In this document: positions 1 to 64,000 of the stretch, in pieces
Layout of the letters: each line of letters opens with the position of its first letter
How positions within the stretch are numbered: the stretch's first letter is position 1
Assembly (NCBI RefSeq): GCF_014644455.1
Contig: NZ_BMKS01000012.1
Location: 1-64,000, forward strand
Origin: Caldovatus sediminis
GTDB taxonomy: Bacteria; Pseudomonadota; Alphaproteobacteria; Acetobacterales; Acetobacteraceae
Direction of reading: 5' to 3'
Length of the DNA stretch: 64,000 nt
Made by a program: the position numbers and the translations under genes
The notes under the pieces: model-generated
The model's database searches: none
What the model saw: the letters and a program-made list of their open reading frames with translations, nothing else
What the model was told of the DNA's origin: nothing

Positions 1-106
1 AGTCGCGGATCATCCGCTCGTCCTCGCCGAGCTGGGCGTCGAGCAGCAGCGGGTCGTCCCAGGCGAAGGCGGGGGCGGAACGCCCGGCCGCGGCGGCGTC
101 GTTCAT
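1..106 (-). CDS. Glutaryl-CoA dehydrogenase-like acyl-CoA dehydrogenase, N-terminus only
   Basis: Only the first 35 codons lie in the window; the gene runs off the left edge. The visible protein begins [10 protein letters not shown] and continues with [18 protein letters not shown]. That matches the conserved opening of glutaryl-CoA dehydrogenases (F-W-D-P-L-x-L-x-x-Q-L-x-x-E-E/D-R), flavoenzymes that convert glutaryl-CoA to crotonyl-CoA in lysine and tryptophan breakdown. Two in-frame ATGs exist, at 112 and 106. A GAGGAG Shine-Dalgarno sequence touches the first and is 6 bases from the second, so 106 is preferred. The assignment rests on the N-terminal motif alone; the flavin and catalytic glutamate regions are outside the window. 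Confidence 0.6.
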
Positions 107-136
107 CGGCATCTCCTCGCTCCGTCCGGCGCCTCG

Positions 137-170
137 GGGCGGCGGGCGCGCGCGGAAAATGCCGCCGCCC
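137..170 (-). terminator. Possible terminator hairpin after the helicase gene
   Basis: A 9-base inverted repeat (GGGCGGCGG at 137-145 and CCGCCGCCC at 162-170) lies about 55 bases past the helicase stop codon. No T-run follows it, so this is only a GC-rich hairpin in a plausible place. Confidence 0.25.
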
Positions 171-223
171 GCGAGGTCTGGCAACGCAAGGGCGCGCGCG
201 GCGCCGGCCGCCGCGGCGGCGGA

Positions 224-2131
224 TCAGGCGGCCTCGGCCTCGGGCGTGTCCGCGCCCGCGCCGCGGCGCGGGCGCGGGATCGGGATGGTCATGAAGGCCG
301 GCACCGCGTCGCCGAAGCCGCGCACGCGGGGGCCGAGGTCGCGGTCCTCGCGGCGCGCGGGCGGCGCGGCGCGCGGCTCGCCACGGCGGCCGCGCTCGGC
401 CCGCTCGCGCTCGCCTGCCGCCCGCTCGGGCCGTTCGCGCTCGCGCTCCGGCCGCGGCGCGCGTGCCGGCCGCTCCGCCGCGCCGGCCGTTTCGGTCGCG
501 GCCTCGCCCTCCGCGCGCCGGGCCTCGCGCCGCGGCGCCTCCTCCTCGCCGCGACGCCGGCGGCCGGCGCGGCCCTCCCGGGCGTCGCCGCGCCGTGCCT
601 CGGCGGCGCCGGTCTTCGGCGCCGCGGCCGCGCCGCGGCGGCCGCCCCGGCCGCGCCGGCCGCCCTCGGCGGCGGCCGCCTCGGCCATCTCCTCCTCGCT
701 CACCGGCTCCAGGCCCTCGATCGCGAGGCGCGGGATCGGCTGCCCGGTCAGCTTCTCGATCGCGGCGAGGCGCTTCGCGTCCTCCGGCGTGGCGATGGTG
801 TAGGCGTGCCCCTCGCGCCCGGCGCGGCCGGTGCGGCCGATGCGGTGCACGTAGTCCTCGGCGTGGAAGGGCACGTCGAAGTTGAACACGTGCGACAGCC
901 CGCCGATGTCGAGCCCGCGCGCCGCGACGTCGGAGCAGACGAGCAGCCTGATCTCGCCCGCCTTGAAGGCGTTGAGCGTGGCGAAGCGCTGCGACTGGTC
1001 CATGTCCCCGTGCAGCGCGCCGACCGAGAAGCCGTGGCGCTTGAGGCTGCGGTGGAGGATGTCCACGTCCACCTTGCGGTTGCAGAAGATCAGCGCGTTC
1101 TGCACGTCCTGCTGCCGGATCAGCCGCCGCAGCGCCTCGCGCTTCTCGCGCTCGCGCACCAGCGCCACGCCGGTGACGATGGTGGAGGCGACGGTGGCGG
1201 GCCGCGCCACCTCGATCTCCTTCGGGTTGGAGAGGAAGGCGTCGGCCAGGCGGCGGATCTCCGGCGCCATGGTCGCCGAGAAGAACAGCGTCTGCCGGAT
1301 CTTCGGCAGCAGCGAGACGATGCGCTCGACGTCGGGGATGAACCCCATGTCGAGCATGCGGTCCGCCTCGTCGATCACCAGCACCTTGACGTCGGCGAGC
1401 AGGATGCGGCCGCGGTCGAACAGGTCGAGCAGCCGGCCGGGGGTGGCGATCAGCACGTCCACGCCCTTCTCCAGCACGGCGCGCTGCTCGTCCATGCTCT
1501 CGCCGCCGATCAGCAGCGCGTGCACGAGCTTCAGGTGCTTGCCGTACTTGACGAAATTCTCGGCGACCTGGAGCGCCAGCTCGCGCGTCGGCTCGAGGAT
1601 CAGGCTGCGCGGCATGCGCGCCTTGGCGCGCGTGCCCTGCAGGATGTCGAGCATCGGCAGGGTGAAGGCGGCGGTCTTGCCGGTGCCGGTCTGCGCCACG
1701 CCGAGCACGTCGCGCCCCATCAGCACGAAGGGGATCGCCTTCTCCTGGATCGGCGTCGGGTGCTGGTAGCCGGCCTCCTCCAGCGCCTTGAGGACCGGCT
1801 CGGACAGGCCGAGATCGGCGAAGGTGGCGCGGGGCGGCTCGGCGGGGGCGGCCGCCGCGTCGTGCTCGTGCGCCTCGCGCTCGGCCTCGATCTGCGCCGC
1901 CTCCTCGGCGGCCATCGCCTGCACCGCGTCGAGCGCGGCGCCATCGGGCGCGCGACCGGCGCCCGGCGCAGTTCCGGTGCTGTGAGTCTCGGCCGCAGGG
2001 GAGGCGGCCGCGTTGACAGGCTCGGTCAAGTCCAGTGTTTTCCTTCGCCGGATAGGGGCGGCGGGGCCCCGACGGCCGGGGCGTCGGCGGGAGGCCGTCG
2101 GCGGGAGACGGCGCGTCGCCCGGGGGGCCAA
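224..2131 (-). CDS. DEAD-box ATP-dependent RNA helicase, RhlE type
   Basis: This is an ATP-driven RNA helicase expected to remodel RNA in ribosome assembly and mRNA decay. All core motifs are visible in order: the Q motif (GYQHPTPIQ), motif I (AQTGTGKT), Ia (PTRELA), II (DEAD), III (SAT) and VI (HRIGRTGR). The core spans roughly residues 100-470 of 635. It is followed by a long Arg/Gly/Glu/Ala-rich low-complexity tail typical of RhlE-like helicases, which probably binds RNA. The start is a TTG with AGAGG five bases upstream and a candidate promoter ending about 36 bases upstream. The first 30 residues are Arg/Pro-rich and unlike the family, so an in-frame TTG at 2029 (preceded by AAGGA) is the main alternative. 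Confidence 0.92.
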   Translation of the reverse strand: MAPRATRRLPPTASRRRPGRRGPAAPIRRRKTLDLTEPVNAAASPAAETHSTGTAPGAGRAPDGAALDAVQAMAAEEAAQIEAEREAHEHDAAAAPAEPPRATFADLGLSEPVLKALEEAGYQHPTPIQEKAIPFVLMGRDVLGVAQTGTGKTAAFTLPMLDILQGTRAKARMPRSLILEPTRELALQVAENFVKYGKHLKLVHALLIGGESMDEQRAVLEKGVDVLIATPGRLLDLFDRGRILLADVKVLVIDEADRMLDMGFIPDVERIVSLLPKIRQTLFFSATMAPEIRRLADAFLSNPKEIEVARPATVASTIVTGVALVREREKREALRRLIRQQDVQNALIFCNRKVDVDILHRSLKRHGFSVGALHGDMDQSQRFATLNAFKAGEIRLLVCSDVAARGLDIGGLSHVFNFDVPFHAEDYVHRIGRTGRAGREGHAYTIATPEDAKRLAAIEKLTGQPIPRLAIEGLEPVSEEEMAEAAAAEGGRRGRGGRRGAAAAPKTGAAEARRGDAREGRAGRRRRGEEEAPRREARRAEGEAATETAGAAERPARAPRPERERERPERAAGERERAERGRRGEPRAAPPARREDRDLGPRVRGFGDAVPAFMTIPIPRPRRGAGADTPEAEAA

Positions 2132-2166
2132 CGATGCCTCTGCTCCGCCGTTCCGCGTGCGCCTCG

Positions 2167-2195
2167 CATATGCGCGCGTTCCTGCGGGAAATCAA
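2167..2195 (-). promoter_or_regulatory. Candidate sigma-70 promoter of the helicase gene
   Basis: On the minus strand TTGATT (2195-2190) and CATATG (2172-2167) are separated by exactly 17 bases. Predicted transcription would begin near 2160, giving a leader of about 29 bases that contains the AGAGG ribosome-binding site of the TTG start at 2131. Confidence 0.45.
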
Positions 2196-2464
2196 GGCTT
2201 TCCGGCCGCGCGCGTCGCCGGAGGGCGGGTCCTCCCGGCGGCGGCCCGGCGCCGGGGTGGCAAGCGCGCGGCGATCGCGGTGCCGCCCGGCGGCGGCCGC
2301 TGGTCGTGGGGCATCCGCCGGGCCGTGCCCTGGGCTCTCGGTCGGCCCGCGCCGCCGCGGCGCCGCATCCCCCACCCCCGCCTGCGCCGCGTTCGGTGCT
2401 AGCCTCGTGGTCCTGTCCGGAGGGCGGCCGGCGGGCGCCCCCGCCGGGCCGCGAGGGAAACGCC
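2196..2464. other. Intergenic region with a strong hairpin
   Basis: No gene was found between the divergent helicase and the small lipoprotein gene. A long GC hairpin occupies 2424-2452, with arms around GCGGCCGGCGGG and CCCGCCGGGCCGC and one bulged base. It ends just before the GAGGGA ribosome-binding site of the 2465 gene. A TAGCCT hexamer at 2400-2405 could be a -10 element, but no matching -35 was seen. Confidence 0.3.
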
Positions 2465-3088
2465 ATGAGGTTCCGTCCCCCACCGCCCCTCTTGCCGATT
2501 CTGGCTGCCGTCGCGCTTGCCGCGTGCGGCCTGGTCGCGACCGTCCCCGTCGCGCCTGCGGAGGCGCAAGGCTGGTCCGGCGCCGGCGGCGGAGGTGGCG
2601 CGCGCGTCGCGCCGCCGCCGCGGGGGCCCGGGGGCGGCCTGCGGCCGCCGCCGGCACCTGGGCCGGCCCCGCTTCCCGCCTGGCGCGCGCCGCCGCCGGG
2701 GCACAGGCCAGCGCCCGGCGTTCCCTGGAGCTACCGCCCCTATGCCTGGAGCCGCCCCGGTCCCGCCTGGCGGCCGCCCCCCTATCCCTACCACGGCTGG
2801 TATCGCCCCTGGGGCGCCTGGGGCTGGTACCGGCCCTGGGGCTGGTGGGGCTATGGGGTGTTCGTTCCCTCGGTCACCTTCGGGTTCGGTCTTGGCGTCG
2901 TGCCGGACCACTACGGCTATCCCTACGCGCTTCCCTATCCCCCGCCGCCCGCATACTACCCGCCCGTGCCGGGTCGGACCTGCGTCGCGGGCGCCGTGAC
3001 ATGCCCGCTGCGGGAGCCGGCGGAGCCCGGCGATGCCTGCTATTGCCCGACGCCTGACGGGCCGGCCTGGGGCCGGGTTGACGGCTGA
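2465..3088 (+). CDS. Pro/Gly/Tyr/Trp-rich lipoprotein, unknown function
   Basis: This 207-residue secreted protein is of no recognised family. The N-terminus is a signal peptide ending in an apparent lipobox (LAAC, Cys21); a signal-peptidase-I cut after AEA (about residue 34) is the alternative. The middle (about 40-145) is a low-complexity segment rich in Pro, Gly, Trp and Tyr with repeated WYRPWG units. The last 40 residues carry four cysteines in a C-x7-C-x11-C-x-C arrangement. The ATG has GAGGGA upstream. Similar Pro/Tyr-rich envelope proteins occur elsewhere in this window (7455 and 7905), so a surface or envelope role is likely but unproven. Confidence 0.7.
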   Translation: MRFRPPPPLLPILAAVALAACGLVATVPVAPAEAQGWSGAGGGGGARVAPPPRGPGGGLRPPPAPGPAPLPAWRAPPPGHRPAPGVPWSYRPYAWSRPGPAWRPPPYPYHGWYRPWGAWGWYRPWGWWGYGVFVPSVTFGFGLGVVPDHYGYPYALPYPPPPAYYPPVPGRTCVAGAVTCPLREPAEPGDACYCPTPDGPAWGRVDG

Positions 3089-3280
3089 GAACCGGCGCCC
3101 GCGGGTTGTGCTCTCCGTCGCGTCCCGGCATCTGGATGCGCGGCCCGATCGTCGCGCAGGGCGGCGCGATGACCGCGCCCGCATCGGCGAGGTGGCGCGG
3201 GCGGACGAGGCGACCTGCACCTCCGCCGATGGCTCGCTGCCGCCGCCAGGCCGATGGCAGGACGGGAAGGAACGCGCGCC

Positions 3281-3727
3281 ATGCCGCTCACCATCGCTGT
3301 CATCGCGCATGATGCCTCCAAGCCGGCGCTGGTGGACTGGGTCGGCCGCCACGTCGAGGTGCTGCGGCCGCATCGCCTGGTCGCCACCGGCACCACCGGC
3401 GCGCGCATCCGCGAACGCCATCCGGACCTCTCCGTCGAGACGGTGCTGAGCGGTCCGCTCGGCGGCGACCAGCAGATCGGCGCGCGGGTGGCGGAGGGGC
3501 GTGTGGACGCGATCGTCTTCCTCTTCGACCCGCTCTGGGCGCAGCCGCACGAGCCGGACGTGCGCGCGCTGATCCGCATCGCCGCGCTGCGCGACGTGCC
3601 GATCGCGGTGAATCCCGCGACGGCGGAGCTCCTCGCCGCCGCGCTGCCGCGTCTGGCGGCGGCGAGGGAGGCCTCGGCCGCACCGACCCGGGACGGCGCC
3701 GCGCCGGCCGCCCCGCCGATCACATAG
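3281..3727 (+). CDS. mgsA: Methylglyoxal synthase
   Basis: This enzyme converts dihydroxyacetone phosphate to methylglyoxal and phosphate in the cytosol, the bypass that relieves sugar-phosphate stress. The 148-residue protein carries the family's signature residues: His10-Asp11 near the N-terminus, the phosphate-binding TGTTG loop at 36-40, the GPLGGDQQ motif with the catalytic aspartate at about 63, and the PHEPDV motif with His90. The length matches E. coli MgsA (152 residues). The ATG is preceded by GGAAGG. The last 25 residues are Ala/Pro-rich and extend past the conserved core. The gene stands alone; the next gene downstream encodes a hydroxyacid dehydrogenase. Confidence 0.93.
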   Translation: MPLTIAVIAHDASKPALVDWVGRHVEVLRPHRLVATGTTGARIRERHPDLSVETVLSGPLGGDQQIGARVAEGRVDAIVFLFDPLWAQPHEPDVRALIRIAALRDVPIAVNPATAELLAAALPRLAAAREASAAPTRDGAAPAAPPIT

Positions 3728-3949
3728 CGCGTTCCTCGCCTCATCCGGCGGGCCCGGCAGCGTCGCCCGGCCCATCGCCTGCACCGGCGCACCGCCGCGC
3801 CGGGCGGACACGCCGCCGATCCAGACCTCCCGGACGACCGAGGCGGTTCGGGGGAGCCTCCGAGGCGGCCGTCCGGGGGGCTTGTGCCTGCCGGGCGCGC
3901 CCGCCACCCTGCGGCCTCGGCAACGGCGGGGGAGCGGCGAGACAGCGCC

Positions 3950-5029
3950 ATGGCGACGCGGAAGACCTACCGGATCGCGGTGATCCCGGGCGACGGCATC
4001 GGCAAGGAGACGGTGCCGGAGGGCCTGCGCGTGCTCGACGCCGCTGCGCGCCGCTTCGGCTTCGACCTGCAGCTCGCCCACTACGACTGGTCCTGCGAGA
4101 CCTATCGGCAGACCGGCCGGATGATGCCGGAGGACGGGCTCGACCGGCTGCGCGACAGCGACTCGATCTTCCTCGGCGCGGTCGGCTGGCCGGGCGTGCC
4201 CGACCACATCTCGCTCTGGGGGCTGCTGATCCCGATCCGTCGCGGATTCGACCAGTACGTCAACCTCCGCCCCTGCCGGCTGATGCCGGGGGTGCGCACG
4301 CCGCTCGCCGGCCGCGGTCCGGAGGATATCGACTTCTACGTCGTGCGCGAGAACACCGAGGGCGAGTACAGCTCCGTCGGCGGGCGCATGTTCGAGGGGA
4401 CCGAGCGTGAATTCGTCACCCAGGAGAGCGTCTTCACCCGCCAGGGCGTGGACCGCGTGCTGCGCTACGCCTTCGAGCTGGCGATGACCCGGCCGCGCAG
4501 GAAGGTGACGAGCGCGACCAAGTCGAACGGCATCACCCTGACGATGCCCTACTGGGACGAGCGCTTCGCCGCGATGGCGAGGAACTACCCCGAGGTGACG
4601 ACGGACCAGTACCACATCGACATCCTCTGCGCGCACTTCGTGCAGCATCCCGACTGGTTCGACGTGGTCGTCGGCTCCAACCTGTTCGGCGACATCCTGA
4701 GCGATCTCGGCCCGGCGGTGGCGGGCTCGATCGGCATCGCGCCCTCCGCCAACATCAACCCGGAGCGGCGCTTCCCCTCGATGTTCGAGCCGGTGCACGG
4801 CTCCGCACCCGACATCGCCGGCAAGGGGATCTGCAACCCGATCGGCCAGATCTGGTCGGGCGCGATGATGCTCGAGCACCTCGGCGAGAAGGCGGCGGCC
4901 GACGCGATCCTCGGCGCGATCGAAGCGCTGCTCGCCCAGGGCGGCCCGCGCACCCGCGACATGGGCGGCCAGGCCGCAACGGTGGATGTCGGGAAGGCGC
5001 TGGCGGAGGCGGTCGCCCGGGCCGGCTGA
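3950..5029 (+). CDS. Tartrate dehydrogenase / D-malate-type decarboxylating dehydrogenase
   Basis: This is an NAD-dependent beta-decarboxylating dehydrogenase of the isocitrate/isopropylmalate family, 359 residues. It has the GDGIGKE nucleotide-side motif at residues 14-20, the NLRPCR substrate loop, the VVRENTEGEYSS segment typical of the tartrate/D-malate branch (TtuC, DmlA), the catalytic lysine in TKSNG, and the metal-binding aspartates in GDILSDLGP. The branch acts on tartrate, D-malate or related 2-hydroxyacids with Mn2+ or Mg2+. Leucine-pathway LeuB is less likely because the ENTEGEYSS segment and isolated context fit the tartrate group. The ATG start gives the canonical N-terminus TYRIAVIPGDGIG. 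Confidence 0.85.
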   Translation: MATRKTYRIAVIPGDGIGKETVPEGLRVLDAAARRFGFDLQLAHYDWSCETYRQTGRMMPEDGLDRLRDSDSIFLGAVGWPGVPDHISLWGLLIPIRRGFDQYVNLRPCRLMPGVRTPLAGRGPEDIDFYVVRENTEGEYSSVGGRMFEGTEREFVTQESVFTRQGVDRVLRYAFELAMTRPRRKVTSATKSNGITLTMPYWDERFAAMARNYPEVTTDQYHIDILCAHFVQHPDWFDVVVGSNLFGDILSDLGPAVAGSIGIAPSANINPERRFPSMFEPVHGSAPDIAGKGICNPIGQIWSGAMMLEHLGEKAAADAILGAIEALLAQGGPRTRDMGGQAATVDVGKALAEAVARAG

Positions 5030-5039
5030 TCGGGATCAA
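5026..5039 (+). promoter_or_regulatory. FNR/FixK-like box upstream of the quinone oxidoreductase gene
   Basis: CTGATCGGGATCAA matches the FNR consensus TTGAT-N4-ATCAA at 13 of 14 positions. It overlaps the stop codon of the preceding dehydrogenase gene. A weak -10-like CACCCT lies at 5062-5067, at the spacing expected for a class II FNR promoter. Confidence 0.4.
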
Positions 5040-5100
5040 GGCGGCGGACGCGCCGCGGCGCCACCCTCCGGGCGCCGGGATCGCAGCCGAGGGAGGGGCC

Positions 5101-5685
5101 ATGCCGCGCCGCGTCGCCATCATCCAGGGCCATCCCGATCCCGCGGGCGGGCATTTCGGCCACGCCCTCGCCGACGCCTACGCGGAAGGCGCCCTCGCCG
5201 CGGGCCATGCGGTCGAGCGCATCGAGGTCGCGCGTCTCGACTTCCCGCTGCTGCGGACCCAGGCGGACTTCGAGACCGGCTGCCCGCCCGATTCCATCCG
5301 CGCCGCGCAGGACGCGCTGCGGCGGGCCGAGCACTGGGTGCTGCTCTACCCCCTCTGGCTGGGCGCCATGCCCGGCCTGCTCAAGGGCTTCCTCGAGCAG
5401 GTCTGCCGTCCCGGCTTCGCCTTCCGCTACGCGGCGCGCGGCATGCCGGAGAAGCTGATGAAGGGCCGCTCGGCGCGGATCGTGGTCACCATGGGGATGC
5501 CGGCCTTCGCCTACCGCTGGTGGTTCGGCGCGCATTCGCTCCGCAGTCTGGAGCGCAACATCCTCGGCTTCATCGGCATCCGGCCGATCCGCGAGACGCT
5601 GATCGGCGGCGTGGGCGGGCTGGGCGCGGCGAAGGCGGCGGCATGGCTGGAGCGGATGCGCAGCCATGGATGCGATGCGCGCTGA
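5101..5685 (+). CDS. NAD(P)H:quinone oxidoreductase-like flavodoxin-fold protein
   Basis: This 194-residue flavodoxin-fold protein is of the NQO1/MdaB/KefF superfamily. The N-terminal strand-loop IIQGHPDP with the following GHFGHAL segment forms the FMN/FAD phosphate site. The LLYPLWLGAMPGLLKGFLEQ segment (about residues 81-100) is the family's signature flavin and dimer region, and GFAFRY follows. These proteins reduce quinones or act as KefC-type ancillary proteins by two-electron transfer from NAD(P)H. The start is ATG with GAGGGAGGGG upstream. An FNR-like box sits about 60 bases upstream and a very strong hairpin follows the gene, so it is probably a single-gene unit. Confidence 0.82.
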   Translation: MPRRVAIIQGHPDPAGGHFGHALADAYAEGALAAGHAVERIEVARLDFPLLRTQADFETGCPPDSIRAAQDALRRAEHWVLLYPLWLGAMPGLLKGFLEQVCRPGFAFRYAARGMPEKLMKGRSARIVVTMGMPAFAYRWWFGAHSLRSLERNILGFIGIRPIRETLIGGVGGLGAAKAAAWLERMRSHGCDAR

Positions 5686-5708
5686 GTACGAGGAGGGAGG
5701 CGCCCGGC

Positions 5709-5748
5709 GCCGCGGCGGCGCCGCCTTGAACTGCGGCGCCGCCGCGGC
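5709..5748 (+). terminator. Perfect 16-bp stem-loop after the quinone oxidoreductase gene
   Basis: CCGCGGCGGCGCCGC at 5710-5724 is the exact reverse complement of 5733-5747, with an 8-base loop and one more G-C pair outside. It starts 24 bases after the stop codon at 5685. No T-run follows. The loop also holds the TTGAAC proposed as the -35 of the next promoter. Confidence 0.55.
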
Positions 5749-5754
5749 TATCGT
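5726..5754 (+). promoter_or_regulatory. Candidate promoter of the 80-residue protein gene
   Basis: TTGAAC (5726-5731) and TATCGT (5749-5754) are separated by 17 bases. Predicted transcription would start near 5761, immediately before the palindrome at 5765-5781. Confidence 0.45.
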
Positions 5755-5764
5755 TCCGGTGTAC

Positions 5765-5781
5765 TTGCGAGTGATTCGCAA
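5765..5781. promoter_or_regulatory. Fur-like palindrome (TTGCGA-N5-TCGCAA)
   Basis: TTGCGAGTGATTCGCAA is a perfect 6-6 inverted repeat with a 5-base centre. It resembles the GCGAATGATTCGC-type iron boxes recognised by Fur-family regulators. It lies about +4 to +20 relative to the predicted start of transcription, a position that suits a repressor. It is nested inside a second inverted repeat, GTTCCGG (5753-5759) and CCGGAAC (5797-5803). Confidence 0.45.
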
Positions 5782-5825
5782 CTTGCCCGCAACTGGCCGG
5801 AACAGCAGGAAGGAGCGTGCCGACG

Positions 5826-6068
5826 ATGGGCCGGGACGAGAGCCGCCGCATCGGACGCACCTGCGAACGGGCCGTGGTGACCGCCTACCGCGAGCTGCGC
5901 GAGGTCGGCATTGACGACTTCGCGGCCTTCCGCGCCTGCACGGCGCTCTATCGGATCCATCACCCGGAGGCCTCGATCGGCGAGGCCCGGCGTCTGGTCG
6001 CGGAGTGGATCGACCACCACGTGATACGCGGCGCCGTCGGGCCGACGGCGGGGTGCGGCTGCGCCTGA
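5826..6068 (+). CDS. Small His/Cys-containing protein, unknown function
   Basis: This 80-residue soluble protein was not recognised. It looks mostly helical and contains four cysteines (13, 38, 77, 79) and two His-His pairs (45-46 and 64-65), ending in a Cys-Gly-Cys motif, so metal binding is possible. The AGGAAGGAG ribosome-binding site is 11 bases from the ATG at 5826. A GTG at 5817 is in frame but only 2 bases from that site and is rejected. The gene has its own candidate promoter and an iron-box-like palindrome, which suggests regulation by iron or another metal. That link is inferred from the DNA, not from the protein. Confidence 0.65.
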   Translation: MGRDESRRIGRTCERAVVTAYRELREVGIDDFAAFRACTALYRIHHPEASIGEARRLVAEWIDHHVIRGAVGPTAGCGCA

Positions 6069-6099
6069 GGCGTGCCGCTCCGCCTGCCGCCATGCGCGG

Positions 6100-6582
6100 T
6101 CAGGACCGGCCGCCGGTATCGAACACGTCCCACAGGACGTCGACGACCGTGTTGGTCCGCTCGTCCAGGAGGATCAGCGAGCCGCCCACCACCACGTAGG
6201 CGCCATCGGGAATCCTCGGCAGCTGTTGCACCAGCGAGGCGGGTGCCGGCCGGTGCTCGGCCCCCCGCGGCATCCGGTGGCCGGGCTGCAGCAGGTCCAT
6301 CGTCGCCGGCGAGGGGGGAGGCGGCGGCCGCCAGTCGGGGTTCGCGCTCTGCCACTGCCGGACCACCACGCGATCCTCCGAGGTCAGGATCGGTCCGGCG
6401 ATCGGGTTTCCCCGCCCCGCCGGGGTCTGCATCGCGCGGGAGGCCTGCTGGGATCCCTCCCGGTGCCAGGGATTGTGGTTCGCGTGCGTCCAGGATCCGG
6501 CGGCGCCGTTCGGCACGCCGGGCGTCGCGATCAGCAGGGTGGCGGCGGCGGGGAGCGCGATCCAGGAACTCATGGCAGGCAT
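6100..6582 (-). CDS. Secreted protein with RcnB-like C-terminal motif, unknown function
   Basis: This 160-residue protein has an N-terminal signal peptide (hydrophobic to about residue 27) and a proline-rich middle. The C-terminal segment (about 125-155) reads IPDGAYVVVGGSLILLDERT followed by VVDVLWDVF. That resembles the end of RcnB-type periplasmic proteins, where a Y-V-V-V/I-G-x-D/S-x-x-L-I motif is conserved. The similarity is short, so function is left open. The start at 6582 lies only about 6 bases after the predicted transcription start, so the mRNA may be leaderless; an in-frame ATG follows at 6573. It converges with the 80-residue protein gene. Confidence 0.6.
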   Translation of the reverse strand: MPAMSSWIALPAAATLLIATPGVPNGAAGSWTHANHNPWHREGSQQASRAMQTPAGRGNPIAGPILTSEDRVVVRQWQSANPDWRPPPPPSPATMDLLQPGHRMPRGAEHRPAPASLVQQLPRIPDGAYVVVGGSLILLDERTNTVVDVLWDVFDTGGRS

Positions 6583-6594
6583 CGGAACCGCACA

Positions 6595-6624
6595 ATCCTA
6601 GCAGCGGCGGCCGCGGGCGGTCAA
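6595..6624 (-). promoter_or_regulatory. Candidate promoter of the 160-residue secreted protein
   Basis: On the minus strand TTGACC (6624-6619) and TAGGAT (6600-6595) are 18 bases apart. The -35 element overlaps the stop codon of the upstream NRDE gene. Predicted transcription begins near 6588, almost at the ATG (6582), so translation may start on a leaderless message. Confidence 0.5.
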
Positions 6625-7400
6625 AACTCCCGATTGAATTCTCGCGCGCGCCCCTTCAGCGCCACGCGCTCGAACGGCGCCTCGCCCGGCGGCCCGGCAG
6701 CGAACCGCCAATGGAGCGTGCCATCGGCGCCGAGCGCGACAAGGCTCGAGGAGACGGTCCCGAAGCCGCCCCGCGGGGGGACGCGCAGGGTCTCGGCGAT
6801 GCCGACCGCCGGGTCGAATCCGTCGTCCGCCAGCAATGCCTCCCAGTCGCGCCAGCCGTCGGGATGGTCGGGATCCGGTGGCGGCGCCGCGGTGAAGCGG
6901 GGCAGGTGCCGGCGGATCCTCGGATGGGTCAGGTCGTTCGGATCGTGCGAGGTCACCATGGTGATCCCCGTGTGCAGGGCCAGCGCCTGCGGCCGGCCGT
7001 GGCCGAGTCCGCGGAGGAAGAACGCCATGCGCGAATCGGCGACCACCATGTTGAACGGTCGCCATTCGCCGGCGGGCAAGGCCGTCTCGAGATGCCGCGC
7101 GGCGTCGGCGGCGGTGCGGTGCGCGAGGGCGAGCAGCGGCAGGACGCCACGCGACCGCTTGCCGGGGGCCGGGCCGAGGCTGCCCGGCCGGTTCAGCACC
7201 GCGGCCACCACGCCGGTGGTCGTGTCCAGCGCCATCCACGTGCCGCCGCCGCTGCGGTCACGCCCGCCGGTCACGTTCGGGTGCTGGGGCCAATGGGCCG
7301 CGGGCGGGTCCCAGGCGCGGTCGAGTCGCTCGTCACGGTTGGCGGCGAGCAATAGCGGCCAAGCGTGGTCGGGGCGGCGCAGCAGGATCACGGTACACAC
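6621..7400 (-). CDS. NRDE/TANGO2-family protein
   Basis: This is a 259-residue member of the NRDE (TANGO2-like) family, named for the LLAANRDE motif seen here at about residues 18-25. The family has the Ntn-hydrolase-like pattern of a conserved cysteine right after the start Met. The GTG at 7400 gives exactly M-C-T-V and the canonical N-terminus, so it is preferred over an ORF extension to 7424. Other conserved features present are GGTWMAL, the LNRPG segment and FNMVVAD. Bacterial members are of unknown activity; eukaryotic TANGO2 is linked to lipid or haem metabolism. It probably shares a transcript with the upstream Tyr/Pro-repeat gene, 54 bases away. Confidence 0.82.
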   Translation of the reverse strand: MCTVILLRRPDHAWPLLLAANRDERLDRAWDPPAAHWPQHPNVTGGRDRSGGGTWMALDTTTGVVAAVLNRPGSLGPAPGKRSRGVLPLLALAHRTAADAARHLETALPAGEWRPFNMVVADSRMAFFLRGLGHGRPQALALHTGITMVTSHDPNDLTHPRIRRHLPRFTAAPPPDPDHPDGWRDWEALLADDGFDPAVGIAETLRVPPRGGFGTVSSSLVALGADGTLHWRFAAGPPGEAPFERVALKGRAREFNREF

Positions 7401-7454
7401 GACGAAACCCTGCGCGTGCGCCACCGCCGCGACAAGATGCCGCGGCGGCGCCCT

Positions 7455-7781
7455 TCAGAAGCGGAAGTAGAACCCCACGCTCGGCGCCGGGGCGATGATC
7501 GCCGGCGGCGGCGCGTAGTAGACCGGTGGCGGCGCATAATAGACCCGCGGTGGGGGCGCGTAGTAGACCGGTGGCGGCGCATAGTAGACTCGCGGCGGCG
7601 GGTAGTAGACCCGCGGCGGCGCGTAGTAGACTCGCGGCGGCGGGGGCGGCACATAGTGGCGGTGCCCCCAGCCGCCGCCCCAATGCCGGCCGTCCCGGCC
7701 GGCGGAGGCGTCGCCCGGAAGGGCCGTCACGCCGAGCAGCACTGCGGCGGTGCCCAGCAAGGCGGAGCGAAGCAGGCGCAT
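7455..7781 (-). CDS. Secreted YYAPPP-repeat protein
   Basis: This 108-residue protein has a clear signal peptide (hydrophobic core to about residue 21, cleavage near ASA) followed by a His/Gly segment. Residues 50-93 then consist almost entirely of VYYAPPP/RVYYAPPP units, and the protein ends with SVGFYFRF. The final alternating aromatic residue F at the C-terminus resembles outer-membrane insertion signals. The repeat is too short to assign a fold. The ATG at 7781 is preceded by GAGGAG. Related Tyr/Pro-repeat proteins are common in acetic acid bacteria and their relatives, without known function. Confidence 0.7.
   Translation of the reverse strand: MRLLRSALLGTAAVLLGVTALPGDASAGRDGRHWGGGWGHRHYVPPPPPRVYYAPPRVYYPPPRVYYAPPPVYYAPPPRVYYAPPPVYYAPPPAIIAPAPSVGFYFRF
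7503..7634 (-). repeat. In-frame tandem repeat of 21-24 bp (VYYAPPP units)
   Basis: Six diverged copies of a 7-8 codon unit encode R/PVYYAPPP. The near-identical DNA copies make this a likely site of slippage and length variation. Confidence 0.8.
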
Positions 7782-7904
7782 GGCGGGAACTCCTCGAGCG
7801 ATTCGACGTCCTTGCGCGTCCGAGGGGAAGCTAGGGGTCGGTTGAGGCGAAAACAGGGCGCCGGGCGGTGCGCCGCCAAGGCGGTCCATGCGGGTGGCCG
7901 GCCC

Positions 7905-8738
7905 TCAGGCGCCGCGGCGGCGGGGCGGGCCGGCGCCCGGCCCCGGTTGCGGCGCGTCCACGGGTCGGCCCCAGAAGCGGTCCCTGCCTGCCCGGGGCCC
8001 CGGGCCGCTCTCCTGCGCGCGGAACGCCGGAGGATGCCCGCCGCCGAACCGCGGTCCCGGTGCCGCGGCCGCCGGCCGGGGCGTGAATGCGGGAACTGGA
8101 CCGCCAGGGGCGGCGCCGGCCGCGGGGGGCGGCGGGCGGTGCCGGAAGGCCGCCGGCGGGGGCCCTTCCGCATAGGGGACAGGCCCGCGCATCGCACCTT
8201 CGTGGCGCCGCCACGCGGCGGACGGATGGCGCTCGAACCCGCCCGGGAAACCCCCCCGATGGAAGGCCGGCCCGTGCACGGGGGCGCCAGCTCCCGGCAT
8301 GGACGGCCGGCGATGAGGGACGACGAAGGCGGGTGCCGGCCGCGGCGCGGCCCACGCGATGGGGGGCGGCCCGCGCCACGCGCCATGCCCTCTGCCGACG
8401 ACGACCGGCGCCGGCCGCGGCCAGGGGGCCACGGCATATCCGCCGCCCGCGTGATAGCCCCCGCCGGCGTAGTAACCGCCGGGGTAGTGTCCGCCCTCCG
8501 TCTGGTAGGCGCTGCCGAGCGAATAGCCGCCCCTATAGGGGTACGAACCGGCGGCGACGGGAGGGCCGGCGACCGCCACGCCGCCCCCGAGCATGCCAGG
8601 CCCGTAGCCGTAGTCGGGACCATAGGCGGCCCCCTCGTACTGGGCGCAGCCGCCGAAGCCGAGCAGTGACGCTGCGGCGAGGGCGGCGACCCGGAGACGC
8701 CGCGGCTGGCGGCGCTGGACGCGGCAGGCGGTGGACAT
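7905..8738 (-). CDS. Gly/Pro/Tyr-rich lipoprotein, unknown function
   Basis: This 277-residue predicted lipoprotein has a positively charged N-terminus (several Arg), a hydrophobic stretch of Ala and Leu, and a lipobox-like LGFGGC with the cysteine at residue 31. The rest is low-complexity: a GGY/YPG-rich region (about 40-105) followed by a Pro/Ala/Arg/His-rich region. No domain is recognised. The ATG has AAGGAG upstream. It lies directly downstream of purB (60 bases) on the same strand, so it may be read through from purB, although the functions look unrelated. Confidence 0.65.
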   Translation of the reverse strand: MSTACRVQRRQPRRLRVAALAAASLLGFGGCAQYEGAAYGPDYGYGPGMLGGGVAVAGPPVAAGSYPYRGGYSLGSAYQTEGGHYPGGYYAGGGYHAGGGYAVAPWPRPAPVVVGRGHGAWRGPPPIAWAAPRPAPAFVVPHRRPSMPGAGAPVHGPAFHRGGFPGGFERHPSAAWRRHEGAMRGPVPYAEGPPPAAFRHRPPPPAAGAAPGGPVPAFTPRPAAAAPGPRFGGGHPPAFRAQESGPGPRAGRDRFWGRPVDAPQPGPGAGPPRRRGA

Positions 8739-8798
8739 GGGGGGCTCCTTCTCCGCGCCTCGACGATGGCCCGGCCCTGCGGCGGGAGAAGGGAGGAA

Positions 8799-10154
<1,356 letters not shown>

Positions 10155-10264
10155 GGCGGACGGGCTCCGGCGCATCGGGCTGGGCCCGGGGTGTGGCGCG
10201 GGAGGCGCGGCCTTGGCAAGGGCGCCCTGCCCGAGGCAGGGAGGCGGGCCGCCGAGGTGGGGGG

Positions 10265-10293
10265 TTGCGGAACCAGGGCAATAAATCTATTCG
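10265..10293 (+). promoter_or_regulatory. Possible promoter of the TerC-like gene
   Basis: TTGCGG (10265-10270) and TATTCG (10288-10293) are 17 bases apart in the most AT-rich stretch of this intergenic region. The -10 match is only three of six bases. Confidence 0.3.
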
Positions 10294-10391
10294 CGCTCCG
10301 CTCGACCTACACCCGTCCGCCAGCCCTCCCGATGCCGGGGCAGGGCCGTCCAGCGGATGCGGGCGGCGGGCGCATCCAGGATCATCGCCCG

Positions 10392-11339
10392 ATGGATTGG
10401 CTCGTTCCGCTCGTTCAGGTCCTCTTCATCGACATCGTCCTGGCCGGCGACAACGCCATCGTCGTGGGCATGGCGGCCGCGGGCCTGCCGCCCGATCAGC
10501 GGCGCCAGGCGATCATCTGGGGCATCGCCGCGGCGACCGTGATGCGCATCGCCTTCGCCGCGGTCACCGTGCAGTTGCTGGCGATCGTCGGCCTGACCCT
10601 GGCGGGCGGCCTCCTGCTGCTCTGGGTCTGCTGGAAGATGTTCCGCGAGCTGCGCGAGCCGCACGGCCACGCGCCGGCGGAGGGATCCGAGCTCGCGGCG
10701 GCGGCGGTCTCCGGCGCGCCGCGCAAGACCCTGCGCCAGGCGATCGTGCAGATCCTGGTCGCCGACGTCTCGATGAGCCTCGACAACGTGCTGGCGGTGG
10801 CCGGTGCGGCCAAGGACCATCTCTGGGTGCTGGTCGTCGGCCTCGCGATCTCGGTGGTGCTGATGGGCGTCGCCGCGACGCTGATCGCGCGCGTGCTCGA
10901 CCGCCACCGCTGGATCGCCTGGATCGGCCTGCTGGTCATCCTCTACGTCGCGCTCAAGATGATCTGGGAAGGCACCGAGCAGGTCGTGGACCAGGTGCCG
11001 GGCGCCTACGGCTTCCTGCTCCTGCCGCTCGGCTACCTCGCCTTGCCGGGGGTGTTCCCGCCCTGGCTCTGGGCCCTGGCGACCATCGGACAGGTCATCG
11101 TGCTGGCGGCCCTGGCGACCGTCGTCGTCGACCTCACGCGCGGCCTGCTCGCCCGCCCCGAGGTTGCCGAGGAAGGCCACGCGGCGACCGCGGCCGAGGG
11201 GCCGGCCGGTACCCCGGCGGCCGGCCTGGCGGCCGCCCCGGCCGGGCAGATCGGGCAGGCAAGCGAGGCGCCGGGCCTCCCCCGCGGCGACATTCTCGCC
11301 GGCGCGCCCCACGAGAAGGCGCGCGCCGCGACCGGCTGA
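10392..11339 (+). CDS. TerC/YjbE-family integral membrane protein
   Basis: This 315-residue inner-membrane protein has about seven hydrophobic helices and the two hallmark acidic motifs of the TerC family: LAGDNAIVVG in the first helix and MSLDNVLAV in the second half. In this family the paired Asp-Asn motifs are thought to bind a metal; YjbE/YkoY/TerC proteins export Mn2+ to metalate secreted proteins or give tellurite resistance. The C-terminal 65 residues are a low-complexity Ala/Gly/Pro tail. The ATG has AGGA about 10 bases upstream. I saw no Mn riboswitch in the leader. Confidence 0.85.
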   Translation: MDWLVPLVQVLFIDIVLAGDNAIVVGMAAAGLPPDQRRQAIIWGIAAATVMRIAFAAVTVQLLAIVGLTLAGGLLLLWVCWKMFRELREPHGHAPAEGSELAAAAVSGAPRKTLRQAIVQILVADVSMSLDNVLAVAGAAKDHLWVLVVGLAISVVLMGVAATLIARVLDRHRWIAWIGLLVILYVALKMIWEGTEQVVDQVPGAYGFLLLPLGYLALPGVFPPWLWALATIGQVIVLAALATVVVDLTRGLLARPEVAEEGHAATAAEGPAGTPAAGLAAAPAGQIGQASEAPGLPRGDILAGAPHEKARAATG

Positions 11340-11640
11340 CCGTCCGGGCTTCCTGGCCCGTGCCGCCCGGCGCGGGAGGAATCCGCGCGCGCTACGGCGT
11401 GCAGGCCTCGCGTCCAGCCTGATCGCCGGCGGCGCCGCGCGGTCCGGGCCGGCGAGGACTTGGCGGCGCTGCCACGGAATCGCCCCCGGGGCGAGGCAGT
11501 TGTCCATTCGGTTCGGAAACACGGGGAGGCATCGCGATGGATCCGTTCTCGCCCTTGCGCACGCGACCCGGCAGGGGCCGGGGCGCTGACCCGTCACCCA
11601 TGGCGCCGGCGACGAGCGTCGCCGGGCGGCGGCCGGGCGG
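11340..11640. other. Intergenic region, nothing recognised
   Basis: No coding region, promoter-like pair or tRNA was seen in these 301 bases. They contain only short GC-rich self-complementary stretches. Confidence 0.4.
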
Positions 11641-12276
11641 GTGCCCCGGATGATGTCGCGGCCCGGCATCTCGTGGCGCGGGAGGCTGTCGTGGCTGCCG
11701 CCGCTCGCGCTGCTCGCCGCGTCGGGCTGCGCCGAGTTCGCCGGCCCGGGGCCGTCCGCCGCGCCGCCGAGTTCCGCCGAGATCGCGGACCGCCTGCCGG
11801 CCGAGGCCGCCGGCTTCCTACGCGGCGCCACCACCGAGCACGAGCGGGACCGGCCGGGTTTCGGCACCGGCGTCGAGTACGCCACGCGCGACCGCACGGC
11901 GGCGGCGAGCGTCCAGATCTACGATCGCGGCGTGCCACACGTCCCCGACGTCCCGACCGCGCCGGAGATCGAGGCGGAGCTCGACCGGTCCGTGGCCGAG
12001 ACGCTGGAGGCCGTGCGCAACCGTCCCGGGCGGCGCCTCGCCGAGCGGGAACGGGCGAACGCCGACTTGCCGGAGGATGCCGGCCCCGGGCTGCGCTGCG
12101 CCCTGCTGCACGGCAGCTATGGGCGGCTGGCGGTCCGCGAGCGGATCTGCGTCGGTGGCGCGGGCGGCAAGTTCCTCAAGGTGCAGGTGACGACCGCCGA
12201 GCGGACGGCGCCGGCGACCGACACCACCGACTTCCTCGCCGCCATCGCGCGCGCGGCGCGCGGCCGGGCGCGGTGA
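11641..12276 (+). CDS. Predicted lipoprotein, unknown function
   Basis: This 211-residue protein has an N-terminal signal sequence and the lipobox LAASGC (Cys30), so it is probably anchored to a membrane on the periplasmic side. The mature part is a single soluble domain with two cysteines near residues 156 and 173 that could form a disulfide. No family is recognised. The GTG at 11641 and ATGs at 11650 and 11653 are all possible starts; none has a strong Shine-Dalgarno sequence. It is followed after 128 bases by the OsmC gene on the same strand. Confidence 0.65.
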   Translation: MPRMMSRPGISWRGRLSWLPPLALLAASGCAEFAGPGPSAAPPSSAEIADRLPAEAAGFLRGATTEHERDRPGFGTGVEYATRDRTAAASVQIYDRGVPHVPDVPTAPEIEAELDRSVAETLEAVRNRPGRRLAERERANADLPEDAGPGLRCALLHGSYGRLAVRERICVGGAGGKFLKVQVTTAERTAPATDTTDFLAAIARAARGRAR

Positions 12277-12404
12277 GGCCGCGTCCGGGGAGCGGTTGAC
12301 CGTCCTCTCGCGCGCGCAGCGCGGACGGGCGCCGGCTTTCGGTTGAACGCCGGCCGAGCGGGCGCGTTGGCGCTGCCGGGTCCGGACGCGGGAGGAGACG
12401 CACC

Positions 12405-12845
12405 ATGGCCACCACCATCCGGCGCAGCGCCTCGGCCACCTGGCAGGGCGGCGGGAAGGACGGGCAGGGCGCGCTGACGACGCAGAGCGGCACGCTGCGC
12501 GACACCCCCTATTCCGCCGTCGCGCGCTTCGGCGAGGGGCGGGGCACCAACCCGGAGGAACTGATCGCCGCGGCGCATGCCGGCTGCTTCACCATGGCGC
12601 TCGCCTTCAGGCTCTCGGGCGCCGGGCACGTGCCGGAAAGCCTGCGCACCGAGGCGCGCGTGACGATGGAGCAGGAAGCGGCCGGCGGCGGCTGGCGCAT
12701 CGCCGCGGTGGTGCTGAGCCTGCGCGCGAGGGCCCCGGGCGTCCCGGAGGACGACTTCCGGCGCCTCGCGGAGGGGGCGAAGGCGACCTGCCCGGTCTCG
12801 CGCCTGCTGAACGCCGCAATCAGCCTCGAGGCGACGTTGGAGTAG
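12405..12845 (+). CDS. osmC: OsmC-type peroxidase
   Basis: This is a 146-residue thiol peroxidase that reduces organic hydroperoxides. The two redox cysteines are in place: Cys61 in AAAHAGCFTMAL and Cys129 in KATCPVSRLL. The GTNPEELIAAAHAGCF motif defines the OsmC branch, as opposed to Ohr, which has a different pattern around the first cysteine. The N-terminus (IRRSASATWQGGGKDG) fits E. coli OsmC. The ATG is preceded by GGGAGGAG. OsmC uses lipoyl- or thiol-based electron donors in the cytosol and responds to osmotic and peroxide stress. Confidence 0.93.
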   Translation: MATTIRRSASATWQGGGKDGQGALTTQSGTLRDTPYSAVARFGEGRGTNPEELIAAAHAGCFTMALAFRLSGAGHVPESLRTEARVTMEQEAAGGGWRIAAVVLSLRARAPGVPEDDFRRLAEGAKATCPVSRLLNAAISLEATLE

Positions 12846-13074
12846 GCCAGGTTTCCGCCGGCCCCCGACGCGAGGGGACAGCGCGAACCGCCGGGCCGCG
12901 ACCGCACGGGGATGGCGGCCCGGAGCATGCCGGGGCGGCGTGCCCCGGCGCAGCGCGGCTGCCTCGGCGTCGTTGGCCGGCATGCCCGCGGCGGGGTTCC
13001 CGGCGGCGAGCCGGCCCTTGCGCGCCCGGGGCGGGACGGCGCAGGCTGGGCCGACGCGAGCCGGGGAGGGCGCG

Positions 13075-14523
13075 ATGGCACCGGACACCCTGATCCGCAA
13101 CGCCGACTGGGCCGTGGTCTGGGACGCCGCCGCCAAGCGCCACGCCTACGCGCGCGGCGTGGACATCACGCTGGCGGGCGGCCGCATCGCGGCGATCGCG
13201 AAGCACGACCCCGCGGCGCCGCCCCCCGCCGGCACGGAGGTGGTGGACGGGCGCAACGCCCTCGTCATGCCGGGCCTGGTCAACGTCCACACCCACCCGA
13301 CGACCGAGCCCGCCTATCGCGGCGTGCGCGAGGACCACGGCGTGCCGGAGCAGGCGATGACCGGCCTGTTCGAGCGCATGCAGGCCTTCCGCCTCGACCC
13401 CGAGGGCCAGCGCGCCGCGATGCGCCTCGCCTATGCCGAGCTGATGTCGGCCGGCGTGACCAGCGTCGTGGACCTCACCAGCCCCTTCGAGGGCTGGATG
13501 GACATCATGCGCGAGAGCGGCCTGCGCGTCTGGGTCGGGCCCGGCTACGCCAGCGCGCGCTGGGGCATGGCCGCGCCGCAGACCGTCACCTGGCACTGGG
13601 ACGAGGCCGCCGGCCGCAGCGGCTTCCAGCGCGCCCAGGCGATCATGGACGAGGCCGAGCGCGACCCTTCCGGCCGCCTCAGCGGCATCGTCTTCCCGGC
13701 GCAGATTGATACCGTGGAGGAGGGGCTGTTCCGCGACTCCATCGCGCTCGCGCAGGACACCGGCCGGCCCTTCACCACCCACATCGCCCAGGCGGTGGTC
13801 GAGGTGCGCGAGATCCTCCGCCGCCACGGCATCACCCCGATCCAGTACGCGGCGCGGCTCGGCCTGCTGACGCCGCGCACGATCCTCGGGCATGCGATCT
13901 TCGTGGACGAGCATCCCTCGGTCGGCTGGCACACGGCGCGCGACGTGGCGCTGATGGCCGAGCACGGCGTCGCGGTGGCGCACTGCCCGAGCCCCTTCGC
14001 GCGCTACGGCGAGCACATGAAGCACTTCGGCCGCTACGCCGCGCGCGGGGTGCGGATGGCGATGGGCACGGACTGCGCGCCGCACAACCTGATCGAGGAG
14101 ATGCGCCTCGCCCTCCTGCTGGCGCGCAACGCGGCGCGCGACCTCGCGGCGGCGGACACCGCGGCGGTGTTCCATGCGGCCACGGCGGGCGGGGCGGACG
14201 CGCTGGGCCGGCCCGACCTCGGGCGGCTGGCGGTGGGGGCGAAGGCGGACGTGGTGGTGGTGGACCTCGGCCACCCGCTGATGGCGCCGCCGCGCGACCC
14301 GCTGCGGGCGCTGGTCTTCCACGCGGCGGACCGGGCGGTGCGGCGGGTGTACGTGGACGGCCGGCTGGTCCATGCGGACGGCCGGCCGGTGCACCTCGAC
14401 CTGCGCGAGGCGGCCGGGGTCCTCGCGGAGTCGCAGGCGCGGATGCTGCGCGATGCGGCGCGGCGCGACTACCGCGGGCGCGACGGCGACGCGATCGCGC
14501 CGCTGTCGCTGCCCTTCGCCTGA
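13075..14523 (+). CDS. Amidohydrolase (TrzN/AtzA/8-oxoguanine deaminase-like)
   Basis: This is a 482-residue metal-dependent hydrolase of the cytosine deaminase-like amidohydrolase superfamily. Metal ligands are visible: HTH at residues 72-74, the histidine in TTHIAQ, the histidine in LGHAIFVDEH and the aspartate in GTDCAPHN. An N-terminal beta-sandwich strand (TLIRNADWAVVWD) precedes the barrel and the C-terminal GAKADVVVVDL returns to it, as in deaminases acting on ring amines. The substrate cannot be read from the sequence; s-triazine, guanine or related heterocycle deaminases and dehalogenases share this pattern. The ATG has GGGGAGGG four bases upstream. Confidence 0.85.
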   Translation: MAPDTLIRNADWAVVWDAAAKRHAYARGVDITLAGGRIAAIAKHDPAAPPPAGTEVVDGRNALVMPGLVNVHTHPTTEPAYRGVREDHGVPEQAMTGLFERMQAFRLDPEGQRAAMRLAYAELMSAGVTSVVDLTSPFEGWMDIMRESGLRVWVGPGYASARWGMAAPQTVTWHWDEAAGRSGFQRAQAIMDEAERDPSGRLSGIVFPAQIDTVEEGLFRDSIALAQDTGRPFTTHIAQAVVEVREILRRHGITPIQYAARLGLLTPRTILGHAIFVDEHPSVGWHTARDVALMAEHGVAVAHCPSPFARYGEHMKHFGRYAARGVRMAMGTDCAPHNLIEEMRLALLLARNAARDLAAADTAAVFHAATAGGADALGRPDLGRLAVGAKADVVVVDLGHPLMAPPRDPLRALVFHAADRAVRRVYVDGRLVHADGRPVHLDLREAAGVLAESQARMLRDAARRDYRGRDGDAIAPLSLPFA

Positions 14524-14538
14524 ACAGGGGCCGGCCTG

Positions 14539-15687
14539 CTATCCCACCGCCGCCTTCAGCGCCCGCACCAGCTCCAGCGGGTCGTCGTGCAGCGCGGCGA
14601 CCCCGGCCGCGCGCAGCGTGGCGCGCGCCTCCTCCAGCGAATAGCCAGCGAGCGAGGCGTGCGCGGCGGCGAAGCCGACGAACAGCGGCTTCGGCGGCGG
14701 ACTCTCGCGGAGGGCCTTCGCCAGGGCCTCGACCCGCCCCCTGAGCGGGCGCGAGGCGATCGTCGTGTAGAACAGCGCCGCCTTCACCTCCGGCCGCCGC
14801 GCGATCTCGAAGGCGAGGGCGAGCCGCTCCGGCATGGTCTCGTCCGGCCCGCCCTGGGCGTTGTCCATGAAGCACGCGGCGGGCAGCCCGTGGTCGCCGA
14901 GCAGGTCGAGCATCAGCATGCCGAGACCCGCCCCGGCGGTGACCATCGCCACCGTGCCGCCCGGCAGCTCGACCAGGTGGAAGCCGCGCTCGCGCGCCCG
15001 GCGCTCGAGCGGCGTCATCGCGGCGGCGGCGAGCGCGGCGGAGAGCGGCGTCTCCTCCGCCGCCGGCGCGTGGCGGGACGCCGCCGCGTCGTCGCGCACC
15101 AGCTTGGCGTCGCAGGCGACCAGCCGCCCGTCCGCGAGCTGCGCGAGCGGATTGATCTCCAGCAGCTCCAGATCCTCCGCCACCAGCACCCGCGCCAGCC
15201 GGACCGCGAGCCGCGCGAGGCGCGTCGCGACGTCCGAGGCAAAGGCATCGTTCTTGCGCAGCGCCGCGAACACCCCCGCCGCGGCGCCCGGCGCCTCGGG
15301 GTCGAGGTGGTGGCGGATCGGCGGCGCGCCGGATTCGACCTCCACGCCGCCTTCCGCGGAGGCCAGCAGCTCGATCGCCTGGGCGGTGCCGTCCACGCGC
15401 AGCGCCAGGTAGAGCTCCCGCGCGACCGGCACCGCCTCCTCGAGCAGCAGCGGCGCGGCCGGATCGTTCAGCGCGGCGCGGATCGCCTCGGCCGCGCCCG
15501 GCTCCGCGGCCCGGCGCACCAGGCCGCGCTTGCCGCGGCCGCCCTCCGCCACCTGCGCCTTGAGGAAGGCGTCCTCCGCCGGGAAACCTTCCGGCACCGG
15601 CTCGCCCGGCCGCAGCAGGATGCCGCGGGGGACCGGAATGCCGTGGCGGCGGAGCAGCGACTTGCCCTCCTGCTCGATGAGACGCAC
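14539..15687 (-). CDS. Succinyl-CoA synthetase beta-like ATP-grasp subunit (paralogue)
   Basis: This 382-residue ATP-grasp protein resembles SucC and malate-CoA ligase beta subunits. It opens RLIEQEGKSLLRRHGIPVPR, like the SucC N-terminus. It has the metal-binding LEINPLA segment and the glycine-rich AGAGLGMLMLDLL that contacts CoA and the phosphohistidine. The GTG at 15687, preceded by GGAGGG, gives the family-like N-terminus; an upstream TTG extension is rejected. Its partner alpha subunit lies head-to-head with only 13 bases between start codons, unlike the usual co-directional sucCD. The substrate (succinate, malate or another acid) is not determined by sequence. It may be a second, non-TCA copy. 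Confidence 0.8.
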   Translation of the reverse strand: MRLIEQEGKSLLRRHGIPVPRGILLRPGEPVPEGFPAEDAFLKAQVAEGGRGKRGLVRRAAEPGAAEAIRAALNDPAAPLLLEEAVPVARELYLALRVDGTAQAIELLASAEGGVEVESGAPPIRHHLDPEAPGAAAGVFAALRKNDAFASDVATRLARLAVRLARVLVAEDLELLEINPLAQLADGRLVACDAKLVRDDAAASRHAPAAEETPLSAALAAAAMTPLERRARERGFHLVELPGGTVAMVTAGAGLGMLMLDLLGDHGLPAACFMDNAQGGPDETMPERLALAFEIARRPEVKAALFYTTIASRPLRGRVEALAKALRESPPPKPLFVGFAAAHASLAGYSLEEARATLRAAGVAALHDDPLELVRALKAAVG

Positions 15688-15700
15688 CTTGCCCTCCGTG

Positions 15701-16570
15701 ATGATGATCGCACCCTTCCTCGACAGCTTCCCGCGCCGCGTCGTGGTGTTCAACCCGGCCGGGCGCTACGCCGCCGCCCAGGTCGCCGCGATGCGCGAGG
15801 CGGGGACGAACCTCGTCGCCGGCATCCAGCTCGGCCGCGGGGGCGGCGACGCCGCCGGCCTGCCGCTCTACGACGACCTGCTCTCCCTGCCGGAGCCGGC
15901 CGACGCCGCCGTCCTCTACACGCCGCCCGAGGGGCTGCTCGACGCGGTGCGCGAATGCGCCGCGGCCGAGATCCCGACCATCGTCGCGGCGGCCGAGTAC
16001 ACGCCGCTGCACGACGGGCTGCGCGCCGCGCAGGCCGCGCGCGCGGCCGGGTGCTGGATGGTAGGCCCGAACACGCTCGGCCTCTGCGTGCCGGGGGAGG
16101 GGCTGCTCGGCTCGATCGCGCCGAGCTTCTGCATGCCGGGGCGTGTCGCGCTCCTCTGCCGCAGCGGCACGCTGACCCTTACCCTCTCGCGCATCCTGAC
16201 GCGCGCCGGGATCGGGCAGCGGGTCGCGATCAACATCGGCGGCGATGCGGTCGTCGGGCGCAATCCCCACGAATACCTGGCCGCCCTCGCAGCGGACGAG
16301 CGCACCGCGGCGATCCTCTATGTCGGCGAGCTCGGCGGCGACAAGGAATACGCGCTGGCCGAGGCGGTCCCGGAATGCGGCAAGCCGGTGGTCGCCATGA
16401 TCGTCGGCCGCCACGCGCCGCCGGAGCGCCGCATGGGCCATGCCGGCGCGTTGGCCGGCGCGGCGCGGGAGGGGGCAGAGGCGAAGCTCGCCGCCCTCGC
16501 CGCCGCCGGCGCCCACGTCGCGCGCGATCCGGAGGAGGCGGTCGCGCGCCTGCGCGCGCTCGGCCTGTAG
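15701..16570 (+). CDS. Succinyl-CoA synthetase alpha-like CoA-binding subunit (paralogue)
   Basis: This 289-residue protein is the alpha-type partner of the divergent ATP-grasp subunit. It has an N-terminal CoA-binding Rossmann domain (RRVVVFNPAGRYAAAQ) and a ligase domain with the VGPNTLGLCVPGE and CRSGTLTLTL motifs. The phosphohistidine motif RRMGHAGAL sits near residue 250, where the catalytic histidine is phosphorylated. Length matches SucD. Either ATG (15701 or 15704) may be used; no Shine-Dalgarno sequence is evident, so translation may be leaderless. Many positions conserved in true SucD are changed, supporting a paralogue with another acid substrate. Confidence 0.8.
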   Translation: MMIAPFLDSFPRRVVVFNPAGRYAAAQVAAMREAGTNLVAGIQLGRGGGDAAGLPLYDDLLSLPEPADAAVLYTPPEGLLDAVRECAAAEIPTIVAAAEYTPLHDGLRAAQAARAAGCWMVGPNTLGLCVPGEGLLGSIAPSFCMPGRVALLCRSGTLTLTLSRILTRAGIGQRVAINIGGDAVVGRNPHEYLAALAADERTAAILYVGELGGDKEYALAEAVPECGKPVVAMIVGRHAPPERRMGHAGALAGAAREGAEAKLAALAAAGAHVARDPEEAVARLRALGL

Positions 16571-16583
16571 CGCGGATCGCGGA

Positions 16584-16600
16584 CCGCCGGAAACGGCCGG
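16584..16600. terminator. Hairpin between convergent genes
   Basis: CCGCCG and CGGCCGG pair around a GAAA loop with one bulged C. The hairpin lies between the converging alpha-subunit and Bug receptor genes. No T-run is present. Confidence 0.3.
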
Positions 16601-16684
16601 ACGCGCGAACCGGCGGGCAGCGGGCGGGGGCGGTCGCGGCGAGGGCAGCCGGGCGGGGACGCCCCTGGCCGGGCCGCGGCGGGC

Positions 16685-17701
16685 CTATTCGAGGCGCAGC
16701 CCCGTGGCCGCCGACAATTCGCGCCACTGCGGCAGCTCCTGCCGGATCCGCGCCGCCAGCGGCTCCGGCCCGTCGAGCAGCAGCCGGCCGCCCGAGGCGG
16801 CGTAGCGCTGCGCGAGGGGCGTGTCCGGGGCGCGGACCGGGCCGAGCTCCGAGACGATCCTTTGCACCGCCTCCGCGGCCAGCGCGCGCGGGCCGAACAT
16901 CGCATACCAGATGGTGATCGCGAAGCCGGGCACGCGCTCGGCCAGGCTCGGCACGTCGGGCAGGACCGGGACGCGCTCGGCGGTGGAGGTGGCGATGGCG
17001 CGCAGCCGGCCCTCGCGGATATGCGGCATCGCCTCCAGCGTGCCGACCACCACCAGGTCGGTGTCGCCGGCGAACGCCGCCATCGCCGACTGCGCCGCGC
17101 CGCGATAGGGCACGTGCAGCAGGTCCACGCCCGCGCGATGGCAGAACAGGGCGCCGACGAGATGCGTCGTCGAGCCGACGCCGGCCGAGGCGTAGCTGAT
17201 CCGTCCGGGCTCCGCCCGCGCCCGGCGCAGCAGGTCGTCCAGGTCGCGGATGCCCGACTCGGCGCGGGTCGCGAAGACCAGCGGCAGTTCCGAGATCAGG
17301 GTGATCGGCGTGAGGTCTGCCACCGGGTCGTAGCCCGCGTTCTGCGCCAGGGCCGGAGCGATGACGACGGCGCCGGTGGTGGAGAGCAGCAGATGCGGGT
17401 CGTTCGCCTGCACCACGGCCTTGGTGCCGATCGTGCCGCCGGCGCCCGGACGGGCCTCGACGATCACGCTCTGGCCGAGGCGCTGGCTCAGGCGTTCGGC
17501 GATGACGCGGGTCGGCACCTCGACCGGGCCGCCGGGCGCGAAGGGGACGATGATGCGCAGCGTGCGCGAGGGCCACTCGGCGGCCTGCGCCTCGGCGCCG
17601 CGCGCGGCCGCGAGCGTCGCGACGAGGGCAGCGGCGCCGGACGCGAGCGGGCGCCGGCGGATCGGCGATGTGGCAGGGGAGCAACGGTTCGCGGCATCCA
17701 T
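16685..17701 (-). CDS. Bug-family tripartite tricarboxylate transporter receptor
   Basis: This is a 338-residue periplasmic solute-binding protein of the Bug (Bordetella uptake gene) family. An Arg-rich N-terminus and Ala-rich signal peptide (cleavage near AEAQA) lead into WPSRTLRIIVPFAPGGPVEVP, the family's opening. GAGGTIGTKAVVQA (about residue 91) is the conserved ligand loop and YRGAAQSAMAAFAGDTDL the second. Bug proteins bind carboxylates for TctAB-type permeases, but no tctA or tctB lies nearby, as is usual for orphan Bug genes. The ATG at 17701 is 11 bases from AAGGAGG. It is divergent from the crotonase genes. Confidence 0.9.
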   Translation of the reverse strand: MDAANRCSPATSPIRRRPLASGAAALVATLAAARGAEAQAAEWPSRTLRIIVPFAPGGPVEVPTRVIAERLSQRLGQSVIVEARPGAGGTIGTKAVVQANDPHLLLSTTGAVVIAPALAQNAGYDPVADLTPITLISELPLVFATRAESGIRDLDDLLRRARAEPGRISYASAGVGSTTHLVGALFCHRAGVDLLHVPYRGAAQSAMAAFAGDTDLVVVGTLEAMPHIREGRLRAIATSTAERVPVLPDVPSLAERVPGFAITIWYAMFGPRALAAEAVQRIVSELGPVRAPDTPLAQRYAASGGRLLLDGPEPLAARIRQELPQWRELSAATGLRLE

Positions 17702-17753
17702 CGGCGGCGCATCCTCCTTGTCGGTGCCGCCGCGCGGCGGCGGGCGGCCCGCG

Positions 17754-17781
17754 TTGACGCTAACAACCCCCGGGCTAGGCT
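17754..17781 (+). promoter_or_regulatory. Candidate promoter of the crotonase operon
   Basis: TTGACG (17754-17759) and TAGGCT (17776-17781) are 16 bases apart. Predicted transcription begins near 17788, upstream of the 10-codon leader ORF. Confidence 0.5.
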
Positions 17782-17812
17782 GCGAGAGGGCGGGACGAGG
17801 GAAGGGGGCTCG

Positions 17813-17845
17813 ATGAACCGCAGGACGGGTCGGGGCGGCGCATGA
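17813..17845 (+). CDS. 10-residue leader peptide MNRRTGRGGA
   Basis: A short ORF begins at an ATG with GGAAGGGGG four bases upstream, which is a better ribosome-binding site than the downstream gene has. It ends in a TGA that overlaps the ATG of the first crotonase gene (ATGA at 17842-17845), so ribosomes that finish it are placed to restart on that gene. The peptide is basic (three Arg). It may act only as a translation-coupling device. No attenuator hairpin was seen. Confidence 0.45.
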   Translation: MNRRTGRGGA

Positions 17846-18474
17846 TCCGGCTGGAGACGCGCGGCCGCGTGCTGGTGCTGACGCTCGACCGTCCGGCCAG
17901 GCGCAACGCCCTCGACCGCGCGCTCTGCGAGGCACTGCTCGCCGCCCTGCGCGCGACCGGCGACGCGGCCGCGCTGGTCCTCGCCGGCGCGGGACCGTCC
18001 TTCTGCGCCGGTGCGGACCTTGCGGAATGGAGGGCGCTGGAAGCCGACCCCGCGGCGCGCGAGGCGCGCTCGGCGCTCGGGCAGGCGGTGCTGGCGGCGC
18101 CCGGCGAGGTGCCGAAACCCGTGGTCGCCGCGGTGCAAGGCGCCGCGATGGGCGCCGGGGCCGCGCTCGCCCTCGGCTGCGACATGGTGGTGATGGCCGA
18201 GGACGCGCGGCTCGGCTATCCGGAGGCGCGGCAAGGGATCTTCCCGAGCGGGGTGGCGCCCTCGCTGCTCGCCCATCTCGGTCCGAAGCCGGCCTTCGAG
18301 CTGCTGGCGACCGGGCGCGACGTCGGGGCGGAGGAGGCGCTCGCGCGCGGCCTCGCCAATCGCGTCGTGCCGGCCGCGCGGCTGATCGGAGAGGCCTGCG
18401 CGCTGGCCGAGGCCGCGGCGCTGATGCCGCCCGGGCAGATGGCGCGCCTCAAGCGCCTGGTGCCGCGCGGCTGA
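17842..18474 (+). CDS. Crotonase-fold protein lacking one catalytic glutamate
   Basis: This 210-residue enoyl-CoA hydratase/isomerase-family protein is shorter than the usual 250-270. The oxyanion-hole segment CAGADLAEW (55-63) is present and Glu128 matches the second catalytic glutamate of rat enoyl-CoA hydratase (Glu164). The position of the first (Glu144) is Ala108, in MGAGAALALGCD. It therefore probably does not hydrate enoyl-CoA in the classical way and may be an isomerase, a hydrolase or another crotonase-fold enzyme. It is translated through overlap with a 10-codon leader and is followed 16 bases later by a second, complete crotonase. Confidence 0.85.
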   Translation: MIRLETRGRVLVLTLDRPARRNALDRALCEALLAALRATGDAAALVLAGAGPSFCAGADLAEWRALEADPAAREARSALGQAVLAAPGEVPKPVVAAVQGAAMGAGAALALGCDMVVMAEDARLGYPEARQGIFPSGVAPSLLAHLGPKPAFELLATGRDVGAEEALARGLANRVVPAARLIGEACALAEAAALMPPGQMARLKRLVPRG

Positions 18475-18490
18475 GGGAAGGGACGACCGG

Positions 18491-19231
18491 ATGAATGAGG
18501 CCGTGCTCTACGCGATCGGCGAGGACGGGGTCGCGACCCTCACGCTGAACCGGCCGGCGGCGCGGAACGCGGTGAACGTGGCGCTGTGCGAGGCGCTGCT
18601 CGCCGGCGCGCGGCGCGCCGAGACCGAGCAGGCGCGGCTGGTGCTGGTGCGCGCGGCGGGCCCGGTGTTCTCGGCCGGGGCGGACCTCAAGGAGCGCCAG
18701 GGCATGGACGAGGACGCGGTCCGCGCGCGGCGCCTGAAGGGCTTCGCCGCCTACGGCGCGCTGGAGCGCCTGCCCATGCCGGCCATCGCGGTGGTCGAGG
18801 GACCGGCGATCGGCGCGGGCGTGGAGATCGCCGCCGCCTGCGACTTCATCGTGGCGACCCCCGCCGCGAGCTTCCGCACGCCGGAGGCGCTGTGGGGCTC
18901 GGTCGGCGCGACCCAGCGCCTGCCGCGGGTGATCGGCAAGCGGCTGGCGAAGGACCTGATGTTCACCGGCCGCGCGCTCTCCGCCGAGGAGGCGCGGGAG
19001 GCCGGGCTGGTCGCCCGGGTGGTGGCGCCGGAGGCGCTGGATCAGGCGCTGGCCGAGATCACCGCCACGATCCTCCGCGCCCCGCCGGCGGCGCTGCGGC
19101 TGGCGAAGCGCTGCATCGACGAGGGGCTGGAACGCGACCCGCGCGGCGCGCTGGCGACGGAGCTCATGGCCATCGAGGAGGGCCTGGCGGTGGCGGAGTG
19201 GCGCGACCGGATGGGTAGGTTCGGCCGCTAG
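18491..19231 (+). CDS. Enoyl-CoA hydratase/isomerase family protein
   Basis: This 246-residue crotonase has both catalytic glutamates, Glu112 (GAGVEIAAACD) and Glu132 (RTPEALWG), plus the oxyanion-hole motif SAGADLKE (61-68). It should hydrate a trans-2-enoyl-CoA to a 3-hydroxyacyl-CoA, or isomerise it, in fatty- or amino-acid breakdown. It is the second gene of the pair, 16 bases after the first, and the ATG is preceded by GGAAGGGACGA. The two products may form a mixed complex or act in sequence; this is inference. The stop codon TAG falls inside the terminal repeat of the 19228-19334 element. Confidence 0.9.
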   Translation: MNEAVLYAIGEDGVATLTLNRPAARNAVNVALCEALLAGARRAETEQARLVLVRAAGPVFSAGADLKERQGMDEDAVRARRLKGFAAYGALERLPMPAIAVVEGPAIGAGVEIAAACDFIVATPAASFRTPEALWGSVGATQRLPRVIGKRLAKDLMFTGRALSAEEAREAGLVARVVAPEALDQALAEITATILRAPPAALRLAKRCIDEGLERDPRGALATELMAIEEGLAVAEWRDRMGRFGR

Positions 19232-19334
19232 AGCGGTTTTCGCTCGGCCATGCTCGCTGCAACGGCTCCAGCTCGTTGTTTGCCGAGCCGATTCGCGCTC
19301 CCGGCTGTTTCCAGCCGTCCACGATCGGCTCTAG
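19228..19334. repeat. Intergenic palindromic element with CTAGAGC/GCTCTAG ends
   Basis: A 107-base stretch is bounded by exact inverted repeats CTAGAGC (19228-19234) and GCTCTAG (19328-19334). Inside are three further hairpins: GAGCG/CGCTC (19231-19245), GCTCGGC/GCCGAGC (19242-19248 with 19282-19288) and CGGCTG-TTTC-CAGCCG (19302-19317). It is less GC-rich than its surroundings and lies between the converging crotonase and TadE genes. It looks like a mobile or repeated intergenic unit that may also terminate transcription. Confidence 0.5.
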
Positions 19335-19395
19335 GCGCGAACCGTGGGCCGGCGCCCCGCCGCGCGGGCGCCGCGGTCCGATGCCGGCCTCGTGC

Positions 19396-19854
19396 TCAGA
19401 AGGTGGTGGTCTGCCGGTCGCTGATCACCTGCTGCGCGTCCCAGAAGAGATCCAGCCCGACCAGGAACTCGAAGGTGTAGTTCACCGTGACCTGCACGGT
19501 GTGCGCCGTGACGGTGCCCTGCGACACCGTGCGGTTGCAGGTCACCGTCAGCTGCAGCTTGTCCGGATCGAGCCCCGGCGTCGGCGGCGTGCCGATGGAG
19601 ATGGCGCCACCCGGGCAGAGGTCGTTCTGCGGGGGGTTGTCGGCTCCGACCGCGACGATCGCCGCGCGGAGCACCTCGCCCGTATAGGTGCGGACCGCCT
19701 CCGCCGTGTACCAGTACCGCGCGAGGTCCATCGTGAAGAACAGCAGCAGGAAGAAGACCGGGGCGATCATCGCGAACTCGAGCGCGGTGACGCCCTTGCG
19801 GCAGCGCAGCGCCCGGCGGGGCCCGCGGCGCTCACATGAGGCGGACTTCAACAT
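19396..19854 (-). CDS. tadE: TadE-like minor pseudopilin
   Basis: This 152-residue TadE-family protein of the Tad pilus has a short basic N-terminus, then KGVTALEFAMIAPVFFLLLF, the typical prepilin-like segment with glutamate at +5 after the glycine, and a single transmembrane helix. The periplasmic domain follows and contains two cysteines (about residues 80 and 106). TadE and TadF are processed by the same aspartic peptidase as Flp and are needed for pilus assembly. Its ATG lies inside the end of the preceding gene (23-base overlap), so the two are translationally coupled. Confidence 0.85.
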   Translation of the reverse strand: MLKSASCERRGPRRALRCRKGVTALEFAMIAPVFFLLLFFTMDLARYWYTAEAVRTYTGEVLRAAIVAVGADNPPQNDLCPGGAISIGTPPTPGLDPDKLQLTVTCNRTVSQGTVTAHTVQVTVNYTFEFLVGLDLFWDAQQVISDRQTTTF

Positions 19855-20326
19855 TGCCTCGCACCGGTGAGAGGAAGGGCAGCATGTACTCGGTCAGCGG
19901 CCCGACGAAGGTGAAGGGCCGGCTGGCGGTGATCTCGATCCTCTTCGGCGTGGTGCAGGTCGAGGACCGGGAGGTGGAATCGGTCCCGTTGTCGCAACGG
20001 TAGAGGGTGACCCGCGCGCTCACGGTGAGGTCGGTCCAGTCGGCGGGCAGATTGTTCTTCACCAGCGTCTCGACATGGGCCAGCTTGCCGCTGCTGTCCG
20101 CCGAGGGGTTGGCGAACGCCGCCTGGGCGCCGGCCCGCGCCGCCGCTTCCAGCCGGATTCCCTGCTGGAAGGCGTTGCCGATGTCGAAGGCGCCGAGGAA
20201 CAGCACGATCAGGAACGGAAGGATCGCCGCGAACTCGAGCGCCGATACGCCCCGCCGGTCGCGCAGGGATCGCGCCAAGCGGTCCCGGGCGCGCCGTGTA
20301 GCGGGGATCGGGGCGGCCGCTGCCAT
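19832..20326 (-). CDS. tadF: TadE/TadF-like minor pseudopilin
   Basis: This 164-residue TadE-family protein has a basic leader, then the prepilin-like motif RRGVSALEFAAILPFLIVLF and a single membrane helix. The periplasmic part has two cysteines near residues 110 and 123. It is the middle gene of the leftward three-gene Tad unit, starting 3 bases after the upstream tadG stop codon and overlapping the downstream tadE start. Assignment to TadF rather than TadE is by gene order only; the two are hard to tell apart from sequence. Confidence 0.82.
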   Translation of the reverse strand: MAAAAPIPATRRARDRLARSLRDRRGVSALEFAAILPFLIVLFLGAFDIGNAFQQGIRLEAAARAGAQAAFANPSADSSGKLAHVETLVKNNLPADWTDLTVSARVTLYRCDNGTDSTSRSSTCTTPKRIEITASRPFTFVGPLTEYMLPFLSPVRGNVEVRLM

Positions 20327-20329
20327 GGC

Positions 20330-21862
20330 TCACTCCACCAGCCGGACCACCTGGATGTGCGGCAGCCGCACGCCCTTGCCCTCGCATTCCGAGGTGTCCA
20401 TGGACGCCGTGCCGGAGAACTCGATCGACCGGCCGATGATGAAGTTGCACTTGAAGTCCTTGCTCGACGTGCCGTTGTAGCGCGCGTCGCTGTTCGGGAA
20501 GACCATCGCCCCGTCGATGTAGCTGTTCACGTTGCCGTTGATCTGCACGGGCAGGCCGCCGCCCGGGAGGTTGGACGGCGACCGGTAGTCCCGGTACAGG
20601 GAGACGCCGACGATCGGCTCGCCGCTGAACGCGTCCGGCAGGGGCTGGATCGAGGTGCTGGTGCGCGGCGTCAGCTCGATCTGCCCGCCGTTGACCCGGA
20701 TGCCGCCGCCGCTGCCCATGTGGCCGGTGAAGACGATCATGCAGCCGTGGCAGCGCAGCGTGCCGTTCTGCAGGCTGAGGCCCGCGTTCCAAAAAATGTA
20801 GGTCCGGTTGCCCGGCAGCTCCAGGGTGACGCCGTTGTTCAGGCCGAGGTTGGTGCTGTTGTTGTTGGCGCAGAGGACCACGGGCTGGCTCGCGGGCAGC
20901 GCCGCGATCTGGTTCCGCAGGCTGGTGGCCTGCGCCTGGTTGTATGCCTGCCCCTGGATCGGCAGGCAGTCGCTCCTGACCTGCGGCTTGCCGAGGGTGT
21001 AGTTGTAGGCGAGCGTGTCCAGCTTCTCGTAGGGGTTCGGGATGTACGGCACGCCCCGCTGGACCATCGAGCCCGCCTGCTCGGGCAGGCTGTCGCAGGC
21101 GTTGCCGAAGCAGCCGCCCTGCACGCTGACGCCGGCGGTGACGAGGTTGCTCGCGAACTCGCTCTGGATCCGGACGCCGTTCGAGGCTGTCGAGTTCGCG
21201 TGCAGCACGCAGCCCGGCGCCGAGACGTTCGCGGTGCCCACGAGGTTCAGCCCGACGCCGGTCTCGTTCAGCGCCAGGACGCAGGCGGGGCCGCCCTGCA
21301 CGATCGCCGCCCGGGCGGCGACGCGGATCGTCACCGCGTCGCTGCCGAGCAGCAGGCCGGAGAGGAAGGTCGGCACGGTCTGCTCGATCGTCACCCGGAC
21401 CGTGCCGGGCAGGGCGGAGGTGCCCGCCGGGAAGGGCGGCGAGGGCGGCGTCCAGCTCTCGATCCGCACGTCCACGCTGGTGCCGGCGGCGGTGGCGAAG
21501 CCGTTGCGCCCCGCCGTGTCCCGCGCCGAGGCCTCGGCCGCCGCGCTCTTGCCCTCCTTGGCCCGCAGGTAGCTCGAGGCGCCGGCCATCGCCGCCATGT
21601 CGGCGGCGCTGCGGGCGTTGCGCTGGGTGAAGTACCAGTTGCCGCCTTCCGTCGCCAGGGCGACCAGGCCGAACACCGACACCGCCGATCCTGCGAAGAC
21701 CAGCGCGGTGGCGCCGCGCCGGTCGCGCAGCACCGCGCGCAGCGGGCGCCGCGGGCCGCGGGCGGCGGCGCCCGGTGCGGCGCGCCCCGCCGCCACCTCC
21801 GCCGCGGTGCCGCGCGCGGGGGTGGTCGCCGCCACACCGGATCCTTCGCGTGCCGACGTCAT
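20330..21862 (-). CDS. tadG: TadG-like pilus assembly protein
   Basis: This 510-residue protein starts with a TadE/TadG-type segment (DRRGATALVFAGSAVSVFGL, about 47-66) that forms a membrane helix and the usual TQRNARSAADMAAMAGAS motif. A long periplasmic region follows. Its second half is rich in Asn, Gly, Ser and Thr with eight or more cysteines, and reads like a beta-helix or beta-sandwich domain characteristic of large TadG-related proteins. TadG is a pseudopilin-like factor of Flp pilus biogenesis. AGGAGG lies 10 bases before the ATG. It is the first gene of the leftward unit and divergent from flp. Confidence 0.85.
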   Translation of the reverse strand: MTSAREGSGVAATTPARGTAAEVAAGRAAPGAAARGPRRPLRAVLRDRRGATALVFAGSAVSVFGLVALATEGGNWYFTQRNARSAADMAAMAGASSYLRAKEGKSAAAEASARDTAGRNGFATAAGTSVDVRIESWTPPSPPFPAGTSALPGTVRVTIEQTVPTFLSGLLLGSDAVTIRVAARAAIVQGGPACVLALNETGVGLNLVGTANVSAPGCVLHANSTASNGVRIQSEFASNLVTAGVSVQGGCFGNACDSLPEQAGSMVQRGVPYIPNPYEKLDTLAYNYTLGKPQVRSDCLPIQGQAYNQAQATSLRNQIAALPASQPVVLCANNNSTNLGLNNGVTLELPGNRTYIFWNAGLSLQNGTLRCHGCMIVFTGHMGSGGGIRVNGGQIELTPRTSTSIQPLPDAFSGEPIVGVSLYRDYRSPSNLPGGGLPVQINGNVNSYIDGAMVFPNSDARYNGTSSKDFKCNFIIGRSIEFSGTASMDTSECEGKGVRLPHIQVVRLVE

Positions 21863-21969
21863 GGTTGAATTGCCTCCTGGCCTTCCATCGCGACACCGCC
21901 CGCGATCGGCGCGGATCCGCCGAGCACGGCCACCGGCCTTCGCAACCTGGGGTTACACCTTACACAAAG

Positions 21970-21999
21970 TTAATGTGGACTGCTACCGCAACATGATAC
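21970..21999 (+). promoter_or_regulatory. Possible flp promoter in the AT-rich tad divergent region
   Basis: TTAATG (21970-21975) and TGATAC (21994-21999) are 18 bases apart within the only AT-rich stretch between tadG and flp. On the opposite strand the same DNA offers TATCAT as a -10. The -35 match is poor. The rest of the 282-base gap shows no other clear signal. Confidence 0.3.
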
Positions 22000-22144
22000 A
22001 GAACGTTTCGGCGGGGGGGAACAGCAATCCGCCGGCCCCACCACCGGACGTTGTATCCCCCCGAGGCTTCCGCCGACCACGCGAGCGGCGTGTCGGGAGC
22101 TGCCTCATCAACGCTCGCGCAACGCACCCAGGACGGGACCGAAC

Positions 22145-22351
22145 ATGATCGAACTGATCCGCACCGCCTACGTGACGCTCAAGGACCGCAAGGGCGTCAC
22201 CGCGATGGAGTACGCCGTCATCGCCGCCGGCATCGTCGTTGTGGTCGCGATTGCTGCCGATGCGCTCGGCGGCAGCATCGGCGAGTTCTTCAACAAGTTT
22301 GCCGAGTATCTCCAGGGCAAGCCGTCCGGCCTGCCGGGCTCCAGCAGCTAA
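22145..22351 (+). CDS. flp: Flp-type major pilin
   Basis: This 68-residue type IVb prepilin is the structural subunit of the Tad pilus. The leader MIELIRTAYVTLKDRKG ends at Gly17, where the prepilin peptidase should cut. The mature protein begins VTAMEYAVIAAGI, with Glu22 at +5 and the tyrosine of the Flp motif, followed by one hydrophobic helix and a short polar tail. It is the first rightward gene of the locus and is followed by a strong terminator. Flp is therefore probably made in excess over the assembly proteins. AGGACGGGA lies upstream of the ATG. Confidence 0.95.
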   Translation: MIELIRTAYVTLKDRKGVTAMEYAVIAAGIVVVVAIAADALGGSIGEFFNKFAEYLQGKPSGLPGSSS

Positions 22352-22366
22352 TAACCCATGGCCATA

Positions 22367-22402
22367 ACACGCGGGGCTGCAGCGGTAGCCCCGTGTGTTT
22401 TT
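22367..22402 (+). terminator. Intrinsic terminator after flp
   Basis: ACACGCGGGGCT pairs with AGCCCCGTGTGT (one G-T pair) around an 8-base loop and is followed by a run of T (22398-22402). It starts 15 bases after the pilin stop codon and should limit read-through into cpaA. Confidence 0.85.
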
Positions 22403-22457
22403 GGCTTCGGTACGTTAATCTTATGCGCTTAATTCCGAGTCCCGTGCCATTCCAGAC

Positions 22458-23006
22458 ATGATCACGATCGCGGCGGTCGCGGCCGCGCTGCTGCTGGCCC
22501 TCGCCGCTTGGCGCGACGTCGCCACGCGGATCATCCCGGACGGGCTCTGCGCCGCGATCGCCCTGCTCGGCGTCGCGCTCCGCCTGGGCGAGGGGCTGCC
22601 GGCGCTGCTCGCCACCCTCGCCGCCGCCGCGGCGCTGTTCCTCGGCCTCCTGCTGCTGGCGATGCTTGGCCTGATGGGCGGCGGGGACCTGAAGCTCGCC
22701 ACCGCCATCGCCCTCGGCCTGCCGCCGCTCGGCGTCTATCAGCTCGTGGTCGCGACCGCCCTGGCCGGCGGCGTGCTGGCCCTGCTCTACGTCATGCTTG
22801 CCCGGGTGGTGCGGCCCGCCGCCGGCGCCCGCGCCGGCCCGCCCGCCCCCGCCACCCCGCCCACCGCGCGACGACGCGACGCGCCGCTGCTCCGCCGGGT
22901 CCTCGCCGCCGAGGCCTGGCGGCTGCGCCGGCGCGGACCGCTCCCCTACGGCGTGGCGATCGCGGCCGGCGGCACGCTCGTGCTGTTTCGCTCCCTCGGG
23001 ACCTGA
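22458..23006 (+). CDS. cpaA: Tad prepilin peptidase CpaA/TadV
   Basis: This 182-residue A24-family aspartic peptidase of the inner membrane removes the leader from Flp and the TadE/F pseudopilins. Both catalytic aspartates are visible: Asp20 in WRDVATRIIPD and Asp77 in MGGGDLKLA. Hydrophobic helices fill most of the protein, and the methylase domain of larger PilD enzymes is absent, as expected for Tad. It overlaps nothing upstream and is 3 bases before cpaB. No Shine-Dalgarno sequence stands out. Confidence 0.92.
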   Translation: MITIAAVAAALLLALAAWRDVATRIIPDGLCAAIALLGVALRLGEGLPALLATLAAAAALFLGLLLLAMLGLMGGGDLKLATAIALGLPPLGVYQLVVATALAGGVLALLYVMLARVVRPAAGARAGPPAPATPPTARRRDAPLLRRVLAAEAWRLRRRGPLPYGVAIAAGGTLVLFRSLGT

Positions 23007-23009
23007 CCG

Positions 23010-23870
23010 ATGACGCTGCGGACCCTCGCCATCGCCTGCCTGCTGATCGCCGCGACGGCGCTCGGCTATGTCGCGCTCCAGATGGTGCGGCCCCCGCCGC
23101 CGCCGGTGGTGGCCGAGGCGGCGCTGCCCCCGCCGCCCCCGCCGCCGGCGCGCACCCGCCTGCTGGTCGCGGGCCGCGCCCTGCCCGCCGGCACGCTGCT
23201 GAAGGACGAGGACTTCACCGTCCGCGAGGTGCCGCCGGAGGACGTGCCCGAGGGCGCCCTGCTGCTCAGCGAGGAGACCCGCGCCGAGATGCGCGGCGCC
23301 CTGCTGCGCCGCTACCTCGACCCCGGCGCGACGATCGCGCGCTCCGACTTCCTGCGCCCGCGCGACCGCGGCTTCCTCGCCGCCGTGCTGCGGCCCGGGA
23401 TGCGGGCGATCTCGATCGGCGTGGACGCGACCACCGGCGCCGCCGGGCTGATCTGGCCCGGCGACCAGGTGGACGTGATCCTGACCCAGGAGATGTCGGG
23501 ATCCGACGCCCCGCTCCATCGCCGCGTGGTGAGCGAGACGATCATGTCCGACGTGCGGGTGATCGCGGTGGACCAGCAGATCACCCAGGGCCCGACCGGT
23601 GCGGAATCGCCGGCCGGGCGCCTCGCCCGCACCGTCTCGCTGGAGGTCACGCCGGAACAGGCCGAGCGGGTCGCCGTCGCGCGCTCGCTTGGCCGGCTCG
23701 ACATTGTCGTCCGCGCTGTCGATCAGGCCCCCGAGGACGCGCTCGCCCGCGCGACCACCTCGGTCTTCAGCTCGGATGTCTCCCCGGCCCTGGCACGCTC
23801 GAGCACGGCCCCCGGTGCTCGGATGCGCCTGATCCAGGGCACCGAAAGACAGGAGCTGAATTTCCGATGA
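23010..23870 (+). CDS. cpaB: Flp pilus assembly protein CpaB
   Basis: This 286-residue protein has one N-terminal membrane helix, a proline-rich linker and a SAF domain (about residues 48-115: LLVAGRALPAGTLLKDEDF). The C-terminal RcpC/CpaB domain begins at RAISIGVDATTGAAGLIWPG and continues with VDVILTQ. CpaB sits in the periplasm, is proposed to link the secretin CpaC to the inner-membrane motor, and may bind peptidoglycan. The stop codon overlaps the cpaC start (ATGA), indicating translational coupling. Confidence 0.92.
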   Translation: MTLRTLAIACLLIAATALGYVALQMVRPPPPPVVAEAALPPPPPPPARTRLLVAGRALPAGTLLKDEDFTVREVPPEDVPEGALLLSEETRAEMRGALLRRYLDPGATIARSDFLRPRDRGFLAAVLRPGMRAISIGVDATTGAAGLIWPGDQVDVILTQEMSGSDAPLHRRVVSETIMSDVRVIAVDQQITQGPTGAESPAGRLARTVSLEVTPEQAERVAVARSLGRLDIVVRAVDQAPEDALARATTSVFSSDVSPALARSSTAPGARMRLIQGTERQELNFR

Positions 23871-25474
23871 AGCGATCCGCCGCGTCGCATTGCGCGGCCA
23901 TCCTGCTCGCTGGGGGGATCCTGGTCTCGCTCGGGGGGGCGGCCGTCCTGGCCCAGACCCCGACGGATCAGCCGCCGGTCGCGCCGCAGGTGGTCCCGAC
24001 CTCGCCCGCGCCGACCGTGGGGGTCGCCCCCACGGCGCCGCAGTTCCGGCCGACCCCGGTGCCGCTGCCGGTCGTCATCGAGGCCGGCTCCGGCCGCCTG
24101 ATCCAGCTTCCCGCGCCGGCCGCGTCGGTGATGGCGGCCGACCCGCGCATCGCGCGGGTGCAGCCCGCCTCGCCGACCTCGCTCTTCGTCATGGCGGTCG
24201 CGCCGGGGCGGACCACCATCATCGCCACAGCCGACGACGGCAGCCCGGTCGCCGAATACGACATCACGGTGCGGCCCGGGCGCGGCGTCCTCGCCCCGCA
24301 GCCGCCGCCGCCGGGCCCGCTGGAGCAGATCTTCGGCCGCGACCGGCGGGAGGCGGAGCCGCTGCGGCCGGCGGCGGTCGAGAGCGCGATCCGCCGCAGC
24401 CACCGCGGCATGGCCGGCGTGCGCGTCACCACCGCCGGGCCGAACGTGCTGGTGCTGAACGGCACGGTCGCGAACGCCGCGGACGCGCACCGCGCCGAGA
24501 CCATCGCGCGCTCCTTCGCCGGCGACGACCGCGAGGTGATCAACAACCTCGAGCTGCTCTCCTCGATCCAGGTGAACGTCCGGGTGCGGGTGGCGGAGAT
24601 CTCGCGCGACATCACCCGCGGCCTCGGCTTCAACTGGCAGGCCTTCGGGAGGGCCGGCGAGTTCGTCCTCGGCCTGCGCACCGGGCAGAGCGCGGGGCAG
24701 GTGATCGACGCGATCTTCCGGCCGGGGCTCGACCCCAGCCTGAGCGTCGCGCCCAGCATCCTCGGCCTCGGCGTCACCGGCAACCGCTACGACATCAACG
24801 CGATCATCGACGCGCTGGCGCAGGACCGGCTGATCAGCATCCTGGCCGAGCCGAACCTCACCGCGCAGTCGGGCGAGACGGCGAGCTTCCTCGCCGGCGG
24901 CGAGTTCCCGGTGCCGGTCTCCGGCGCGACCAGCTCGGGCGCCGTGACCGTCTCGATCGAGTTCAAGCAGTTCGGCGTCAGCCTCGCCTTCGTCCCGACG
25001 GTGCTCGGGCCGGACCGTCTGAACCTGCGCATCCGCCCGGAGGTGAGCGAGCTGTCCGAGACCGGCGCGGTCAACCTGCCGCTTGCCGGCGGCGTCGTCC
25101 GCATCCCCGGCCTCACCGTCCGCCGGGCCGAGACGACGGTCGAGCTCGGCAGCGGGCAGAGCTTCGCGATCGCGGGCCTGCTGCAGCGGCGGACCGCGCA
25201 GTCCGACCAGGGGATCATCGGCCTCGCCGAGATCCCGGTGCTCGGCGCGCTGTTCCGTTCCGACCGCTTCCAGCGCGGCGAGACGGAGCTGGTGATCATC
25301 GTCACGCCCTACCTGGTCCGGCCGGTCTCCGATCCGCGGCAGCTCGCGGCGCCGACCGACGGGTTCCGGCCGGCGGTGGATCTCGATCGCCTCCTGTTCC
25401 AGCGCCAGATCGCCCGGGGGGTCGCGATGCCGCCGCTGCGCGGCCGCCCCGACGCCGGCTTCATCCTGGAGTGA
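23867..25474 (+). CDS. cpaC: Tad secretin CpaC/RcpA
   Basis: This 535-residue outer-membrane secretin provides the pore for Flp pilus export. It has a signal peptide (cleavage near VLAQ, residue 30), a short N-domain (PVVIEAGSGRLIQLPAPAAS), a BON-like region (about 175-230) and the C-terminal secretin domain with the AEPNLTAQSGETASFLAGGE and VPVSG motifs around 325-350. The ATG overlaps the cpaB stop. The end is an extension of about 50 residues after VTPYLVRPV. It should form a 12- to 15-fold ring. Confidence 0.94.
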   Translation: MKRSAASHCAAILLAGGILVSLGGAAVLAQTPTDQPPVAPQVVPTSPAPTVGVAPTAPQFRPTPVPLPVVIEAGSGRLIQLPAPAASVMAADPRIARVQPASPTSLFVMAVAPGRTTIIATADDGSPVAEYDITVRPGRGVLAPQPPPPGPLEQIFGRDRREAEPLRPAAVESAIRRSHRGMAGVRVTTAGPNVLVLNGTVANAADAHRAETIARSFAGDDREVINNLELLSSIQVNVRVRVAEISRDITRGLGFNWQAFGRAGEFVLGLRTGQSAGQVIDAIFRPGLDPSLSVAPSILGLGVTGNRYDINAIIDALAQDRLISILAEPNLTAQSGETASFLAGGEFPVPVSGATSSGAVTVSIEFKQFGVSLAFVPTVLGPDRLNLRIRPEVSELSETGAVNLPLAGGVVRIPGLTVRRAETTVELGSGQSFAIAGLLQRRTAQSDQGIIGLAEIPVLGALFRSDRFQRGETELVIIVTPYLVRPVSDPRQLAAPTDGFRPAVDLDRLLFQRQIARGVAMPPLRGRPDAGFILE

Positions 25475-25482
25475 GCGACGCC

Positions 25483-25830
25483 ATGGTCCGCAATCCCCGC
25501 ATTCCGAAGCTGGCCGTGGCCGCGGTGCTGGTCCTCGGCGGCTGCTCGATGGCGCGTGAGCCGTTCGAGCAGCCGGGCACCTGGCAGGCGACCGGCGCGA
25601 ACGAGCACAACCTCCGCGCCATGGTGGCGGTGCCGGGCCACCTCGACCGCGGCATCGGTGCCGCCACCGAGCGGAGCCAGCCGGGCACCCTCGCCGCGAC
25701 CCGGCTGCTTACCGACCGCCGGCGGCGCCTGCCGGTCACCACCACCTCGGGCCTCTTCGCGGCCGGAGCCGGGGGCGGCGATGCGCCGGTGACCGGCCCC
25801 GGCGCGGGAGGCGCCGGTGCGTCCCGCTGA
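25483..25830 (+). CDS. cpaD: Short CpaD-like pilus lipoprotein
   Basis: This 115-residue predicted lipoprotein has a signal peptide ending in LGGC (Cys21). The segment NEHNLRAMVAVPGHLDRGIG matches the C-terminal conserved motif of CpaD pilotin-like proteins (N-x-N/H-L-x-x-M-V-A-x-P-x-D/H-L). Full-length CpaD is about 200-230 residues, so the N-terminal half is missing here. It probably still helps to localise or stabilise the secretin. Position between cpaC and cpaE fits the usual gene order. The stop overlaps the GTG start of cpaE by 14 bases. Confidence 0.75.
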   Translation: MVRNPRIPKLAVAAVLVLGGCSMAREPFEQPGTWQATGANEHNLRAMVAVPGHLDRGIGAATERSQPGTLAATRLLTDRRRRLPVTTTSGLFAAGAGGGDAPVTGPGAGGAGASR

Positions 25831-27058
25831 CGCCGCGGCCGCGCGGGACTCCGGGCCGCGAGGCGGGGGCGTCGGAATGTCGGGCGGAGGAGGCAGGGCG
25901 AATTTCGTCGCCTTCCTCTCCGACGAGCCGAGCGAGACGGCGGTGCGGGGCGCCCTCGGCCAGTTGGTCGAGGGGCTGCAGATCCGCCGCGGCAACATCC
26001 GCACCGCGACCAAGGCGCTCGAGCGTGAGGCGACGCCGCGGGTGCTGCTGGTGGACATCGCCGGGATCGAGAACCCGATCGAGGCGCTGGAGGAGCTGGC
26101 GGGCGTCTGCACGCCCGACGTGCGGGTCCTGGTGGTCGGCGACCGCGAGGACTACGCCTTCTACCGGGAGCTCACCCGCGAGCTCGGCGTGACGGAGTAC
26201 GGCTGCAAGCCGCTCACCCGCGACATGGTGGCGAGCCTCTTCGCGCCGCACCTCGTGGGCGAGGAGACGGAAGCCGTCGACCATCGCGGCGGCCGCGTGG
26301 TCGCGGTGTGCGGCGTGCGGGGGGGCGTCGGGGCGACCACCATCGCGGTGAACCTCGCGCTGCACCTGGCGCAGACCACGCGCAGCCACGTCGCGCTGCT
26401 CGACCTGCACGTGCGCGGCGGAAGCACGGCGATGATGCTCGGCGCGCGGCCGTCGGCGGGGCTGAAGGTCGCGCTCGAGGAGCCGGACCGGGTCGACGCG
26501 CTGTTCCTCGACCGGGTCGCCACCCCCGTGGACGACCGGGTGCGCCTGATCGCCGCGGAGGAGCCGCTCGAGGCCGAGGTGAAGGCGACGGCCGAGGGCG
26601 CGAAGCGTCTCCTCGAGCTGCTGCGGCAGCGCTTCAACCACATCGTCGTCGACACGCCGATGCCGCCCGGGCCCGCGGAGCGGGCGGTGTTGGCGATGGC
26701 GCGTCAGCACGTCCTGGTGTTCGGTCCGGACGTCGCGGGCGTGCGCGACGCGGTGGCGGGGCGCAAGCTCGGCGGCGGCAGCGCCGCGGGGCGGACGCTG
26801 ATGGTCCTCAACCGGGCCGGCTTGCCCGGCGGCCTCAAGCTCAAGATGGTGACGGAGGGGCTCGGCCAGCCGCCCGACTTCGTCATCCCGGACCTGCCGC
26901 GCCATCTCCCGCGGGCGGCCCACCTCGGCCGGCCGGCGCTGCAGGAGAGCGCCGCGTTCCGGCGCGCCCTCGCGCCGCTGACGCAGGAGATCTCGGGCGT
27001 CATGGCGGAGAAGTCCGGTTCGTTGCTCTCTCGCCTGTTCGGGGGAGGCAGGCGCTGA
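25817..27058 (+). CDS. cpaE: CpaE/TadZ pilus localisation ATPase
   Basis: This 413-residue protein has an N-terminal receiver-like domain (about 30-150) and a MinD/ParA-type ATPase domain with the deviant Walker A GVRGGVGATTIAVN (about residue 168). TadZ/CpaE positions the Tad machinery at one site, often the pole. The GTG at 25817, preceded by GGGAGG, lies inside the end of cpaD and is preferred; an ATG at 25877 would remove 20 disordered residues. The stop overlaps the ATG of cpaF by one base. Confidence 0.92.
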   Translation: MRPADAAAARDSGPRGGGVGMSGGGGRANFVAFLSDEPSETAVRGALGQLVEGLQIRRGNIRTATKALEREATPRVLLVDIAGIENPIEALEELAGVCTPDVRVLVVGDREDYAFYRELTRELGVTEYGCKPLTRDMVASLFAPHLVGEETEAVDHRGGRVVAVCGVRGGVGATTIAVNLALHLAQTTRSHVALLDLHVRGGSTAMMLGARPSAGLKVALEEPDRVDALFLDRVATPVDDRVRLIAAEEPLEAEVKATAEGAKRLLELLRQRFNHIVVDTPMPPGPAERAVLAMARQHVLVFGPDVAGVRDAVAGRKLGGGSAAGRTLMVLNRAGLPGGLKLKMVTEGLGQPPDFVIPDLPRHLPRAAHLGRPALQESAAFRRALAPLTQEISGVMAEKSGSLLSRLFGGGRR

Positions 27059-28518
27059 TGCGCGTGTTCGGCCGCCGAGGCGACGGCAGCAGGGCCGGCG
27101 CCCCCACGCGGGCGCCGGGCGCCAACGGCGCCGGACACCTGGGCCCGGCCATGGACGTCGAGGCGACGGCGGCGGGCGCCCCGGCGCTGCCGCTGGTGCC
27201 GCTGGCCGACGAGCCGTTCGAGCCGCGGCCGCCGCGCGCGAGCGCGCCGGATCCCCTGTTCGAGGGGCCGATGGCGCGGATCCGCGCCCAGGTGCTCGAG
27301 CGCGTCGATCCGGTCGTCGCCTCGGAGCTCCCGCCGGCCCAGCTGCGCGAGCAGCTCGAGGCGCTGGTGCACGAGCTGGCCGACCGCGAGCGGATCGAGA
27401 TCTCGGCGCGCGAGCAGGCGCGCATCGCCGAGGAGCTGGCCCACGACATGGTGGGCTACGGGCCGCTCGAGCCCCTGCTCCAGGACGAGAGCATCAGCGA
27501 CATTATGGTCAACGGCCCCGACAACGTCTACGTCGAGCGGGCCGGCCGGCTGTCGCGCGTGGAGGTGCGCTTCCGCAGCGCGGCGCAGGTCGCCGCCATC
27601 GCGCAGAAGATGGCGGCCACGGTAGGGCGCCGCGTCGACGAATCGAGCCCGCTGGTGGACTGCCGCCTGCTCGACGGCAGCCGCGTCAACGTCGTCTTCC
27701 CGCCGCTCGCGCTCGATGGGCCGGTCATCTCGATCCGCAAGTTCGCGAAGAAGAAGCTCGACTTCTCCGCGATGGTGGCGAACGGCTCGATGTCGCCGCA
27801 GGTCGCGCGGATCTGCGAGATCGCCGCGCGCTGCCGGCTCAACCTGGTGATCTCCGGCGGCACCGGCTCGGGCAAGACGACGCTGCTCAACGCGCTCTCG
27901 CGCCTGATCGACCACGGCGAGCGCATCGTCACGATCGAGGACGCGGCCGAGCTCCAGCTGCAGCAGCCGCACGTGGTGCGGCTCGAGACGCGGCCGCCCA
28001 ATCTGGAGGGCAAGGGCGAGGTCACCGCGCGCGACCTGGTCAGGAACGCGCTCCGCATGCGCCCCGACCGCATCATCGTCGGCGAGTGCCGCGGCGCCGA
28101 GACCTTCGACATGCTGCAGGCGATGAACACGGGCCACGACGGCTCGCTGACCACGATCCACGCCAACACGACCCGCGACGCGCTGACCCGGATCGAGAAC
28201 ATGGTCCAGATGGGCCAGCAGAACCTTCCGGTCCGCGCGATCCGCACGCAGATCGCCAGCGCCATCGACATCATCATCCAGATCGAGCGCATGCGCGACG
28301 GCGGCCGCCGCGTCGTCGCGATCTCCGAGATCTGCGGTCTCGAGGGCGACGTGATCACGATGAACGACATCTTCGTCTTCGAGTACCTGGGCGACGATCC
28401 CTCGGGCAGAATCCGGGGCCGCTGGGTCACGCCCGGGGTTCGCCCCGGCTTCCAGGACCGGCTGGAATACTTCGGTCTGGCCCACGCCTGGATGCAGGCG
28501 CTGGGCGAGGCGATGTAG
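27058..28518 (+). CDS. cpaF: CpaF/TadA pilus motor ATPase
   Basis: This 486-residue secretion ATPase of the GspE superfamily powers Flp pilus extension and, in some species, retraction. The N-terminal 80 residues are low-complexity. The core carries Walker A GGTGSGKTT (about 275), the Asp box IVTIEDAAELQ, Walker B RIIVGECRGAE and the His box TGHDGSLTTIHANT. It acts as a hexamer on the cytoplasmic face with TadB and TadC. The ATG overlaps the cpaE stop codon. Confidence 0.96.
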   Translation: MRVFGRRGDGSRAGAPTRAPGANGAGHLGPAMDVEATAAGAPALPLVPLADEPFEPRPPRASAPDPLFEGPMARIRAQVLERVDPVVASELPPAQLREQLEALVHELADRERIEISAREQARIAEELAHDMVGYGPLEPLLQDESISDIMVNGPDNVYVERAGRLSRVEVRFRSAAQVAAIAQKMAATVGRRVDESSPLVDCRLLDGSRVNVVFPPLALDGPVISIRKFAKKKLDFSAMVANGSMSPQVARICEIAARCRLNLVISGGTGSGKTTLLNALSRLIDHGERIVTIEDAAELQLQQPHVVRLETRPPNLEGKGEVTARDLVRNALRMRPDRIIVGECRGAETFDMLQAMNTGHDGSLTTIHANTTRDALTRIENMVQMGQQNLPVRAIRTQIASAIDIIIQIERMRDGGRRVVAISEICGLEGDVITMNDIFVFEYLGDDPSGRIRGRWVTPGVRPGFQDRLEYFGLAHAWMQALGEAM

Positions 28519-28522
28519 CGCC

Positions 28523-29488
28523 ATGAATGCCGATCCCAGCCTGCTCTTCGCCGCGGCCTTCGCGCTCCTCCTCTTCGCCGGGGCGGTCGCGCTGTTCGGC
28601 GCGGCCGGCAATCGGCGGATGAAGGAGCGCGTCCGCGCGGCCGGCGTCGGCGCCCAGGAGGCGCAGGTGCCGGCGGCGTCGGCGGTCCCCTCGATCCGCC
28701 TCGCGGCGCCCACCGAGAACCGGGTGCTCGCCCTGCTCATCCGGATGGTCGGCTACAGTCCCGAGGTGCCGCAGGCGCAGATCATCCCCTGGCCCGCGGT
28801 GGTGGTGGCCGGCCTCGGCACGGCACTCCTCGCCTACTGGCGGGCGCGGGGCTGGCTCGGGCCGCTCGGCGCGGCCCCTCTGGGCCTGCTGGCGGGCGGC
28901 TTCGTGGTGCGCCTGATCTTCCGCTGGCAGCATCGGCGCTACAGCAACGCGCTGTTCGGCCAGATCCCGGATGCGCTCGGCCTCATCATCCGCGCCATCC
29001 GCGCCGGACTGCCGATGGGCGAGGCGCTCCGCTCGGTCAGCCGCGAGATGCCGGCGCCGACCAAGGACGAGTTCGCCCGCTTGGTGGGAGAGATCGCGAT
29101 CGGCCGCCCGATCGACCAAGCGATATGGCGGGTCTACGAGCGCTCCGGCATCACCGAGTACGCCTTCCTTTCCGTCACGCTCGGCCTGCAGAGCCAGACC
29201 GGCGGCAGCCTTGCGGAGACGCTCGAGAATCTCGCGGACCTCGTGCGGAAGCGCGTGGCGATGGCGCAGCGGGCCAGCGCGCTGGCGGCCGAGGCGAAGG
29301 CGTCGGCGGTGATCCTCGTCATACTGCCCTTCATCTGCGTCGCCATCATGACGCTGATCCGCCCGAACCACCTCTCCACCTTCTTCACCGATCCCGCCGG
29401 CTACCGCATGATGATGGTGGGGCTGGTGCTGATGGGCCTCGGCGTCCTCACCATCCGCTGGCTGATCCGCAGGGCGCAGGAGGGCTGA
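28523..29488 (+). CDS. tadB: TadB inner-membrane platform protein
   Basis: This 321-residue integral membrane protein has the T2SSF (GspF-like) fold. An N-terminal helix (about 8-25) and a second pair near residues 90-130 lead into the cytoplasmic helical domain with IPDALGLIIRAIRAGLPMGE, followed by two C-terminal helices. TadB and TadC form the inner-membrane platform that couples CpaF to pilin. It begins 4 bases after the cpaF stop codon. Confidence 0.92.
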   Translation: MNADPSLLFAAAFALLLFAGAVALFGAAGNRRMKERVRAAGVGAQEAQVPAASAVPSIRLAAPTENRVLALLIRMVGYSPEVPQAQIIPWPAVVVAGLGTALLAYWRARGWLGPLGAAPLGLLAGGFVVRLIFRWQHRRYSNALFGQIPDALGLIIRAIRAGLPMGEALRSVSREMPAPTKDEFARLVGEIAIGRPIDQAIWRVYERSGITEYAFLSVTLGLQSQTGGSLAETLENLADLVRKRVAMAQRASALAAEAKASAVILVILPFICVAIMTLIRPNHLSTFFTDPAGYRMMMVGLVLMGLGVLTIRWLIRRAQEG

Positions 29489-29492
29489 GGCC

Positions 29493-30470
29493 TTGGGCGC
29501 GCCGGAGACGCTGCTCGATCCCCAGACGCTGATGCTCGCGGCGGCGCTCGGGCTGGCGGCGCTCGTTCTCGGGGCGATCGCCGCGGTGATGCTCGCGCGC
29601 GCTGCGGAGGACCGCGACATCGCCGGCCGGCTGCGGGGCGCGGTGCGTCCGGCGGATCGCGGCATGCGGCCGTCGGCGACGGCGAATGCCGCGGTCGGCC
29701 TTCTCGTCGCGCCGTTCCAGAGGCTCGGCGAGTCGCTGCGCGCCTCCTCCTTCATGTCGGAGAAGGACATCTCCGAGCTCGAGCGGGCGGTCGCCGCGCT
29801 CGGCATCGACCCGCGCCGCGCCGTGCCGACTTTCGTCGGCGTGAAGGCGGTGTCGCTGGTCGTCGTGCCGCTCGGCGCCTATCTCTATGCCTCGCAGAGC
29901 GGCTACAGCCTGCGGATGGTCGCCCTGATCAGCGGGATCGGCCTGATCCTCGGGATCTTCGGGCCCAACTGGGCGGTCGGCTACCTGCGCCGGCCGTTCC
30001 AGAAGAAGTTGCGTCGCGGCCTGCCCGACGCCCTCGATCTCATGGTCGTCTGCGCCGAGGCCGGGCTCGGCATGGAGACGGCGATCGAGCGCGTGGCGCG
30101 CGAGATGCAGCCGACCAACGCCCCGATCGCGCTCGAATTCACGATCCTGCTGAACGAGCTGCGGATGCTTCCGGACCGCCGCCAGGCGCTGCAGCGTTTC
30201 GGCGAACGCAGCGACATCGAGGGCTTCAAGCGGCTGGGTTCGACCCTCGCCCAGACGATGCGCTACGGCACGCCGCTCAGCCAGGCGCTGCGCGTGCTCG
30301 CCTCGGAGATGCGGCAGGAGCGCATGCTGAAGATGGAGGAGAAGGCGGTCCGCCTGCCGGCGCTCCTCGTGCTGCCCCTGATCCTGTTCATCATGCCGAG
30401 CCTGTTCATCGCGCTCGTCGGACCCTCAATTCTTTCGATCATGAATGCATTGGGCAACATGTCACGATGA
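29493..30470 (+). CDS. tadC: TadC inner-membrane platform protein
   Basis: This 325-residue T2SSF-domain membrane protein is the paralogue of TadB. The core LPDALDLMVVCAEAGLGMET (about 180-200) is the typical TadC sequence. The start is a TTG with GGAGGG upstream; an ATG 13 codons later is the alternative. The C-terminal membrane helix ends near the stop codon, which overlaps the start of the TadD-SPOR gene (ATGA at 30467). Confidence 0.9.
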   Translation: MGAPETLLDPQTLMLAAALGLAALVLGAIAAVMLARAAEDRDIAGRLRGAVRPADRGMRPSATANAAVGLLVAPFQRLGESLRASSFMSEKDISELERAVAALGIDPRRAVPTFVGVKAVSLVVVPLGAYLYASQSGYSLRMVALISGIGLILGIFGPNWAVGYLRRPFQKKLRRGLPDALDLMVVCAEAGLGMETAIERVAREMQPTNAPIALEFTILLNELRMLPDRRQALQRFGERSDIEGFKRLGSTLAQTMRYGTPLSQALRVLASEMRQERMLKMEEKAVRLPALLVLPLILFIMPSLFIALVGPSILSIMNALGNMSR

Positions 30471-31900
30471 TCACTGCCTCGGCCTCGGCGGGACACCCCG
30501 CTGGCGACCCCGCGCCAGCGTCCCCCGACGCGCCTGCCGGACGGAGCCGGTCGCGGCGCGCACGGGGGGCCTCCTCGCTTCTCGCGCTGGCGACGCTGCT
30601 CGCGGTGGCGGGCTGCGGGACGATCGGGTCGGGCGGCGAGGACGCGGTGCACAACCCGGCCTCCGCGTCGCGCCTGCGGGTCGCGATGGCGGCCGAGCAG
30701 TCGGGCCAGATGGACATCGCCCTGTCGATGTACGCTGGCGCCGCGGCCGCCGCACCGGACGATGTGACCGTGCAGTCGCGCTACGCGAGCGCCCTGCTTC
30801 GGGCCGGCCAGCCGCAGCAGGCCGACCAGGTGCTGAGCCGGGCGCTTCAGCGCCGGCCGGAGGACGCCCGTCTCCTGTTGGCGCGCGGCCGCCTTCTGCT
30901 CGCCACCGGCGGCGCGCGGGAGGCTCTCGGCCTGTTCGATCGCGTGCTCGCGCGCGAGCCCGCCAGCACCGCGGCGCTCAACGGGCGCGGGATCGCGCTC
31001 TATCAGCTCGGCCAGCCGCGGCTGGCGGAGGAAGCCTTCCGCGCCGTGCTCGCCGCGGCGCCCGACAACGTCCCCGCCGCCAACAACCTCGGCACCCTGC
31101 TCTACCTCGAGGGCCGGGCGCAGGAGGCGGTGGCAGTGCTATCGGGCATCGCCATCCGGCCGGACGCACCGGCGCGCGCGCTGAACAACCTCGGCATCGC
31201 CCAGGCCGCGGCGGGCGATCGCGCCGCGGCCCAGGCGACGCTGGCCGGGCGGATTTCCGCCGAGGACTTCGAGAGCTTGGCCGCGAGCCTGCACGCCGGG
31301 GCGCGGCATGCGCCGCTCCCGCAGGAGCCCCTGCAGCCGGCCTCCCCCAGGGCCGCGGTGGGGGCGCCGCAGCCCGGGCCGGCGCGCGAGGCCTCGGCTC
31401 CGGATGCGCCAGCGCCGTCCGCAACCGTGTCCGCCGAACCGCCGCAGCCTGCGTCGCTCGCGACGGCGCAGCCGTCCGTTCCGAACACGGGGCCGACCGC
31501 TCGGCCCTCCTCGCTCCCCCTTCCGGAGGGCGCCGCGGCCGGCGAGCGGCTTGCCCATGCCGCCGAACCGGAGCCTGTCTCCGGTTCTGCGCCGGCGGCC
31601 GGGCCGGACCGGGCCCCGGGGGAACGCTCGGCCCCCGCCGCCGGCAGCGGCGGCCCGAAGGTGCAGCTCGTCGCGATGTCGAGCGAATCCGCGGCGCGCC
31701 AGGAATGGGCTCGTCTGAGCCGCGCGTTCCCCGAGTTCTTCGGGGCGCGTCAGCCCGTCCTCAACCGGATCAGGCGCGAGGACGGCGCCGAGGTCTGGCA
31801 GCTGCGGGCGGAGGGCTTCAGCGATCTCCGCAGCGCGAGGGAGTTCTGCGCCCGCCTGCGCGCTGCGGGCGGCGGCGGGTGCTTCCCCGTGGGCAGGTGA
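30467..31900 (+). CDS. tadD: TadD-type TPR lipoprotein fused to a SPOR domain
   Basis: This 477-residue lipoprotein has a basic N-region (RSRSRRARG), a hydrophobic stretch and the lipobox AVAGC (Cys50), followed by about five TPR repeats (60-265). That part matches TadD, the pilotin-like factor for the secretin. A Pro/Ala-rich linker (about 280-395) then leads to a C-terminal SPOR-like domain (about 398-475: KVQLVAMSSESAARQEWARL and onward). SPOR domains bind glycan strands stripped of stem peptides at division sites. The start overlaps tadC. The 49-residue stretch before the cysteine is unusually long. Confidence 0.85.
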   Translation: MITASASAGHPAGDPAPASPDAPAGRSRSRRARGASSLLALATLLAVAGCGTIGSGGEDAVHNPASASRLRVAMAAEQSGQMDIALSMYAGAAAAAPDDVTVQSRYASALLRAGQPQQADQVLSRALQRRPEDARLLLARGRLLLATGGAREALGLFDRVLAREPASTAALNGRGIALYQLGQPRLAEEAFRAVLAAAPDNVPAANNLGTLLYLEGRAQEAVAVLSGIAIRPDAPARALNNLGIAQAAAGDRAAAQATLAGRISAEDFESLAASLHAGARHAPLPQEPLQPASPRAAVGAPQPGPAREASAPDAPAPSATVSAEPPQPASLATAQPSVPNTGPTARPSSLPLPEGAAAGERLAHAAEPEPVSGSAPAAGPDRAPGERSAPAAGSGGPKVQLVAMSSESAARQEWARLSRAFPEFFGARQPVLNRIRREDGAEVWQLRAEGFSDLRSAREFCARLRAAGGGGCFPVGR

Positions 31901-31985
31901 GCCGCCGCGGACTGCGCCGCTTCGCCGCCCGGGGCGCGAAGCCGAGTGGCGGTCGCCGCCGCCAACGCAGGCCCGCGGCTGCCGC

Positions 31986-32225
31986 TCAGCCGAGGATCGC
32001 GGCCAGGGCCAGGCCCGCCAGCAGCGCCGCCGGCGCCGCCCGCACGTGCCGAGGGTGTGCCGGGGGCGAGGGGCGCAGCACCTCGTCCGGCAGCGGAGCC
32101 GATGCCGGCCTCGAGAACGGAATCACCTCGGCCGGCCCTGCGCGCAGCCCCACACCCGGCGGATCCGCCGGGAGGCGGCCGAACCTGATGCGCGGCGTCT
32201 CGCCATGGTGCTGCTCTGCCTTCAC
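31986..32225 (-). CDS. Possible small tail-anchored protein
   Basis: This is a 79-residue candidate with a GTG start and GAGGGG four bases upstream. It has a polar, proline-rich body and a C-terminal hydrophobic segment (PAALLAGLALAAIL) that could anchor it in the membrane. No family is recognised, and in such GC-rich DNA chance ORFs of this size are common. It fills most of the otherwise empty 31901-32293 gap between tadD and pdxJ. Confidence 0.35.
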   Translation of the reverse strand: MKAEQHHGETPRIRFGRLPADPPGVGLRAGPAEVIPFSRPASAPLPDEVLRPSPPAHPRHVRAAPAALLAGLALAAILG

Positions 32226-32293
32226 GGGCCCCTCGCTGCGGCGACCGGCGGACGGGACGTCCGCCCCCAAGGCCGCAACGATCGCCGCCCGGG

Positions 32294-33025
32294 TCAGGTC
32301 CGCGCCGCCGCGATCAGCGCCTTCATCCGCCGGACGGCGGCCGGCAGGCCCTCGAACAGGCTCTGGCCGATCAGGAAGTGGCCGATGCTCACCTCGGAGA
32401 CCTGCGGGATCGCCGCGATCGCGCCGACGCTGTCATAGGCGAGGCCGTGGCCGGCGTGGCACTGCAGGCCGGCGGCGATGGCGGCCTCGGCGCCGGCGCG
32501 CAGCCGGGCGAGGTGCGGCCCGCGCGCCTCCGGCGGCGCCTCCGCATAGGGGCCGGTGTGCAGCTCGACGCAGGCGGCGCCGATCCGCGCCGCGGCCTCG
32601 ATCTGCGCCGGGTCGGCCTCGACGAAGAGCGAGACGCGGATGCCCGCGCCCGCGAGGCGCCTCACCGCCTCGGCCAGCGCCGGCCCGGCGCGCAGCACGT
32701 CGAGCCCGCCTTCGGTGGTGAGCTCCTGGCGCTTCTCCGGCACCAGGCAGCAGGCGGGCGGGCGCAGGCGGGTGGCGATGCCGACCATCTCCTCGGTCGC
32801 GGCCATCTCGAAGTTGAGCGGCGCCGGGATCTCGGCGCGGATGCGCTCGACGTCGCGGTCGCGGATGTGGCGGCGGTCCTCGCGCAGGTGCACGGTGATG
32901 CCGTCGGCCCCGGCCCCGATGGCGGCGCGGGCGGCGTCCACCGGGTCGGGGAAGGCGCCGCCGCGGGCGTTCCGCAGCGTCGCCACGTGGTCCACGTTGA
33001 CCGAGAGCAGCAGGGGCCTGGTCAT
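32294..33025 (-). CDS. pdxJ: Pyridoxine 5'-phosphate synthase
   Basis: This enzyme condenses 1-deoxyxylulose 5-phosphate with 3-amino-2-oxopropyl phosphate to make pyridoxine 5'-phosphate, the last step of the DXP-dependent vitamin B6 pathway. The 243-residue TIM barrel has the signature [14 protein letters not shown] near the N-terminus, [31 protein letters not shown] and the late GHGLAYDSV and SIGHFLI phosphate loops. Its start overlaps the pdxA stop (ATGA at 33022-33025). PdxA makes one of its substrates, so the pair is a functional operon. Confidence 0.97.
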
Positions 33026-34005
33026 GACGAGAGGCTCCGGTGGCGCGCGATCGCGGCCGCCATGCGCAGGGCCGCGATCAGGCTGGAGGGATCGGCCCGC
33101 CCCTGCCCCGCGATGTCGAGCGCGGTGCCGTGATCGGGGCTGGTGCGCACGATCGAGAGGCCGAGGGTGACGTTCACCCCGCCCGCCATGTCGAGCGTCT
33201 TGATCGGGATCAGCGCCTGGTCGTGGTAGAGGCAGATCGCCGCGTCGTAGGTCGGGCGGGCCAGCGGCGTGAACATCGTGTCGGGCGGCAGCGGCCCGCG
33301 CGCCTCGATCCCGCGCGCGCGCAGCTCGGCGACGGCGGGGGCGACGATGTCGCGATCCTCCGTGCCGAGCGTGCCGTCCTCGCCGGCATGCGGGTTCAGC
33401 CCGGCGACGGCGAGGCGCGGCGCGGCGATGCCGAAATCGCGGCGCAGCGCCTCGGCGGTGACGAGGGCGTGCGCGACGATCAGCGCCGGGGTGAGGCGCG
33501 CGATGGCGCGGGCGAGCGGCTCGTGCCCCGTGACCGGCACGACGCGCAGCTCCGGGCAGGCGAGCATCATGACCGGCGGTCTGCCGGGCGTGCCGGCGAG
33601 CGCGCCGAGATATTCGGTGTGGCCGGGATGGCGGAAACCCGCCGCGTAGAGCGTCGCCTTCTGGATCGGGTTCGTCACCACCCCGGCGACGCGGCCCGCC
33701 TTGGCGAGCGCCACCGCCTCCTCGATCGCGGCGATCACGGCAGGGGCGTTGGCGGGGTCCGGCCGACCGGGTGTGACCGGGGCGGGAAGGGGGCGGTGCA
33801 GGACCGGCAACGCGGCGGGGAAGGCGGCGGCCGCGTCCTCGGGCGCGGTCACGCGCGCGACGGGCACGGCGGCGATCCGCGTGGCGTCGCCGAGGAGGAC
33901 GAAGGCCGGGCCGGTCGCCCGCAGCGCCGCCCAGGCTCCGGCGGCGATCTCCGCGCCGATGCCGGCGGGCTCGCCCATGGTCAGCGCGAGAGGGGGGAGC
34001 GGCAT
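33022..34005 (-). CDS. pdxA: 4-hydroxythreonine-4-phosphate dehydrogenase
   Basis: This 327-residue NAD-dependent dehydrogenase oxidises 4-phosphohydroxy-threonine, which decarboxylates to 3-amino-2-oxopropyl phosphate for PdxJ. The opening [15 protein letters not shown] is the PdxA signature. Metal-binding histidines are visible in [15 protein letters not shown] and [11 protein letters not shown], and [20 protein letters not shown] is the conserved substrate loop. Start at 34005, with a TAGACC hexamer about 6 bases upstream that could be the -10 of a leaderless transcript (weak). First gene of the two-gene pyridoxine unit. Confidence 0.96.
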
Positions 34006-34322
34006 GGGCGGGGTCTAGCGCAGCCGGCGCAGCCGCTCCAGCGAGCGGTGCGCTCCGCCGCGGTCGCGTGCCGGCCGGAGCCGGACGACCATGCCCGGCC
34101 GGCCGAGGACCGCGGCGTCGGGAAGCCACCGCCCCCCGGCCCGGCGAGGATCCCGGCGGCCGACACGCCGTCCCCATCCGGCCGGCGGATCGCAGCCCCG
34201 CCACGGAACGCGCGGCGGTCACGCGCGAGGCGGGCAGGGCGCGCACGGCGGCGTGGCGACCGCTCGCGGCAGCCATGGTCTGACCGCCGCCTGGCCGCGA
34301 TGTCCGCGATGCCGATGCCGTC
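34006..34322. other. Intergenic region, no gene recognised
   Basis: The gap separates divergent pdxA and the SafE-like gene. No ORF with coding character or tRNA was seen. Apart from the FixK-like site just after it and a weak TAGACC near pdxA, no signal is evident. Confidence 0.4.
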
Positions 34323-34336
34323 TTGATCTGACGCAA
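34323..34336 (+). promoter_or_regulatory. FixK/FNR-like box upstream of the SafE-like gene
   Basis: TTGATCTGACGCAA fits the 14-base FixK/FNR pattern TTGA-N6-GCAA, with a perfect left half-site (TTGAT). Its centre is about 44 bases before the ATG. A TAGCGG at 34360-34365 could be the -10, which would make the transcript nearly leaderless. Confidence 0.4.
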
Positions 34337-34373
34337 GGCCGAGGACGGGCCGGAAGGGGTAGCGGGAACCGGC

Positions 34374-35117
34374 ATGCTTGCGAGTTGCCTGCACGACCTG
34401 AGCCTGCTTGGGCCGGGTGGGGTGGCGGCCATGGCCGGCGCGCTGTTCCTCGCCGGGCTGGCCGGCGGCGCCACCCACTGCGTCGGCATGTGCGCGCCCT
34501 TCGTGCTCGCCCAGGCCGCGGCGACGGCCGATCGCGCCGCCTCCGGCGGTACCCTGCGCCGGCTCGCCGGAGCGGCGCTGCTGCCCTACCAGGCGGGGCG
34601 GATGCTGGGCTACGGGGCGCTCGGCGCGCTTGCCGGCGGGGCGGCGGGGCTGGCGACCCAGGCGAGCGGGGTGCGCTACCTGCTGGCCGCGCTGCTCGCC
34701 GTTGCGGCGATCCTGATGCTGGGCCAGGCCTCGGCCCGGCTTGCGGCCTGGCTGCCGCGCCTGCCCGCCCCCCGCCTGCCGGCGGGGATCGAGCGGAGGC
34801 TTGCGCCGCTGCTCGCCGCGCCGACCGGGTGGCGGGGCGTGGCGCTCGGGCTGATGCTCTCGGCCCTGCCTTGCGGCCTGCTCTACGGCGCGCTGGCGGC
34901 GGCCGCGGCGTCGGGCAGCGCGCTCGGCGGGGCGATCGGCATGGTCGCCTTCGTGCTCGGCACGGTCCCTGCCCTCGGTGGTGTCGCGTTGCTCGGCCGA
35001 CTGTTCGGGCGAAGCGGGATCGGCGGGCCGGCGCTGCGCGCCGCCGGCGCGGCGCTGTTCACGCTCAACGGCCTGGTCCTCGCGGGCATGGCGGTGCGCG
35101 TGGCGGCCCTGGCGTGA
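34374..35117 (+). CDS. SafE/TauE-like (DsbD-type) membrane protein with HCVGMC motif
   Basis: This 247-residue inner-membrane protein has about six helices and the motif [12 protein letters not shown] in the first, repeated as [12 protein letters not shown] in the fourth. These Cys/His positions define the UreH/SafE-like family (related to the DsbD transmembrane domain), often found beside cbb3 oxidase and copper genes. It probably handles metal, especially copper, or reducing equivalents. A FixK-like box upstream suggests low-oxygen expression like the cco operon. GGAAGGGG lies 14 bases before the ATG. The substrate is unproven. Confidence 0.8.
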
Positions 35118-35183
35118 GGCCGCCGCGCGCCGGGTGGCCGGCAGGCGCCCCTGGCCCCCGCGCTGCGCCGCTGCCCGGCGCCC

Positions 35184-36599
35184 TCAGCCGCGCCGCGGCA
35201 CCCCTTCCTCGCCCAGGTCCCACCACAGCCCGGCGAAGGCGGCGATGCCCTCGCGCGCCGGGGCGATCAGCAGGTGCTCGTCGGGGCCGTGCTGCTTGCA
35301 GCCGTTGTAGCTGTGCGGCACCCAGACCAGCGGCACGCCGAGATGCTCGACGAACACGTCGCCCGGCAGGCCGCCCGAGGCGTTGGGGATGATCTGCACG
35401 CGCTTGCCGAGGCTGCGATGCATGCTCGCCTGCGCCCAGCGCACCCAGGGGTGGTCGGGATCGGTGCGGCTCGCCGCCATGCGGATGCCGGCGTTCTCGA
35501 TCCGCACCATCGGGAATCCCTGCGCGTCGAGATGCGCGCGCAGCGCCGGGACGAAGCCCGCCGGGTCGGTGTCCACGGTGTAGCGGATCTGGCAGTGGGC
35601 GCGCGCGTCGGGGGCGACGGCGTTGACCGGGTTCTCCGGGCGGCCGGAGACCATCGCCAGCACGATGAAGGAGTTCCAGCCGTAGATCTTCTCGGCCGGC
35701 GTCAGGCCGGGCTCGCCCCAGCCGGGATCGATCGTCGCCGCCTCGCCGCCGCCGCCGACCGGGCAGCCCTTCAGCACCGCCTTCACCGCCGGCGGCACGC
35801 CGCCCGCGGGCAGCCAGCCGCGCACCAGGATCCGCCCGTTGCGGTCCATGATGCTGCCGAGCGCGTGCGCGAGGAGGATCGCGGGGTCGGTGGTCAGGCC
35901 GCCCCAATGGCCGGAATGCACGCCGCCCTCGCGCAGCCGGACGGCGAGGTCGAAATGGAAGCTGCCGCGCGTGCCGGTGGCGATGGTCGGCACCTCGGGC
36001 TCGACGCGCGGGCCGTCGGAGGCGATGAGCACGTCGGCGGCAAGCTCCCGCGCATGGGCGGCGACGAACTCGCGCAGGCCCTTCGAGCCGCGCTCCTCCG
36101 CCGTCTCGAGCACGATCTTGACGTTGAAGCCGAGCCGGCCGCCGCGCTCGGCCAGCACCGCCTCGAGCGCGGCGAGGTTCAGCGCGTGCTGGCCCTTGTT
36201 GTCGGCGGTGCCGCGGCCGTACCAGCGGTCGCCCTCCTCCGTCAGCGTCCACGGCCTCAGGCCGGCGCGCCACTGGTCGTCGAGGCCGCGCACGGTGTCG
36301 CCGTGGCCGTAGAGCAGCACGGTCGGCCGCGCCGGGTCCTCGATGCGCTCGGCGGTGAGGATCGGCCCGAAGCCGGGCAGCGGGTTGGGGTGGATGGCGG
36401 CGCGGAAGCCGAGACGCTCGACCCAGGGACGGATGGCGCCGTCGAGGTAGCGGTGCAGCTCGGCCTCGCGCCCCTCCTCCTGCGCGGTGGAGGGGATGGC
36501 GATCAGCTCGGCGAGCAGGGCCCTGAAGCCGGCGTCCTGCGCGGTCTCGCCGTCGAAGAAGCGCCTGGCGCGCGCGATCGCGCCCTCGCGGCTGGCCAT
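35184..36599 (-). CDS. M20-family metallopeptidase (dipeptidase/deacylase)
   Basis: This is a 471-residue zinc hydrolase of the M20 (ArgE/DapE/CPG2) family. Metal ligands are visible: LLYGHGDTV (His, catalytic Asp), GRGTADNKGQ (bridging Asp), ETAEERGS (catalytic Glu and ligand Glu), SDGPR (Asp) and a C-terminal QHGPDEH (His). The length and the inserted dimerisation domain (about 215-380) fit dipeptidases such as carnosinase-like PepV or CNDP. The peptide or acyl-amino acid substrate cannot be read from the sequence. Start at 36599 with GAAGGGGGCG upstream. Confidence 0.88.
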   Translation of the reverse strand: MASREGAIARARRFFDGETAQDAGFRALLAELIAIPSTAQEEGREAELHRYLDGAIRPWVERLGFRAAIHPNPLPGFGPILTAERIEDPARPTVLLYGHGDTVRGLDDQWRAGLRPWTLTEEGDRWYGRGTADNKGQHALNLAALEAVLAERGGRLGFNVKIVLETAEERGSKGLREFVAAHARELAADVLIASDGPRVEPEVPTIATGTRGSFHFDLAVRLREGGVHSGHWGGLTTDPAILLAHALGSIMDRNGRILVRGWLPAGGVPPAVKAVLKGCPVGGGGEAATIDPGWGEPGLTPAEKIYGWNSFIVLAMVSGRPENPVNAVAPDARAHCQIRYTVDTDPAGFVPALRAHLDAQGFPMVRIENAGIRMAASRTDPDHPWVRWAQASMHRSLGKRVQIIPNASGGLPGDVFVEHLGVPLVWVPHSYNGCKQHGPDEHLLIAPAREGIAAFAGLWWDLGEEGVPRRG

Positions 36600-36717
36600 G
36601 TCGGTCTTCGCCCCCTTCGGTGTCGCGCGACGAGGATGGGCGGCGCCGATGCGGCCGTCCAGGGGCGCCCCCGTGCCGCCCGCCTCGCCCGGCGCGGCGC
36701 CCGGGGCCGTTCTCGCT

Positions 36718-36733
36718 CGGCCGTTTCCGGCCG
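36718..36733 (-). terminator. Hairpin CGGCCG-TTTC-CGGCCG
   Basis: A perfect 6-bp stem with a tetraloop lies 25 bases past the stop codon of the 112-residue secreted protein. The same type of hairpin (stem around TTTC or GAAA) occurs at 16584-16600 and 19302-19317. No T-run follows. Confidence 0.4.
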
Positions 36734-36757
36734 TCCGCGCTCCGCGCCGGGCCGCCT

Positions 36758-37096
36758 TCAGCGCGTGCGCGCGGGCGCCGCCGCACCGCCGCGGCCGGTG
36801 CCCAGCGTCGCCGCCAGGGCCGCGGCGACCGCCGCCGACAGCAGCGACTGCCCGGTGACGCCGAGGCCGGGCTCATCAGGCGGTTCGAACAGGCTCGACT
36901 GGGTCCATCCCGCGGCCGGAGGCGCGGACGCCGCGGGGACGGGGCGGGGCGCGAGGCGCGGCTGCGGCATGCCGCGGGCAGCGACCACCACCTCCGCTTC
37001 CTCCGGCACGACGAGCGTGCGGAGCTGCTGCGCGGCCGCCCCGGCGGGGGCGAGCAGCGCGAGGGCCAGCACGGGGCACAAGAGTCGAGTCATCAT
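36758..37096 (-). CDS. Small secreted protein, unknown function
   Basis: This 112-residue protein starts MMTRLLCPVLALALLAPAGA and should be cut after AAA-QQ, giving a secreted or periplasmic product. The mature part is proline- and alanine-rich with a hydrophobic stretch near the C-terminus (LLSAAVAAALAATLG) that may be a membrane anchor. No family is recognised. A GTG at 37099 and ATGs at 37096 and 37093 are consecutive in frame; no Shine-Dalgarno sequence is visible. It is followed by a hairpin and lies between maiA and the M20 peptidase gene on the same strand. Confidence 0.6.
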   Translation of the reverse strand: MMTRLLCPVLALALLAPAGAAAQQLRTLVVPEEAEVVVAARGMPQPRLAPRPVPAASAPPAAGWTQSSLFEPPDEPGLGVTGQSLLSAAVAAALAATLGTGRGGAAAPARTR

Positions 37097-37164
37097 CACG
37101 GCACCGTGATGAGAAACCCAAGTCGCGTCCAATGCAAGCGGAGATTGCGGCCGACCGCGGGATG

Positions 37165-37800
37165 CTACTCGGAGTCCGGCTGGCGCTCCGGGGCCGCCGC
37201 GGCGAAGGCGGGCAGGGTGAGGCAGGCGGCCTCCGCGGCGAGCAGCCGCGGCAGGGGCGTGAGGTCCACCCCGAAGCGTCGCGCGTTGAACAGCTGCGGT
37301 ACGAGGCAGATATCCGCCAGGCCGGGCTGGTCGCCGAAGCAGAACGGGCCGGCGCGCTCGCCCTGCAGCAGCGCTTGGCAGGCGGCGAGGCCTTCGGCGA
37401 TCACCGTGCGCGCCCACGCGTTCACCTGCTCCTCGCCGTGGCCGAGCGCGCGCAGCCGGTTCAGCACCTTGAGGTTCTGCACCGGATGGATGTCCGCGGC
37501 GATCGCCAGGGAGAAGGCACGTACGCGCGCACGCCCCACCGGGTCGCGCGGTAGCAGCGGGGGGTCCGGATGGATCTCCTCGAGGTACTCGCAGATCGCG
37601 AGCGACTGGGTGAGCACGATGCCGTCGTCGAGCTCGAGCGCCGGCACGAGGCCCTGGGGATTGAGGCGCAGGAACGCCTCCGACCGCTGCTCGCCATTGC
37701 GGAGATGGACCGCGACCGGCTCGGCGGAGAGGCCCTTCAACCCGAGCGCGATGCGAACCCGCCAGGCGGCCGTGGACCGGTGGTAGCCGTGCAGTCGCAT
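37165..37800 (-). CDS. maiA: Maleylacetoacetate isomerase (zeta-class GST)
   Basis: This glutathione-dependent enzyme isomerises maleylacetoacetate to fumarylacetoacetate in tyrosine/homogentisate breakdown. The 211-residue protein has the zeta-GST motif RSTAAWRVRIAL (glutathione-activating Ser9), NPQGLVPAL, LTQSLAICEYLEE for glutathione binding, and the hallmark HPVQNLKVLNRL in the C-terminal domain. The ATG at 37800 is 6 bases from GGAGAA. Homogentisate dioxygenase and fumarylacetoacetase genes are not in the window. It sits next to an isobutyryl-CoA dehydrogenase-like gene in an amino-acid catabolic block. Confidence 0.9.
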   Translation of the reverse strand: MRLHGYHRSTAAWRVRIALGLKGLSAEPVAVHLRNGEQRSEAFLRLNPQGLVPALELDDGIVLTQSLAICEYLEEIHPDPPLLPRDPVGRARVRAFSLAIAADIHPVQNLKVLNRLRALGHGEEQVNAWARTVIAEGLAACQALLQGERAGPFCFGDQPGLADICLVPQLFNARRFGVDLTPLPRLLAAEAACLTLPAFAAAAPERQPDSE

Positions 37801-37864
37801 CACGCGTTCTCCGTGCTCCGCCTTCGTGCAGCGGCGGGGATTACGCGCGCGCAGCGATGCGACG

Positions 37865-39028
37865 TCAACGCCGACCAAGCATATGGCGTGTGATGATCAC
37901 CCGCATGATCTCGTTCGTGCCTTCTAAGATGCGATGGACACGCAGGTCGCGCACGGTCTTCTCGATTCGATAGTCGGATAGGTAGCCGTAGCCTCCCAGG
38001 AGTTGCAGCGCCTCGTCGGCCACACGCCACCCGACGTCGGTCGCGAAGCGCTTGGCCATGGCGCAGAACGCGGTCGCGTCCGGCGCCCCCGAATCGAGCC
38101 TGGCGCAGGCGCGCCAGAGCAGGCCGCGCGCCGCCTCCAGCTCGGTCGCCATGTCGGCGAGGCGGAACTGCGTCGCCTGGAAGTCGGCGATGGCGCGGCC
38201 GAAGGCGCGGCGCTCCTGCACGTAGGCCAGGGCGCGGTCGAGCGCGTCCTGCGCGCCGCCGAGCGAGCAGGCGGCGATGTTCAGCCGCCCGCCGTCGAGG
38301 CCGGCCATGGCGATGCGGAAGCCGCGGCCCGCCTCGCCGAGCAGCGCATCCTCCGCCGGCAGGCGCGCGTCCTCGAAGATCACCTGGCGCGTCGGCTGCG
38401 CGTTCCAGCCCATCTTCCTCTCCGGCGCGCCGAAGGAGAGGCCGGGCGTCTCCTTCGGGACCAGCAGGCAGGAGATGCCGTCCGGCCCGTCGCCGCCGGT
38501 GCGCGCCATGACCGCGTAGAGGTCGGCGGCGCCGGCGCCGGAGATGAACTGCTTGGCGCCGTTCAGCACGAAGTGGTCGCCGACGCGCTCGGCGCGGGTG
38601 CGCAGCGCCGCGGCGTCGGAGCCGGAGCCCGGTTCGGTCAGGCAGTAGGCGGCGACCGCCTCCATGGTGACGAGCCTCGGCAGCCAGCGCGCGCGCTGCG
38701 CCGCGGTGCCGAAGCGGTCGATCATCCAGGCGACCATGTTGTGGATGGAGAGGAAGGCGCTGACGGTCGGGCAGCCCTGCGCCAGCGCCTCGAACACCAC
38801 CGCGGCGTCGAGGCGGGTGAGGCCGGCGCCGCCCGACTCCTCGCGGACGTAGAGCGCGGCCATGCCGAGTTCGGCGGCCCGCCGCATTTCCTCGAGGGGG
38901 AAATGCTTGCGCTCGTCCCATTCCTGCGCCTTCGGGGCCAGGACGTCGCGGGCGAAGGCGAGGGCGGTCTCGCGCAGGGCGCGCGTGCCCTCGGGCAGGT
39001 CGAAGCTGGCGCTGGTGTCGAGCGGCAT
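37865..39028 (-). CDS. Isobutyryl-CoA dehydrogenase-like acyl-CoA dehydrogenase
   Basis: This 387-residue FAD enzyme of the acyl-CoA dehydrogenase family most resembles the valine-pathway isobutyryl-CoA dehydrogenase (ACAD8 branch). Characteristic segments are FLSIHNMVAWMIDRFG, YCLTEPGSGSDAAALRT, KMGWNAQPTRQVIFEDARLP and LDGGRLNIAACSLGGAQDAL. The catalytic glutamate is in RILEGTNEIMRVI near residue 375. It oxidises a branched short-chain acyl-CoA and passes electrons to ETF. An open frame continues upstream across the ior gene, but the family start and a GGGAGA ribosome-binding site support 39028. Confidence 0.9.
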   Translation of the reverse strand: MPLDTSASFDLPEGTRALRETALAFARDVLAPKAQEWDERKHFPLEEMRRAAELGMAALYVREESGGAGLTRLDAAVVFEALAQGCPTVSAFLSIHNMVAWMIDRFGTAAQRARWLPRLVTMEAVAAYCLTEPGSGSDAAALRTRAERVGDHFVLNGAKQFISGAGAADLYAVMARTGGDGPDGISCLLVPKETPGLSFGAPERKMGWNAQPTRQVIFEDARLPAEDALLGEAGRGFRIAMAGLDGGRLNIAACSLGGAQDALDRALAYVQERRAFGRAIADFQATQFRLADMATELEAARGLLWRACARLDSGAPDATAFCAMAKRFATDVGWRVADEALQLLGGYGYLSDYRIEKTVRDLRVHRILEGTNEIMRVIITRHMLGRR

Positions 39029-39141
39029 CGCTTGGGTCTCCCGACGCACCGGTATCGGGCGCTGCGGGCGGCGCGTCCAGGGCCGCGCGGGCTCCCGCCC
39101 GGACCTCGCCCGGTGGCCGGATCGCGATGCCCGGCGCGCCG

Positions 39142-42100
39142 CTACGCGGCGGCCACGGCCTCCTCGGCCGGCGCGGCCGGCGCGCGCGGCGGGGCGTCGA
39201 GGGAGGCCTCGATCGCCGCCATGCGCGCGCGCGCCCGGGCGATGTTCGCCGCCTTGACGTGCCCGAAGCCCTTGATGCCCGCCGCCGCCTCGGCCCATTC
39301 GCAGATCGTCGCATGCGTCGCGGGGGAGAGGCGGGCGAGCAGGCGCTCGATGCCGGCGCGGTACTCCTCGATCAGCGCCCGTTCGGTGCGGCGCTCCGCG
39401 GTGCGGCCGAAGGGGTCGAGCCAGGTGCCGCGCAGCACCTTGCCGTGCCGCAGCCAGCCCATGGCGCGCAGCATCCACGGGCCGAAGGCCCGCTTGCGCG
39501 GCAGGCCGGTCTCCGGATCGCGCCGCGCCAGCAGCGGCGGGGCGAGGTGCAGCTCGATCCGCCGCGTCCCGGTGAAGCCGCGGGCGAGTTCCGCCTGCCA
39601 CGCCGGGTCGGCGTGCAGCCGCGCGACCTCGTACTCGTCCTTGTAGGCCATCAGGCGGTGGAGCTGGACCGCCACGGCGCGCGCCAGCCGTTCCTCGCCT
39701 GTGCCGACCCTGGCGCCCTCCGCGGCGCGCACCCTGGCGACGAAGTCGGCGTAGCGGCGGGCATAGGCCGCGTTCTGGTAGGCGGCGAGGTCGGCGACGC
39801 GGCGCGCGATCAGCGCGTCCAGCGTCTCGGTCTCGGGCGTCGGCGCGGCGGCGGCGGATTCGTCCCAGGCCGCGGCGCGGCCGCGGTGGAACGCCTCCTG
39901 GTTGCGCTCGACCGCCGCGCCGTTGAGCGCGATCGCCCTGAGGATCGCCTCGGCCGAGACGGGGATCAGGCCGCGCTGGTAGGCGACGCCGAGCAGGAAG
40001 ACGTTGAGGTAGATCGCATCGCCCATCTCGGCGACGACCCGGCTCGCCGCCGGGATCAGCGCCATCTCGCGGCAGGCGGCGCGGAGGTTGGCGATCATGC
40101 CCGCGCGGTCGTAGCGCGTGCCGGTGTCGCGCACGAACTCCGCCGTCGGCGCGAGGTCGGCGTTCACCACCGCGACGGTGCGCCCGGCGCCGAGCATCGG
40201 CCGCGCGCTGCGGCCGTGCGCCACCACCATGTCGGCGGCGAGCAGCAGGTCCGCCTGGCCGAGCCCGATGCGCGGGCCGCGGATCGACTCCGGCGCCGCG
40301 CCGGCCCGGCCGATGCGGAGCTGCCCGAACACGCCGCCGCCCTTCTGCGCCAGGCCGAGCTGGTCCATCGCCCGGATCGGCCGGCCCTCGAGATGCGCCG
40401 CCATGGAGAGGATGGCCGAGAGCGAGAGCACGCCCTGGCCGCCGACGCCGGCGAGCAGGATGTTCCAGGCGTCGCCCTCCGCCGGCTCCGGCCGCTGCGG
40501 CTCCGGCATCGCCGCGACCGGGCCGCCGGCGGTCGCCTGCGTCTCCGGCTTCGCCGGGGTGGCGCCGATCAGCGTGACGAAGGAGGGGCAGAAGCCCTCG
40601 AGGCAGGAGTAGTCCTGGTTGCAGTTGCTCTGGTCTATCCGGCGCTTGCGGCCGAACGCGGTCTCCAGCGGCTCGACCGCGAGGCAGTTGGAGACGCGCG
40701 AGCACTCGCCGCAGTCCTCGCAGACGCGCGGGTTGATGGCGACGCGCTTCTGCGCCTGCGGCGCCAGGTCGCGCTTGCGCTTGCGCCGGCGCTCGGTGGC
40801 GCATTCCTGGTCGTAGATCAGGGCGGTGACGCCCGGCGTCTCGCGCAGCGCGCGCTGCACCGCATCCAGCCGCGAGCGGTGGTGGAAGCCGACGCCCGGC
40901 GGGATCAGCGGGTCGCCCCTGTGGCGGTCCGGGTCGTCGGAGACGATCTCGATGCGCTCGACGCCCTCGGCGCGGAGCTGGGCGGCGATGCGCGGCACCG
41001 TCGTCTCGGCGTCCGGGCGCTGGCCGCCGGTCATCGCCACCGCGCTGTTGACCAGGATCTTGTAGGTGATGTTGGCCCGGGCGGCGACCGCGGCGCGGAT
41101 CGCGAGGATGCCGGAGTGCGCGTAGGTGCCGTCGCCGAGGTTGGCGAAGACGTGCTTCTCGGTGACGAAGGGCGCCATGCCGATCCAGTTCGACCCCTCC
41201 GCCCCCATGTGGGTGAAGAGGTCGGTCTGCCGGTCCATCGTCACGGCGAGGAAGTGGCAGCCGATGCCGGCGAGCGCGTGGCTGCCCTCCGGCACGCGCG
41301 TCGAGGTGTTGTGCGGGCAGCCGGGGCAGAAATAGGGGGCGCGGAGGTGGCGCGGATCGGGCTGCGCCGCGGCGAGCGCGTCGAGCTCGGCGAGGCGCGC
41401 GCGCATGCGCTCGGTGCGGAAGGGCTCGGGCAGGCGGGCGGAGAGGGCGCGCACGATCTGCCCGGCCTCGAGCTCGGTCAGCTCGGAGAGCAGCGGTCGG
41501 CCGTTCTCGTCCCTCTTGCCGACCACGCGCGGGCGCGGGTCCGCGTGGTAGAGCGCGTCGCGGAGCTGCGGCTCGAGCAGGGCGCGGCGGTCCTCGACCA
41601 CCAGGATCTCCTCGAGGCCGCGGGCGAATTCGCGCGCCGCCTCGGCGTCGAGCGGCCAGGCGAGGCCGACCTTCCACAGCCGCAGGCCGAGCGCGCGCGC
41701 CATCTCGTCGGTGATGCCGCAGTCGAGCAGCGCCTGGCGCAGCGTCGCGTAGGCCTTGCCGCGCGCGGCGATGCCGTAGCGCGCCACGGGGCTGTCCAGA
41801 ACCACGCGGTTGAGGCCGTTGGCGCGGGCGAAGGCCACGGCGTGCGGCAGCTTGAACTCGCGCAGCCGCCGCTCCTGCGCGATCCAGTGGTCGTTGAGGC
41901 GGATGTGCAGCCCGTCCGGCGAGGGCGCGAGGCCCGGGGGCTCCACCGTCGCGTAGCGCGCCGGGTCCACGGTGACGGAGGCGGTGCCGTCCATCGTGTC
42001 GGCGACGCACTTCAGCCCGACCCAGAGGCCGGCGAAGCGGCTGAGCGCGATGCCCTTGAGGCCGAATTCCAGCACGTCGGCGACGTCGGACGGGTCGAGC

Positions 42101-42621
42101 ACCGGGATCTCGACATCCACGAAGGTGTGCTCGCAGCCCGAGGTGATGGTCGAGGACTTGGCCGAGGGGTCGTCCCCGGCGAGCGCGAGCACGCCGCCCT
42201 TCGGCGCGGTGCCGGCGGAATTGGCATGGCGCAGCGCGTCGCCGCTGCGGTCCACCCCCGGCCCCTTGCCGTACCAGATGCCGAACACGCCGTCGAACTT
42301 CGCGGTGCCGGGGTAGAGCCCGGCCTGCTGCGAGCCCCAGACCGCGGTCGCGGCCAGGTCCTCGTTCAGCCCCGGCCGGAAGACGATGTTCGCGGCCTTC
42401 AGCCGCTCCGCCTGCCGCTCCAGCTCGCGGTCGAACCCGCCGAGCGGCGAGCCGCGGTAGCCCGAGATGAAGCCCGCCGTGTTCCAGCCCAGCGCCGCGT
42501 CCATCTCGCGCCGCAGCAGCGGCAGGCGCACCAGCGCCTGGATGCCGGTCAGCAGCACGAAGTCGCCGCGCCGCGTGTAGCGGTCCTCGAGCCTCGCTTC
42601 GGGTCGCTGGATGGTGCCCAT
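39142..42621 (-). CDS. Fused indolepyruvate ferredoxin oxidoreductase (IorAB)
   Basis: This 1159-residue one-chain enzyme oxidatively decarboxylates aryl- or branched 2-oxo acids to acyl-CoA. The N-terminal part (GFISGYRGSPLGGFDREL) is the pyrimidine-binding domain. APYFCPGCPHNTSTRVPEGS and GIGCHFLA form the thiamine-diphosphate site near 430. The centre has [4Fe-4S] ligands (VCEDCGECSRVSNC and SNCNQDYSCLEGFC). The gamma domain begins at LLAGVGGQGVLSLSAILS, and the last 200 residues are the DUF6537-type tail. The fused form is common in alpha- and betaproteobacteria. Start at 42621 after GGGAGGTGGGAGG. The divergent Lrp regulator probably controls it. Confidence 0.93.
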   Translation of the reverse strand: MGTIQRPEARLEDRYTRRGDFVLLTGIQALVRLPLLRREMDAALGWNTAGFISGYRGSPLGGFDRELERQAERLKAANIVFRPGLNEDLAATAVWGSQQAGLYPGTAKFDGVFGIWYGKGPGVDRSGDALRHANSAGTAPKGGVLALAGDDPSAKSSTITSGCEHTFVDVEIPVLDPSDVADVLEFGLKGIALSRFAGLWVGLKCVADTMDGTASVTVDPARYATVEPPGLAPSPDGLHIRLNDHWIAQERRLREFKLPHAVAFARANGLNRVVLDSPVARYGIAARGKAYATLRQALLDCGITDEMARALGLRLWKVGLAWPLDAEAAREFARGLEEILVVEDRRALLEPQLRDALYHADPRPRVVGKRDENGRPLLSELTELEAGQIVRALSARLPEPFRTERMRARLAELDALAAAQPDPRHLRAPYFCPGCPHNTSTRVPEGSHALAGIGCHFLAVTMDRQTDLFTHMGAEGSNWIGMAPFVTEKHVFANLGDGTYAHSGILAIRAAVAARANITYKILVNSAVAMTGGQRPDAETTVPRIAAQLRAEGVERIEIVSDDPDRHRGDPLIPPGVGFHHRSRLDAVQRALRETPGVTALIYDQECATERRRKRKRDLAPQAQKRVAINPRVCEDCGECSRVSNCLAVEPLETAFGRKRRIDQSNCNQDYSCLEGFCPSFVTLIGATPAKPETQATAGGPVAAMPEPQRPEPAEGDAWNILLAGVGGQGVLSLSAILSMAAHLEGRPIRAMDQLGLAQKGGGVFGQLRIGRAGAAPESIRGPRIGLGQADLLLAADMVVAHGRSARPMLGAGRTVAVVNADLAPTAEFVRDTGTRYDRAGMIANLRAACREMALIPAASRVVAEMGDAIYLNVFLLGVAYQRGLIPVSAEAILRAIALNGAAVERNQEAFHRGRAAAWDESAAAAPTPETETLDALIARRVADLAAYQNAAYARRYADFVARVRAAEGARVGTGEERLARAVAVQLHRLMAYKDEYEVARLHADPAWQAELARGFTGTRRIELHLAPPLLARRDPETGLPRKRAFGPWMLRAMGWLRHGKVLRGTWLDPFGRTAERRTERALIEEYRAGIERLLARLSPATHATICEWAEAAAGIKGFGHVKAANIARARARMAAIEASLDAPPRAPAAPAEEAVAAA

Positions 42622-42648
42622 CCTCCCACCTCCCGGGCCCGTCGCCCG

Positions 42649-42665
42649 ATATGGGAAGAATATGG
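42649..42665. promoter_or_regulatory. Helically phased direct repeat between iorAB and lrp
   Basis: ATATGG occurs at 42649-42654 and again at 42660-42665, 11 bases apart, in the only AT-richer part of the 111-base divergent region. One-turn spacing suits side-by-side binding of a dimeric regulator such as the Lrp protein encoded next door. Confidence 0.3.
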
Positions 42666-42732
42666 TTGCGCCGCCAGAGGTTCCTTCCGAATTCTGTTGT
42701 GCACCGCCGAAAAGACGGAAGACGCTTCTGCC

Positions 42733-43263
42733 ATGGACCCCCACCCCGCCGCTGCGCCGCCCCGGCCGGATCCCGGGCGGCCCGGGCCGTCCCGGCCCGA
42801 CCGGCCGCGCCTGGACCAGATCGACCGGCGCATCCTGCGCGCCCTGGCCCGGCGCGCAAGGCTGACGAACGCGGAACTCGCCGAGGAGGTCGGGCTCTCG
42901 CCCTCACCCTGCTGGACGCGCGTGCGGCGGCTGGAGCAGGCGGGCATCATCAAGGGCTATGTCGCGATCCTCGACCAGGCCGCGCTCGGCCTGCCCGACA
43001 CGGTGTTCATCGAGGTCATGCTGGAGCGCCACGACCAGGAGATCCTGCGCCGCTTCGAGGAGAGCGTGGCCGCCATCCCCGAGGTGCTCGAGTGCCACCT
43101 CGTCACCGGCGAGTACGACTACGTGATCAAGGCCGCGGTCGGCGGCACCCAGGGCTACGAGGCGCTGCTGCGCGAGAAGCTCTACCGCCTGCCCGGGGTG
43201 CGCCACACCCGCACCAGCTTCGCGCTGCGCTGCCTGAAGCACAGCGTCTCCCCGGTGCCCTGA
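42733..43263 (+). CDS. Lrp/AsnC-family transcriptional regulator
   Basis: This 176-residue feast/famine regulator begins with an extra Pro-rich tail of about 25 residues. The AsnC-type helix-turn-helix follows (LDQIDRRILRALARRARLTN and AELAEEVGLSPSPCWTRVRRLEQ), then the RAM ligand-binding domain (VIKAAVGGTQGYEALLREKL). The HTH is of the Lrp type with the conserved CWTRVRRLE recognition helix. Divergent transcription from iorAB suggests it regulates that gene in response to aromatic or branched-chain amino acids. Such regulators also often control themselves. Confidence 0.93.
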   Translation: MDPHPAAAPPRPDPGRPGPSRPDRPRLDQIDRRILRALARRARLTNAELAEEVGLSPSPCWTRVRRLEQAGIIKGYVAILDQAALGLPDTVFIEVMLERHDQEILRRFEESVAAIPEVLECHLVTGEYDYVIKAAVGGTQGYEALLREKLYRLPGVRHTRTSFALRCLKHSVSPVP

Positions 43264-43301
43264 CGGGCGCGCCGCGGTCCCCCGCCCCCGGGCCGCGCCG
43301 C

Positions 43302-43499
43302 TCAGCGGACGCGGCGCTTGGCCTCGGCCTGGTCGAAGATGCGCTTGATGACGCCGTAGGCGAACAGCACGCCGAACAGCAGCAGGCCGAGGCCGAAGAT
43401 GGAGAGGCCGCTGTCCCGCGCCGCGGCCGCGGCGAACAGGCCGACCAGCGCGATCAGCGCCGAGAAGGCGAGGAAGAAGATGTTGGTCCCGGTCATCAT
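43302..43499 (-). CDS. 65-residue membrane protein coupled to ccoS
   Basis: This small protein was not recognised from any named family. Two hydrophobic stretches (about residues 7-25 and 30-50) predict a helical hairpin in the membrane, followed by a basic tail (IKRIFDQAEAKRRVR). Its ATG overlaps the ccoS stop codon (43496-43499), so it is translated as the last member of the ccoNOQPGHIS operon. That context suggests a role in cbb3 oxidase assembly or stability. The MMTG start has a second ATG at 43496. Confidence 0.7.
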   Translation of the reverse strand: MMTGTNIFFLAFSALIALVGLFAAAAARDSGLSIFGLGLLLFGVLFAYGVIKRIFDQAEAKRRVR

Positions 43500-43666
43500 C
43501 GCGCGGAGCTCCGTGGGTCGCGGCGGGTCTCGTCGTCGAAGAGGATGCGGCTCGCGGCGCCGTCGAGGTCGTCGTACTGGCGCGCGCGCAGCGTCCAGAG
43601 GAAGAAGAGCAGGCCGAGCAGGCCGAGGAACAGCGCCAGCGGCACGAGCAGGATCAGCGCGTCCAT
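43496..43666 (-). CDS. ccoS: cbb3 oxidase maturation protein CcoS/FixS
   Basis: This 56-residue single-helix membrane protein has the CcoS pattern: an N-terminal hydrophobic helix (LILLVPLALFLGLLGLLFFLWTL) followed by RARQYDDLDGAASRILFDDE, the family's conserved QYDDLxGxxxRIL motif. FixS/CcoS is needed to insert copper and haem into CcoN. It overlaps the end of ccoI by 13 bases and the next small membrane gene by 4. Confidence 0.93.
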   Translation of the reverse strand: MDALILLVPLALFLGLLGLLFFLWTLRARQYDDLDGAASRILFDDETRRDPRSSAR

Positions 43667-46050
43667 GCATGCGGCTCCCTTCCGGCGCGGAGCGCGTTGA
43701 GGATCACGATCAGCGAGGAGGAGGACATCACCGCCGCCGCGACCAGCGGCGTCGCGAGGCCGGCGACCGCGGCGGGCACCGCGACGACGTTGTAGATCAG
43801 GCTGAAGGCGATGTTCTGCCGCGCGATCCGCTGCGCCCGGCGCGCCACGACGATGGCGGCGGGGAGGGCGGCGAGGCCGGCCTCGCCGCGGAGCACCAGG
43901 TCGGACGCGGTCTGGGCGAGGTCGGTGGCCCCGGCGGGGCTGACCGAGACATGCGCGAGCGCGAGGGCGGTGGCGTCGTTGATGCCGTCGCCCACCATCA
44001 GCGGGCGGCGGCCCTGGGCGCGCAGCGCCGCGATGCGCGCGGCCTTGGCCTCGGGCGAGGCGTGCGCGGTCCAGGGCCCGGTGCCGGTCATCCGCGCCGC
44101 GTGCTCGACGGCCTCCGTCCCGTCGCCCGAAAGGAGCTCGGTCGAGAGACCGAGGCGGTGCAGCGCCGCGACGGCCTCGCCCGCATCCTCGCGCAGGCGG
44201 TCGGCGAAGCGGAAGGCGACGGCAGGGGCGCTGCCGGCGCGGTAGTAGAGCGTCATGCCCTCGTCCGGAGCCGCCGCGACGCCGCAGAAGGCGGCGCTGC
44301 CGAGCCGCTCGGCGCCGCGCCGGAGGCCGGCGCCGGGGATCTCCTGCACGCCCTCGGCGGCGGCGGCCTCGGGGCAGGCGCGCACCAGGGCGCGGGCGAG
44401 AGGGTGGCGCGAGGCGCGGGCGAGCGCGGCGGCGGCGCGCAGGCTGGCGGGATCGCGCGCCGGGTCGGGCAGCAGCACCGGCCGGCCCTCGGTCAGCGTG
44501 CCGGTCTTGTCGAGCACCGCATGGTCGGCAGTGGCGAGGCGTTCCAGCGCCGTCGGCGCCGCGACCAGGACGCCGCGGCGGAACAGTGCCCCGACCGCGA
44601 CCACCTGCACCGCGGGCACGGCGATGGCGAGGGCGCAGGGGCAGGTGATGATCAGCGCGGCGACCGCCGGCACCAGCGCCTCCTGCCAGGAGGCATCGAG
44701 ACCCGCCCACCAGCCAAGGAAGGTGCCAAGGGCGACCGTCAGCGCCACCGGCACGTAGAGCCGCGCCGCCTTGTCGGCGACCGAGACGAAGCGGCTCTTC
44801 GCCTGCTCCGCGCGCTCGAGCAGCCGCGCCAGGGCGGCGAGCGAGCCGTCGGTGGCGGCGGCGGTGACGCGCAGGCGGAACGGCGCCCCCATGTTCACCC
44901 CGCCCGCGGGCAGCGGGTCGCCTGCGGCGAACCGGCGTGGCAGGCTCTCCCCCGAGGTCGCGCTGGTGTCGAGCAGCGCCTCCGCCGCGTCGGTACCCTC
45001 GATCACGCCGTCGAGGCGCAGCCGCTCGCCGGCGGCGACCAGCAGGCGGTCGCCGGGGCGGACCCGCTCGACCGGCACGGCGCGGGTGGTGCCATCGGGC
45101 TGCAGCAGCGCGACGCTGCCCTCCTGCAGCGCGAGCAGTTCCGCCGCCGCCTGGCGCGCCTTGCGCCGCGCCGCGCGGTCGAGCACGCGGCCGGCGAGCA
45201 GCAGGGCGAGCAGCGCGGTGGCGCCGTCGAACCAGGTGTAGGGGCCGTTGCGCACCGCCTCGGACAGGCTCATCGCCGCGGTGGCGAGGACGCCGATCGA
45301 GATCGCCAGGTCCATGTTCGCGCGACGCGCGCGCAGGGCGTCGAGCGCCGAGCGGTAGAAGGGCAGGCCGGCCACGGCGATCACCGGCAGGCCGATCAGC
45401 GCGGCGAGCCAGTGCATCGCCGCGCGGGTCGCCTCGCCCATGTCCCAGCCGACCCAGACGGCGACCGAGACGAGCATCACGTTCATCGCGCCGAAGGCGG
45501 CGATGCCGAGGGCGCGGATCAGGGCGCGGCCCTCCTCGTCCTCGGTGGCGCGCAGGCAGGCCGGCGACCAGGGCGCGACGCGGAAGCCGAGGCGCGCGAG
45601 GAGGGCGGCGAAGTCGTTGGCGCGGGCGTTCGGCCCGCGCCAGGCGACGGCGAGCCGCCGCGAGGAGAGGCTGGCGCGGGCGCGCAGCACGTCGGGCTCG
45701 GCGGCGAGCGCCTGCTCGACCAGCCAGACGCAGGCGCCGCAGGTGAGGCCCGAGACCATCAGCTCCAGGCCGTGGACGCCGTCCTCGCGCTCCGCGCGCG
45801 CGAGCGGCGCGAAGTCGGTCGCCGGCGGCTCGGCCGCGGGCCGCAGCGTGCCGCCGGACGCGGCGGCCTCGCGCCGGCGGTAGAAGGCGTCGAGGCCGAG
45901 GCCGGAGACCAGCGCGTGCGCCGCCTCGCACCCGACGCAGCAGAACCGCGCCTGGCCCGGCGCGAGCGGCGCGCCGCAATGCGCGCAGGCAACCGTCGCC
46001 GGGCTGACGGCTTCGGCCGGCGCCGGAGCGATGCGGCCGAGCGAACTCAT
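43654..46050 (-). CDS. ccoI: Copper-translocating P-type ATPase CcoI/FixI
   Basis: This 798-residue P1B ATPase exports Cu for the Cu(B) site of cbb3 oxidase. N-terminal cysteine clusters (Cys22/25 and Cys37/38/41) form the FixI-type zinc-ribbon-like segment, and the HMA domain has GLTCGACVWLVEQ (Cys104, Cys107). The membrane CPC motif is at 470-472 (ITCPCALA), the phosphorylation motif DKTGT at 514-518 and the hinge GDGINDATAL near 710. Overlap with ccoH (ATGA) and with ccoS couples translation. Confidence 0.96.
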   Translation of the reverse strand: MSSLGRIAPAPAEAVSPATVACAHCGAPLAPGQARFCCVGCEAAHALVSGLGLDAFYRRREAAASGGTLRPAAEPPATDFAPLARAEREDGVHGLELMVSGLTCGACVWLVEQALAAEPDVLRARASLSSRRLAVAWRGPNARANDFAALLARLGFRVAPWSPACLRATEDEEGRALIRALGIAAFGAMNVMLVSVAVWVGWDMGEATRAAMHWLAALIGLPVIAVAGLPFYRSALDALRARRANMDLAISIGVLATAAMSLSEAVRNGPYTWFDGATALLALLLAGRVLDRAARRKARQAAAELLALQEGSVALLQPDGTTRAVPVERVRPGDRLLVAAGERLRLDGVIEGTDAAEALLDTSATSGESLPRRFAAGDPLPAGGVNMGAPFRLRVTAAATDGSLAALARLLERAEQAKSRFVSVADKAARLYVPVALTVALGTFLGWWAGLDASWQEALVPAVAALIITCPCALAIAVPAVQVVAVGALFRRGVLVAAPTALERLATADHAVLDKTGTLTEGRPVLLPDPARDPASLRAAAALARASRHPLARALVRACPEAAAAEGVQEIPGAGLRRGAERLGSAAFCGVAAAPDEGMTLYYRAGSAPAVAFRFADRLREDAGEAVAALHRLGLSTELLSGDGTEAVEHAARMTGTGPWTAHASPEAKAARIAALRAQGRRPLMVGDGINDATALALAHVSVSPAGATDLAQTASDLVLRGEAGLAALPAAIVVARRAQRIARQNIAFSLIYNVVAVPAAVAGLATPLVAAAVMSSSSLIVILNALRAGREPHAWTR

Positions 46051-46529
46051 CGGAGCAGCAGCCGCTGGCGGAGGTCGAGGCGCTCGCCGTGCGGTCCGGA
46101 GAGGGTGAGGCGCGCCTCCCACTGGCCGGCGCGCGCGCCGTGCAGCGCGGCGATCCAGCGGCCGGGGCCGGCCAGGGCGAAGTCGAGCGGCAGCTCCGTG
46201 CCCTCGAGCGGCCGCAGCAGCACGCCCCGCACCTGCGCCTCGAGCGGCCGGCCGTCGCGGTCGGAGGCGGCGAGGGTCAGCGCCTCGCCTTCCGCCAGCG
46301 CGATCTCGGCCCGCCAGCCGAGCGCGTCCTGACGCGCCGCCTCCGCGAGCACCTCGTTGTACCCCCGCCCGCGCTCGTAGGCGCGACTGACCGTCACGCC
46401 GGGGAAGGTGGCGAGCGCGAGATGGACCATCACCGCGTTCACCGCGAACACCGCGAGCATCCCGCCGACGAACACCCACGGGATCCAGGCGGAGCGGCGG
46501 GGGGAGGGGGGCGGCCTCGTCTCGTTCAT
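46047..46529 (-). CDS. ccoH: cbb3 oxidase assembly protein FixH/CcoH
   Basis: This 160-residue protein has a single N-terminal membrane helix (WIPWVFVGGMLAVFAVNAVM) and a periplasmic beta-rich domain with SRAYERGRGYNEVLAEAARQ, the typical FixH motif Y-x-x-G-x-x-Y-N. FixH/CcoH is required for maturation and stays bound to the assembled oxidase in some species. It overlaps ccoG at its start and ccoI at its end by four bases each. Confidence 0.92.
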   Translation of the reverse strand: MNETRPPPSPRRSAWIPWVFVGGMLAVFAVNAVMVHLALATFPGVTVSRAYERGRGYNEVLAEAARQDALGWRAEIALAEGEALTLAASDRDGRPLEAQVRGVLLRPLEGTELPLDFALAGPGRWIAALHGARAGQWEARLTLSGPHGERLDLRQRLLLR

Positions 46530-48043
46530 GGCCTGGGACCCAGGAAAATGCTGTCCTCGCGCGCGGCGACGCGGCCGCCCGCGTCGAGCAGGCGGAAGGT
46601 GACGGGCGTGGACTCCCGCAGGCCGAGGCCCGGCGGCGCGGTGACGAAGACGCGGTACTGGGCGAGCCCGTCCGGCCGCGCCGCGAGCAGCGGGCGCCCC
46701 TCGGCGTCGCTCTCCGCGGGGTCCTGCACCGTGAGCCGCAGACCCGCCGGGGCGTCGAGCGCGAGCGCGAGCGTCGGCGCCTCGCGCGTCTTGTTGGCGA
46801 TCTTCAGGGTGTAGCCGTTGCGCACGCCGCCGTCCGCGAGACGCACGAAGGTCGGTGCGCGGTCGTGGATCACCGTCACGCTCAGCGTCTCGCGCAGCAG
46901 GAGGGCGGTGAGCATGGCGAGGCCGACGGCGGAGAGCATTCCCGCATAGACCAGGGTGCGCGGGCGGATGACGCGGGGCGCCTTGCGCGCCGCCATGCCG
47001 CGGGCGAAGCGCTGGGGCCCGGGCGGCAGATTCGCCACCGCGGCCTCGCTGGCGGCGAGGTTGCTGAGCGTCTCGAAGGCGATCAGCCCCTTCGGGCGGC
47101 CGAGCCGCTCCATGATCTGGTCGCAGGCGTCTATGCAGAGGCCGCAGCCGATGCATTCGAGCTGCTGGCCGTCGCGGATGTCTATGCCGGTGGGGCAGAC
47201 ATGGACGCAGGCGTAGCAGTCCACGCAGTCGCCCACGCCCTGCGCCTTCGCCTTGCCGCGCGGCTCGCCGCGCCAGGCGCGGTAGGAGACGACGAGCGAG
47301 TGCTCGTCGAGCATCGCCGCCTGGAAGCGCGGCCAGGGGCACATGTAGGTGCAGACCTGCTCGCGCGCCCAGCCGGCGAGGACGTAGGTGGTCGCGGTGA
47401 ACAGGCCGAAGAAGAAGTAGACGCGGGCGGAGGCGGTGCCGGTCAGGATCTCCCGCGTCACCGTCGGCGCGTCGTTGAAGTACATGATCCAGGCGCCGCC
47501 GGTGGCCGCGGCGATGCCGAGCCAGGCGGCGTGCTTGGCGGCCTTCCTCGCCCACTTCGCCGCCGTCCAGGGCGCCTTGTCGAGGCGCATGCGCTCCACC
47601 CGGTCGCCCTCGATCAGCCGCTCGACCCACATGAAGAGGTCGGTCCAGACGGTCTGCGGGCAGGTGAAGCCGCACCACAGCCGGCCGAACAGCGAGGAGA
47701 CGGCGAATAGCGCGATGGCGCCGAGGATCAGCGCGCCGGCGAGGAAGTAGATCTCCTGCGGCCAGAGCTCGATCCAGAGGAAGAACAGGCGCGCATTGGC
47801 GATGTCCACCAGCACCGCCTGGTCGGGCACGCCGGACCCGCGGTCCCAGCGCAGCCAGGGCACGACGTAGTAGAGGCCGAGGCAGAGCGCGAGCACCGCC
47901 CACTTGATGCGGCGGACCGGGCCGCGCACGGCCTTCGGGTAGACCTTCTGGCGGTCGGCGTAGAGCGGCAGGTCCGCCGCCGGCGCCGGGCTCGCCGCCG
48001 CCGGCCGTGCCTGCAGCCGCTCCGGCGCCTTCATCTCGGACAT
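46526..48043 (-). CDS. ccoG: Cupric reductase CcoG/FixG (polyferredoxin)
   Basis: This 505-residue membrane polyferredoxin reduces Cu(II) for cbb3 biogenesis. After an N-terminal helix (AVLALCLGLYYVVPWL) come further helices and the cysteine motifs LWCGFTCPQTVW, GDCVDCYACVHVCPTG and CIGCGLCIDACD, which bind two [4Fe-4S] clusters. A C-terminal periplasmic Ig-like domain (about 390-500) follows the last helix. The gene begins 16 bases after ccoP. Confidence 0.95.
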   Translation of the reverse strand: MSEMKAPERLQARPAAASPAPAADLPLYADRQKVYPKAVRGPVRRIKWAVLALCLGLYYVVPWLRWDRGSGVPDQAVLVDIANARLFFLWIELWPQEIYFLAGALILGAIALFAVSSLFGRLWCGFTCPQTVWTDLFMWVERLIEGDRVERMRLDKAPWTAAKWARKAAKHAAWLGIAAATGGAWIMYFNDAPTVTREILTGTASARVYFFFGLFTATTYVLAGWAREQVCTYMCPWPRFQAAMLDEHSLVVSYRAWRGEPRGKAKAQGVGDCVDCYACVHVCPTGIDIRDGQQLECIGCGLCIDACDQIMERLGRPKGLIAFETLSNLAASEAAVANLPPGPQRFARGMAARKAPRVIRPRTLVYAGMLSAVGLAMLTALLLRETLSVTVIHDRAPTFVRLADGGVRNGYTLKIANKTREAPTLALALDAPAGLRLTVQDPAESDAEGRPLLAARPDGLAQYRVFVTAPPGLGLRESTPVTFRLLDAGGRVAAREDSIFLGPRP

Positions 48044-48059
48044 GCCCGCCGCCGCCCCG

Positions 48060-48929
48060 CTATTCGCCGCCGCCCAGGGCGTGGACGTAGACGGTGAGCA
48101 TGTTGATCACCGCCGGGTCGAGCCGCCCCTGCCAGGCCGGCATCACGCCGCCGCGCGAGAAGGCGATGCTGCGCACGACCGAGGCCTTGTCGCCGCCGTA
48201 GAGCCACACCTGGTCGGACAGGCGCGGCGCGCCGAGCTCGCGGTTGCCCTCGCCGCGCTCGCCGTGGCAGCTCGCGCAGTTCTCGGCGTAGATCGCGGCG
48301 CCGCGCGCCGCCGCCGCCTGGTCGCCGGCGCGGCCGGAGAGCGAGAGCACGTATTCCGCGACGTCGTTCACCTGCGCCGCGCTCAGCAGGCCGTCGGCGA
48401 GGAAGCGCGGCATCTGCGACTGGCGCGCCCGCTCGTCCTCGGTGTTGCGGACGCCGTGCAGGATGGTGGTGCGGATCGCCTCCAGGCTGCCGCCCCAGAT
48501 CCAGTCGTCGTCGGCGAGGCTCGGGAAGCCGCCCGGCGCACCCTGGCCGCCGGCGCCGTGGCAGCCGGCGCAGGTGTTGGCGAAGGCGGCGCGGCCGCCG
48601 GCGAGGGCGAAGGCGCGCAGCTCCGGGTCGGCCGCGATCTCTCCCGGCGTGGTCGCGCGCAGGCGGGCCATCATGGGCTCGAGCCGCGCCTGGTGCGCCT
48701 GCATCTCGCCCACGACCGCCTCGCGCGCGATCCACCCGGTCAGGCCCGTCGCCCCGCGGATCGGCAGCGACGGAAAGAGGATCATCCACAGCACGGCGAA
48801 GGCGATGGTCGCGTAGAACACCAGCAGCCACCAGCGCGGCAGCGGGGTGTTCAGCTCCTTGATCCCGTCCCACTCGTGGCCGGTGGTCTCGGTGCCGGTG
48901 ACGTGGTCCTTCTCGATCTTGGTCGGCAT
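48060..48929 (-). CDS. ccoP: cbb3 oxidase subunit III (dihaem cytochrome c)
   Basis: This 289-residue membrane-anchored dihaem cytochrome passes electrons from cytochrome c or bc1 to CcoO/CcoN. An N-terminal helix (LLVFYATIAFAVLWMILFP, about 35-53) follows the conserved HEWDGIKELNTPLPRWW. Haem c sites are CAGCH (120-124) and CASCH (218-222), each with a distal methionine (QMPRF; VMPAW). The gap to ccoQ is 11 bases. Confidence 0.97.
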   Translation of the reverse strand: MPTKIEKDHVTGTETTGHEWDGIKELNTPLPRWWLLVFYATIAFAVLWMILFPSLPIRGATGLTGWIAREAVVGEMQAHQARLEPMMARLRATTPGEIAADPELRAFALAGGRAAFANTCAGCHGAGGQGAPGGFPSLADDDWIWGGSLEAIRTTILHGVRNTEDERARQSQMPRFLADGLLSAAQVNDVAEYVLSLSGRAGDQAAAARGAAIYAENCASCHGERGEGNRELGAPRLSDQVWLYGGDKASVVRSIAFSRGGVMPAWQGRLDPAVINMLTVYVHALGGGE

Positions 48930-48940
48930 CGGGGCGCTCC

Positions 48941-49147
48941 TCAGGCCCGGCTGTCGTGCGGCGCGGCGCCGCGCGCGGCCCCCCCGCGCGGCTTGTCGTC
49001 GCGCAGCGGGATGTCCGCCTGCGCCTCGTAGTGGCGGCGCTTCGACGGGCGCAGGACCAGCACCAGCATCGCGACGAAGAGCAGGAAGAACCACACCACC
49101 CAGAGCGACCTCAGCGTCGGGTAGAGGGCGATCAGCGTGTCCATCAT
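48941..49147 (-). CDS. ccoQ: cbb3 oxidase subunit CcoQ
   Basis: This 68-residue single-pass membrane protein has one helix (LWVVWFFLLFVAMLVLVL), the basic stretch RPSKRRHYEAQADIPLRDD typical of CcoQ, and a short disordered tail. It stabilises the complex and is not itself redox-active. It lies between ccoO and ccoP in the canonical order. Confidence 0.92.
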   Translation of the reverse strand: MMDTLIALYPTLRSLWVVWFFLLFVAMLVLVLRPSKRRHYEAQADIPLRDDKPRGGAARGAAPHDSRA

Positions 49148-49166
49148 GGCGGCGAGCCCCTCTCCC

Positions 49167-49898
49167 TCACTGCTGGCGGAGCTGCTCGGGCGTCACGTCG
49201 CGGAACTCCACGAGCGTGCCGAGCATCTGCAGGTAGGCGATGAGCGCGTCCATCTCCGTCACCCGGCTCGGGTCGCCGTCGAAGGCGGCCTGGCGCGCCT
49301 TCGGGTAGCGCGACTGGAACCCGCTCGGGTCCAGGTCGGGCCGCGCCTGCGCCACCAGGTCTGCGCGCGCGGCGGCGATCATCTCGTCGCTGTACGGCAC
49401 GCCGAGGCGGCGCAGCGCGCGCAGGTGCTCGGCGATGTCGCCGTACTCGAGGGGCCGGTCGAGGAAGGCGTAGGGCGGCATCACGCTGTCCGGCACGAGC
49501 GCACGCGGGTTGCGCAGGTGCTCCGCGTGCCAGTCGTCCGAGTAGCGTCCGCCGACGCGCGCCAGGTCCGGCCCCGTGCGCTTCGAGCCCCACTGGAAGG
49601 GCCGGTCGTACATGCTCTCCGCGGCGAGCGAGTAGTGGCCGTAGCGCTCCAGCTCGTCGCGGAAGGGCCGCACCATCTGGCTGTGGCAGGTGTAGCAGCC
49701 CTCGCGGACGTAGATGTTGCGCCCGGCGAGCTCGAGCGGGGTATAGGGACGCACCCCCTGGACCCGCTCGATCGTGGTCTCCACCGCGAACAGGGGAACG
49801 ATCTGCACGAGGCCGCCGATGGAGACCGTGATCAGCGTGAGCACGCCGAGCAGGATCAGGTTGCGCTCGATCTTGCCGTGGTCGAGCCAGCGGAACAT
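49167..49898 (-). CDS. ccoO: cbb3 oxidase subunit II (monohaem cytochrome c)
   Basis: This 243-residue cytochrome c subunit is anchored by one N-terminal helix. The haem c site is CYTCHS (68-73) in the segment [20 protein letters not shown], with a distal methionine further on in the conserved domain (SVMPPYAFL). It relays electrons from CcoP to the haem b of CcoN. It starts 12 bases after ccoN. Confidence 0.97.
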
Positions 49899-49910
49899 GG
49901 CGCGCCCTCC

Positions 49911-51431
49911 TCAGCCGGCCGCCGGGGCTGCGGCGATGGCGGGGGCGGGCGCCGCCGGGGCGGGCCGTGCCTCCTCCTCGCCTTCGTCGAGCGCCTCAGA
50001 GGTCGCGGTCCGCCACAGGTTGTAGGCCATGAGCAGCGCTCCGGTCAGGTAGAGCACGCCGCCGAGCGCGCGGATCACGTAGTAGGGGTGCATGGCGGCC
50101 ACCGTCTCGACGAAGCTGTACTGCAGGAAGCCCAGCTCGTCGTAGGCGCGCCACATCAGGCCCTGCATGATGCCCGACACCCACATCGCGGTGATGTAGA
50201 GGACGATGCCGAGGGTGGCGATCCAGAAGTGCCACTCGACCAGGCGCCGGCTCCACAGCCCGCGCTTGCCCCACAGCTTCGGCACCAGGTAGTAGAGCGC
50301 GCCGAAGGTGATGAAGCCGACCCAGCCCATCGCGCCCGAATGCACGTGGCCGATCGTCCAGTCGGTGTAGTGCGAGAGGGCGTTGACCGCCCGGATGGAC
50401 ATCACCGGCCCCTCGAAGGTGGACATGCCGTAGAAGCCGACGGCGACCACCGAGAAGCGCAGCCCGGGATCCGTGCGCAGCTTGTCCCACGCGCCCGAGA
50501 GCGTCATCAGGCCGTTGATCATGCCGCCCCAGCTCGGCATCCACAGCATCACGCTGAACACCATGCCGAGCGTCTGCGCCCAGTCGGGCAGCGCGGTGTA
50601 GTGCAGGTGGTGCGGGCCCGCCCAGATGTAGAGGAAGATCAGCGTCCAGAAGTGCACGATCGAGAGGCGGTAGGAGTAGATCGGCCGCTCCGCCTGCTTC
50701 GGGATGAAGTAGTACATCATGCCGAGGAAGCCGGCGGTGAGGAAGAAGCCCACCGCGTTGTGGCCGTACCACCACTGGATCATCGCGTCCTGCACGCCCG
50801 AGGCGGCGCCGTAGCTCTTGGCGTGGCCGAGGCTCACCGGCAGGGCGAGGTTGTTGCCGATGTGCAGCATCGCGATGGTGACGATGAAGGCGAGGTAGAA
50901 CCAGTTCGCCACGTAGATGTGCGGCTCCTCGCGCCGCAGGATGGTGCCGCCGAAGGCGACCAGGTAGGCGACCCAGACCACCGTCAGCCAGAGGTCCGCG
51001 TACCACTCGGGCTCCGCGTACTCCTTGCTCTGGGTGATGCCGAGCACGTAGCCGAGCGCCGCCATCACGATGAAGAACTGGTAGCCCCAGAACAGGAACC
51101 AGCCCATGTCCTCGCCGCCGTAGAGCCGCGCCCGGCAGGTCCGCTGCACGACGTAGAGCGAGGTGCCGAGCAGCGCGTTGCCGCCGAAGGCGAAGATCAC
51201 CGCGCTGGTGTGCACGGGCCGCAGCCGCCCGAAGGTGGTCCATTCGAGGTCGAGGTTGAGCAGCGGCCAGGCGAGCTGCGAGGCGATCACCACGCCCATC
51301 AGGAATCCGACCACGCCCCAGAAGACGGTGGCGATGGCGAAGGCGCGGATCGGGCCCTCGACGTAGTGTTCCGCCGCCCGCGGCGCGGTCCTTCGGCCGG
51401 CGGCGAGGGCGGCGGTGCCTCCGATGTGCAT
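49911..51431 (-). CDS. ccoN: cbb3 cytochrome c oxidase subunit I
   Basis: This 506-residue catalytic subunit of the high-affinity terminal oxidase has about twelve helices. Haem and copper ligands can be followed: His74 (low-spin haem b, [10 protein letters not shown]), His224 with His274 and His275 (Cu(B)), and His362 and His364 in [10 protein letters not shown] (haem b3 and b). The tyrosine of the cross-link lies in [12 protein letters not shown] (251-255). It pumps protons while reducing O2 at low oxygen. Start at 51431 after GGGGAGAAG. A perfect FNR box lies 85 bases upstream. Confidence 0.98.
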
Positions 51432-51515
51432 GCGGTGCTTCTCCCCGGGCGCGCGCCGCCCATCCCCGGCGGCCGGCGCCCACCAGCACGAGAGCGCATC
51501 GCGAGGGAGCTCTCC

Positions 51516-51529
51516 TTGATCCGAATCAA
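51516..51529. promoter_or_regulatory. Perfect FNR/FixK box between ccoN and the DUF2189 gene
   Basis: TTGATCCGAATCAA is an exact TTGAT-N4-ATCAA palindrome. On the plus strand a TAGCGT at 51551-51556 sits where a class II FNR promoter needs its -10, with the box centred about 41 bases before the predicted start near 51563. Leftward, the box is 85 bases upstream of ccoN with no strong -10 visible. Being symmetric, it could serve both directions. Confidence 0.8.
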
Positions 51530-51601
51530 ATCCTGCCGCCTCCGAGACGCTAGCGTGCGGCCGCGCGTCCAAGGCACGAAGCGAGGAGGAGACGAGCGCG
51601 C

Positions 51602-52381
51602 ATGTCCATAGACGTCACGCCGGCGCCCCCGCACGCGCCCTCACCCATCCGCCTGGTGGCGACGGACCGGCCATGGACCTGGCTGGCGGCGGGCTGGCGT
51701 GACCTGATGGCCGCGCCGCATGTCGGCTTCACCTACGGCGCGGCGCTGACCGCCTGCGGCTGGGCGCTGGTGCTGCTGCTGATCTGGGCCGGCGCGCTGT
51801 GGGCGATCCTGCCGGCGACGGCGGGGTTCTTCCTCGTCGCTCCGCTGCTCGCGGCCGGGCTCTACGAGGCGAGCCGGCGGCGGGAGAGGGGCGAGGCGGT
51901 GGCGCTTGCCGTCTGCGTCCGCGGCTTCACCCGCAACGCCTCCCAGCTCGCGCTGATGGGCGTCGTCCTGCTGCTGCTGCACCTGTTCTGGGTGCGCGTG
52001 GCGGCGCTGATCTTCGGGCTGTTCTTCGGCCTCGGCTTCTCTCCGCCCCTGGAGCAGCTGCCGCTCGCGATGCTGCGCTCCGACGCGCTGCTGCCCTTCC
52101 TGGTCGTCGGCACCGGCGTCGGCGCGGCGTTCGCGGCCGTGGCCTTCGCGGTCTCGGCGGTGTCCATCCCGATGCTCGTGGACCGGGACGTCACGGCGAT
52201 CGAGGCGGTGCTCGTCAGCCTCCGCGCGGTCGCGGCCAATCCCTCCGCGATGGCGTTCTGGGCGGGGCTGATCGTGGTGTTCACGGCGATGGCGCTGGTT
52301 CCCTTCTTCCTCGGCCTGGCGTTCGTGCTGCCGCTCGTCGGGCACGCCACCTGGCACGCCTATCGCGATCTCGTCCGCTAG
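51602..52381 (+). CDS. DUF2189 integral membrane protein
   Basis: This 259-residue inner-membrane protein has about six helices. The N-terminal segment [20 protein letters not shown] and the central [25 protein letters not shown] and [12 protein letters not shown] motifs match DUF2189. Members lie next to cbb3 oxidase genes in many alphaproteobacteria, and this one shares the ccoN FNR box. Function is unknown; a role in low-oxygen respiration is inferred from position and promoter. Confidence 0.85.
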
Positions 52382-52504
52382 CGGATCGGACGGCGAACGC
52401 GCCGTTACGCTTCGTCACGCGCGGCGCCGCGCGCTGCAATGCGCGCGTTACATGCCGCAGGCATGTTCCTCGCGTCGGTCGCAACGGACCGGATGGAGGA
52501 TCGG

Positions 52505-53179
52505 ATGCGCAGGAACGTGAAGGTTGCGCTGCTCGCGGCGACGGTTGTCGGGCTCGGCGCAGTGGGCGCGGCGGCTCTCGCCCAGCCAGGGCCCGGCGGC
52601 GGCCCGATGGCGGGGCCCGGCGGCGGCCCGATGATGGGCGCCCCCGGCGGCGGGCCTGGCGGCGGTCCCGGCTGGCATCGCGGCGGCCCGGGTCGCCGCG
52701 GCGGCAACGGATTCGCCGCCGGCGAGGCCTTCGCCCGTGCCGACGCCAACGCCGACGGGCGAGTGACGCCCGAGGAGGGCTGGGCCTGGCTGCAGGCGCG
52801 GTTCGCCGAGGTGGACGCGAACGGCGACGGCGCCGTCACCCTCGAGGAGCTGCGCGCCCATGCGGCGGCGCGACTCGGGGAGAGGCGCCAGGGGAGCGCG
52901 CCCCCGCCACGGGTGCAGGCGCGATTCGAGGAGCGCGGGGCGATGGTCTTCCGCTTCATCGACGCCAACAGCGACGGGCGGATCACCCTCGAGGAGCTGC
53001 GGCCCATGGCCGAGGCGTGGTTCCGTGCCCGCGACCGCAACGGCGACGGGGCGCTCTCGCGCGATGAGGTCCGGCCCGCCCGCCGCGGCCACTGGCGGGG
53101 CGGCCCGTCCCCGGCGGCGGTGCAGGACGACGGCACCGCGGCACCCCAGCGGCCGTCCGGCCCGCTGCAGACCCGCTAG
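52505..53179 (+). CDS. Secreted EF-hand protein with four calcium loops
   Basis: This 224-residue protein has a signal peptide (cleavage near ALAQ, about residue 27) and a Gly/Pro/Met-rich linker. Four EF-hand loops follow at 80-91 (DANADGRVTPEE), 104-115 (DANGDGAVTLEE), 153-164 (DANSDGRITLEE) and 177-188 (DRNGDGALSRDE). All have the canonical acidic positions, so the protein probably binds calcium in the periplasm. GGAGG lies five bases before the ATG at 52505; an upstream ATG at 52439 would disrupt the signal peptide. No partner is evident. Confidence 0.88.
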   Translation: MRRNVKVALLAATVVGLGAVGAAALAQPGPGGGPMAGPGGGPMMGAPGGGPGGGPGWHRGGPGRRGGNGFAAGEAFARADANADGRVTPEEGWAWLQARFAEVDANGDGAVTLEELRAHAAARLGERRQGSAPPPRVQARFEERGAMVFRFIDANSDGRITLEELRPMAEAWFRARDRNGDGALSRDEVRPARRGHWRGGPSPAAVQDDGTAAPQRPSGPLQTR

Positions 53180-53303
53180 ATCGGCCGCGCGCCGGGCGAG
53201 GCCGGTGCCGGCCGGCAGCGTGATCCGCGGTCGGCCGGCATCGCCCGCGCCTCGCTCCCCCGGGCCCGGGCCGGCCGGCCGGCGGTGGCGCCAGGCGGGC
53301 TAC

Positions 53304-53933
53304 TCAGCGCCAGCCGTAGCCGGTGATGCTGCAGGTCTCGACGCCGCGCCGCTCGGCCGACGCGCCGTTCATGTACACGACCCGCATGTCCACCGTGCAG
53401 ACCCCGATCGCCGGCAGGCTGATCGAGACGGACTGGCCGGGCGAGAGCACGTTGGCCCCGAGCCGGTCCGGCCCCCAGTTCCGGTCGCTGGAGAGGGAGA
53501 CGTAGAGCTCACGGATCGTCGCGCCGGACTGGTTCACGAAGGTGAAGGAGGGATTCCCGACCGGGGCCGGAGAGATCGTCGCGCCGGCCCCGCCGATGCT
53601 CGCCCCGGCGCCGCCGCCGAAGACGATCCGGCTCAGGCGGCACGCATTCACGCCCATGCGGGTGTCCTCGGCCCCGTTGGCGTAGCGCACCCGCACATCG
53701 AGGATGCAGTCGCCGAAATTCGGCGTCACCCAGACCTGCTGCCCAGCCGGCAGCACAGTCGCGCCGAGGATGTCCGGCCCCCAGTTCGACAGGCGGGAGG
53801 GCGAGACATAGGCCTCCTGGATCGTCACGCCGCTGGCGTTGACGAGCCAGAACCGGTTCTGCGCCTGGGCCGGCGCCGCCGCCGCGATCAGCGCGGCGGC
53901 CAGGGCGAGGACAGCAAGGAAGGCTCTGCGCAT
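53304..53933 (-). CDS. Secreted protein with a duplicated two-cysteine domain
   Basis: This 209-residue protein with a signal peptide (cleavage at AQAQ, about 25) consists of two copies of one domain of about 78 residues (26-103 and 129-206), joined by a Gly/Pro linker. Each copy has a V-N-x-S-G-x-T-I-x-E-x-Y-V-S opening, an N-W-G-P-D-x-L-G-A motif and two cysteines 22 residues apart (76/98 and 179/201) that probably form a disulfide. No named family was recognised. AGGAGG precedes the ATG. It is likely periplasmic or extracellular. Confidence 0.8.
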   Translation of the reverse strand: MRRAFLAVLALAAALIAAAAPAQAQNRFWLVNASGVTIQEAYVSPSRLSNWGPDILGATVLPAGQQVWVTPNFGDCILDVRVRYANGAEDTRMGVNACRLSRIVFGGGAGASIGGAGATISPAPVGNPSFTFVNQSGATIRELYVSLSSDRNWGPDRLGANVLSPGQSVSISLPAIGVCTVDMRVVYMNGASAERRGVETCSITGYGWR

Positions 53934-54239
53934 GGGGTTCCTCCTGACGATGGCCCGGTCGTCCATTGGCGGGCGGGCGGTACGGCGGTCAGGTCCTCGA
54001 TCGTCCCGCCGGCCGCGCCCGGGCCAGCCGGTGAGCGCTCCCCCCATCGCACCGTGTCGTCCGTGGTTCGGTCGGTCGCCGCGGCGCGGCGGCGCACCAT
54101 CGCGGGCGGCGTCAAGCTGCGGCGGGGCAACGATACCATCGCGTGCCGAAGCGGGGAATTGGGCGTCGGAGCCTTGCCTCACGAACGCTTGAGTGCCAGC
54201 TTTGACAGAGACGTGATCGAAGGGAGAGGATCGGGCACG
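53934..54239. other. Intergenic region, no gene recognised
   Basis: The gap separates the duplicated-domain gene and the gene at 54240, which diverge. A TTGACA-like hexamer near 54199 is too close to the ATG to be a -35. No other signal is evident in these 306 bases. Confidence 0.35.
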
Positions 54240-54548
54240 ATGGCGCGCACCGGCGAGGAGCCGCACCCGCATCAGGCGGCCCTGATGCGCGAATTGCGCC
54301 AGGCGGTCGGAGAGCTGCGCGCCGACCTGCTGGTGACGCAGGCGGCGCTGGCCTCGCTCGCCGCCGACGTCGCGCGCGTCGCGGCGGAGCCGGAGCACGC
54401 GCTCGGCTCCCTGAACGCCAAGGTCCTGGGCTTCGCCGAGGCCGCCGCGCGCGGGCTGCCGCCGGGCGCCGGGCGGCCCGAGGCCGTCACCGCCGCGGCC
54501 GCGCGGTTCGCCGACTGGGCGGAGAGCTTCCTGCGCAGCCGGGAGTGA
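54240..54548 (+). CDS. Small protein coupled to the NeuD-like gene
   Basis: This 102-residue, mostly helical soluble protein is of unrecognised family. A central stretch (RELRQAVGELRADLLVTQAA) is compatible with a coiled coil. GGGAGAGGA lies upstream of the ATG. Its stop codon overlaps the GTG of the acyltransferase gene (GTGA at 54545), so it is translated with it and may act on the same substrate or complex. Confidence 0.65.
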   Translation: MARTGEEPHPHQAALMRELRQAVGELRADLLVTQAALASLAADVARVAAEPEHALGSLNAKVLGFAEAAARGLPPGAGRPEAVTAAAARFADWAESFLRSRE

Positions 54549-55222
54549 CGCGGCCGCCTCCGGATCCTGCCGCCGGCGGGCGTCGTCCGCGGCGGATCGT
54601 GATCCTCGGCGCCGGCGGGCATGGCAAGGCCGTGCTCGATCTGCTGCTGACGCCGGGCGGGTCCGGCCGGTTCGAGGTCGTGGGGCTGGTGGACGCCGTG
54701 GTGCGCCCGCCGGCCGCGGTCCTCGGCCGCCCCGTGCTGGGCGATGAGGGGCTGCTGCCGGCGCTGCGGGCCGCGGGCGTGACGGATGCGGCGCCGGCGA
54801 TCGGCGACAACGGCGCGCGCGCGGCGGCAGGGGCGCGGCTCGGCGCGCTCGGCTTCGCGCTGCCCGCGCTCGTGCATCCGGCGGCGGTGGTCGGGCGCGG
54901 GGCGGAGATCGGCGCCGGCGCGGTGGTGATGGCGCGGGTGACGATCGGGCCGGAGGCGCGGATCGGCCCGCTCGCGCTGATCAACACCGGCGCGATCGTC
55001 GAGCATGACTGCGTGGTCGGGGAGGCGGCGCACGTCGCGCCCGGCGCGGTGCTGACCGGCGGCGTGCGGGTCGGCGCGCACGCCTTCGTCGGCGCGGGGG
55101 CGGTGGTTCGGCCGCGGGTGCGGATCGGCGCGGCGGCGCTCGTCGGCGCGGGCGCCGCGGTGGTGGACGACGTGCCGGACGGGGCGCGGGTGACCGGCGT
55201 GCCGGCGCGGGCGGGCGGATAG
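54545..55222 (+). CDS. NeuD-like sugar O-acyltransferase (left-handed beta-helix)
   Basis: This 225-residue enzyme has an N-terminal nucleotide-binding-like part (RIVILGAGGHGKAVLDLLL) and a C-terminal left-handed beta-helix of hexapeptide repeats (VIGPEARIGPLALINTGAIV and AHVAPGAVLTGGVRVG). NeuD/PglD-type proteins acetylate an amino-sugar or sialic-acid precursor. The catalytic histidine is likely in IVEHDC. No nearby sugar-nucleotide genes show which substrate is used. Start is a GTG overlapping the previous stop. Confidence 0.82.
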   Translation: MTRPPPDPAAGGRRPRRIVILGAGGHGKAVLDLLLTPGGSGRFEVVGLVDAVVRPPAAVLGRPVLGDEGLLPALRAAGVTDAAPAIGDNGARAAAGARLGALGFALPALVHPAAVVGRGAEIGAGAVVMARVTIGPEARIGPLALINTGAIVEHDCVVGEAAHVAPGAVLTGGVRVGAHAFVGAGAVVRPRVRIGAAALVGAGAAVVDDVPDGARVTGVPARAGG

Positions 55223-55243
55223 GCGCGGACAGGGCGCATCCTG

Positions 55244-55259
55244 CCGGCGCGGGCGCCGG
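55244..55259. terminator. Hairpin between convergent NeuD-like and trpE genes
   Basis: CCGGCGC and GCGCCGG form a perfect 7-bp inverted repeat with a 2-base centre, between the two converging stop codons. Confidence 0.35.
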
Positions 55260-55291
55260 TCCCGGGCTGCCGCCGCGCGGTGCCGCGAATG

Positions 55292-56818
55292 CTACCGCCG
55301 CCCCGCCGCGAAGCGCACCGCCTCCTCCGCGGCGCGGAACAGGGCGCGCGCCTTCTGCACCGTCTCCTCGTACTCCGCCGCCGGGTCGGAGTCCGCCACC
55401 ACGCCGGCCCCGGCCTGCACGTGCATCACGCCGTCCTTGACCAGCGCGGTGCGCAGGCCGATGCAGGTGTCCATGCCGCCGTCGGCGCCGAAATAGCCGA
55501 ACCCGCCGGCGTAGATGCCGCGCCGCGAGGGCTCCAGCTCCTCGATGATCTCCATCGCCCGCACCTTCGGCGCGCCGGTCAGCGTCCCCGCCGGGAATCC
55601 CGCCATCAGCGCGTCGAGCGCGGCGAGGCCGGCGCGCAGCCGCCCCTGCACCTCGCTGCCGATGTGCATCACCTGGCTGTAGCGCTCGATCTGGAACTGC
55701 GCCGGCACGCGGACGCTGCCGATCTCCGCCACCCGGCCGACGTCGTTGCGGCCGAGGTCGAGCAGCATCAGGTGCTCGGCGCGCTCCTTCGGGTCGGCCA
55801 GCAGCTCCGCCTCCAGCGCCTTGTCCTCCTCGGGCGTCGCGCCGCGCCGGCGCGTGCCGGCGAGCGGGCGCACCGTCACCGTCCCGTCGCGCAGCCGCAC
55901 CAGGATCTCCGGCGAGGCGCCGACCGCGGCGAAGCCGCCGAAGTCGAAGAAGAACAGGAACGGCGCCGGGTTGATCCGCCGCAGCGCGCGGTAGAGCGCG
56001 AAGGGCGGCAGGGCGAAGGGGATCGAGAAGCGCTGCGAGGGCACGATCTGGAAGGCGTCGCCGGCGCGGATGTACTCCTTCGCCCGCTCGACCGCGGCGA
56101 TGAAGCCCTCGCGGGTGAAGTTGCTCTCCGGCGCCGGCGGCGGGGGCAGGTCGGCCGGCGGCGCCGGGCGCGGCACGGGGCGGTCGAGCGCGGCTTCCGC
56201 CTCGTCGAGGCGGTGGTTCGCCTCCTCCCACGCCGTCCGCGGGTCGCGGGCGGCGGCGGTGCCGGCCCAGACCGGGGCGCAGAGCGTCAGCGTGTCGCGC
56301 ACATGGTCGAACACCGCGATGACGGTCGGCCGCCCCAGCACCGCGTCGGGGATGCCGAGCACGTCCGGCTTGGTCGCCGGCAGGCGCTCGATCAGCCGCA
56401 CCATGTCGTAGCCGAGATAGCCGAACAGCCCGGCGGCGATCGGCGGCAGGCCGGGCGGCACCGGAAGCCGCGAGGCGGCGATGACGGCGCGCAGCGAATC
56501 GAGCGGGGCCGCCGCCTCCTCCGCGAAGGCATGCGGCGCGGAGAGCGCGTGCGGGTTCAGCTCCGCCTTCCCGCCGCGACAGCGCCAGACGAGGTCCGGC
56601 GCGAAGCCGATCGCGGAATAGCGCCCGCGCGCCGAGCCGCCCTCGACGCTCTCGAGCAGGAACGCGTTCGGCCGGCCGTGCGCGAGCTTGAGGAAGGCGC
56701 CGACCGGGGTCTCCAGGTCGGCCACCCGCTCGCGTACCAGGATCTGGCCGCGTCCCGCCTCCAGCGCCGCGCGGAACGCGGCGAAACCCGTCGCGCCGAG
56801 GCCGCCACCGTCCATCAT
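55292..56818 (-). CDS. trpE: Anthranilate synthase component I
   Basis: This enzyme makes anthranilate from chorismate and ammonia or glutamine, the first step of tryptophan synthesis. The 508-residue protein has the regulatory tryptophan site FLLESVEGGSARGRYS near 55 and the core segments NFTREGFIAAVERAKEYIRA, GDAFQIVPSQRF, VRPLAGTRRRGATPEEDKAL, LLDLGRNDVGRVAE and MAGFPAGTLTGAPKVRAMEI. It is translated from an ATG overlapping the ppiD stop codon. TrpG, TrpD and TrpC genes are not in the window. Confidence 0.95.
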   Translation of the reverse strand: MMDGGGLGATGFAAFRAALEAGRGQILVRERVADLETPVGAFLKLAHGRPNAFLLESVEGGSARGRYSAIGFAPDLVWRCRGGKAELNPHALSAPHAFAEEAAAPLDSLRAVIAASRLPVPPGLPPIAAGLFGYLGYDMVRLIERLPATKPDVLGIPDAVLGRPTVIAVFDHVRDTLTLCAPVWAGTAAARDPRTAWEEANHRLDEAEAALDRPVPRPAPPADLPPPPAPESNFTREGFIAAVERAKEYIRAGDAFQIVPSQRFSIPFALPPFALYRALRRINPAPFLFFFDFGGFAAVGASPEILVRLRDGTVTVRPLAGTRRRGATPEEDKALEAELLADPKERAEHLMLLDLGRNDVGRVAEIGSVRVPAQFQIERYSQVMHIGSEVQGRLRAGLAALDALMAGFPAGTLTGAPKVRAMEIIEELEPSRRGIYAGGFGYFGADGGMDTCIGLRTALVKDGVMHVQAGAGVVADSDPAAEYEETVQKARALFRAAEEAVRFAAGRR

Positions 56819-58713
56819 CGCGCCACCTGCTCCATGAGGCCCGGGTTGATCCTGACATCCGCGCGGTTGCGCAGCGCGATCAGGTACTGCTGCTCGAGGT
56901 CCTCCGCCAGGGCCTGCTCCACCTGATCGCGGATCCGGCCGAGGGCGAGCGGATCCGCGTCCGGGTTGGCCGGCAACACCTCGACGACCTGGGCGACGAG
57001 GTAGCCGTCGCGGACCTCGACCATCGTGGCCTCGCCCGGCCTCGCCTCGAAGAGCGGGGCGAGGAGCTCGGGCGGGGCCGGGTTTCCCGGACCCGGCTGG
57101 CGGGGGAGGGGGCCGATGCGGTCGCCGCGATGCGCCAGCCCGGCCTCCCGCGCCGCATCGGCGAGCGAGGCGCCGCCGCGCACCGCGGCGAGCAGGGCGG
57201 CGGCCCGCTCCTCCTGCGCCCGCCGGCGCGCATCGGCGAGCCAGGCGTTGCGCACCTGCTCCGCCACCGTCTCGAAGGGCCGCAGCGCGCGGCCGATGAC
57301 GGAGCGCACCTCGACGGCGGTGAAGCCGTCCTGCACCTCCTCGAGCCGCGGCGCGTCGCCGGGGTTGACGGCGAAGATCCGGCGCAGCAGCTCGGCGCGG
57401 GCCGTCTCGCGGATCGGCAGGGCCACCGGCCTGCCGTCCGGGTCGCGCCCGGCCGCGTCGGTGGTGAGGGTGGCGGCGGCCATGCCGAAGCGCTGCGCCA
57501 CCTCGGCCAGCGGCGCGCCGGAGGCGAGGGCGTCCTCGATCCGGTTGGCGCGGGCGTAGACGAGGTCGGCGGCCTTCTCCAGGGCGATCTCGCGGCGCAG
57601 GGTCTCGCGCACCTCGTCGAGGCGGCGCGTGACGGCGGGCTCGACCTTCTCGACCCGCAGCACGTGCCAGCCGAAGGGGCTCCGTACCGGCCCGGCGACG
57701 CCGCCCTCGGGCGCGGCGAAGGCGGCCTCGGCCAGCTCGGGCACCGGCAGGCCGGGACGGTCCAGGGGGTCGGGGAAGGCGATGGCCTGGCCGCCGGCCT
57801 CCTGGGCCCGGGCCTCGATCGTCGTCCAGTCGGCGCCGCCGCGCCAGGCCTCGGCGATGGCGCGGGCCGCCTCCTCGTCCGGGACCAGGACCTGGCGCAG
57901 GGTGCGCCGCTCCGGCGTTGCGAACTCGTCCTGCCGGGCCTCGTAGGCCTGCGCGACCTCCTCCTCGCCCACCGTGACCTTGTCCACCAGGTGCTCGGCG
58001 GTGATCGCCGCCACCGTCACCTCGCGATATTCCGGGGCGGAGAAGCGGTCGGGGTTGTTCTCGTGGAAGCGGCGGAGCTGCGCCTCGGTCGGCGGCTCGG
58101 GCTCCGGGGCGTCGGCGAGCGGCAGCGCGACCACGTCGGCAACGCGGCGCTCGGCCTCGAAGGCGTAGAGGGGACGCGTCAGCGTGTCGGGTCCGGCGGC
58201 GCCGGCGCGCACGGCGCCGACCAGCTGCTGGCGCGCCAGGTCGGAGCGGACGAGGCGGAGGAATTCGCTCTCGGTCAGGCCGTTCTGGCGCAGGAAGTCC
58301 TCGAACAGCGGGCGGGAGAAGCGGCCGTCGGCGCCCTGGAAGGCGGGGATCGCCCAGACGAAGTCGCGCACCGCCTCCTCCGGGACCGCCAGGGACAGGC
58401 GCCGCGCCTCGGCGCGCAGCGCGCGCTCGGCGATCAGCGCCTCGACGGCCTGGGCGGCGACCGCGCGGCGCACCGCCTCGTCGCCCTCGAAGCTTGGGCC
58501 GAGCTGGCGGGCGAGGCGCTGGATCTCGCGCCGCACCGCGAGCTGGGCCTCCTCGAGCTCGATCGGTTCCCCGGCGACACGGGCCACCGCGCGGTCGCGG
58601 CCGAAGCCCTGCACCATGTCGCCGATGCCCCAGACGGCGAAGGAGATCACCAGGACGGCGAACAGGATCTTGGCGATCCAGGTTCCGGCAAAGCGGCGAA
58701 GGGCGGTCAGCAT
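56815..58713 (-). CDS. ppiD: Periplasmic peptidyl-prolyl isomerase PpiD/SurA-type
   Basis: This 632-residue folding factor has one N-terminal membrane helix ([19 protein letters not shown]), a SurA-N-type chaperone domain (about 40-220) and a parvulin-like domain (about 270-370, ending [14 protein letters not shown]). A long C-terminal region (about 380-632) contains a second, weaker parvulin-like part. It helps outer-membrane and secreted proteins fold at the inner membrane. It has its own candidate promoter, divergent from tpiA, and overlaps trpE (ATGA). Confidence 0.9.
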
Positions 58714-58743
58714 GCGCGATCCGGTGCGGCAGGAAGGCGGCGG

Positions 58744-58772
58744 ACCATAGGGGAGGGGGCCGCCGTTGCCAA
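58744..58772 (-). promoter_or_regulatory. Candidate promoter of the ppiD-trpE unit
   Basis: On the minus strand TTGGCA (58772-58767) and TATGGT (58749-58744) are exactly 17 bases apart. Predicted transcription starts near 58737, giving a leader of about 24 bases. Confidence 0.6.
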
Positions 58773-58794
58773 ACCGGCGACCGCGGGGTGATAC
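58766..58794 (+). promoter_or_regulatory. Candidate promoter of tpiA
   Basis: TTGCCA (58766-58771) and TGATAC (58789-58794) are 17 bases apart. The -35 overlaps that of the ppiD promoter on the other strand, so RNA polymerase can use only one direction at a time. The leader of about 32 bases contains GAGGAGGG. Confidence 0.6.
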
Positions 58795-58832
58795 CGCAGC
58801 CGATTGCAGCATGCGAGGAGGGACGCGCCGCC

Positions 58833-59606
58833 ATGACCCCCGGGATACGTCCGCTGATCGCCGGCAATTGGAAGATGCATGGGCTGCGCGCCGAGGGCCT
58901 CGCGCTGGCCCGGGCGGTGGCCGCGGGGGCGGGCGGCGTCGCGGCCGAGCTGCTGGTCTGCCCGCCGGCCACCCTGATCGCGGCGGTGGCCGAGGCGCTC
59001 GCCGGCACCCCGGTTGCGGTCGGCGGGCAGGACTGCCACGAGCGGGAGAAGGGCCCGCACACCGGCGACGTCTCCGCGCCGATGCTCGCCGATGCGGGGG
59101 CCCGCTACGTCATCCTCGGCCATTCCGAGCGGCGGGCGGAGCACGGCGAGACCGACGCGCAGGTGCGCGCGAAGGCCATGGCGGCCCTCGCCGCGGGGCT
59201 GACCCCGATCGTCTGCGTCGGCGAGAGCGAGGCCCAGCGCCTGGCCGGCGAAGCCGAGCCGGTGGTGGCGCGCCAGCTCGCCGGGAGCCTGCCCGAGGAC
59301 TTCGCCGTCCAGGGCGGCGTCGTCGCCTACGAGCCGGTCTGGGCGATCGGCACCGGGCGGACGCCGACCGAGACCGACATCGCCGCGATGCATGGCGCGA
59401 TCCGCGCGCAGCTGACGCGCGGCACGGGGGGACCGGCCGGGGCGCGCGTCCGCATCCTCTACGGGGGCTCGGTCAAGCCGGGGAACGCCGCGGCGATCCT
59501 GTCGCAGCCGGACGTGGACGGGGCCCTGGTCGGCGGGGCGAGCCTGGTCGCGGCGGACTTCCTGGCGATCGCGGCGGCGGCGGGAGCCTCGCCGGCCCGC
59601 CGCTGA
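58833..59606 (+). CDS. tpiA: Triosephosphate isomerase
   Basis: This enzyme interconverts dihydroxyacetone phosphate and glyceraldehyde 3-phosphate in glycolysis and gluconeogenesis. The 257-residue TIM barrel has catalytic Lys14 (AGNWKMH), His97 (LGHSERR) and Glu167 ([11 protein letters not shown]), and the phosphate-binding [10 protein letters not shown] near 220. Start at 58833 after GAGGAGGG. In many alphaproteobacteria secG follows; here the next gene is a convergent TRAP permease instead. Confidence 0.97.
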
Positions 59607-59607
59607 G

Positions 59608-59642
59608 GCGGGGCGCCGCGCGCGCCCGGCCGCGGGCCCCGC
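59608..59642. terminator. Possible terminator between convergent tpiA and the TRAP permease gene
   Basis: GCGGGGC (59608-59614) and GCCCCGC (59636-59642) are inverted repeats immediately after the tpiA stop codon. The loop is 21 bases and there is no T-run. Confidence 0.25.
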
Positions 59643-59710
59643 GTCTCCGGTGGACGGCGCTCCTCCGGTCCGGGCGGCGGGCGCCCGTGCCCCGGGGCGG
59701 CCGCTGCCCT

Positions 59711-61684
59711 TCAGCGGCGGGCCAGGCGCCGCGCGCCCATCGCCAGGATGCCGGCGACCGCCAGCCCGAAGCCGAAGAGGTCGGTCCGCGCCTCCGGAAT
59801 CAGCATCAGCAGCCCGCCGATCCCGATGACGACCCGCGCCCAGACCGGCGCCGGGCCGAGCCGGTAGACGTAGCCTTCGAAGGCGGAGGCGAGCATCAGC
59901 ACCGCGACCACCGCGGTCGCCGTGGTCTGCAGGATCAGCAGCGTGTCGCCGCGCAGGATCAGCGCCGGCTGCAGCACGAACAGCACCGGCAGCAGCATCA
60001 GCAGGATGCCGATGCGCAGCGCCATCATCCCCGTCCGCATCGGGCTCGACTTGGCGATGGAGGAGGCGGCGATGGCGGCCAGCGCTACCGGCGGCGTGAT
60101 GAAGGAGACGATGCCCCAGTAGAGCACGTAGAGGTGCGAGGCCATGGGGTCGAGCCCGGCCTGCACCAGCGCCGGCGCCAGTACGATGGCGAGGAAGATG
60201 TAGCAGGCCGAGGCCGTCATCCCCATGCCGAGGATGAAGCTGGTCACCGCGCCGAAGAACAGCAGCAGCGCGACGTTGCCCGCCGCGTACTGCACCAGCT
60301 CGCGCGAGAAGGAATTGGCGACCCCGGTGACCGAGAGCGAGCCGATGATCAGGCCGATGCCCGCGATCAGCGCGACGATGTGCGCCACCGCCTGGCCGGA
60401 ATCCACCACCAGCCCGGCGAAGCGGCGCAGGCCGAAGCCGATGGCGCGCCGCCGGGCCACGGCGACGACGAGCAGAAACAGCGACACCCAGAACGGCGCC
60501 TCGGCCTCGATCCGGAAGGCGAGCAGCAGCACCGTCAGCCCGACGATCGCGGCGATGTAGTACCAGCCCGAGGCCAGCGTCCGGAGCAGCGGCGGCACCT
60601 CGTCCCGCCCCACGCCGCGCAGTCCGTTGCGCACCGCGTAGAGGTCGGTCTGCAGGAACAGCGCGAGGTAGTAGAGCAGCGAGGGCAGCGCCGCGGCGAT
60701 CATCACCTCCGCGTAGGGGACGTTGAGGAAGTTCGCCATGATGAACGCCGCGGCGCCCATCACGGGCGGCATCAGCGCGCCGCCGGTGGAGGCGCAGGCC
60801 TCGACCGCGCCCGCGTAGTGCGGCGCGTAGCCGCAGCGCTTCATGGTCGGGATGGTGAGCGTGCCGGTGGTCAGCACGTTGGAGGTCGGGCTGCCCGAGA
60901 GCATGCCGAAGGTGGCGGAGGAGACGACCGAGACCTTCGCCGGCCCGCCGCGGCTCGTGCCCATCAGCGCCAGCGCGAAGTCCATGAAGAAGGTCGCCCC
61001 GCCGGTCGCCGCGAGCACCACGCCGAAGACCAGGAAGCCGATCAGCGTGTCGGAGACCACCTGCATCGGGATGCCGATGATGCTCTCCGTGCCGAAGACG
61101 TGCTCCTGCACCGTCGTCGGCAGGTCGAGCTGCACGCCCCACAGGAATCCCGGCATCTCCCCGGCGAAGAGCGGGAAGGCGGCGAACAGGAGGCAGGCGA
61201 CGAACAGCACCGTCTCGCCGGTGCGGCGGACGCCCTCGAGCACCAGCAGGATGAGCAGGGCGGCGGGCGGGACGGCCCACGGCGGCGCCATGGCCTGCCA
61301 GCCGCGAAGCTGGATCGTCAGCGCCTCCGAGGCGAGCCAGAGCCCGAGGGCGAGCATTATGGCGGCGAGCAGCCAGTCGAACCAGGGGATGCGGTCGCGC
61401 TGCGACCGGCGTGCGGGAAAGGCGAGGAAGGCGAAGGCGCCGAAGAAGCCGATGACGAGATAGTAGTACGCCGTGCTGATCGGCCGGAACCCGGCGATGC
61501 CGAGGTTGAAGATCTGGTTGACCGCGACCGCCAGCCCGGCAGCGGCGAGCAGGAACGCCACCCAGAACGCCAGGCCGCTGAGGCGGCCGGAGCGCGCCTC
61601 CGGGTCCGGCGGCGCGGTCGCGTCGAGCGCGCGGGCGGTGCGGGCTTGCGGGTCGGCGCCGGGAACGGCGCGGGCTTCCGACAT
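59711..61684 (-). CDS. Fused TRAP transporter permease (TAXI type)
   Basis: This 657-residue membrane protein fuses the small (DctQ-like) and large (DctM-like) TRAP permease subunits. The N-terminal quarter has four helices. The DctM part carries the family segments SGSPTSNVLTTGTLTIPTMK, GGALMPPVMGAAAFIMANF, SFILGMGMTASACYIFLAIV and WGIVSFITPPVALAAIAA. It imports a substrate using a sodium or proton gradient together with the TAXI receptor encoded just upstream (128 bases). The fused 4TM/12TM form is the standard partner of TAXI receptors. Confidence 0.93.
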   Translation of the reverse strand: MSEARAVPGADPQARTARALDATAPPDPEARSGRLSGLAFWVAFLLAAAGLAVAVNQIFNLGIAGFRPISTAYYYLVIGFFGAFAFLAFPARRSQRDRIPWFDWLLAAIMLALGLWLASEALTIQLRGWQAMAPPWAVPPAALLILLVLEGVRRTGETVLFVACLLFAAFPLFAGEMPGFLWGVQLDLPTTVQEHVFGTESIIGIPMQVVSDTLIGFLVFGVVLAATGGATFFMDFALALMGTSRGGPAKVSVVSSATFGMLSGSPTSNVLTTGTLTIPTMKRCGYAPHYAGAVEACASTGGALMPPVMGAAAFIMANFLNVPYAEVMIAAALPSLLYYLALFLQTDLYAVRNGLRGVGRDEVPPLLRTLASGWYYIAAIVGLTVLLLAFRIEAEAPFWVSLFLLVVAVARRRAIGFGLRRFAGLVVDSGQAVAHIVALIAGIGLIIGSLSVTGVANSFSRELVQYAAGNVALLLFFGAVTSFILGMGMTASACYIFLAIVLAPALVQAGLDPMASHLYVLYWGIVSFITPPVALAAIAASSIAKSSPMRTGMMALRIGILLMLLPVLFVLQPALILRGDTLLILQTTATAVVAVLMLASAFEGYVYRLGPAPVWARVVIGIGGLLMLIPEARTDLFGFGLAVAGILAMGARRLARR

Positions 61685-61752
61685 GCGGGCAGACGACCTC
61701 GGTTGGCGGGGATGCGGGGGGCGGTGGGGTGCTCGGATGACGGACGAGGTAC

Positions 61753-61794
61753 CGCCGGCCGGCGCGGGCTCCCGTGGAGTCCGGCCGGCCGGCG
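61753..61794 (-). other. Hairpin between the TAXI receptor and permease genes
   Basis: CGCCGGCCGGC (61753-61763) and GCCGGCCGGCG (61784-61794) can pair. Such a hairpin between a binding-protein gene and its permease gene usually lets the receptor be made in excess. Confidence 0.4.
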
Positions 61795-61812
61795 CCGATC
61801 ACCCCGGATGCA

Positions 61813-62961
61813 TCAGCCGAGGGCGGCGATCGCCGCCGCGCGCCGCTCGGCCCAGGCGGCCTCGAACTCCTGCTGCCCGAGGCTGCGGGCGCCGGGCAGG
61901 AACTGCTCCCAGGCCCGCTTGATGGCCTCGTGGCGGCGCAGGGTGCGCTCCTGCCACTGCTCGTGCTCCGGCGTCCAGATCCCGACGTCCTGGAGATAGC
62001 GCCGCGCGCCGGGGTGGAAGGCCGCATCCATCGGCGGCGTGCCGGCCAGGCGCATCTCCCAGCGCGGCATGATCGGATTGACGTCCTTGTAGAGGTCGAA
62101 GGTCTCGTGGACCGCCTTCATCAGGGCGTAGACCTCCTCCTCGCGGGTTTCGGTCTTCACCGTGATCATCGGGTAGCGGTAGCCCATGACCCAGGCCGGG
62201 TTCTGCTGCGAGAGCCCGGCGCCCACCGTCTCCTGGAAGGGCTCGACGAACGGCACGGCGCGCTGCGCCGCCTGCCAGCCCCGGGCGTTCTGCGGATCGA
62301 GCTCGACCCAGGAGATGCCGCGCGGGCTCGCCTCCAGTTCGCGCAGCACCGCCGTGGCGGGAGCGGCGCCGGCGGCGTCGGCGCGGCCCTCGATCAGCGC
62401 GCGGAGGCTGGCGACGTAGGAGGGGAACTGCACGAGCTGCACGTCGTTCCAGGTGAGGCCGGCGAAGGCCAGCACCGGCTCGACCTTGATGTTCACGGAG
62501 GAATTGGCGGGCACGAAGGCGAAGCGCTTGCCGCGCAGGTGCTCCGGCCTGGTGATCCCGCTCTCGCGCGTGGCGACCACGGAGAAGCCGTTCACCCGGC
62601 CGCAGAGGGTGCGGAACTCCTGCGGGCCCCAGTCGGGCGCGGCGTATTCGTAGAGGCCCTCCACGGCGAAGAAGAGCTCGTTGGCGAGCCAGCCATGGCT
62701 GGCACGGCCCTGGCGCAGCGGCAGCACGCGCCCGATCGAGGTCCCGGAGGGCTGCAGCCGCACCCGCGTGCCGTAGGCCCTTCCCATGGCGTCGGCGATG
62801 GCCGAAGCCTCGACATAGCCGGTCGAGCCGACGTCGTAGACCGACCAGACCATGGTGGAGGGCAGGTCGGGCAGCGGCCGCGGCTGCGCGATGGCCGGGC
62901 GCGCCAGCGCGCCGGCGGCTGCAGCGCCGGCGAGGCCGAAGGTCCTGCGTCGCGTGAGCAT
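61813..62961 (-). CDS. TAXI-family TRAP substrate-binding protein
   Basis: This 382-residue periplasmic receptor has a Tat-like signal peptide (RRRTFGLAGAAAAGALARPA) with cleavage near AIAQ. The TAXI fold begins at TMVWSVYDVGSTGYVEASAI and includes LQPSGTSIGRVLPLRQGRA, the segment that usually carries the ligand-binding residues in this family. The ligand is unknown; characterised TAXI proteins bind glutamate, glutamine or other carboxylates. Start at 62961 after GGGAGA. It is the first gene of the TRAP operon. Confidence 0.92.
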   Translation of the reverse strand: MLTRRRTFGLAGAAAAGALARPAIAQPRPLPDLPSTMVWSVYDVGSTGYVEASAIADAMGRAYGTRVRLQPSGTSIGRVLPLRQGRASHGWLANELFFAVEGLYEYAAPDWGPQEFRTLCGRVNGFSVVATRESGITRPEHLRGKRFAFVPANSSVNIKVEPVLAFAGLTWNDVQLVQFPSYVASLRALIEGRADAAGAAPATAVLRELEASPRGISWVELDPQNARGWQAAQRAVPFVEPFQETVGAGLSQQNPAWVMGYRYPMITVKTETREEEVYALMKAVHETFDLYKDVNPIMPRWEMRLAGTPPMDAAFHPGARRYLQDVGIWTPEHEQWQERTLRRHEAIKRAWEQFLPGARSLGQQEFEAAWAERRAAAIAALG

Positions 62962-63022
62962 GCTGCGTCTCCCATTCGTTCCTTCGGTGGCGCCGCGGTT
63001 GGCGTCGGGCCCCGTTCCGCCT

Positions 63023-63051
63023 GCCTTACGGGAGCGGCAACCGGCAGGCAA
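63023..63051 (-). promoter_or_regulatory. Candidate promoter of the TAXI operon
   Basis: On the minus strand TTGCCT (63051-63046) and TAAGGC (63028-63023) are 17 bases apart. Predicted transcription starts near 63016, about 55 bases before the ATG. The rest of the 62962-63267 gap shows nothing else. Confidence 0.5.
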
Positions 63052-63267
63052 GTCGCGCGAACCGGCATCGGTCCCGTCCGAGGGGGCGCGTTCCGCCGTC
63101 GCCGGGGTCGGGACGGCGCGCCCCCGATCGGCTCCGGACCGGGCCGGGGCGCGGGACGCTTGCCCCCGTCGGACATCGGCGCTTCCCTCGACCGCAAAGA
63201 CGGGAACGCCGGGAGAGGGCCGCCGCATCCCGCGCCCCCCCGGAGAGGATCGGGAGGCAACGCCGCG

Positions 63268-64000
63268 ATGGACCCCATCCCGGGCATGATGATGGACCGG
63301 CCGCTTCTGGTCTCGGCGCTGATCGAGCACGCGGAACGGTTCCACGGCGCGGTGCCCGTCGTCTCGCGCGAGCACGACGGCAGCCTCTTCCGCTACACCT
63401 ACGCCGAGGCGAGCGGCCGCGCGAAGCGGCTCGCCAAGGCCCTGCTGCGCCTCGGCGTGCGGCCCGGCGAGCGGGTGGCGACCATGGCCTGGAACGGCCA
63501 CCGGCACTTCGAGCTCTACTACGGCATCTCCGGCATCGGCGCGGTGATGCACACCATCAACCCGCGGCTGTTCGAGGACCAGATCGCCTACATCGCCAAC
63601 CACGCCGGGGACAGGCTGCTGTTCGTGGACCTCTCGCTGCTGCCGCTGGTCGAGGCGCTGCGCGGGCGGCTGGCGACGATCCGCACCTGCGTCGCGCTCG
63701 CGCCGCGCGCGGCCCTGCCGGCCGGCACGACCCTCCCCGGGCTGCTCAGCTACGAGGAGCTGCTGGAGGCGGAGGACGACGACTTCGCCTGGCCGCAATT
63801 CGACGAGCGCAGCGCCTGCGCGCTCTGCTACACCTCGGGCACCACCGGCCGCCCGCGCGGCGCCCTCTACAGCCACCGCTCGACCGTCCTGCACACGATG
63901 AACTGCTGCGCGGTGGACGGCCACGCCGTCTCCGGCGAGGACTGCGTCCTGCCGGCGGTGCAGATGTATCACGGCAACGCCTGGGGCATCCCCTACTCGG
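63268..64000 (+). CDS. AMP-dependent acyl-CoA ligase, N-terminus
   Basis: This acyl-CoA synthetase is cut by the right edge of the window after 244 codons. It has the N-terminal FRYTYAEASGRAKRLAKALL segment and the P-loop CYTSGTTGRPRGALYSHR (about 187-204), which binds ATP. ACAL/fatty-acyl-CoA synthetases of the medium- or long-chain type, including methylmercaptopropionyl-CoA ligase (DmdB-like), share this opening. The substrate cannot be set without the C-terminus. GGGAGG lies 10 bases before the ATG at 63268; a later ATG cluster (63286-63294) is the alternative. Confidence 0.85.
   Translation, partial: MDPIPGMMMDRPLLVSALIEHAERFHGAVPVVSREHDGSLFRYTYAEASGRAKRLAKALLRLGVRPGERVATMAWNGHRHFELYYGISGIGAVMHTINPRLFEDQIAYIANHAGDRLLFVDLSLLPLVEALRGRLATIRTCVALAPRAALPAGTTLPGLLSYEELLEAEDDDFAWPQFDERSACALCYTSGTTGRPRGALYSHRSTVLHTMNCCAVDGHAVSGEDCVLPAVQMYHGNAWGIPYS

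Follow-up and report, generated by a model that had tools for sequence, protein, structure and literature searches.

A conserved two-helix protein encoded beside cco genes in Acetobacteraceae resembles the CcoN N-terminal extension and is probably a small part of cbb3 oxidase

Introduction

Among terminal oxidases the high-affinity cbb3 enzymes have been studied intensively, and a cco operon of Caldovatus sediminis raises the question of what the small membrane protein encoded by its last frame might contribute to such an enzyme. The frame lies at 43302–43499 on the minus strand of the window analysed here, a stretch of 64,000 nucleotides (contig NZ_BMKS01000012.1, positions 1 to 64,000), and we use X as a working name for the 65-residue two-helix membrane protein that it encodes. 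A preliminary description of this locus had suggested that X may be an unrecognised assembly or stability factor of cbb3 oxidase.

Results

The cco operon and its last frame

On the minus strand the operon runs in the order N O Q P G H I S X, in keeping with the earlier placing of X as its last member. The features are:

43302..43499, minus strand: X, 65-residue two-helix membrane protein, last cco cistron (translation, AlphaFold2, overlap in relatives)
43496..43499, minus strand: ATGA, start of X overlapping the ccoS stop (window sequence; common to 41 of 53 members)
43509..43512, minus strand: GGAG, likely Shine-Dalgarno of X, within the end of ccoS (sequence; AAGGAG-like in many relatives)
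43496..43666, minus strand: ccoS (TIGR00847, E 2.5e-22; FixS, E 2.6e-18)
43654..46050, minus strand: ccoI, copper P-type ATPase (E1-E2_ATPase, HMA)
46047..46529, minus strand: ccoH (FixH, E 2e-23)
46526..48043, minus strand: ccoG (FixG_C, Fer4_18)
48060..48929, minus strand: ccoP (FixP_N, Cytochrome_CBB3)
48941..49147, minus strand: ccoQ-like small frame with one hydrophobic segment, distinct from X (named by its position in the ccoO-ccoP gap and by translation)
49167..49898, minus strand: ccoO (FixO, E 2e-93)
49911..51434, minus strand: ccoN, short form without a hydrophobic hairpin before the core (COX1; TIGR00780)
51516..51529, plus strand: exact box TTGATccgaATCAA upstream of ccoN, which we take to be of FNR/FixK type (the sole match with 0 mismatches)
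51602..52381, plus strand: DUF2189 membrane protein, divergent from ccoN (family match)

The frame of X translates to MMTGTNIFFLAFSALIALVGLFAAAAARDSGLSIFGLGLLLFGVLFAYGVIKRIFDQAEAKRRVR followed by a stop codon (65 residues), and its ATG (43499–43497) has four bases (ATGA) in common with the TGA of ccoS (43498–43496), as the preliminary description had reported. That description had also likened this junction to those linking ccoG, ccoH, ccoI and ccoS; ccoG/ccoH and ccoH/ccoI do overlap by 4 bases each, but ccoI and ccoS, though coupled, overlap by 13 bases and have no ATGA. We read 53 members in the place after ccoS, with the window among them and the duplicate loci L032, L033 and L035 dropped: the exact four-base overlap was found in 41 (ATGA, once GTGA), the X start lies 15 bases or less from the ccoS stop in 52 and overlaps it by 25 in the remaining one, and an AAGGAG-like site stands before the start in many; the overlap exceeds chance and is conserved among relatives. 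Nei-Gojobori dN/dS values for 26 chosen close pairs were below 0.5 in 22, between 0.5 and 0.7 in three and 1.25 in one, the window's own pair (L001/L003) giving 0.68.

The AlphaFold2 model of X is a confident helical hairpin (residues 2–26 and 30–64, mean pLDDT 91), which agrees with the two helices predicted earlier, and the basic tail noted at the same time proved to be a conserved basic end, KR(H)FD, after helix 2. In the profile built from 71 X members (A1) Gly20 is invariant, and Leu21, Phe35, Gly36, Leu39 and Asp56 are nearly so.

The palindromic FNR/FixK-type box, which lies between the divergently oriented ccoN and DUF2189 genes, suggests that the whole cco operon, X included, may be under low-oxygen control. 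Elsewhere an X-like gene lies directly 3' of a DUF2189 gene (L167), and in L168/L169 X lies ~1.1 kb from ccoN in divergent orientation. On the other side of X, a gene for an Lrp/AsnC-type regulator (42700–43263, plus strand) is convergent with it, and 38 bases separate the end of this gene from the stop codon of X.

Searches against named families

Searches of X against Pfam and NCBIfam gave only matches below the curated cut-offs, and there was one weak PHROG match; X had likewise been recognised earlier as no named Cco protein. The best E-values for the 71 members were 0.0014 against Pfam (best 25 of 53 families listed) and 0.0022 against NCBIfam (best 25 of 26 families listed), and no family among those listed was common to more than 14 of the 71. 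A search of the PDB with the X profile gave a best E-value of 0.43, Foldseek with the X model returned generic hairpins (best E 0.42, none with E ≤ 0.001 among the best 50 of 250 rows), and plasmid records searched for X gave no match.

Individual candidates among the small Cco proteins were set aside in turn. TIGR00847 and FixS give no match to X, though they match the neighbouring ccoS; FixH, the family of CcoH, is not matched by X either; and FixQ is absent from the four matches that X has in Pfam at E ≤ 10 and was not seen for the 71 members among the 25 of 53 Pfam families listed, so that X is not a recognisable CcoQ. CcoM has one helix. With 65 residues and two model helices X also differs from CcoM in length, which is 36 residues in the available part of the description of CcoM.

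Co-occurrence with cco genes in Acetobacteraceae

A search of 249 Acetobacteraceae genomes with the single X protein identified matches at E ≤ 0.1 in 128, and profile A1 gave matches at E ≤ 0.01 in 120, 52 of the 102 family genera having a profile match. We found ccoS in 106 and ccoN in 108 of these genomes, 115 having either gene, and a strong X match (E ≤ 1e-9) was present in 108 of the 115 cco genomes vs. 2 of the 134 without cco (G057 and G107); as the 249 genomes are related, a Fisher value for this co-occurrence is not a true probability. The cco genomes without a strong X match are G017, G082, G113, G115, G127, G161 and G222, with weaker X matches present in G017 and G115. Conservation of the frame and its linkage to cco genes, the lack of which the preliminary description had named as refuting its proposal, are thus both found within the family.

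The strong matches, 113 in number, lie mainly at two sites in the operon: 52 are directly 3' of ccoS, where that description had advised looking for homologues, 53 are directly 5' of ccoN, and eight are elsewhere or on cut contigs. These eight include two with a CcoN piece directly downstream of X on a cut contig (G114 and G145; L042 and L081), one whose neighbours are unclear (G187, L043), the match of G107, which is a fusion to CoxB (L109; COX2 domain), and the second strong match of G129 (L115), which adjoins a methyltransferase; the last three are the second matches of G181 (L114) and G162 and the match of G057. In the second cco copies of two genomes (G067, contig C1, and G050, contig C24) a weak X match lies just before ccoN in one long frame, and these second-copy ccoN genes look as if they were fused to X.

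X-like genes beyond the family

Profile A1 gave matches in 72 of 289 genomes of the class, and in a phylum-wide sample matches at E ≤ 0.001 occurred in 8 of 299 genomes, all of the same class. The class listing holds 92 X-like places (the own genome's two counted), of which we read 60 loci, the own genome's second match included. Ten lie directly after ccoS or ccoI, six directly before ccoN, six are divergent from ccoN within ~1.3 kb and two are in the wider cco region; in 11 the X domain is the N-terminus of the CcoN frame, and three (L177, L183 and L188) run into CoxB similarity in one frame. The remaining 22 of the 60 lie away from cco or coxB genes, so the X family is not exclusive to cco outside Acetobacteraceae.

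Several loci, L109 and L115 of the family included, have other arrangements. CoxB of L109 (8679–9752), subunit II of a different heme-copper oxidase, has an X-like domain fused at its N-terminus. In L115, L176 and L185 (and L175) a methyltransferase-like gene comes after an X-like small membrane gene and is read in the same direction, with Pfam support for L115 only; these neighbours presumably resemble trans-aconitate methyltransferase. In L158, L161 and L186 yidC- or rnpA-like genes lie no more than a few kb from an X-like small gene (yidC by Pfam in L158, the neighbours in L161 and L186 named by eye), and L178 (8493–9281), L193 (8560–9069) and L195 (8775–9239) have two or three tandem X-like domains per frame. 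The own genome, G000, has a second, weak X-like frame (C15:69318–69503, L146; E 1.9e-4) on a contig other than that of the cco operon.

Likeness to the N-terminal extension of CcoN

When the X profile was compared with N-terminal segments of 33 fused CcoNs whose selection used a CcoN model and nothing of X, the match had a probability of 96.7% (E 4.4e-10) and was co-linear over 56 columns, and against all 44 fused N-termini (of 45 fused sequences, one incomplete being left out) the probability rose to 97.8% (E 7e-13), vs. 1.3% or less for X against 64-column windows of the CcoN core. When 34 independent extensions were compared singly with X at Z=1000, 28 matched at E ≤ 10 and 12 at E ≤ 0.001, and the single-sequence likeness reaches the tail motif KRHFD in, e.g., L198 and L203. 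At the sequence level X resembles the N-terminal hairpin that is fused to CcoN in other Alphaproteobacteria.

CcoN was also compared with chain sequences from the PDB. The alignment of the fused L199 CcoN with 6xkw_n (R. capsulatus) and 9g83_t starts in its extension, the 3mk7 chain (P. stutzeri) begins after the L199 extension, and for the window CcoN the alignment with 6xkw_n and 9g83_t does not start until residue 56 or 62 of those chains. In the part of the R. capsulatus account available, an additional helix is described at the distal edge of the oxidase, near TMH3/TMH4 of CcoN, and is tentatively equated with an extra N-terminal CcoN helix, "TMH0"; the model has one extra helix, not two, and the helix is termed specific to R. 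capsulatus (PMC7876108).

Fused and short forms of CcoN

Among genomes of the class 116 have ccoN, and the N-terminus of CcoN was read in 96 of these, hydrophobic segments being counted by a simple Kyte-Doolittle window; the window ccoN (L235) has 0 such segments ahead of the core, and most fused CcoNs read have two. The class 'fused' takes in the one-segment extensions of L210, L212, L225, L232 and L269, as well as L219 and L224, which need a GTG/TTG start. On this reading 43 genomes have only fused and 51 only short CcoN, and two (G342 and G421), which have X, carry a fused and another CcoN and are counted in neither group.

With both strands counted, X was present as a separate gene 9 kb or less from cco in 0 of the 43 fused-only genomes vs. 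28 of the 51 short-only genomes, in a match list that omits matches inside long frames (mostly the fused CcoNs themselves). The 28 include G326 (5.6 kb, opposite strand, weak) and G512 (6.5 kb), and G291 and G516 are counted as near cco with X adjoining ccoI/ccoS on another contig. In eight further short-only genomes an X-like gene lies only elsewhere or on another contig, which gives any X match in 36 of the 51 (own genome counted), and none was detected in 15, one of which (G415) has an X-like frame below threshold. Four fused-CcoN genomes have weak X-like matches unlinked to cco, that of G260 with an E-value of 0.006 and those of G252, G364 and G387, at 0.0009 to 0.007, inside long frames on a contig other than that of the fused ccoN.

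Within the family the start of CcoN is readable in 71 loci, X preceding ccoN in 51 and following ccoS in 20, and CcoN is short in these, the one apparent exception being an over-extended start. On a CcoN tree (FastTree, 164 rows) the fused state changes only twice, so the complementarity of fused CcoN and separate X rests on few independent events; on the same tree the position of X has shifted oftener (three changes for after-ccoS, five for before-ccoN and six for divergent).

Discussion

Conserved beside the cco genes of most relatives examined that have them, and similar to the CcoN extension, X probably belongs to the cbb3 oxidase as a small part that has gone unrecognised. We think it likely that X is a small structural subunit of this enzyme, its hairpin being the equivalent of the CcoN N-terminal extension made as a separate protein. 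CcoN is short here, and the hairpin would be supplied by X, whose translation, presumably coupled to that of ccoS, would have it produced alongside the assembly proteins. The conserved basic end after helix 2 suggests that the C-terminus of X is in the cytoplasm, and both ends of the hairpin would then be cytoplasmic. TMH1 of CcoN starts from the cytoplasmic side; with the C-terminus of X there too, splitting or joining the two would alter no topology. We propose that X binds the membrane face of CcoN at the site of the extra R. capsulatus helix, near TMH3/TMH4 and away from complex III, and that it stays in the finished enzyme as a peripheral subunit which stabilises CcoN.

The assembly or stability factor first proposed for this frame is therefore kept in part: association with cbb3 oxidase, conservation and the want of a name all stand, and X may have a stability role, but a structural piece is favoured over a transient assembly factor. 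A factor of that latter kind, acting like CcoS or CcoH in the insertion of heme b or copper or in the joining of CcoN to CcoOP and then leaving, would fit the 52 matches in which X comes directly after ccoS, where the assembly genes of the operon lie, and the conserved overlap of the two frames. We nonetheless regard it as unlikely, since X directly precedes the structural gene ccoN in 53 matches and is covalently part of CcoN in other genomes, both of which suit a permanent part better.

We are more doubtful of a reading by which X belongs to a promiscuous alphaproteobacterial hairpin family, serving in cco operons as a generic membrane stabiliser that lacks a site of its own on CcoN, and resembles the extension through convergence of hydrophobic hairpins. 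A two-helix hairpin is a simple fold, Foldseek finds generic hairpins (among the best 50 of 250 rows), and X-like hairpins do occur beside a methyltransferase (L115, L176 and L185), near yidC (L158) and in tandem (L178, L193 and L195); however, X and cco almost always occur together in the family, the X profile matches the CcoN extension far better than it matches windows of the CcoN core, and in single sequences, e.g., L198 and L203, the likeness to the extension takes in the KRHFD tail. That the frame is an untranslated by-product of GC-rich DNA is highly improbable: such DNA yields many long frames in the window, and the window's own dN/dS pair is as high as 0.68, but sequence, start, Shine-Dalgarno-like site and position are conserved over many genera (52 of 102 with a profile match) and dN/dS is below 0.5 in 22 of the 26 pairs.

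X has a near counterpart in the CcoN extension (e.g., that of R. capsulatus, 6xkw), which resembles X at the profile level, shares with it a conserved loop Asp and the association with cbb3, and differs in being fused to CcoN, X being a separate gene here. CcoQ/FixQ is likewise a small membrane protein of the cco operon, but a separate CcoQ-like frame is present at 48941–49147, and X has two helices and no FixQ match; CcoS and CcoH share with X the operon and the overlapping frames, but X matches neither FixS/TIGR00847 nor FixH. As a kind, the small accessory cbb3 subunit is already known from CcoM of P. stutzeri, a small membrane protein of its cbb3 oxidase, which in the part of the source available is set apart from X by its description (36 residues vs. 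65 and two helices; PMC10433244). Our literature searches found no description of X among open-licence papers. Within their reach three things appear to be new: the family, its natural occurrence in split and fused form, and its relation to the extension of CcoN.

More tentatively, and with the odds against it, the hairpin may be a detachable module common to different heme-copper oxidases, occurring by itself or as part of CcoN in the C-type enzymes and fused to CoxB in another. If so, the shared module would dock at the edge of the catalytic core, outside the redox machinery, and play the same role in each, e.g., lipid or partner docking.

If X is indeed an overlooked subunit, the complete cbb3 enzyme would have to be defined anew for many Alphaproteobacteria. 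The tie between X and the CcoN extension would make concrete sense of a helix density that was assigned tentatively in a published structure, and predicts that this density is half of a hairpin, and the natural split/fused pair would be a clean basis for an exchange experiment.
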